Below are positions 1 to 26,551 of a stretch of 26,551 nt of DNA, piece after piece (the first letter of the stretch is position 1; each line of letters starts with the position of its first letter). The stretch comes from Candidatus Stramentimicrobium fermentans (GTDB taxonomy: Bacteria > Atribacterota > Phoenicimicrobiia > Phoenicimicrobiales > Stramentimicrobiaceae). The notes under the pieces are model-generated. The model worked only from the letters and a program-made list of their open reading frames with translations. It searched no databases and was not told the origin of the DNA. Location of the stretch: NCBI GenBank assembly GCA_012520575.1, contig JAAYOB010000011.1, forward strand, positions 1 to 26,551, in the 5' to 3' direction. Made by a program: the position numbers and the translations under genes.

Positions 1-120
1 AAAGAACAGGTGGATTTCATGAGAAGCCTAGCCTGTGATGAGATACAGGGATATTACTTCTCCAAACCCCTTCCTCCTGATGTGTTGGAAGAGTTCCTGA
101 AGAAGAATGGTGATCGGTGA
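1..120 (+). CDS. EAL-domain protein, C-terminal end only (5' partial)
   Basis: The frame is open from the first base and ends at TGA 118-120, giving 39 residues. The stretch CDEIQGYYFSKPLPP followed by an acidic LEEFL helix is the usual C-terminus of EAL domains, the phosphodiesterases that break down cyclic di-GMP. The catalytic EAL motif and any GGDEF or sensor domain lie outside the window, so activity cannot be judged. No gene is coupled to it: the next start is about 130 bases on, behind its own candidate promoter. The assignment rests on this short but characteristic tail. Confidence 0.78.
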   Translation, partial: KEQVDFMRSLACDEIQGYYFSKPLPPDVLEEFLKKNGDR

Positions 121-160
121 AGGCCGCCGCAGCAAGCTGCCAGGGTATAATGCCAACGAT

Positions 161-203
161 TTGACTTTCCCTTTGATTTTGCTATGTATTTATGTATCAT
201 AAA
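161..203 (+). promoter_or_regulatory. Candidate promoter and operator of the DtxR-type gene
   Basis: TTGACT at 161-166 is followed after 16 bases by TATGTA (183-188), a weak -10. Directly downstream lies a perfect inverted repeat, TTTATG-TAT-CATAAA (189-203). A palindrome just after a -10 fits an autoregulatory repressor site. It does not match a DtxR or MntR consensus I can recall, so assigning it to the downstream repressor is inference. Confidence 0.35.
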
Positions 204-248
204 GTTGGTAAGTTTTGAGTTTAAGTTTTGTGTTTTAAGGAGTTTGGT

Positions 249-623
249 ATGACCTTAAGGCCCTCCGGTGAGATGTATTTCGAATCTATTTATGTTCTTT
301 CTAAGACAAAATCCCCGGTGTGCTCTATTGATGTTGCAGAGTATATGAGTTACTCCAAACCCAGCGTCAGCCGCGGCATCGGAATCCTTAGAAAAGAAAA
401 ATATATTACCGTTGATAATGACGGATATATTTCTCTGACTGACAGCGGCCTCTTGCTTGCACGGAAAATCTATGAAAAGCACACGGTTTTAAGCAAAATT
501 CTTACGATGCTTGGTGTTGATGAGAAAACAGCAATAGAGGATGCTTGCAAGATCGAGCATGTTATCAGTGACAAGTCTTTCCAAGCCCTAAAAAAACATA
601 TAGAGCGCATAAAAGACAGATAA
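249..623 (+). CDS. DtxR/MntR-family metal-dependent transcriptional repressor
   Basis: A 124-residue winged-helix regulator that would bind DNA when loaded with Fe(II) or Mn(II). An N-terminal HTH (about 5-70, with YSKPSVSRGIGIL as the recognition region) is followed by the metal-binding and dimerisation domain. The metal site resembles iron-type DtxR more than MntR: Met9 in GEMYFE sits where DtxR has Met10, and DACKIEHVISD (98-108) matches the DtxR Cys-x2-Glu-His arrangement, with His78 as a further ligand. The C-terminal SH3-like domain is absent, as in MntR-length members. ATG 249 is preferred over an upstream TTG at 228 because AAGGAG (237-242) stands 6 bases before it. No metal transporter gene adjoins it, so its targets are unknown. 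Confidence 0.85.
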   Translation: MTLRPSGEMYFESIYVLSKTKSPVCSIDVAEYMSYSKPSVSRGIGILRKEKYITVDNDGYISLTDSGLLLARKIYEKHTVLSKILTMLGVDEKTAIEDACKIEHVISDKSFQALKKHIERIKDR

Positions 624-898
624 CTGTTTTTAAAAGATTGGTTTTCGGCTCTCAATTATGCATTACCGGTATTTTGTTTGAGCTTTCCATATCAATTTTT
701 AAGAACCTTCTTTGTTCTTGCTTCTTAGTTGGGCATGCCATGCTTTCAATTTATATTGTCTTTCCTTTTATATTTTCTCCTTTTATTAATCTCTGCCTTA
801 TTCTCTTTATCACGCGTTTATCCGAGCAAATATAGTGCAAATTCAGTCTTGTAATCGGAACTCAACTTGAGTTTTAAAGTGTTTGCTGCTTACTAATA

Positions 899-926
899 TT
901 TTAATTAGGCATTGACTTAATTAAAA
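899..926. promoter_or_regulatory. ArsR operator palindrome 1 (over the -35)
   Basis: Perfect arms TTTTAATTA (899-907) and TAATTAAAA (918-926) are separated by 10 bases. The -35 element lies in the gap and runs into the right arm. The arms and the 10-base gap match palindrome 2, and the centres (912.5 and 952.5) are exactly 40 bp apart. Binding by the ArsR protein encoded at 983 is inferred from position and symmetry. Confidence 0.65.
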
Positions 927-940
927 CCAGTCCCTATAAT
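912..940 (+). promoter_or_regulatory. Sigma-A type promoter of the arsR-ABC operon
   Basis: TTGACT (912-917) and TATAAT (935-940) are separated by exactly 17 bases. Transcription would begin near 947, about 36 bases before the ATG. Both core elements are embedded in palindromes, so a bound repressor would block polymerase. Confidence 0.8.
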
Positions 941-970
941 TTAATTAGTTGTACACTTAATTAAATTATA
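935..970. promoter_or_regulatory. ArsR operator palindrome 2 (over the -10 and start site)
   Basis: A perfect 13-bp inverted repeat: TATAATTTAATTA (935-947) and TAATTAAATTATA (958-970), gap of 10 bases. The left arm contains the whole -10 hexamer and the right arm ends just before the Shine-Dalgarno sequence. Long interrupted palindromes over the promoter are typical of ArsR/SmtB family operators. Confidence 0.7.
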
Positions 971-982
971 AGGAGGATTATT

Positions 983-1378
983 ATGGATAAGAAAAAGATA
1001 CTGAAAGCTATTGCTGATGAGACGCGCATGGACATTTTGAATTTGCTTCTGCGGCATAATTATTGTGTTCGAGCGCTGGCAAATGAGTTGCATCTAACCG
1101 AAGCAACTGTATCCCAGCATCTAAAAGTGTTGCGGGAGGCAGGTCTGCTTGTGGGAGAAAAACGTGGATACTTTATGCACTACAATGTAGAACAATCGGT
1201 ACTACGCGAACTCGCAAAGGAAATCGAAGCTTTGGCCGCCCTCGAACGGAAAGATTGTAAACCGGAAGAGCGCGACGATTGTCCTGCCACAGAAAAACGG
1301 GATTGCCCCAAGAAAGGGAAATGTAGTAATGAGGTTCAGGAGTTCTGCCACGGTGCAGATCACGGTAAGGAAGAATAG
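983..1378 (+). CDS. ArsR/SmtB-family repressor with a cysteine-rich C-terminal tail
   Basis: A 131-residue protein. Residues 1-80 form an ArsR winged helix (ADETRMDILNLL, then LTEATVSQHLKVLREAGLL as the recognition segment and RGYFMHYNV as the wing). Members normally leave DNA when they bind a metal or other ligand. The tail (about 88-131) is unusual: Cys92, Cys100, Cys108, Cys114 and Cys122, plus His123 and His127, in a charged linker, so a soft metal is a plausible ligand. AAGGAGG (970-976) stands 6 bases before ATG 983. It is the first gene of the operon with the ABC exporter; five bases separate its stop from the next start. The two palindromes in its promoter imply autoregulation. Family assignment is firm; the inducer is unknown. 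Confidence 0.88.
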   Translation: MDKKKILKAIADETRMDILNLLLRHNYCVRALANELHLTEATVSQHLKVLREAGLLVGEKRGYFMHYNVEQSVLRELAKEIEALAALERKDCKPEERDDCPATEKRDCPKKGKCSNEVQEFCHGADHGKEE

Positions 1379-1383
1379 CGATC

Positions 1384-2349
1384 ATGGCAATGGTCAGTGT
1401 CACAAATCTAAAAAAGACATATGGTAACTTTACCGCTGTAGATAATATCTCTTTTGAAATTGAAAAAGGTGAAATATTCGGCTTTTTAGGACCGAACGGA
1501 GCGGGAAAAACATCTACGATCAATATGATTATTGGCCTGTCCCGACCAACGAGCGGAGAGATTACAGTTGATGGTATAGACGTAAAGCAGCAGACAAAAA
1601 AGGCGCAGGCAATCATGGGAATCGTTCCGGATGAAAGCAATCTTTACAATGAAATGGATGGATTTGATAATCTCTGTTTTTGTGCCGCACTGTATGGAAT
1701 GCGTAAGGAGGAAAGAGAGCCAAAAGCCCGTCAGCTTTTAGAGCAGTTCAGGCTAAAAGATGCAGGAAAACGGCCGTTTAAAGCCTATTCCAAGGGAATG
1801 CGTCGCAAGCTGACAATAGCGGCAGCACTTATTCATTCCCCGCAGGTTTTATTTCTGGATGAGCCGACAACAGGGATTGACGTAGAGAGTTCCAGGCAAA
1901 TTCGCGATATGATATTGGAGCTGAAAAAGAAGGGAACTACAATCTTCTTCACTACTCACTATATTGAGGAAGCTGAGCGCATCTGTGACAGGATTGCTTT
2001 TATAGCGGAGGGTCAAATTGTTGCATCAGGCACTGTTTCTCAACTGATGGAAAGTGTTTCTCATGGACATGCTATCCGATTTGTTATAGATAAAAACGCC
2101 GAAAGTTCTGTCGCCGAACTTAAAACCCATTTTAAGGAGAATGAGGTCACAACCTCGCCTGACAATTCCCTTGTGATGGTATCAGATCAACGTATTCCGC
2201 TATTCCCGGTTATGGAGTTTTTTCACGACAGGGAGATTGGGGTGTATGAAGCACGGGAAATACGTCCTTCTTTGGAAGATGTGTTTGTCAAGCTGACCGG
2301 TATTGAATCCTCTGTGTTGAAAAAGGACCGGGAAAAAAGAGGTTGCTGA
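1384..2349 (+). CDS. ABC transporter ATP-binding protein (exporter type)
   Basis: A 321-residue ATPase of the kind that pairs with ABC-2 permeases and powers export across the cytoplasmic membrane. Visible motifs are Walker A GPNGAGKT (36-43), the signature in YSKGM (135-139; Lys replaces the usual Gly of LSGGQ, as often seen in this class), Walker B VLFLDEP (155-161) and the H-loop His192 in FFTTHYIEEAE. The C-terminal 90 residues match the usual extension of drug, lantibiotic or Na+ exporter ATPases (CcmA class). The stop codon overlaps the permease start in a TGATG junction. The substrate is not evident; the ArsR partner suggests induction by a toxic metal or another small ligand. Confidence 0.93.
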   Translation: MAMVSVTNLKKTYGNFTAVDNISFEIEKGEIFGFLGPNGAGKTSTINMIIGLSRPTSGEITVDGIDVKQQTKKAQAIMGIVPDESNLYNEMDGFDNLCFCAALYGMRKEEREPKARQLLEQFRLKDAGKRPFKAYSKGMRRKLTIAAALIHSPQVLFLDEPTTGIDVESSRQIRDMILELKKKGTTIFFTTHYIEEAERICDRIAFIAEGQIVASGTVSQLMESVSHGHAIRFVIDKNAESSVAELKTHFKENEVTTSPDNSLVMVSDQRIPLFPVMEFFHDREIGVYEAREIRPSLEDVFVKLTGIESSVLKKDREKRGC

Positions 2350-3080
2350 TGAAAAGCTGGATTGCGTTTTGGAACATTTTAAAAAAAGATGTGAAAAGCT
2401 ATTATCTAAAACCGCCGAATATCAGTTGGGGCATCATTTTCCCCCTTTCGTGGACACTTATGCAGCTCATCCGCTCTCCCGGCGGGAGTATCTTAGAGTT
2501 GCTTCCCGGTTTAATTTCCATGAGCGTTTTGTTCGGTACGACCTCTATGCTTGCTGTCACGATTACCTTTGAACGGAGCGGGAGATCGTTTGAGCGGCTG
2601 CTGCTGGCTCCTATAAGTATAAGTATAATGGTACTTGCCAAAATTGCGGGGACGGTTCTATTCGGTATTTTCAATGCATTTGTTCCGGTCATTTTCGCAA
2701 GCTTTTTTATCGACTTCAGTATGGTAAACTGGGGATTACTATTGTTTGCAGTTTTAATGATTGCCACAACCTCGGCATTAATGGGGCTATTGATTGCGGT
2801 ATCGGCTGAACAGGTATTTGAAGCGCAAACATTTTCAAATTTCTTCCGCTTCCCAATGCTGTTTCTCTGCGGACTATTTATCCCGATTTCAAGTCTGCCC
2901 GTATTCCTAAGACCTCTTTCCTACTGTCTGCCGCTCACCTACGGAACCGATATCCTAAAAGGTGCGATTACGGGTACAAACATTCTTTCTCCGTTACTGT
3001 CTTTCGGGATGTTACCGGTGTTTGAGGTGGCACTGTTTTTTATATGCCGACACAATATTAATCGAAAATGGATTTTGTAA
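2349..3080 (+). CDS. ABC-2 type transporter permease
   Basis: A 243-residue membrane protein with about six hydrophobic segments, beginning with a short cytoplasmic helix (SWIAFWNILKKDV). The stretch from about residue 165 to 200 (FRFPMLFLCGLFIPISSLP and the following YCLPLTYGTDIL) is the conserved ABC-2 signature region before the last membrane segment. It would form the pore with the preceding ATPase, probably as a homodimer. ATG 2349 is preferred to an in-frame TTG at 2343 because it overlaps the upstream stop, indicating translational coupling. The operon appears to end here, though no strong terminator follows. Confidence 0.88.
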   Translation: MKSWIAFWNILKKDVKSYYLKPPNISWGIIFPLSWTLMQLIRSPGGSILELLPGLISMSVLFGTTSMLAVTITFERSGRSFERLLLAPISISIMVLAKIAGTVLFGIFNAFVPVIFASFFIDFSMVNWGLLLFAVLMIATTSALMGLLIAVSAEQVFEAQTFSNFFRFPMLFLCGLFIPISSLPVFLRPLSYCLPLTYGTDILKGAITGTNILSPLLSFGMLPVFEVALFFICRHNINRKWIL

Positions 3081-3659
3081 TAGATAAACTCAGATAAGGG
3101 TTAGAAGATAAAGAGCAGTGATTTTTGAAGGTCCTATGTTAGAATATAGTTAACGGCAATGATGAGGAGTTTAACCACGATTATTAGAAAATTATCGGAT
3201 ATGTCCATTATACAATACAACGCACAAAGTTGATGTCTGAAATCTTTGTAGTACCGAACACGCAATAATGTCAGTTATTACTTTGAAACCAGGACAATTA
3301 AGTACCATTCCAACAGAGCCAGGATTTAGGTCAAGTGAAGCTTGTGGATTTTAAAAGTGCCACGGGCTTGCTCGTGGGTATCTACTGTCCACTCCAAAGG
3401 TGGTTACACAACGCTACTGTGAATGTTGATGGGATAGAAGTATTGGTACAGCGTAAAAGATAAAAAATCTCTATCTCAGGGTTTTGCCTACAGATGGGGT
3501 GGCAAAAGTATCTCCACCCTTAAATATGAATGAGGGTGCATCTGTACTTTTGTAATTAGTTGGATTGATTGGATAAAAAACAACAAGCTAAATCAAAATT
3601 TTATATCGGATGTCACTGCCGATTTTCGGGTACTTTTGAGTAAATTGTAAAGTTTTTAT
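3081..3659. other. Gene-free stretch with relic-like reading frames and hairpins
   Basis: No intact gene is visible in these 579 bases. Short plus-strand frames that look protein-like occur in succession: a 28-codon frame at 3268-3354 starting MSVITLKPGQLSTIP, a frame ending NVDGIEVLVQRKR, and one ending at 3555 with VSPPLNMNEGASVLL. They are in different phases with stops between them, as expected of a decayed gene, but I cannot name a parent family. Inverted repeats lie at 3362-3379 and 3497-3552. It may mark the boundary between the more GC-rich left end and the AT-rich remainder. Confidence 0.4.
3497..3552. repeat. Competing inverted repeats
   Basis: Two nested stems, CAAAAGTA/TACTTTTG (3503-3510 with 3545-3552) enclosing CACCCT/AGGGTG (3515-3520 with 3533-3538), compete with a third pairing, GGGTGG/CCACCC (3497-3502 with 3514-3519). 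The inner arms share bases 3515-3519, so only one can form. No run of T follows, so this is not a standard terminator. Its role is unknown. Confidence 0.45.
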
Positions 3660-3947
3660 TTATTGCTGGCTTTGAAAGCCAAATTTAATTTTGGGACCTT
3701 CCGTTTCTTTCAAACTGCCGTATTTATTTTCATATTTTTTTAAATTATCCTGTAGGGCTTTCACCATTCTTTTCATATGTCCGGGACTTATTATTACTCG
3801 GGCTGTTACCTTTCCCGTAGGTGGGGCAACCAGTACGAAATCCATGATAAATTCTTCTCTGGTATGGGCGATAAAGGTATTATTGGCATAGACTCCTCCA
3901 ATAATCTCCGGAGGAAATTGGATTTTTATTTCTTTTTGTTCTGCCAT
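3660..3947 (-). CDS. DUF3467 domain-containing protein
   Basis: A 95-residue soluble protein matching the DUF3467 pattern: an N-terminal IKIQFPPEIIGGVYANN strand, a THTREEF-like turn (AHTREEFIMDFV), then PTGKVTARVIISPGHMKRMVKAL and a C-terminal helix. The family's function is not established. ATG 3947 is chosen over an in-frame start 14 codons upstream because AAGGAG lies 7 bases before it and the family begins at about this point. It follows the RocB-like peptidase by 46 bases on the same strand, so the two are probably cotranscribed. Confidence 0.82.
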   Translation of the reverse strand: MAEQKEIKIQFPPEIIGGVYANNTFIAHTREEFIMDFVLVAPPTGKVTARVIISPGHMKRMVKALQDNLKKYENKYGSLKETEGPKIKFGFQSQQ

Positions 3948-3993
3948 TTTTTCTCTCCTTTTTACAAATTGGTATAAAAAATTAGCCAATCTT

Positions 3994-5649
3994 TTATTTT
4001 AATAATTTTTTAACGGTCAGATAAGCCAAATTCGGCGTTGTTTCAAAAGAATGTTTCATATGTACTCTTTCTGTCATCATATGCCCATCTTTACCGTATG
4101 TTCCAATAGTAACCACGGGTACACTGATACTTAGGATGTCCTCTACATTGTGAAAATATTTTGTGCCCCAAGCCGGCATATTCAGCTCTAAGGCTTTCAT
4201 ACTTGGCACATCATCACTGAGATTCATAAAGCTGATATCGGAAATATAGGGATAAAACATCTTGGTAACAATGGTATTTTCCACTTCATTTTGGAGCAAC
4301 GCTATTGATTCCTTTACACTATCGAGTAGAGTTTTTTCTTTTTCCGTCTCGCCGGTTACTTCTATCCTGGCAAAGTAGGTGGAGGAAAAGAAAATAATTA
4401 TGGCAGGGCTCTTATCCACTGCCCACTCCCAGGCTTCTTCTACAATTCTTACACTAAATTCTCTCAGGTCCATATCAGGGTGTTTTTCATTCAATTCTTT
4501 AGCAAAGGAAAGGAGGGAAGTTTTAAATTTTTCTCCGCGAATGGCAACTAATTCATTATAAAATTCTTCCCAGGTATAAACTCTTTTGTGCCAGGGTAAC
4601 TTTGTGTAAGTGCAATTCGTCATTTCATAAAATTTTTTACGGCGCTTATTCACATATTCTATAACATTAGTAAATGCTTCCTCTGCTACCGGCTTCAACT
4701 TATCCATCACATCCTTGGGGCTCATACTGTATTTAAAAAAGTTATAATAGGAATAGGCGGCGGTTGCAGTTTGTACCGAATATTTTTCTTTTAAGTCCGA
4801 TTGTTTTAAAGAAATAGGAGGATTGGTTACCTCACCATGCGCTTTATCACATAAATCGGGATTTAATGATATCAGTCGGGTTAATTCTGCCACCAGCAAG
4901 TTGGGGTCTAAACCTCCGAATGCCTGCCCCACATGTGTTTCTCTGCCGGTACAAAAAAATGTCGGTAATAATTTACCCACAGTGCCGAAGTATACATAGA
5001 GATTATCATCTTTTTCATGGTATGGGGTGCTATAGTCGGCATTGATAGCAGCAATATATCCTAATCCATCTTTTTCTTTCATCTCCCTTAAAACTTTTAA
5101 AGCGGTGATTACCCCATTGGAATTATCTTCTTCATCGCATGTGGCAAGAGATATTAAATGTCCGTTTAATTCCTCCCTATGTTCAGAAAAATATTTAATA
5201 AGGTACATGTGCCCGGCAATGCCTGATTTCATATCGAGCACCCCCCTACCGAACATGTATTCACCGGAGGCAATATCTTCATTTACTTCTTCACTAATGT
5301 TCAATTTTTTTAATTTGCTTGGCAGTATATCGGGATTAAAAGCATATTTCTTATAATAGCCAAAATCATCTATCTCCACTGTATCTAAGTGCCCCATCAT
5401 AATAACTGCTTTCTTGGAATCACCTTTAGTTCCTTCAACCTGAGCCAGAACTATGTATCTTTCAATCTCATCATCTATGGTTTGCACCAATTGTAATTTT
5501 TCGGGGTTTTCTTTAAAATAGGGTAATTCAGCATACCACTCATAAATGGTTTTAGCGCAATCTGTCTCCCCACTAGTCTTGACAATGCTCGGTACTCTAA
5601 CCAGCATTTCAGTTAACTGCTTTACTTCCTTAAAACAATCTAAATGCAT
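3994..5649 (-). CDS. rocB: M20-family metallopeptidase, RocB-like
   Basis: A 551-residue cytoplasmic protein of the M20 zinc peptidase/deacylase superfamily. The length and insert pattern match RocB, a protein linked to arginine degradation in Bacillus whose exact substrate is not well defined. Metal and catalytic motifs are intact: GHLDTV (86-91, His87 and the catalytic Asp89), GRGVLDMKSG (134-143, bridging Asp139) and CDEED (171-175, the general-base Glu pair). A dimerisation insert follows, and the C-terminal His in RVHMKHSFETTP probably completes the zinc site. No other arginine-pathway genes are nearby, so the symbol reflects family resemblance, not a proven pathway. Confidence 0.85.
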   Translation of the reverse strand: MHLDCFKEVKQLTEMLVRVPSIVKTSGETDCAKTIYEWYAELPYFKENPEKLQLVQTIDDEIERYIVLAQVEGTKGDSKKAVIMMGHLDTVEIDDFGYYKKYAFNPDILPSKLKKLNISEEVNEDIASGEYMFGRGVLDMKSGIAGHMYLIKYFSEHREELNGHLISLATCDEEDNSNGVITALKVLREMKEKDGLGYIAAINADYSTPYHEKDDNLYVYFGTVGKLLPTFFCTGRETHVGQAFGGLDPNLLVAELTRLISLNPDLCDKAHGEVTNPPISLKQSDLKEKYSVQTATAAYSYYNFFKYSMSPKDVMDKLKPVAEEAFTNVIEYVNKRRKKFYEMTNCTYTKLPWHKRVYTWEEFYNELVAIRGEKFKTSLLSFAKELNEKHPDMDLREFSVRIVEEAWEWAVDKSPAIIIFFSSTYFARIEVTGETEKEKTLLDSVKESIALLQNEVENTIVTKMFYPYISDISFMNLSDDVPSMKALELNMPAWGTKYFHNVEDILSISVPVVTIGTYGKDGHMMTERVHMKHSFETTPNLAYLTVKKLLK

Positions 5650-5693
5650 TATATTATTTTTCTCCTATTGTTGTATTGGGGTTTCCATGCAAT

Positions 5694-5721
5694 ATCTTAT
5701 CATATAATGTAATTGCTTCAA
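5694..5721 (-). promoter_or_regulatory. Candidate promoter of the rocB-DUF3467 pair
   Basis: Read on the minus strand, TTGAAG (5721-5716) and TAAGAT (5699-5694) are separated by 16 bases, about 45 bases before the rocB start. Both hexamers are imperfect. Confidence 0.4.
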
Positions 5722-6103
5722 AATATATAACTTCTTTCGATATATCTGAATGGTGTCTCAAATGCATTGCCTGAGAAACCGACAGGTTGGTCAACAAGAA
5801 TATTGGGCTCTATTTTGCGAGAAGGATGTAGTATTAGAAATTTAGTTCTACTATTTAATTTTCAGACGAACATAAAGAAGAATATCAAATCTTGGCAGGA
5901 TACCTTGTTTTTCTGACTTTATAATAATTATTTTGATAATGTGTCGCTACTATATGATATAATTTCAAATGCATATTCAATCCATATATAAAATGTGGTA
6001 AGATATTTTTAATAATTAGAAACAGACAATTTTAAAACTCGTTTTTATACAGTCCGTATTTTATTTTCTACATGAATTGTTTTGTTAAGTTACATTGTTG
6101 TAA
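5722..6103. other. Intergenic stretch upstream of the DUF401 gene
   Basis: AT-rich. A short plus-strand frame at 5749-5847 (31 codons) and an overlapping open phase nearby match nothing I recognise and lack ribosome binding sites. No hairpin stands out. It presumably holds the promoter of the downstream gene, but no clear -35/-10 pair could be chosen. Confidence 0.4.
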
Positions 6104-7336
6104 ATGAGAGTGAAGGAAGTGCAAGAAATTGTAGCAGTAGCCGTTTCTTTTTTTACCATTCCCATTTTAAGTAAAAAGAAAGTTCCTATTGGAATAGCTA
6201 TTTGTATCTGTTCCATGGTTATGGCTTTGATAGGAGGGTTAGATCTATTATCAATCAAAGACATTCTAAAGGAAACTTTTTTAAATTTTAATAAAGTAAG
6301 GCAATACATAGTTATTGCAGAAGTAGGCATTCTGGGAGTATTGCTAAGAGACTATAGAATTATTGATAATGTTATCAAGTATTTATACAGAACCATATCT
6401 AATAAGCGAGTAATTCTGATGAGTATACCGGCCATAATTGGTTTGCTATCGGTACCGGGAGGGGCTATTATCTCTGCCCCTTTTATTGATAGGCTTGGAG
6501 AAGAAGCTAACCTTCCCAAGACCCAAAGAGCTATTATAAACTTAGTCTATAGACATGTTCCTATGCACGTAATGCCATACAGTTCGGGTTTTTTAATAGT
6601 CGCATCCCTGGCTCCCCGGATTTCTCTATATAAATTAGCCGGAGTTAACCTCATATTTGTAATGTTATATGTGGTTATTGGCTATTTTTTGTACATTTTG
6701 CCAATAAAAGACATAGCCCCCACTTCGGGAAGAATAAGTTTATCTAATTTGTTTAATCTACTGAAGTATACCTCTCCTGTCTATTCAGCAGTACTATTGA
6801 ATATCTTTTTTGGTTTACCGTTTTATTTGGGACTATTAGCCAATCTGCTGATTGTATACCTACTTTCTCCCAAAAACACTTTTCTGATAGATATAACAAG
6901 GGCTTTTAATTTTAAGATTTTATCGGCTTTGGTTGGTGTTTATCTGATTCAGGGAGTTATTGGGGAAATGGAATTATTAAGTACTTACCTGACTGCGATT
7001 TTTGCTGACCCTAAAGCAATTGTTTTTGGTATTGTACTTATCTCTTTTTTCTTTGGCATGACCACCGGTTATCAACCGACTGCTCTAGGCATGATAATGC
7101 CTATCCTGGCTGCATTACCGCTGTCAGATATGCAGTTATTGTTTTATTGCCATTTTACTTTTGAATGGAGTTTTATAGGATACTTCTTCTCCCCTTTGCA
7201 TCTATGTCAATTATTTACCTGCGAGCACTTAGGAGTTTCTACATTAGAATTGTATAAAGAATACTGGAAGCTATTCCTTTCTTTAGTTGCTGTACTGATT
7301 ATTAATTATTTTTTATTAGGGATCTGGATGAGTTAA
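6104..7336 (+). CDS. DUF401 family integral membrane protein (putative permease)
   Basis: A 410-residue, very hydrophobic protein with about ten or more membrane segments and a pseudo-repeated layout, matching the DUF401 family. Conserved-looking features are GLLSVPGGAIISAPFID (about 113-129), with the polar break typical of transporter re-entrant loops, and FGMTTGYQPTALGMIMPIL in the second half. Related proteins are thought to be anion or citrate-like transporters, but no substrate is established. The start is uncertain: ATG 6104 has no Shine-Dalgarno sequence, while an in-frame GTG at 6119 has GAGAG 8 bases upstream. It stands alone between divergent rocB and the Fur-boxed promoter. Confidence 0.82.
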   Translation: MRVKEVQEIVAVAVSFFTIPILSKKKVPIGIAICICSMVMALIGGLDLLSIKDILKETFLNFNKVRQYIVIAEVGILGVLLRDYRIIDNVIKYLYRTISNKRVILMSIPAIIGLLSVPGGAIISAPFIDRLGEEANLPKTQRAIINLVYRHVPMHVMPYSSGFLIVASLAPRISLYKLAGVNLIFVMLYVVIGYFLYILPIKDIAPTSGRISLSNLFNLLKYTSPVYSAVLLNIFFGLPFYLGLLANLLIVYLLSPKNTFLIDITRAFNFKILSALVGVYLIQGVIGEMELLSTYLTAIFADPKAIVFGIVLISFFFGMTTGYQPTALGMIMPILAALPLSDMQLLFYCHFTFEWSFIGYFFSPLHLCQLFTCEHLGVSTLELYKEYWKLFLSLVAVLIINYFLLGIWMS

Positions 7337-7565
7337 GAGCGTATTCTTTGATTTTGTCAGTACTATTATTTAATATTTCAATCTTAGCAACAAAGTTACA
7401 CAACCTTGCTAATCGGTTGTCTTTCCGAGTAACAATGCAGAATTGCTGTTAAGAGTAATTAAAGCCGGTTTTTCCGAAGATAATTTAATACTTACCCCAT
7501 GTATTTATTAAATACCAGTCTAACCTTTTTCTGTTAATTATTTTTATATTTTTAGAATAAAACAC
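7337..7565. other. Intergenic stretch before the Fur-controlled promoter
   Basis: AT-rich sequence with no gene and no obvious terminator for the DUF401 gene. The informative sequence (promoter, Fur box and leader) begins at 7566 and is listed separately. Confidence 0.4.
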
Positions 7566-7594
7566 TTGACAAAAAATAGTATGGGCTTTAAAAT
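7566..7594 (+). promoter_or_regulatory. Strong promoter of the DUF5320-NifX-Mrp cluster
   Basis: TTGACA (7566-7571) and TAAAAT (7589-7594) are separated by exactly 17 bases. The Fur box begins at the last base of the -10 and would cover the transcription start, predicted near 7601. Confidence 0.82.
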
Positions 7595-7614
7595 GATAAT
7601 GACAATCATTATCA
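7594..7614. promoter_or_regulatory. Fur box
   Basis: GATAATGACAATCATTATC (7595-7613) matches the classical 19-bp Fur consensus at 18 of 19 positions. Viewed as an inverted repeat, TGATAATGA and TCATTATCA flank three bases, which gives two overlapping 7-1-7 sites as in strongly iron-repressed promoters. It overlaps the -10 and start site, so iron-loaded Fur should repress the cluster. Confidence 0.92.
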
Positions 7615-7656
7615 ATAAGAAATAAAATAGTTATGATTATTAAAGTCAAATAAAAA

Positions 7657-7743
7657 ACTTACCGAGATAATGCGGTGAGTACTGAATGATAAAGCTAATT
7701 ATTAGGTAGATGCTTCAACTCAAAAATGGTTGCCATAGAGTAA
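7657..7743 (+). other. Structured 5' leader of the DUF5320 transcript
   Basis: The mRNA leader is about 180 bases, long for this genome. It contains a hairpin pairing 7657-7664 with 7673-7680 (ACTTACCG with CGGTGAGT, one G-U pair) and a second near 7718-7742 in which ACTC/GAGT enclose ATGG-TTG-CCAT. I do not recognise a riboswitch class. The hairpins may only stabilise the mRNA. Confidence 0.35.
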
Positions 7744-7782
7744 AAATATAATGAAATTTCGTTAACAGAGGAGGTGAATATT

Positions 7783-8142
7783 ATGCCAGGTGGTGATAGA
7801 ACTGGTCCGATGGGCTTTGGTCCAATGTCCGGTCGGAGAGCCGGCTATTGCGCCGGTCATGCTGTTCCGGGTTATACCAACCCTATAGGAGGCCGTATAG
7901 GTATGGGATATGGACGAGGAAGAGGTTTTAGAAGAGGTGCTTGCTATGGTTATCCTACATATTCTCCCTATGCCGCAGCCCCTCCCACCTATCCCTGCTA
8001 TGGACCCGGTTATCCTTATCAAGGAACAATGGATCCCAAACAGGAAATGGATTTACTCCAGTCAGAGGCAGAGGACATTAAGGCTGAATTGGAAGCAGTC
8101 AATAAAAGAATTGATGAATTAAAAAAAGAGAATAAAGAGTAA
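7783..8142 (+). CDS. DUF5320 domain-containing protein
   Basis: A 119-residue protein. The N-terminus PGGDRTGPMGFGPMSGRRAG is the DUF5320 signature, followed by a Gly/Arg/Tyr-rich low-complexity middle with several Cys (CAGH, GACYG, PCYGPG) and a C-terminal coiled coil (about 83-119, LLQSEAEDIKAELEAVNKRI). The family's biochemical role is not established, but it commonly occurs beside NifX-like and Mrp proteins in anaerobes, as here. ATG 7783 is preferred over an in-frame GTG at 7774 because AGGAGGTGA (7769-7777) is ideally spaced. It is the first gene after the Fur box, so it should be expressed under iron limitation. Confidence 0.85.
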   Translation: MPGGDRTGPMGFGPMSGRRAGYCAGHAVPGYTNPIGGRIGMGYGRGRGFRRGACYGYPTYSPYAAAPPTYPCYGPGYPYQGTMDPKQEMDLLQSEAEDIKAELEAVNKRIDELKKENKE

Positions 8143-8174
8143 ATTCTTTTATGTTTTGAATCAGAGTGATCAAA

Positions 8175-8220
8175 AAACCACCGGTTACTTTGAAAAGAGC
8201 TAGCTGGTGGTTTCAATTTT
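8175..8220 (+). terminator. Weak terminator or attenuator after the DUF5320 gene
   Basis: AAACCACC (8175-8182) pairs perfectly with GGTGGTTT (8206-8213) across a 23-base loop, followed by CAATTTT. The long loop and short T run suggest partial termination, so DUF5320 mRNA may exceed that of the downstream genes. Confidence 0.4.
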
Positions 8221-8368
8221 GTTAGATATGGTATCGAGTGCAATTATATCAAGGTATTTTAGAGCTCAAAGGTGAATTTGCTTTCTAAATTTGCCTTCAA
8301 GACTCATAATAGATGATAGTACTATATCTATGTTTAGTTAAACAATTAAAATTAATAGGAGAGTTTTC

Positions 8369-8740
8369 ATGAAAATTGCAATTACTTCTTCCGGAAGAGA
8401 TTTACAGAGTGATATCGATCCGAGATTCGGTAGATGCCCCAATTTTATTATCTATGATACTGACAATGGACAGTTTGAAGCGGTGGAAAACACCAATATC
8501 GGCGGGATGGGCGGAGTCGGGGTTCAATCAGCCCAGCTCATGATAGATAAAGGGGTCAAAGCGGTAATCACCGGTAACTGTGGGCCCAATGCCTTCAGTA
8601 CTCTCAGTGCAGCAGGGATTAAGATTATTACTGGTGCTAGTGGTAAAGTTGAGGGCGTAATAGAGGAATACCAAAAAGGAAACCTGAAGAATGCTGACAA
8701 ACCAAATTCAGCACCTCATTCCGGATTAGGACCAAGATAA
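8369..8740 (+). CDS. NifX/NifB-type dinitrogenase iron-molybdenum cofactor family protein
   Basis: A 123-residue single-domain protein of the family that binds Fe-S or FeMo-type clusters (NifX, NafY, the NifB C-terminus and many non-nitrogenase paralogues). It shows the characteristic start MKIAITSSG, the DPRFGRCPNF motif (17-26) with Cys23, a Gly-rich turn NIGGMGGVG, and AVITGNCGPNAF with Cys71. The C-terminus is a short Pro/His tail. No nitrogenase genes are present, so a role in nitrogen fixation is not implied; Fe-S carrier or sensor is more likely. AGGAGAG precedes ATG 8369. The second paralogue follows 22 bases after its stop. Confidence 0.88.
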   Translation: MKIAITSSGRDLQSDIDPRFGRCPNFIIYDTDNGQFEAVENTNIGGMGGVGVQSAQLMIDKGVKAVITGNCGPNAFSTLSAAGIKIITGASGKVEGVIEEYQKGNLKNADKPNSAPHSGLGPR

Positions 8741-8762
8741 AGAGATAAATTAGGAGGACTTT

Positions 8763-9176
8763 ATGGAAATAATTGCTATTTCTACTGATGGTAGTCAGGT
8801 AGCAGAACATTTTGGCAGATGCCCGGCTTATACCATCATTAAATTAGAAGACAATGTTGTTGCTAAAAGAGAGGTTATTGCCAATCCCGGTCATCGTACC
8901 GGATTTTTGCCCGAATATTTGGCTCAACGGGGAGTAAAGGTAGTTATCTGTGGTGGAATGGGGAAAAGAGCGATAGACCTTTTTTTAGAAAAAGGGGTAC
9001 GTCCTATCATGGGTATTAGCGGAGAAATAGATGAGGCAGTAGAACAGTATAGGCTTGGCCAATTGGAGGGGAGAGAATCTCTTTGTCAGCCCGGTAGGGG
9101 TAAGGGATATGGTATGGACAAAGAAGACCATGGTCAGGGATCTGAACATGACCACTCTTCACACCATTGTCAATGA
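8763..9176 (+). CDS. Second NifX-type cofactor-binding protein with a His-rich tail
   Basis: A 137-residue paralogue of the previous protein: EIIAISTDG start, EHFGRCPAY (15-23) with Cys20, and KVVICGGMGKRAIDLF with Cys63. It differs by a C-terminal tail of about 30 residues that ends EHDHSSHHCQ and is rich in His, Asp and Gly. The tail should bind transition metal and could serve as a Ni, Zn or Fe reservoir or delivery arm. AGGAGG lies 7 bases before ATG 8763. The pair of divergent paralogues, followed by Mrp, suggests a cluster carrier complex. Confidence 0.86.
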   Translation: MEIIAISTDGSQVAEHFGRCPAYTIIKLEDNVVAKREVIANPGHRTGFLPEYLAQRGVKVVICGGMGKRAIDLFLEKGVRPIMGISGEIDEAVEQYRLGQLEGRESLCQPGRGKGYGMDKEDHGQGSEHDHSSHHCQ

Positions 9177-9311
9177 CATAGTGCCGAACAATAGTAAGCA
9201 GAAATAGAGGACGTAAAATTAAATAGGCATATGACGTAAATCTATAAAATATAAAAAACTGAATTACCAAGGTTTTATTGATAGGGTATAGTAGAAAGAT
9301 AAGGGAATATT

Positions 9312-10187
9312 ATGGCAATAAATACAAGTAACAAAACAGTTGAGGAAAGAACTCAGGAAGATCTGATACGAGAAAGAATGCAAGCCAATGAAGAGATGGA
9401 AGAAAAATTGAAACATAATATGGCTGACATTAAGCATAAAATATTAGTTTTATCTAATAAAGGAGGAGTTGGGAAAAGTACCGTTTCGGTAAATTTATCC
9501 TGTATCTTAGCAAATAAGGGATATCGGGTTGGGCTCTTAGATGCCGATCTGCACGGCCCGTCAATTGTAAAAATGTTCGGTTTGGAGGGAAAACAATTAA
9601 CAGGTAGTAATGGAGAGATAAATCCTCTGCCGGTCAGAAAGAATTTGGTTGCTGTCTCTATGGCTTCTTTGATTGAATCACCGGATACCCCTCTGGTTTG
9701 GAGAGGTCCTTTAAAAGGTGCAGCCATAAAACAGCTTTTAATGGAAGTGAATTGGGGGAAATTGGATTATTTAGTCATCGATTCACCCCCCGGTACCGGC
9801 GATGAACCCCTTTCTATCTGTCAGCTTATTCCTGAGCTTGACGGCGGTGTTATAGTTACCACGCCTCAGGAGGTTGCTTTAATAGATTCTCGCAAATCCA
9901 TTACTTTTTTAAGAAATCTCCATATTCCTATTTTTGGAATAGTTGAAAATATGAGTGGTTTTAAATGTCCTCACTGCGGCACACGGATTGATTTATTCAA
10001 AACAGGCGGCGGAGAAAAAGCAGCTAAAGATTTTAAAGTGCCATTTTTAGGCAAAATACCTCTGGATGCAGAATTAGTCAGTTGCGGAGACCAGGGTGAA
10101 CCCCTCATGTGTAGTAATAAAAAAAGTATCGCTCGAGAGGCCTTTGAGGAGGTAGTGCGGTCCATTTTGGCTCAAATAGAAGGCTAA
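9312..10187 (+). CDS. mrp: Mrp/NBP35 (ApbC) family Fe-S cluster carrier ATPase
   Basis: A 291-residue P-loop protein that holds and transfers Fe-S clusters in the cytoplasm. Features: a charged helical N-terminal extension (1-40), deviant Walker A KGGVGKST (50-57), DADLHGPS (77-84), the Walker B region VIDSPPGTGDEP (155-166), and the cluster-binding CPHC (219-222, Cys219 and Cys222) that bridges the dimer. The DUF59 domain seen in some Mrp proteins is absent. AAGGGA precedes ATG 9312. A 135-base gap from the NifX-like gene has no terminator, so readthrough from the Fur-controlled promoter is plausible. Its place in the cluster argues for Fe-S assembly or repair when iron is scarce. Confidence 0.92.
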   Translation: MAINTSNKTVEERTQEDLIRERMQANEEMEEKLKHNMADIKHKILVLSNKGGVGKSTVSVNLSCILANKGYRVGLLDADLHGPSIVKMFGLEGKQLTGSNGEINPLPVRKNLVAVSMASLIESPDTPLVWRGPLKGAAIKQLLMEVNWGKLDYLVIDSPPGTGDEPLSICQLIPELDGGVIVTTPQEVALIDSRKSITFLRNLHIPIFGIVENMSGFKCPHCGTRIDLFKTGGGEKAAKDFKVPFLGKIPLDAELVSCGDQGEPLMCSNKKSIAREAFEEVVRSILAQIEG

Positions 10188-10479
10188 AAACAAAATTATA
10201 GCAAAACCAACAAAAGTGTGATATAATAAAGAGCAATTAAAGATTTTAATTCCAATCATTTGGACTTACAAACACCTCAATGCTCCTGAATTGTAGTAAA
10301 CTCAAAAACTATTTTTATCCGAAGAAGAAGTAATATAATACAGTACTATTAATTAACAGGTATTGAGCCGAGATCTAAAATTAACAGACTTATTAAACCT
10401 TCACAACAAACAGCTTTCAAAAGAAAGTCTATCTGGTTTTAAACGGTTCGCGCAATAAATATTGAAAGAGGAGATGCTA
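10188..10479. other. Intergenic stretch upstream of the DUF89 operon
   Basis: AT-rich, with TATAAT-like hexamers near 10222 and 10333 but no convincing -35 partner. No hairpin terminator for mrp could be picked out. No gene is visible before the small ORF at 10480. Confidence 0.4.
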
Positions 10480-10587
10480 ATGAAAAATAAGAATATTGGT
10501 ATCCGGCTTTCTCTATTCCACCCGATGAACTTTACTGACCAAAAATTATTTTATAAAAAGCGGGTGGTATTATGCGTACCTATTTAG
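10480..10587 (+). CDS. Candidate 35-residue small ORF overlapping the DUF89 start
   Basis: ATG 10480 has an ideal Shine-Dalgarno sequence, GAGGAG (10468-10473), 6 bases upstream. The frame runs to TAG 10585-10587, 16 bases inside the DUF89 gene in another phase. The product is basic and moderately hydrophobic (MKNKNIGIRLSLFHP at the start) and resembles no family I know. The DUF89 start itself has only a poor GGTGG, so translation of this ORF could deliver ribosomes to it, as a coupled leader ORF would. It could equally be chance. Confidence 0.35.
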   Translation: MKNKNIGIRLSLFHPMNFTDQKLFYKKRVVLCVPI

Positions 10588-11516
10588 ATTGTATCCCCTG
10601 TTTTTTTCGACAAGCCCTACAGGCGGCCAGGATTTCCGGTGCCGACCTGGAAATCCAAAAAGAGGTACTGTACAATCTGTCCCAATTAGTTCCCGATTTC
10701 TCATATGATACCTCCCCCGTAGAGATGGGAAGAATAATCTATACCATGGTAAGTAAAGCAACCGGTAAAAAAGACCCTTATAAAGAAATTAAAGAAGAGA
10801 GTAACAGACTGGCTCTCAAAATATACCCCGAGTTAAAGAAAAAAGTGAGAGAATCAGATAATCCACTTTTAACAGCCGTGATGTTAGCTATTAAGGGCAA
10901 CCTAATTGATTTTAATCTGAAGGATAGTCAAGAGATATCTTCTGAAATTGATAGAATAGCAAGTCATAATTTTGATTTAGGGGCTATCTGCTCTAATAAA
11001 CATTTTAATTATCAATATTTTTATCAGTATTTATTGAAATCTAAATATATCCTTTATCTGGCTGATAATGCCGGTGAGGTAGTGTTTGATAGAATTTTAA
11101 TAGAACAACTGGTTGATGATTATAAAAAGAATATACTATATGTAGTGAAGGGTAAGCCTGCTCTCAATAATGCTTTAGTGGATGATGCTATCTATTGTGG
11201 GATAAATAATATTGCTAAGGTAATTTCTTGCGGTGCTGATTGTCCCGGCGTGCTATTAGAAGAGTGTTCTTCTGAATTTATGCGTCTTTTTGAGGAGGCC
11301 GAGATGATTATCAGTAAAGGGCAGGGTAATTATGAGGCATTATCTGAAGAAAGCAGCCCCATTTTCTTTTTATTGATTGCCAAGTGTCCTGTGATTGCTA
11401 AGCATATTGGTTGTGGAATCGGCGATTTTATTTTACAGAATAAATCTTTAAAATTAGAAATCGATTCTTCCGGGGAGGCTAATAAAGGCAAAGAGAAAGA
11501 AAATATATCCGGATGA
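10572..11516 (+). CDS. DUF89 / ARMT1-like damage-control phosphatase family protein
   Basis: A 314-residue soluble protein. The N-terminal DCIPCF (6-11) carries the CxxC pair common in the prokaryotic DUF89 branch. LADNAGEVVFDRIL (about 168-181) is the conserved metal-binding motif with catalytic Asp and Asn. VVKGKPALNNALVDDA and IISKGQGNYEAL match other conserved blocks. Characterised DUF89 proteins are metal-dependent phosphatases acting on damaged sugar phosphates or phosphopantetheine; the substrate here is unknown. The last residues are a charged, poorly conserved tail. Its TGA overlaps the ATG of the following nuclease (ATGA). Confidence 0.87.
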   Translation: MRTYLDCIPCFFRQALQAARISGADLEIQKEVLYNLSQLVPDFSYDTSPVEMGRIIYTMVSKATGKKDPYKEIKEESNRLALKIYPELKKKVRESDNPLLTAVMLAIKGNLIDFNLKDSQEISSEIDRIASHNFDLGAICSNKHFNYQYFYQYLLKSKYILYLADNAGEVVFDRILIEQLVDDYKKNILYVVKGKPALNNALVDDAIYCGINNIAKVISCGADCPGVLLEECSSEFMRLFEEAEMIISKGQGNYEALSEESSPIFFLLIAKCPVIAKHIGCGIGDFILQNKSLKLEIDSSGEANKGKEKENISG

Positions 11517-11994
11517 TTTTGAAAAAATAGCCGGTTTAGTTCATAAAAAAGCCCTTGGTTCTACCTATATTCTCCTAATTTTTATGGTTCAATCCCAACG
11601 CTTACAAATTGGAAAGCTCGGTTGGATTGATTTTGAACAAGGTTATTATGTTTATATTGGTTCTGCTCGGAGAGCAATGCAGTCGCGGCTCCTCCGCCAT
11701 TTAAGTCAGAAAAAAAACAGATTCTGGCATATTGATTATCTCCTCAGTACCCCCTCTTTAGGTACAATAACCAATATTTGGATTAGTTCTGAACCCTGTG
11801 AATGTACCATTAGTCAAAAAATATTTCAACATAGGATAGGAATGATAGTTAGGAAGAGTTTCGGTTCTTCTGATTGCATCTGTCCTGCCCATTTATTTAA
11901 AGTAAATCCCGAAGGTCTCATTCCATTGAGTCAAATTTTAGCCCAAAATGGATTCTATTCTTTACCGGAATTAGATGAAGAGTCTGTTAAATAA
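11513..11994 (+). CDS. GIY-YIG nuclease (DUF123 type), frame interrupted at an A6 run
   Basis: The conserved N-terminus (ALGSTYILLIF, the GIY-equivalent strand) lies upstream of the first in-frame ATG at 11584, in a frame with no ATG, GTG or TTG. An ATG at 11513 overlaps the DUF89 stop as ATGA but reads only five codons before TAG 11528. Slipping back one base on AAAAAA (11522-11527) joins MILKK to IAGLVHKKALGSTY and gives one complete protein of about 160 residues. The rest is typical: GYYVYIGSA (YIG motif), SRLLRHL, WHIDYLL and SEPCECTISQ. Starting at 11584 would delete the first motif. Programmed -1 frameshifting, transcriptional slippage, a real mutation or an assembly indel are all possible. 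The family is linked to DNA repair but not well characterised. Confidence 0.75.
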
Positions 11995-12112
11995 TTTACC
12001 CGTCATTAATTTCTTACTTTTATCCATTAACTTATTTCTCCCCCAGCCATTTCTTAATAAATAGTAGTTTTAAAGGTTTCGGTATTGACAAAGCAATTAA
12101 TTTCTGTCAGTA

Positions 12113-12133
12113 TATAATTGAGAATGATTATCA
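12113..12133 (+). promoter_or_regulatory. Promoter -10 and Fur box of fur-feoAB
   Basis: TGAGAATGATTATCA (12119-12133) matches the 7-1-7 Fur motif TGATAATNATTATCA at all but one position, and the symmetry extends outward to AATT on each side. TATAAT (12113-12118) abuts it. A perfect TTGACA at 12085-12090 is 22 bases upstream of that hexamer, longer than normal, so the exact promoter pair is uncertain. The arrangement predicts iron-dependent autoregulation. Confidence 0.8.
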
Positions 12134-12152
12134 ATTGCATTTGGAGAATAAA

Positions 12153-12629
12153 TTGTCTCTCTATGAAGAACAGTTTAAAAATTATCTAAAGAATAATGAT
12201 TTAAAATATACAAATGAGAGAAAAGAATTACTTAAAGCAATTACTATACTGAAAGACCATTTTCATGTGGAAGATATTTACCAACAGGTAAGGAAGCAGA
12301 AGTCCGATGTCTCCTTAGCTACTGTTTATCGGACTATTCCCATTCTGATAGAGAGTGGATTAATAACCGAGACTTTATCCGAAGGCGATAAAATAGTCTA
12401 CGAAAAGATATATAATGAACCACGCCATGACCATATGGTCTGTCTTAACTGTGGCAAGATAATGGAGTTTAGCTGTCCGGGTATGGAAAAACTACAAAAA
12501 AATATCTGCCGGGAACATTCTTTTATACCGGTAGAGCACCGCTTGGAACTAAGGGGATATTGCCGGAACTGCTGGAAAAATATTAAGCAGAAAATAAATA
12601 ACGGGAAATATAATCAGGAGTTGAAATAG
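12153..12629 (+). CDS. fur: Fur-family ferric uptake regulator
   Basis: A 158-residue Fur-family repressor: winged helix (about 12-82, with VSLATVYRTIPILIESGLI as the recognition region), then the metal and dimerisation domain. Regulatory-site residues include His36 and His38 (DHFHVED) and RHDHMVC (91-97). A structural Zn site is formed by Cys97-x2-Cys100 and Cys137-x2-Cys140. TTG 12153 is preferred over TTG 12135 because GGAG (12143-12146) is 6 bases before it and the upstream start lies against the Fur box. It heads an operon with feoA (two bases after its stop) and feoB. It is the natural candidate to bind this promoter and the one at 7594. Confidence 0.9.
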   Translation: MSLYEEQFKNYLKNNDLKYTNERKELLKAITILKDHFHVEDIYQQVRKQKSDVSLATVYRTIPILIESGLITETLSEGDKIVYEKIYNEPRHDHMVCLNCGKIMEFSCPGMEKLQKNICREHSFIPVEHRLELRGYCRNCWKNIKQKINNGKYNQELK

Positions 12630-12631
12630 CT

Positions 12632-12862
12632 ATGGTAGTAAATTTAATAAATGTGAAACCAGGTAGCAGGGTCAAAGTAATTCGGATTCAAGGTGGGCTG
12701 GGTGTCAGGCAGAGATTAAGCTGTTTGGGGATACATCCGGGCGATTTAATGGCGGTGCAAACCAGTGCCATTATGCAAGGTCCTATTGTGGTGGGTATAC
12801 ATGGGAACAAAGTGGCTATAGGCAGATGTGTGGCAGCTAAAATATTGGTGGAGGAGGTATAA
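12632..12862 (+). CDS. feoA: FeoA-family Fe(II) transport accessory protein
   Basis: A 76-residue SH3-like protein. The pattern VKPGSRVKVIRIQGG, RQRLSCLGIHPGD, GPIVVGIHGNKVAIGRCVA is the standard FeoA fold, thought to bind FeoB and modulate its activity. It begins two bases after the fur stop and its TAA overlaps the feoB ATG (TAATG), so the three genes form a tightly coupled operon. Confidence 0.93.
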   Translation: MVVNLINVKPGSRVKVIRIQGGLGVRQRLSCLGIHPGDLMAVQTSAIMQGPIVVGIHGNKVAIGRCVAAKILVEEV

Positions 12863-14772
12863 TGAAAATCGCACTGGTGGGACAGCCGAATTCCGGAAAG
12901 AGTACCATCTTCAACCATGCTGCCGGCTATAAGGCAATTACTTCTAATTTTCCCGGCAAGACAGTCACCTATACTGTGAGTAAGATGACCTTTCAGGGAG
13001 TCACTATTGAAATAGCGGATTTACCCGGCACCTATTCCCTGACCTCTTTTGATTTAGCGGAATTAGAGACCAGGAAATATTTACTGAGGGAAAAAGTTGA
13101 TGTAGTGGTTAATGTGGTAGATGCTGCCTTATTAAGTAGAGAGTTAGAATTAACCTTACAGGTTTTAGAGTTAAATTTGCCTACAGTTCTTTGCCTGAAT
13201 ATGATTGATGAAGCAGAGGCTAGAGGTATTGAGATTGATGAGCAGAAATTAGCACAACTTTTAGATATACCGGTAGTAAAGACTGTAGCCCATAAAGGAT
13301 GGGGTATCGATGAGTTGTTCGAAAATGTTATAAAAATGAAGTCTAATCCCAGTAAGGGGAAAATACCTACTTTAAGTAAAGATGTGGAAGATGTACTAAA
13401 AGGACTAGTAGGCGAGTTAGAAGATAAAAACTATAGAGACAAGTTCAATGTCCCGCTTCGTTTCCTGGCTACCAAGCTTTTAGAAAATGACCAGTACTTT
13501 ATTGAGGAAGTAAAAAACATAGATGTTGGGTTTATTAAGAATATAAAAAATTATCAAAAGGCGTTGGAACAGTGCCGTGACCGTGATTCAGATGTAGTTA
13601 TTTCCTCCGAGCGTCACCATCTATCTATGGACCTTTATGAGAAGGTGGTTAATCTTACCAAGCCCAAAATGGAACTGCGTAGCTATTTGGACAATATTTT
13701 TATGCACCCTATTTGGGGTTATGTCTCTATGATTGCAATTTTATACCTCTTTTTTAATTTTGTTTTTTATGTGGGAAATTTTTTTGAAGAACCTTTACTG
13801 GATTTTTTTTATCAATTCCTTCCCTATATTGAAGATAGGATGGGTGCAAATACTCTGCTGTTTAATATTACCAATGGCATTGTGCAAGGTTTAGCCGGTG
13901 GTATTGCCATTGTCCTTCCTTTTTTATTCCCTTTTTTGTTGGGATTAGCTTTTTTGGAAGATGTAGGATATATACCCCGTATTGCCTTTCTCATGGATGC
14001 CTTCTTGCATCGTATTGGGCTCCATGGCAAGGCAATAATTCCTTTAATATTAGGCTATGGCTGTACGGTTCCGGCAGTAATGGCAACCCGTATTTTAGAA
14101 TCCGAACGAGACCGTTTCATAGCCAGTGTTTTGACCACTATGATACCTTGTGCCGCGAGAATTACCATTATTTTTGGCTTAGTGGCTTTTTATCTTGGAC
14201 CTAAAGCAGCATTATTTGTTTATGTTTTAAATATAGTGGTAGTTGCTATTGCCGGTAAAATTCTTTCCCGGCTCCTGCCGGAGGTTACTCCCGGTATGAT
14301 AATGGAGATACCCTCATACCATATTCCTTCTCTAAAAGTATTATTGGCCAAAGTCTGGTTAAGGATGAAAGAATTTATTGTTGTTGCCTGGCCCTTGTTA
14401 ATCGCCGGCAGTGTTGCTCTAAGCCTATTAAAGTACTGGCAATTAGAATCTTTTATTAATAAATTGGTATCACCTATTACCCTATTATTAGGATTACCGG
14501 CAGCAGTGGGAGTCACTCTTATTTTTGGAGTTTTAAGGAAAGAACTTTCTATGGTAATGCTGGTACAGGCATTGGGGGCAACAAATATAAGCACTGTAAT
14601 GAGCGCTACTCAAATTATGACCTTTACCATTTTTGTGCTCTTCTACACGCCTTGTGTAGCCACTATTGCCGTTTTAATCAAAGAGATTGGCAGTAAAAGA
14701 ACTATCTTCGCCATGGTTTTTACATTTTTTATTGCCATTCTTTTAGCTACAGCTACTCGTCTCGTTTATTGA
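12862..14772 (+). CDS. feoB: Ferrous iron transporter FeoB
   Basis: A 636-residue Fe(II) permease of the cytoplasmic membrane. The N-terminal G domain has G1 GQPNSGKS (7-14), the switch region FPGKTVTY with Thr34, G3 DLPG (53-56) and G4 NMID (113-116). A helical linker follows to about 270. The membrane domain begins at HPIWGYVSMIAILYLFFNF and contains the Cys of GYGCTVPAVMATRIL in the first gate motif and a related segment, YTPCVATIAVL, near the end. The protein is somewhat shorter than the roughly 700-770 residues common in enterobacteria, lacking a long C-terminal cytoplasmic tail; FeoC is not seen. Repression by Fur through the operator at 12119 is expected. Confidence 0.96.
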   Translation: MKIALVGQPNSGKSTIFNHAAGYKAITSNFPGKTVTYTVSKMTFQGVTIEIADLPGTYSLTSFDLAELETRKYLLREKVDVVVNVVDAALLSRELELTLQVLELNLPTVLCLNMIDEAEARGIEIDEQKLAQLLDIPVVKTVAHKGWGIDELFENVIKMKSNPSKGKIPTLSKDVEDVLKGLVGELEDKNYRDKFNVPLRFLATKLLENDQYFIEEVKNIDVGFIKNIKNYQKALEQCRDRDSDVVISSERHHLSMDLYEKVVNLTKPKMELRSYLDNIFMHPIWGYVSMIAILYLFFNFVFYVGNFFEEPLLDFFYQFLPYIEDRMGANTLLFNITNGIVQGLAGGIAIVLPFLFPFLLGLAFLEDVGYIPRIAFLMDAFLHRIGLHGKAIIPLILGYGCTVPAVMATRILESERDRFIASVLTTMIPCAARITIIFGLVAFYLGPKAALFVYVLNIVVVAIAGKILSRLLPEVTPGMIMEIPSYHIPSLKVLLAKVWLRMKEFIVVAWPLLIAGSVALSLLKYWQLESFINKLVSPITLLLGLPAAVGVTLIFGVLRKELSMVMLVQALGATNISTVMSATQIMTFTIFVLFYTPCVATIAVLIKEIGSKRTIFAMVFTFFIAILLATATRLVY

Positions 14773-14853
14773 GCCCAAATCTCGAGGTAATATGAATATA
14801 GAAACCATTACCAGATAAGAAATACTTAGTTTGAAAAAGTATAATTACTCATT

Positions 14854-15132
14854 TTACTCATTGGTATTATTATCTTCTTCTGTTATTTCGGTCTGCTTTT
14901 CCAAAGATTTAGAGTCTAGGGTTATAGTGGCTTTTGTCCTTTTTAAGTGTGTGAGGAAATTAAATAAAAAACTGGTAATTAATCCGGCAATAAAAGCCAT
15001 TATCAAAACAAGGGCAAGAGAACTTTTTACTTGCCAGAAGAGAAAACTTACGGTAATGGGAACGGCGTTTTGTAAAGCAAATATAACCGCTAATACCGCA
15101 ATGAAAGCTGCAATGAAAAGAAAAATCTGCAC
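14854..15132 (-). CDS. LapA-like (DUF1049) membrane protein
   Basis: A 92-residue protein with two membrane helices (about 2-22 and 38-62) joined by a short loop. FALQNAVPITVSFLFW is the hallmark of the LapA/DUF1049 family. A charged, Asn/Glu-rich cytoplasmic tail ends the protein. In proteobacteria LapA helps lipopolysaccharide assembly; in other phyla the role is not known. No ATG exists in this frame. GTG 15132 is the best start, with AAAGGA 12 bases upstream, so the start is not certain. It follows the MscS gene by 67 bases on the same strand and converges on feoB. Confidence 0.78.
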   Translation of the reverse strand: MQIFLFIAAFIAVLAVIFALQNAVPITVSFLFWQVKSSLALVLIMAFIAGLITSFLFNFLTHLKRTKATITLDSKSLEKQTEITEEDNNTNE

Positions 15133-15199
15133 AATAATAATCCATCCTTTCTTGTTCTCTAAAACATTAAAACAGAATTATAAAATTCTCCAGGCTAAT

Positions 15200-16270
15200 C
15201 TACTTATTTTCCTTACCGGCTAACAGCATAGTTGGGGGAAGGTAGGCAATTTCAATTTTTCTCTTTTCTAATTCTTCCTTAAGCCGTAAGTTAATCTCTT
15301 GCTGAATATCCATGTATAGTTTATAGTCCCTGCCATTTACATAATATACCACTTCAAAAATTAGGCTGAAATCTCCGAAAGAAGAAAAGTGTACCCTATC
15401 TAAAGTAGCACGGTCTATTTTTTGAAAGATAGAAGTAACCAGATCAGGTATTGCTTTTAATTGTTCCAGCGAGGTCTGGTAAGTAACTTTGAAATTAAAG
15501 GATACACGCCGCTTTCTCATCCGTTTATAGTTACGCAGACGTGAATTAACTAGATTAGTATTGGAAAATATCAGCTCTTCGCCACCGAGACTTCTAATTC
15601 GGGTAGTCTTTATTCCGATATTTTCTACTGAGCCGGAAAAATTATCAATTACTAAAAAATCACCAATCTCAAATGGTCGATCAAAATAGATAATAAAATA
15701 ACTGAATAGATCGCCTAATATATTTTGAGAAGCGAGAGCAATAGCAATACCACCGATACCGAGACCGGCAAGTAGTGCGGAAATTTGAATGCCCAGGTTA
15801 TCCAGTAAGATTATAAAAGCTATGGACCATACTACAATTTTAAGAAAGGTTTCAATGCCTCGGGCAGCAGTGATACGGGAGGAATTCTTTTCTTTTTTCA
15901 ACCAATAGTTTTCTATAAAATAAGAGGAGATAGAAAGGATAAATCTGGCTATATAATAGATAAACAGAACAACAATAAGAAGTTTAAAGTATTTTTCTAC
16001 AATAATAGATATTTTTAATTGATTAAAACTAAAATAAAAGGCAGCAAAATAGAGCAAGTTGATAGACGGCTTGAGCTTATTCTGTACCGTTTCTACAAAA
16101 CGTTCATCGATAGTAGTAGTTTTTTTAAGTGCCTGTCTCTTCAGAATACCAATTAAAAAATTTTTTAGGATAATAATAGTCAGGATAGCCGTTCCGAAGA
16201 TTACCAGGGCTATAATATAGTCGATTACCCGGTTTTGGAAATAAACCTGTTCTAAAAAATTATTAACCAT
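15200..16270 (-). CDS. Mechanosensitive ion channel, MscS family
   Basis: A 356-residue membrane channel that would open under membrane tension to release solutes. Hydrophobic segments lie at about 17-37, 70-120 and 137-157. The pore helix LLAGLGIGGIAIALASQNIL (about 165-184) is followed by the diagnostic DRPFEIGDFLVI beta-domain start, IRSLGGEELIFSNTNLVNS and a C-terminal alpha/beta vestibule. ATG 16270 is used because AAAGGAGG stands 6 bases upstream; an in-frame TTG one codon earlier is unlikely. The TPR gene ends 46 bases before it, so TPR-MscS-LapA probably form one minus-strand operon. Confidence 0.92.
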   Translation of the reverse strand: MVNNFLEQVYFQNRVIDYIIALVIFGTAILTIIILKNFLIGILKRQALKKTTTIDERFVETVQNKLKPSINLLYFAAFYFSFNQLKISIIVEKYFKLLIVVLFIYYIARFILSISSYFIENYWLKKEKNSSRITAARGIETFLKIVVWSIAFIILLDNLGIQISALLAGLGIGGIAIALASQNILGDLFSYFIIYFDRPFEIGDFLVIDNFSGSVENIGIKTTRIRSLGGEELIFSNTNLVNSRLRNYKRMRKRRVSFNFKVTYQTSLEQLKAIPDLVTSIFQKIDRATLDRVHFSSFGDFSLIFEVVYYVNGRDYKLYMDIQQEINLRLKEELEKRKIEIAYLPPTMLLAGKENK

Positions 16271-16316
16271 CAAATTCCTCCTTTAACGTGATACGTGTTA
16301 AAATTAAGCTGTCTAA

Positions 16317-17585
16317 TTAAGGGTAAATCTGGTCAAAGAGCAAGTTTGCTATATTTTGTTCTAAGTTTTTCAATATTTTATATTCTTCTAGTGCCATGCT
16401 TCTTTCTCCCAGTGCCAGATAAGACATACCTAAGCCATAATGAGCGTAAGCATAATCCGGATCGAGGCAAATTGTTTCCTGATAGGTTTTTTTGGCCTCT
16501 TCATAATTTTCTAATTTGCCATAGACCCAGCCCAGGGCATAATGGGAATCAGCATCGACAGGAGACATCTCAATTGCTTTTTGGAATGTTTCAGCCGCTT
16601 TCTGATAATCTTCTTTGTCGCTGTAGGCCCATCCTAAATTGTAATAAGCATCCGGGTAATCGGGTTTTAAGGAGATGACTTTTTCGTATGCTGCAATGCT
16701 CTCTTCAAATTGCCCATTCAGATTGTAAAGCCAGCCTAAAAAATAATAGGCATCAGGAAACTCTTCATTGTGCCGGGTGGCTTTTTCCAGTGCTTCTATA
16801 GCTTTACTGTAATCTTGCTCTTTTTCATATATCATCCCGATTCGGTAATAGATTTGGTCAGCCTGTTTGGGAAGGTAGTGCCCGGCCCTCTCTAAGGAAC
16901 TAAGGGCATCTTGTTCCTGCCCTAAGGAAAGATAAATCATACCCAACTCATAGAAAGCCTCTCCATAGTCGGGCTTCAATTCCAGTGCCTTAAGCAGCCA
17001 TGGTATAGCATTCTGTTCTTCCCCCAGTTTTTTATAACTGATTCCTATTCCATACAAGGATTGATAATCGTTTGGGTTAAGATTTATAGCTATCAGAAAG
17101 GAGTCTATAGCCCGGGTAGGCTGCTCTAAACCCAAAAGGGTTGAACCGAGACTGTAGTGAGCTTCGGAAAAATCAGGGTCTATCCGAATGGCCTCTTTAA
17201 ATGCTTCCAGCGCATTAATGTATTTTGCCAGCTCCAGCTCAACAATCCCTAAAGAATAATATGCTGACAGATAGTCTGGTCTGAGGTTGATGGCATTCTG
17301 ATAGTATATTTTTGCTTTTTCTGGCTGCCCAATAAGTCGATAGATATTACCAATCTGGAAGTGGGATTCAGGATGTTTGGGGTCATATTTTAAAATGGTA
17401 TGGAAAATTTGTAAGGCCGCATCATAATCTTGTTCCACCTCAATGAGATGTACCCCTTGAAAATAAGCATCCCCAACTGTCCACGATTCTGATTGGACTA
17501 CTACAGGAGTATAAATTATACTTAGTATAATAGTCATAAATATTATAATTGATCGGATTAAAGGTGTTTTAACAAAAATTTTCAT
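16317..17585 (-). CDS. Exported tetratricopeptide-repeat protein
   Basis: A 422-residue protein. A basic N-terminus and hydrophobic helix (about 11-31) form a signal peptide or membrane anchor. From about 36 to the end it consists of some eleven TPR units of 34 residues, with the repeating pattern of a small residue at position 8, Gly/Ala at 20 and Pro at 32 (for example LKPDYGEAFYELGMIYLSLG). TPR arrays bind other proteins; no enzymatic domain is present. GAGGT stands 4 bases before ATG 17585. It is the first gene of the minus-strand set with MscS and LapA, so a cell-envelope scaffold is the reasonable inference. Confidence 0.9.
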   Translation of the reverse strand: MKIFVKTPLIRSIIIFMTIILSIIYTPVVVQSESWTVGDAYFQGVHLIEVEQDYDAALQIFHTILKYDPKHPESHFQIGNIYRLIGQPEKAKIYYQNAINLRPDYLSAYYSLGIVELELAKYINALEAFKEAIRIDPDFSEAHYSLGSTLLGLEQPTRAIDSFLIAINLNPNDYQSLYGIGISYKKLGEEQNAIPWLLKALELKPDYGEAFYELGMIYLSLGQEQDALSSLERAGHYLPKQADQIYYRIGMIYEKEQDYSKAIEALEKATRHNEEFPDAYYFLGWLYNLNGQFEESIAAYEKVISLKPDYPDAYYNLGWAYSDKEDYQKAAETFQKAIEMSPVDADSHYALGWVYGKLENYEEAKKTYQETICLDPDYAYAHYGLGMSYLALGERSMALEEYKILKNLEQNIANLLFDQIYP

Positions 17586-18155
17586 TTTTACCTCTATCTC
17601 CAGATTATATTTTGGGGAATTTTTAAATTAATTCCAACTCTATTGTTTTTTTGGTTTATAGTCCAAACATTTGTACAGAACACTTTCAATTCAGTAAGTA
17701 TTGCATTAGCCCATATTCCAACAGATCCATATTAATATAATAGCACAAGATTAACTGATTACCCAAGACGATAATAGGTACCAGTAATACATTGGCTTGA
17801 TTACCACCATCTAACATAATTCAGATTTAAAAATGTAAGTTTTGTGTATAGAAATTGCCCTATAACTCTCGACTAAGCTTTAGTTCAGAAAGTGTATCAA
17901 CAAAAGGCAGAGCTATCTTAATATAGTCATTGTGCCATCATATTATTATATTACATATTATTCTCTTTCGGTATCATTTAGCAGTAATTTTAGAGAGAAT
18001 ACAATTTTTTGAGAGCCGGGAGGCGGTTTGTCTCGGTTTTTACATTTTTGTTTTTAGTCGATATAGACATGCAGAAAGTACTTTTCTTATAGAATCTTGG
18101 AATGCTTTTAGTACATTATTTTACCAGAAAAATTCAAGTATTCCGGTAACCTATA
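17586..18155. other. Long intergenic stretch between divergent TPR and perR genes
   Basis: Gene-free as far as I can tell. A 78-codon frame (17930-18166) has no Shine-Dalgarno sequence and an improbable composition. A palindrome, GGAATT-8-AATTCC, lies near 17619-17638 in front of the TPR gene and could be an operator. The PerR promoter starts at 18156. Confidence 0.45.
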
Positions 18156-18186
18156 TTGACAAATAGGAACTATTACTATATAGTAA
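18156..18186 (+). promoter_or_regulatory. perR promoter with an embedded palindrome
   Basis: TTGACA (18156-18161) and TATAGT (18179-18184) are separated by exactly 17 bases. A perfect 14-bp palindrome, TTACTATATAGTAA (18173-18186), covers the -10. GAATAGTTA, which resembles its half site, occurs twice downstream (18204-18212 and 18249-18257). Together these suggest an autoregulated promoter with several regulator contacts. Confidence 0.7.
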
Positions 18187-18284
18187 CTTTAAGAAATATA
18201 CTCGAATAGTTATTTTTAATATTTTCCCAAATATAAGAAAAATATAGGGAATAGTTACGAAAATCTCAGGTTGATAGTCAGAAA

Positions 18285-18737
18285 ATGAAAGGGATTAGTG
18301 AGTTGGAACAAACCTTATCTTTTTGCCGAGAAAAACTAGAGCAGCATAGTTTTAGAATTACCCCACAAAGGGTGGCTATTTTTTTCTGCCTGCTACAGTC
18401 AAAAGACCATCCCTCTGCCGAGATGGTACACCATCGGGTAAAAAAAGAATTTTCCAATATATCCTTTGATACTGTCAATCGTACTCTCCATTGCTTAGCA
18501 GAAAAAGGGCTGCTTAGAGTGGTGGAAAGCGGTCCCGGTCCGCGCCGTTTCGATGCTCAATTAAAGAAGCATTACCATTTCCGTTGCTGTAATTGTAAAA
18601 AGATTATAGATTTTGATTGTGCAGAGTATGATAGTATAAAAATTCCTGAACATATTGCTCGGAAATTTAAGGTTTTTAGGCAGGACATTGTACTGGAAGG
18701 TTTATGTTCGGAATGTGCCTTAAAAAAAAGAGAGTAA
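18285..18737 (+). CDS. perR: PerR-type peroxide-sensing Fur-family regulator
   Basis: A 150-residue Fur-family repressor. By alignment from memory with Bacillus PerR, all five regulatory ligands are kept: His42 (DHPSAE), Asp90 (RRFD), His96 and His98 (KHYHF) and Asp109 (IIDF). In PerR this site holds Fe(II) or Mn(II), and iron-catalysed oxidation of two His releases DNA. The structural Zn site is Cys101-x2-Cys104 and Cys141-x2-Cys144. The HTH includes ISFDTVNRTLHCLAEKGLL. ATG 18285 begins the family N-terminus, although no strong Shine-Dalgarno sequence precedes it. Ferritin-like and superoxide reductase genes follow on the same strand, which supports a peroxide-stress role. Confidence 0.85.
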   Translation: MKGISELEQTLSFCREKLEQHSFRITPQRVAIFFCLLQSKDHPSAEMVHHRVKKEFSNISFDTVNRTLHCLAEKGLLRVVESGPGPRRFDAQLKKHYHFRCCNCKKIIDFDCAEYDSIKIPEHIARKFKVFRQDIVLEGLCSECALKKRE

Positions 18738-18779
18738 AGAACAAACTCTAACTCAGGCAGTTAACTTGTTAGAAAACGT

Positions 18780-18803
18780 ATTACCATAATCGGTCATGGT
18801 AAT
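18780..18803. promoter_or_regulatory. Inverted repeat upstream of the ferritin-like gene
   Basis: ATTACCAT (18780-18787) and ATGGTAAT (18796-18803) form a perfect 8-bp inverted repeat around 8 bases, 36 bases before the gene. No T run follows, so an operator is more likely than a terminator. It does not match Fur or PerR consensus sites. Confidence 0.45.
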
Positions 18804-18839
18804 TGTTCAAAAATAATTAATAAAAGGAGGTTTCCAAAT

Positions 18840-19325
18840 ATGGGAACAAAAGGAAGAGAGATTATAGGAATAGATGTAGATAAATTGGTTGAAGAACTGA
18901 ATAAGGCATTAGCAGATGAATGGTTAGCTTACTATCAATACTGGATTGGAGCAAAAGTTGCCGTAGGGCAGATGAGGAATGCAGTAGTGGCGGAATTAGA
19001 GGAGCATGCATCTGAAGAGCTGGAGCATGCCGGAATGCTGGTAGAGAGAATTTTACAGTTAGGAGGAACACCATTGCTGAACCCGGAAGATTGGTTTAAA
19101 GTTGGTAATTGTGATTATGAAATTCCCAGTAATCCCAGAGTGAAAAAACTGTTAGAACAGAACATCAAGGGTGAGCAATGTGCCATAGAAGTCTATAATA
19201 GACTATTGAATTTAGTCAAAGATGCTGATCCCATAACCTACAAGATGGTCTTAGAAATTTTAGAAGATGAAATAGAACACGAGGAAGACCTGGAAGCATT
19301 GATGGGGGATTTGGAGACATTGTAA
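18840..19325 (+). CDS. Ferritin-like di-iron protein (bacterioferritin/Dps-like)
   Basis: A 161-residue four-helix bundle protein. A full set of di-iron ligands can be assigned: Glu27 (DEW), Glu60 and His63 (SEELEHAG), Glu112 (GEQ), and Glu144 and His147 (EDEIEHEED). This is the ferroxidase arrangement of ferritins and rubrerythrin-like proteins; it would oxidise and store Fe(II) or scavenge peroxide. No rubredoxin-type Cys4 domain is present, so it is not a full rubrerythrin, and no bacterioferritin haem Met can be assigned confidently. AAAAGGAGG lies 8 bases before ATG 18840. It sits between perR and superoxide reductase. Confidence 0.87.
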   Translation: MGTKGREIIGIDVDKLVEELNKALADEWLAYYQYWIGAKVAVGQMRNAVVAELEEHASEELEHAGMLVERILQLGGTPLLNPEDWFKVGNCDYEIPSNPRVKKLLEQNIKGEQCAIEVYNRLLNLVKDADPITYKMVLEILEDEIEHEEDLEALMGDLETL

Positions 19326-19378
19326 ATCGGGGATAGCGCTGTTAACTGGCCAAGCTAAGCAATCGATCGAAAAAAATC

Positions 19379-19411
19379 ATGTCTTTATCAATTACAAATT
19401 GATAAAGACAT
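19379..19411. repeat. Perfect 15-bp inverted repeat before the superoxide reductase gene
   Basis: ATGTCTTTATCAATT (19379-19393) and AATTGATAAAGACAT (19397-19411) flank only three bases. On the plus strand there is no T run. On the minus strand the stem is followed by a run of seven T, although no minus-strand gene lies nearby. It may be an mRNA processing or stability hairpin, or an operator for the downstream gene. Confidence 0.6.
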
Positions 19412-19495
19412 TGAGGCAAGATGGTCAATAAGGATTTAAAATGTTTTGATTGATGACTTTACTTTAAAAATTACAAAATAAAAGGAGATGTATTT

Positions 19496-19876
19496 ATGGC
19501 TAAAAAGTATGAGATTTATAAATGTGACCCGTGTGGCAACATTGTAGAAGTTCTTCATGGAGGGAGGGGTGAGTTAGTATGTTGTGGCAAGCCGATGAAA
19601 TTGATGGAAGAACAGACTGCTGAGCAGGTTTATGAAAAACATGTTCCCGTAGTAGAGAAGACTTCTGATGGTATTAAGGTTAAGGTCGGCTCTACGGTCC
19701 ATCCTATGGAAGAAAAGCACTATATTGAGTGGATACAGGTAATTACCGATAAAGGAGAATGTAGGAAATTCTTAAGACCGGGTGATCCGCCTGAGGTAGA
19801 ATTTAAGGATGTGGAGAATATACAAAAAGTCAGGGAGTATTGCAATCTCCATTTTTTGTGGAAATATGAAGAATAA
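19496..19876 (+). CDS. dfx: Desulfoferrodoxin (two-iron superoxide reductase)
   Basis: A 126-residue cytoplasmic enzyme that reduces superoxide to peroxide without making oxygen, typical of anaerobes. The N-terminal desulforedoxin domain has the Fe(Cys)4 ligands Cys10, Cys13, Cys29 and Cys30. The catalytic centre has His49, His69, His75 and His119 plus axial Cys116 (YCNLHFLW), with Glu47-Lys48 preceding His49 as in active members. All nine iron ligands are present. AAAGGAGATG precedes ATG 19496. A strong terminator follows at once, closing the stress cluster. Confidence 0.96.
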   Translation: MAKKYEIYKCDPCGNIVEVLHGGRGELVCCGKPMKLMEEQTAEQVYEKHVPVVEKTSDGIKVKVGSTVHPMEEKHYIEWIQVITDKGECRKFLRPGDPPEVEFKDVENIQKVREYCNLHFLWKYEE

Positions 19877-19885
19877 TTAAAAAAT

Positions 19886-19951
19886 AAACTCTAAATAACA
19901 AGAGAATAGCTGTATCATTACGAATTTCCTCTTGTTATTTAGAGTTTTTTT
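19886..19951 (+). terminator. Strong rho-independent terminator after superoxide reductase
   Basis: A perfect 19-bp stem, AAACTCTAAATAACAAGAG (19886-19904) pairing with 19929-19947, with a 24-base loop and a T run at 19945-19951. The stem is AT-rich but very long. Confidence 0.88.
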
Positions 19952-20058
19952 CATGAAAGCTAACTTTGAATTAATAATAGTTTTGGCCAATTATTCATAA
20001 AAGCACCGTAGCTACTTTTTAAATTATATGGTTAATATAATCTCAATAAATAGAAAAA

Positions 20059-20982
20059 ATGAAAAAATTTTCTTATTACGCCTTAACTATTCTAATACTC
20101 ATATCCATGGTTCTTATATCTTTTACAACCATAGGTGCGGCTCAATATCTTTTTGATGATATAAAGATATATACCAATATTAATTATATTCAGGACAATG
20201 AACAACCTGGCATACAAAGTGTTCAAATAAGAGATCAGCTATTAGATATATATCGGCCTCAAGACTGCATATCATGTCCAGTGGTTATTTATATTCATGG
20301 AGGTTATTGGGTTTTAGGGGATAAGGGAGGTTTTAACTATAAAGCAAAGGCCTTCACAGCCCATAATTATATCTATATCAGCATGAATTATCGTTTGGCG
20401 CCAGATTATCCCTTCCCGCATAATGTTCAGGATGTAGCCAGGGCCTTTCATTGGGTAAAAGAAAATATTGGTGGGTATGGAGGAAATCCAAAACAGGTTT
20501 ATATCTTAGGTCACTCAGCAGGTGGTCATCTGGCTGCCCTGATAGCGCTCGATGAACAATACCTCTTTCCATTTGACCTTTCTCCCTCAGATATTGCCGG
20601 TATCATAGGATTGGATAGTGCGGCTTATTATCTGCCTGATTTAATTGCCGCAGAGCCTGAAAATCAAGATCTTTTTTATTGGGCTTTTGGGGATAATCCG
20701 GAAGATTGGGAGAGGGCTTCTCCCATCAATTACATTAAGGCAGTTCAAAAAGAAGAACCAGCCCCGCCCTTCCTGTTATTAGTTGCCGGTGGCCGAACTG
20801 TATCAGAGGATGTGAATAGGTCATTTTATGAGAGATTAACAGACGATGGCTATTACGCAAGCATGTTGCATTATCGAGGAAAAGACCATGTCTCAATTGA
20901 TTCCGAGTTAGGGAAAGAGGGTGATCCGGTTTTTCCTGCTATTTTGGCGTGGCTAGAGGGTATTCAAAACCTTAAAAGATAA
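20059..20982 (+). CDS. Secreted alpha/beta hydrolase (carboxylesterase / HSL-like)
   Basis: A 307-residue protein with an N-terminal signal peptide or anchor (hydrophobic 8-27, possible cleavage after GAA). The catalytic domain shows HGGYW (80-84, oxyanion hole), NYRLAPDYPFP (110-120), the nucleophile elbow GHSAGG (151-156, Ser153), a probable acid at Asp251 near AGGRTVSED, and His277 in GKDHVS. This pattern fits esterases of the hormone-sensitive lipase or kynurenine formamidase-like type; the substrate is unknown. No Shine-Dalgarno sequence is obvious before ATG 20059. Its last 19 bases overlap the end of pgsC on the opposite strand. Confidence 0.88.
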   Translation: MKKFSYYALTILILISMVLISFTTIGAAQYLFDDIKIYTNINYIQDNEQPGIQSVQIRDQLLDIYRPQDCISCPVVIYIHGGYWVLGDKGGFNYKAKAFTAHNYIYISMNYRLAPDYPFPHNVQDVARAFHWVKENIGGYGGNPKQVYILGHSAGGHLAALIALDEQYLFPFDLSPSDIAGIIGLDSAAYYLPDLIAAEPENQDLFYWAFGDNPEDWERASPINYIKAVQKEEPAPPFLLLVAGGRTVSEDVNRSFYERLTDDGYYASMLHYRGKDHVSIDSELGKEGDPVFPAILAWLEGIQNLKR

Positions 20983-21395
20983 AGGGTAAGGCGAACCAGT
21001 ATGGTCACAATGGCGGTAGCCAGTAAAGTTGGGCAAACTCCCTGTCGCCGCATTTCATTAGCCAATAGACCCGGTATAATATATCCGATACTTTGAATTT
21101 CTACATTAACTATAGGCAATTGAAATAGAAAACCTTCTACTAACCATTTCACTATAAAACTTATCAGTACCATACTTAAAAAACGCCGCTTTCCATACAA
21201 AATAAGATGATTGGAAAGGAAAAGAACAGTATAGTAGGTCAACAATGCGATACCTATAGTAAGAACAATCCGTCCGGGTTGGTCAATAAAAAGCGCTAGA
21301 TAGCCGGGGACTACTATCCCCCCCGGAGAGAGCCCCACTACTTCGTAAAATAGAAACCCGATTATAATGCCTATTCCAATGGCTTGAAATATCAT
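20964..21395 (-). CDS. pgsC: Poly-gamma-glutamate biosynthesis protein PgsC/CapC
   Basis: A 143-residue membrane protein with about four to five helices, matching PgsC in length and in the GLSPGGIVVPGYLALF segment (about 22-37). It forms the polymerising complex with PgsB at the cytoplasmic membrane. Its ATG overlaps the pgsB stop by four bases (ATGA), so the two are translationally coupled. The exporter component PgsA/CapA is not found within the window. Confidence 0.88.
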   Translation of the reverse strand: MIFQAIGIGIIIGFLFYEVVGLSPGGIVVPGYLALFIDQPGRIVLTIGIALLTYYTVLFLSNHLILYGKRRFLSMVLISFIVKWLVEGFLFQLPIVNVEIQSIGYIIPGLLANEMRRQGVCPTLLATAIVTILVRLTLYLLRF

Positions 21396-22582
21396 AATTT
21401 TTCACCTTTTTCCTTTAAGTAGTCCATCAATTGTAAGCCAAATCCGCGAGTATTGCCAAGCCCATAAACTATTCCCGCTTCTTTGTTGAGTTCCACGATT
21501 TGCTCCAGAACAGATTCAATGTTAGTCTCATTTTGTATTATACTTAAATGTTTTGAGTCTGAAGAATATCCATATTTTTTCAGTTGATTATAGCTGAGCC
21601 GGCTATTCTGACCCGCTAAAAAAATATGGTCTACTTTAAAATCTTTAGTTAAAATCTCAACAAATTGTATAGTTCTGGTAACCCGATCATCACGATTGTT
21701 TAAGAGGACAATTTTAGCAGAATTCAATACAGCAGCAGGCAAAAGCCGGTTTACTTTATCTCTTATTAATATAATAGATTCCCGGTCATTAGCGGCAAAG
21801 GCATTGATAAACCATAATACCCGGTCTCTCACCTTCAATTTATAAATAGTGAGAGCGCCCGGATCCGGTTTTGCTTTTAGTATTCCTTGCCAGCAAATTT
21901 TTTCGGTAATATTTAGAAGTCTTCCCACCTCTAAGGCGATAGCAACATTATCTTTAAAGAGGATATTTTCGGATTCTTTTTTTTGTGAGGGAAGTGTTAT
22001 TTTGTTTAGGTCAACCGGTATACATTTAGAATTCAATTTTTCCGCCTGTTTTTGAAATAAGGGGAAGAAATTTTGTTCTGCAGTTACTAAAAAACCATTC
22101 CTAGGAATTGTTAATTTTAAGAAATTGGCGGCATCTTCTAATTCAGGTCCATAAACATCCTGGTGATCTTCTCTTACATTGGTAATCACGCCGATAGTGG
22201 AATGAATTAATCGATGCTCGCTTACCCATTGTGTTTCCGGATGGACTGCCATACATTCCACCACTATAGCATTGCATTCTCTTTGAGCAGCTTTTTTAAT
22301 AAAATGTTTTTGTTCTATAATGTTGGTAGAACCTCTTCTTTTAATTATCTCCTCTTCACCGTTTTCTAATATAATTCTTGGTGCAGTTCCTGTTGTTTTT
22401 GCCAGAACACGATAGCCGGCTTCTCTTAAAATAGAGGCAATCAGCCTTACTGTAGTAGATTTCCCACGAGTGCCGTTGACCTGAATCCTGATGGGAATAT
22501 TTTCAATTCTTTTTCGGTGAAAATAATTTTCCAGAAAGCCCATTACAAAAATCAGGAGGATAAGGAGGAATAAAATAAACAT
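21392..22582 (-). CDS. pgsB: Poly-gamma-glutamate synthase PgsB/CapB
   Basis: A 396-residue ATP-dependent amide ligase of the Mur-ligase-related family that polymerises glutamate. An N-terminal membrane helix (about 1-16) precedes the P-loop GTRGKSTT, followed by KTTGTAPRII, the metal-binding VVECMAV block and GVITNVREDHQDVYG, all conserved in CapB. ATG 22582 is chosen over a TTG seven codons upstream because AAGG stands 9 bases before it. A possible promoter (TTTACA and TAGTAT, 17 bases apart) lies just upstream. The product could be a capsule or an osmoprotectant polymer, but synthesis also needs an export subunit encoded elsewhere. Confidence 0.92.
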   Translation of the reverse strand: MFILFLLILLIFVMGFLENYFHRKRIENIPIRIQVNGTRGKSTTVRLIASILREAGYRVLAKTTGTAPRIILENGEEEIIKRRGSTNIIEQKHFIKKAAQRECNAIVVECMAVHPETQWVSEHRLIHSTIGVITNVREDHQDVYGPELEDAANFLKLTIPRNGFLVTAEQNFFPLFQKQAEKLNSKCIPVDLNKITLPSQKKESENILFKDNVAIALEVGRLLNITEKICWQGILKAKPDPGALTIYKLKVRDRVLWFINAFAANDRESIILIRDKVNRLLPAAVLNSAKIVLLNNRDDRVTRTIQFVEILTKDFKVDHIFLAGQNSRLSYNQLKKYGYSSDSKHLSIIQNETNIESVLEQIVELNKEAGIVYGLGNTRGFGLQLMDYLKEKGEKL

Positions 22583-22699
22583 AAAAGAGTACCTTATTAA
22601 CAAGATTTTGTTACTTAATACTATAGGAAAGTTATCTAATTGTAAATATTACAAAACCGGTGCACAGGTTCTTTTATTGTGATAAGTAAGAGGCCGTGA

Positions 22700-22794
22700 A
22701 ACAAAAACCCGCTTTGCTTTTGGCAAAGCGGGTTCGAAAGGAGGTATAAAAATGAAAAGAATATCTAGTGGTTTTGTTTCTCTATCTTTAAGCC
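22700..22794 (-). ncRNA. Probable small RNA with an anti-Shine-Dalgarno segment
   Basis: On the minus strand a promoter, about 95 transcribed bases and a strong terminator are assembled with no gene between. Just before the terminator stem, unpaired sequence reads UACCUCCUUUCG (22746-22735), which is complementary to a full Shine-Dalgarno sequence and resembles the 3' end of 16S rRNA. The upstream part is A/U-rich and appears unstructured. This layout resembles trans-acting regulatory RNAs with C-rich seeds such as FsrA or RsaE, but I recognise no specific family. An attenuated leader of pgsBC is the main alternative. Confidence 0.65.
22703..22734 (-). terminator. Strong rho-independent terminator (minus strand)
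   Basis: A perfect 12-bp GC-rich stem, AACCCGCTTTGC with GCAAAGCGGGTT (22734-22723 with 22717-22706), a 5-base loop, then TTTTTGTTT on the minus strand. It ends the predicted small RNA and would also stop readthrough from pspC into pgsB. Confidence 0.9.
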
Positions 22795-22800
22795 AGGAAT

Positions 22801-22828
22801 ATTATAGCACTGATTTTTCCGATGTCAA
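22801..22828 (-). promoter_or_regulatory. Promoter of the predicted small RNA
   Basis: On the minus strand a perfect TTGACA (22828-22823) and a perfect TATAAT (22806-22801) are separated by 16 bases. The predicted start is near 22794. It lies 34 bases downstream of the pspC stop. Confidence 0.8.
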
Positions 22829-22861
22829 GTGTTTAGTAAAAAATATTTATAAATTTTTTAA

Positions 22862-23155
22862 TTAATCTCTCTTTTCGTTAGTTTCCTCAATAATTTCAGC
22901 ATCAATAGTGGTTTGATACTGCCCCGGTGAATTGTTCTCCTTTTCTTTAGCGGAAGAGTAGGATTCCCCTGCTGATGGTGCTAAGGGGATAATCAGCCAG
23001 GCAACCAGATAGGCAATGATTCCCCCTCCGCCAAAAAATATAGTCAGTACTGCTAACAGTCTTATAATAGTAGAATCAACGTTAAAGTATTCAGCAATTC
23101 CTCCACACACCCCGGCAATCTTACTGTCTTGTAGAGAACGATACAGTCTCTTCAT
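22862..23155 (-). CDS. PspC-domain membrane protein
   Basis: A 97-residue protein with the PspC pattern [33 protein letters not shown] and a membrane helix with [19 protein letters not shown] (about 41-59). A hydrophilic Ser/Glu-rich tail follows. PspC proteins sense or respond to envelope stress; in many phyla such short proteins stand alone without other phage-shock genes, as here. AGGGGG stands 8 bases before ATG 23155. Confidence 0.9.
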
Positions 23156-23381
23156 AATACGACCCCCTTCAACAATAATTATAAAATTAATAAGTTTTTA
23201 AATCAGACATTAAGAGTCATAAGTACAATATTTTGCTAATTATTGCTAAATATAACACAACCATTACCATTATAGCAATTATTAGGATTGCTGTGAGGGT
23301 TTACTAAGAATAATTATCAATAATTACCGGTAAGGCGGTGTAAAAACCATATTAGTTCAAGGAAGGCATTATTATTCTTAA

Positions 23382-24896
23382 TTATTCTACTCGGGCGTAG
23401 GTGCGGGAGAGGTCAGCTAATTTGGGAAAAGCTTCTTCCTGTAGCTCGGGTAATTGTTTACTCATAAGAAGCCATTGCCAGTTGGATTGAGTGGTAGCCG
23501 GATTATTAATACGAGCACCGCTTCCTAATTTGAGTAGGTCTTGTATTGTAATAATGGCTAAGCTTGCTACAGAAGACTGTGCTATTCTGATGAATTCCCA
23601 GTTTATATTGATAGCATTAATTTCTTTACCTAAATATTTTTTAATCCTCTCCTTTTGTTCTCCTTTTATTTCTTTTTGCCACCAGCCCTGTATCGTATCA
23701 TTATCATGGGTGCCGGTAAATACTGCACAGTTGGGGATGTGATTGTGAGGAAGGTGTAAGTTATGCGGGAAGCTATCTCCAAAGGCAAACTGCAATACTC
23801 GCATACCCGGAAACTCATATTTTCTTATAATCTCTACAACATCATCGGTTATGACACCAAGGTCTTCGGCAATGAAGGGTAAATCGGGAAATTCTCTTTT
23901 CAGCATCCGGAAAAAGTCTTTTCCGCCGCCCTTTACCCACTTGCCCCCGGCTGCAGTCTTATCACCCGCCGGTATTTCCCAGTATGCCAACAACCCTCGG
24001 AAATGGTCTATACGCAATAAATCATATAAAGCGAGATTATGAGTCACACGCCTTTGCCACCATTGAAAATCTTCCTTTAGGTGCACCGGCCAATTATATA
24101 CCGGATTACCCCAGAGTTGTCCGGTGATGCTGAAATAGTCAGGTGGAACACCGGCCTGGAAGAGTTGGTCTCCACTCTTATCCAGTTTGAACAATTCCGG
24201 ATGAGTCCAGACTTCGACACTCTGATAGGTCACATAGATAGGCATATCGCCAATAATTTTGATGCCTTTGTTATTGCAGTATTGCTTAAACTCATTCCAC
24301 TGTCTGAAAAAGAGAAATTGTATAATCTTATATCTTTCTATCTCAGTTGATTCTTTATTTCTAAATTCCAACAGTGCCTCTTTTTTTCTCTCTTTGAGAG
24401 GTAAGGGCCATTCATTCCAATTTTTACCGCTAAAATAGCGGCGCAAAACTTCAAAGAGGGCATAGTCCTCTAACCAGCTCAATTGTTGCTGGCAGAATTC
24501 GGAATATTCTTGTTGCAGTTTTGGTAATTTCGAAAATTCCAGTACTGCTTTGTGCAGTAATTGTCGTTTCAAAGGATAAACCCGGCTAAAATCTATCTCC
24601 GATTTTTCCGGTAGATGAAATTTTTCCAGTTCCTGTTTGTTTAATAAGCCATCTCGATAAAGTTGTTCCGGACTGATTAAGAGAGGATTACCGGCAAAGG
24701 CAGAGTACGAGAAATAAGGTGAGTTGCCATGTATCAATTCTGTTGGGTTTAAAGGAAGTATTTGCCAGAATTGCTGCTTATTTCTGCACAGAAAATCGGC
24801 AAATTGGTAAGCCCGTGGCCCTAAGTCTCCGATTCCAAAACAGGAGGGGAGGCTAAATATAGGCATTAATATTCCACTGGCGCGCTTGTTTAACAA
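23382..24896 (-). CDS. malQ: 4-alpha-glucanotransferase (amylomaltase)
   Basis: A 504-residue GH77 enzyme that transfers alpha-1,4-glucan segments in maltodextrin or glycogen metabolism. It shows RASGILMPIFSLPS at the N-terminus, GDMPIYV, LRIDHFRGL with the nucleophile Asp, IAEDLGVIT with the acid/base Glu, and GTHDNDT with the stabilising Asp. The C-terminal GSGARINNPATTQSNWQW closes the active site. TTG 24896 is used as start because GAGGA precedes it by 8 bases and the family N-terminus begins here; the next ATG would remove conserved residues. It may act with the DUF3536 protein (possibly GH57-like) upstream, which would point to glucan metabolism. Confidence 0.95.
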   Translation of the reverse strand: MLNKRASGILMPIFSLPSCFGIGDLGPRAYQFADFLCRNKQQFWQILPLNPTELIHGNSPYFSYSAFAGNPLLISPEQLYRDGLLNKQELEKFHLPEKSEIDFSRVYPLKRQLLHKAVLEFSKLPKLQQEYSEFCQQQLSWLEDYALFEVLRRYFSGKNWNEWPLPLKERKKEALLEFRNKESTEIERYKIIQFLFFRQWNEFKQYCNNKGIKIIGDMPIYVTYQSVEVWTHPELFKLDKSGDQLFQAGVPPDYFSITGQLWGNPVYNWPVHLKEDFQWWQRRVTHNLALYDLLRIDHFRGLLAYWEIPAGDKTAAGGKWVKGGGKDFFRMLKREFPDLPFIAEDLGVITDDVVEIIRKYEFPGMRVLQFAFGDSFPHNLHLPHNHIPNCAVFTGTHDNDTIQGWWQKEIKGEQKERIKKYLGKEINAININWEFIRIAQSSVASLAIITIQDLLKLGSGARINNPATTQSNWQWLLMSKQLPELQEEAFPKLADLSRTYARVE

Positions 24897-24997
24897 TTTT
24901 TACTTCCTCATTTTTCTAGTTAATGTGAACGAAAAAAGCAATGGTCTTGTGAATTACCTTGATATAATATGGTAAATAATCAATTTCCTGTATTTTA

Positions 24998-25029
24998 AAG
25001 AAGAGCAAATTAGTAGATTTACTCTTCTT
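24998..25029 (-). terminator. Probable terminator of the lipoprotein gene
   Basis: AAGAAGAG (24998-25005) pairs with CTCTTCTT (25022-25029). After one mismatch, AAAT and ATTT extend the stem around a 6-base loop. On the minus strand only TAAAATA follows, so termination may be weak. Confidence 0.45.
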
Positions 25030-25060
25030 CTTCTTCGTACTATCCGATTATAGAGTCTAA

Positions 25061-25498
25061 TTACAATTTATTGAAGTATTCGATCGTAGTATATTCCTTA
25101 TGCCCAAGTTCATTGGGAATGTTAAGAGATGTTATTTTGAGCAATTCATGCAGATCATCTGAAAACTCAATTTCAAGAAATGTGTTATACAAAAATCCCA
25201 TTTCTTCCCAAGACACTTTGATTACTCCACCCAATATATCATTTTTCTTTACTCGTCTAATTTCCCATTCACAGTCTTCAGGGGAGCACTTACCCCACAC
25301 TTTAATGAAAAGAGAATTGCCAAAACTACTTATTGTTACTTTAGTAATATGGCCAGTACTTTCATTTTCGTTAAGCCAGGTTCCTACAAAATTTTCTAAT
25401 TCTTGTGAAGGGTGAGGCAGTCCTCCATTATCTGCAGTACAAGCCGTAAATAAGCTTAGTAAACAAACTAAAACTAATAGATTTAGAATATTTTTCAT
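25061..25498 (-). CDS. Hypothetical lipoprotein with WGKC-x3-DC domain
   Basis: A 145-residue exported protein. Residues 1-20 form a lipoprotein signal ending in lipobox LFTAC, with Cys20 the lipidated residue. The mature part, from ENFVGTWLNENES through ITKVTISSFGNSLFIKVWGKCSPEDCEWE, resembles a small uncharacterised secreted domain with two closely spaced Cys (WGKC, EDC) that may form a disulfide. An excellent Shine-Dalgarno sequence, AAAGGAGGTGA, stands 6 bases before ATG 25498. Function is unknown. Confidence 0.82.
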   Translation of the reverse strand: MKNILNLLVLVCLLSLFTACTADNGGLPHPSQELENFVGTWLNENESTGHITKVTISSFGNSLFIKVWGKCSPEDCEWEIRRVKKNDILGGVIKVSWEEMGFLYNTFLEIEFSDDLHELLKITSLNIPNELGHKEYTTIEYFNKL

Positions 25499-25681
25499 TT
25501 TGTCTCACCTCCTTTCTATTATTTTTCTTTAAAAGCAAATTTTTTATTAGATTTTGTGAATCGCCCCTTCTTATAGATTTATTGAATTTGAAGAATAATA
25601 TGCTAAGCATAATTATCCTAAGCACTAAGATATCAAAACAACTTATGCGATACAAGCACAAATTTCAAATATTTAAGATCT

Positions 25682-26551
25682 TTATGGTAGAGCAATTTTG
25701 AGCAATGTTGCTAATTCTTGAAAAGACGACTGCCAGAGAAGGATATCCTTATCCTGTAGTTTTATTTTTTCCGGTAAAAGGGGCAACAGCTCTTGTCTTA
25801 GTTCAAAATAGGTATTTTGGGCTTCCCAAATGTTAGGGTATATCCGGAAATCACTTAAGAGTTTTAAAACATTAACTATTTCCTGAATCTTTTTGAACTC
25901 AAATGGTTTATTTTTTATTTCAGAAATAGCATGGTTGAGCCATTCAGTCACTTTAAATTGAAAAATATTTTTTTCCAGTTCTAAGGACAAATCTTCAATC
26001 CCTTGAAGCAAGCCATTAAGTTTTTCCAAATCAATAGATTCTTTAGTAAAAATACTGTTTAGTTTCTGGTTGGTAGCCTGCTCGGCTATAAAAGTGAGAT
26101 TTTTGGGAACAGGCATATCCAGTTGCTTTAAAAAGCCAATAATATTACGGTTAGCAAGGTAAATTTGGTCAAAGTTGTTTTCGATTCCATCTATGATGGG
26201 CTCCAGGATTCTTTTCATCACCTCTCTCTGTTCATCTTTAAAGAGGTCCAAAAGGGAATAGCCTTTTGTGCTAAAATGTTTGTCCATTAACCTGATGATA
26301 TCCACCACGTCAGCCTTTTGAAAAGATGAGCTAATCTCCTGAATCATATTTTGATGGGATTCTTCATCATGATACCTTTTTACTCTACCATTTACATTGT
26401 GACTGCCTAAATAAAGAACGGCAAAGGCGATTCTGTCCTGTTCCAAGGTAATTTCGGATTGGATTTTGGCAGAACCGAGAATTATTTGTAAGGGGCTATT
26501 TTCCTTTCTTCGTATTTCATCTTCCAAAATTCGATAGGCATAGATTTTTCT
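25682..26551 (-). CDS. DUF3536 domain protein, C-terminal part (5' end outside window)
   Basis: The frame is open to the edge of the window, giving 289 residues plus stop. The visible start RKIYAYRILEDEIRR leads into KIQSEITLEQDRIAFAVLYLGSHNV and a long helical region, matching the C-terminal DUF3536 domain that follows an N-terminal GH57-like glycosidase domain in many bacteria. That catalytic part would lie beyond 26551. The gene ends 184 bases before the lipoprotein start. With malQ on the same strand this suggests alpha-glucan metabolism, though the enzyme activity of DUF3536 proteins is not established. Confidence 0.78.
   Translation of the reverse strand, partial: RKIYAYRILEDEIRRKENSPLQIILGSAKIQSEITLEQDRIAFAVLYLGSHNVNGRVKRYHDEESHQNMIQEISSSFQKADVVDIIRLMDKHFSTKGYSLLDLFKDEQREVMKRILEPIIDGIENNFDQIYLANRNIIGFLKQLDMPVPKNLTFIAEQATNQKLNSIFTKESIDLEKLNGLLQGIEDLSLELEKNIFQFKVTEWLNHAISEIKNKPFEFKKIQEIVNVLKLLSDFRIYPNIWEAQNTYFELRQELLPLLPEKIKLQDKDILLWQSSFQELATLLKIALP

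What the first reader, a model, noticed from the sequence alone, without database searches (positions are those of the whole stretch)
22700..22828. Free-standing small RNA gene with an anti-Shine-Dalgarno seed
The minus strand has perfect TTGACA and TATAAT with 16-base spacing, about 95 bases of non-coding sequence and a perfect 12-bp GC-rich terminator ending in TTTTT. The unpaired segment before the terminator, UACCUCCUUUCG, complements a full ribosome binding site. That is the design of a trans-acting translational repressor like the C-rich RNAs FsrA and RsaE, and I recognise no existing family.
Basis: partly seen in the sequence, partly recalled or inferred. Interest (0 to 1): 0.72.

Follow-up and report, generated by a model that had tools for sequence, protein, structure and literature searches.

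The report
Multi-copy anti-start-site small RNA family
A small RNA gene, present in one to several versions in most genomes of one order of uncultured Atribacteria, carries a sequence complementary to an idealised gene start (ribosome-binding site plus start codon), so it probably switches off translation of many messages; it belongs to no catalogued RNA family.

Summary
On the minus strand there is a 12/12 sigma-70 promoter (TTGACA-N16-TATAAT, 22828-22801), about 95 nt of RNA and an intrinsic terminator (22735-22705). The window is from a Candidatus Atribacteria MAG. The element is a conserved RNA gene: 29 consecutive invariant bases across eight f1-family copies, with compensatory changes in the terminator stem. 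It is also one member of a multi-copy family. A covariance search finds relatives in 18 of 24 genomes of the order (up to 5 hits each) and in 0 of 26 other genomes of the phylum. Six subfamilies have different flanking genes and different terminators. All keep the promoter with exactly 16-bp spacing and the core UUUUCAU-N6/8-ACCUCC. That core is antisense to an entire translation initiation region (GGAGGU...AUGAAAA), not only to the Shine-Dalgarno site. The mirror-image plus-strand ORF (5-45 codons, changes almost only nonsynonymous, no promoter above chance) is not a conserved protein or type I toxin. Rfam has no match, and no Hfq was found in 24 genomes. Best reading: Hfq-independent sibling sRNAs that block translation by masking start sites, working like LhrC, SisA-D or NfeR1. 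Expression and targets are not shown; an envelope-protein bias was tested and not found.

The parts
22801..22828 (-). Promoter TTGACA-N16-TATAAT with TG before the -10
   Evidence: -35 invariant and spacing exactly 16 in the copies inspected (the row for L004 picked an upstream chance match, its real promoter is)
22700..22795 (-). Predicted sRNA, about 95 nt, start about 22794 (inferred from the -10)
   Evidence: fold; homologs
22736..22764 (-). Invariant anti-TIR block AUAUUCUUUUCAUUUUUAUACCUCCUUUC
   Evidence: 29 consecutive invariant columns in 8 f1 homologs
22752..22758 (-). UUUUCAU: complement of start codon and following AAAA; invariant across 25 copies of six subfamilies
22740..22745 (-). 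ACCUCC: complement of Shine-Dalgarno GGAGGU; invariant across 25 copies
22703..22735 (-). Rho-independent terminator, 13-bp stem and T tract
   Evidence: covariation
22752..22865 (+). Mirror-image ORF, 37 codons with perfect SD; judged non-coding
22862..23155 (-). Upstream neighbour: PspC-like membrane protein (name from sequence, not tested); replaced by a nucleoside-phosphorylase-like gene in G006 and G007
21392..22603 (-). Downstream neighbour: PgsB/CapB-like ligase (name from sequence); candidate own promoter downstream of the terminator (TTTACA-N17-TAGTAT, 22646-22618)

Best explanation
It is a free-standing gene for a trans-acting small regulatory RNA, one sibling of an order-wide Atribacteria family. 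Inferred mechanism: a strong housekeeping-type promoter makes a ~95-nt RNA with a largely single-stranded middle and a terminator that protects the 3' end (shown as sequence and predicted fold). The middle, UUUUCAU-N6-ACCUCCUUU, base-pairs with mRNA translation initiation regions: ACCUCC with the Shine-Dalgarno, UUUUCAU with the start codon and A-rich first codons. This blocks 30S binding and represses several mRNAs, without Hfq. The siblings share the seed and differ in 5' part and terminator, so they probably act on overlapping targets under different conditions. Shown: gene anatomy, conservation, family, absence of detectable Hfq. Inferred: transcription, base pairing, repression, target identity.
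For: Promoter and terminator. 85-nt block conserved 85-91% over most of its length in six f1 relatives, shorter matches in two more; 29 invariant seed bases; terminator covariation. CM searches: 18/24 order genomes, several with 2-5 hits; the promoter+core pattern hits only this order, 17 of 18 hits being family members. Six subfamilies with different terminators but invariant promoter and UUUUCAU...ACCUCC. Different neighbours per subfamily. Plus ORF not protein-like. Seed pairs better with 256 sampled gene starts of the same genome (mean -14.95 kcal/mol) than shuffled seeds do (-12.2, sd 0.39). No Hfq in 24/24 genomes, control search positive.
Against: No transcript data. No individual target is established: feoB has the strongest predicted pairing among the sampled genes (-31.4 kcal/mol) but orthologs pair only generically (-19.5 to -24.9). 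No functional class is enriched among predicted targets. Six of 24 order genomes lack a hit, including two at least 90% complete, so it is not universal. A preference for gene starts is expected of any anti-SD sequence.
Confidence: 0.78

Rival explanations
1. Type I toxin-antitoxin pair (Ibs/Sib-like): the plus strand encodes a tiny hydrophobic peptide and the minus-strand RNA is its cis-antisense antitoxin.
For: Every copy has a perfect SD + ATG on the opposite strand; several peptides are hydrophobic (MKKLSVLLFVTCCFLFNSF, MKKLFVGWLVRFFNFQTFSILT); multi-copy family.
Against: Peptides are 5-45 aa with varying ends; type C ones are MKKFI and MKKFYLISNI; variable codons are nearly all nonsynonymous (13 nonsynonymous, 1 synonymous-only over four subfamilies); one B1 copy carries extra bases in the CCAA repeat that shift the frame; best plus-strand promoter scores equal shuffled sequence (8.06 vs 8.07).
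Confidence: 0.06
2. Transcription attenuator: promoter, leader and terminator form the 5' regulatory region of the downstream pgsB-like operon.
For: Same orientation; pgsB follows the f1 type-A copy wherever the contig extends that far.
Against: The terminator hairpin is the dominant fold, with no evident conserved antiterminator; a candidate second promoter lies between terminator and pgsB; paralogs of five other subfamilies lie beside unrelated, often oppositely oriented genes.
Confidence: 0.07
3. Antisense RNA dedicated to one co-evolving target rather than a broad regulator.
For: The invariant block extends beyond the anti-SD by 20 nt in f1; the extension differs between subfamilies.
Against: Searches for the full complementary gene start return mainly the sRNA genes themselves; ordinary genes match only imperfectly and differ between genomes.
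Confidence: 0.09

Closest known systems
LhrC sRNA family (Listeria), PMC4132741
   Same: 111-114 nt, five sibling copies, pairs with the SD region of an mRNA, Hfq dispensable for lapB regulation, intrinsic terminator
   Different: Uses three CU-rich sites with UCCC; copies almost identical. Here one ACCUCC plus a conserved anti-start UUUUCAU, and divergent siblings.
SisA-D / alpha-R8 sRNAs (Alphaproteobacteria), PMC12559287
   Same: Sibling sRNAs sharing a 10-mer anti-Shine-Dalgarno motif, differing otherwise
   Different: Studied with Hfq RIL-seq in Caulobacter; here no Hfq was found and the motif extends over the start codon; different phylum, no Rfam match.
NfeR1 / alpha-r14 ('cuckoo') sRNAs, PMC10746234
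   Same: Hfq-independent, 123 nt, anti-SD seeds silence mRNAs at the initiation region, widely conserved family
   Different: Three hairpins each with CCUCCUCCC in unpaired regions; here a single linear anti-TIR before the terminator.
FsrA and RsaE/RoxS (Firmicutes)
   Same: C-containing seeds that mask ribosome-binding sites
   Different: No UCCC motif in the window RNA seed, no Rfam similarity; resemblance is of mechanism only.

Membership tests
RsaE / FsrA / LhrC-type C-rich sRNAs | UCCC motif in an unpaired region | tested here: not met
   Window core reads UACCUCCUUUCG; UCCC absent from the RNA; motif as family feature from PMC4132741
Any Rfam 15 family (including those holding known sRNAs) | Covariance-model score at gathering threshold | tested here: not met
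   No match in the window; only sub-threshold chance matches overlap the copies at E<=1
alpha-r14 / cuckoo sRNAs | Repeated CCUCCUCCC in hairpin loops | tested here: not met
   One ACCUCC in a single-stranded stretch; family definition from PMC10746234
Hfq-dependent trans-sRNAs | Hfq encoded in the genome | tested here: not met
   0/24 order genomes, control genomes positive
Trans-acting anti-SD sRNA (functional kind) | Own promoter and terminator, unlinked to one neighbour, unpaired conserved seed complementary to RBS | tested here: met
Trans-acting anti-SD sRNA (functional kind) | Repression of target mRNAs by base pairing | not testable with these tools
   needs reporter or proximity-ligation experiments
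Type I toxin-antitoxin (Ibs/Sib-like) | Conserved small hydrophobic ORF with its own promoter opposite the RNA | tested here: not met

The most novel reading that the evidence does not exclude
A family of siblings whose conserved part is the antisense of a consensus whole initiation region (SD, spacing, start codon and first lysine codons) acts as a broad translation silencer in Hfq-lacking subsurface bacteria, for instance for slow growth or dormancy, rather than on a few specific mRNAs.
Probability: 0.2. Interest if true: 0.72.

Novelty: new variant of a known kind. Interest (0 to 1): 0.56.

Why it matters
The limited literature search here found no paper on regulatory RNAs in Atribacterota, an uncultured, widespread subsurface phylum. 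A multi-copy, order-specific sRNA family with a seed built on the whole gene start, in genomes without a detectable Hfq, gives a defined entry point. It makes testable how sRNAs of an Hfq-free lineage find targets, and whether extending an anti-SD seed over the start codon gives broader or stronger repression.

Tried and rejected
Protein-coding plus strand / type I toxin: rejected on length, substitution pattern, a frame-shifting indel and lack of promoter. pgsB leader: disfavoured. feoB as conserved special target: orthologs pair only generically. Envelope/secreted-protein regulon: no enrichment among predicted targets (Mann-Whitney p=0.72; top 40 hold 11 N-terminally hydrophobic proteins, about 12 expected). 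One specific target with full-length complementarity: none seen. Phage origin: the exact 24-nt core is not in IMG/VR contigs. Papers on Atribacteria sRNA: one irrelevant hit; a second search was swamped by unrelated papers.

Full report
What is there. The window lies in a Candidatus Atribacteria MAG (G000, 1.58 Mb; related contigs are titled so). On the minus strand, 22828-22801 is a 12/12 sigma-70 promoter with TG-extended -10, followed by about 95 nt ending in an intrinsic terminator at 22735-22705. The RNA folds with z -4.7, leaving CUCCUUUCG and most of the stretch before it unpaired or weakly paired. The promoter alone could be chance (28% of shuffles give a site within one mismatch); promoter plus strong terminator was not seen in 60 shuffles.

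Conservation. The 85-nt block is single copy at high identity in its genome but recurs at 85-92% identity over part or all of its length in eight f1 relatives and more weakly in the second family of the order. Aligning flanks shows conservation beginning at the -35 and ending at the terminator. 29 consecutive bases, 22764-22736, are invariant in eight f1 sequences, while the terminator stem changes by compensation (12 double-change cells vs 4.0 in shuffles, and the slid controls lose it).

A family. A covariance model found further copies in most genomes of the order. Reading them shows at least six subfamilies: A1 (window), B1 and C1 in family f1; A2, B2 and D2 in f2. The window's genome also has a B1 copy, cut by a contig end (L067). 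Across 25 copies the invariant positions are TTGACA, four bases of the -10, and UUUUCAU-N6(8 in D2)-ACCUCC with a few bases between; spacing between -35 and -10 is 16 in every copy inspected (apart from its L004 row, which picked an upstream chance match). Terminators are of different sequence between subfamilies, and the 5' part varies, often forming a 5' hairpin or, in A2, a stem with the bases before CUCCUUU. A model from all copies finds 18 of 24 order genomes and none of 26 others in the phylum (Infernal's stricter filters there may lose weak matches); an independent pattern gives the same limit. Neighbours differ by subfamily: pspC-like or nucleoside-phosphorylase-like upstream and pgsB-like downstream (A1), serS/tRNA (B2), transposase (one A2, one D2), helicase-like (B1), kinase-like genes (C1) (gene names by eye).

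Which strand. The seed is the reverse complement of a perfect SD + ATG + A-rich codons, so a small plus-strand gene had to be excluded. ORF lengths range from 5 to 45 aa; within aligned stretches 13 variable codons are nonsynonymous and 1 is synonymous only; one B1 copy has an extra CCAA unit and another extra base, which shifts the frame; plus-strand promoter scores equal shuffled sequence. The RNA strand carries the constraint.

How it works. In the sampled part of the genome the seed pairs better with gene starts (-14.95 kcal/mol) than shuffled seeds do (-12.2, sd 0.39). Any anti-SD would show some of this; the additional invariance of UUUUCAU at fixed distance suggests pairing over the start codon as well. 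No gene found in the searched genomes has a start matching the seed as well as the sRNA genes' own complement; the nearest is one 1-mismatch gene in G003. A multi-target regulator with a consensus-like seed therefore fits better than a single-target antisense. Hfq was not found. Predicted targets show no envelope bias, and the strongest sampled one, feoB, is not specially conserved. Target identity is therefore open.

Comparison. Works like LhrC (PMC4132741), SisA-D/alpha-R8 (PMC12559287) and NfeR1/alpha-r14 (PMC10746234): sibling sRNAs that silence mRNAs by masking the SD. Not a member of these: no UCCC or CCUCCUCCC repeats, no Rfam match. I call it a new variant of a known kind.

Limits. No expression data; MAG incompleteness affects absence calls; start-calling was heuristic; E-values from the models are rough, and the sequences used to build a model match it by construction.

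Noticed in passing
G000:C25:12190-12295 (L067): A second sibling (type B1) in the window's own genome, cut by the contig end; B1 copies carry a CCAACCAACCAAC stretch with varying repeat number upstream of the core, possibly a second binding motif.
   Followed up: partly
G010:C23, G010:C79, G011:C172 (L074, L075, L054): Diverged copies that keep the core-like CAUAAUUAUA(U/C)CUCCUUU and terminator but lack a recognisable promoter; possibly decaying copies.
   Followed up: no
L015, L057: Two f2 copies lie next to transposase genes (TnpB-like and IS1595-like by eye), and the B2/D2 copies next to tRNA genes, possible routes of duplication.
   Followed up: no
window 12135-14772: Fur-like, FeoA and FeoB genes; feoB start GGAGGAGGTATAATGAAAA gives the strongest predicted pairing with the sRNA of 256 sampled genes (-31.4 kcal/mol), but this is not conserved in relatives.
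   Followed up: yes
all 24 order genomes: No Hfq homolog detected, so RNA-RNA pairing in this order must rely on another chaperone or none.
   Followed up: partly
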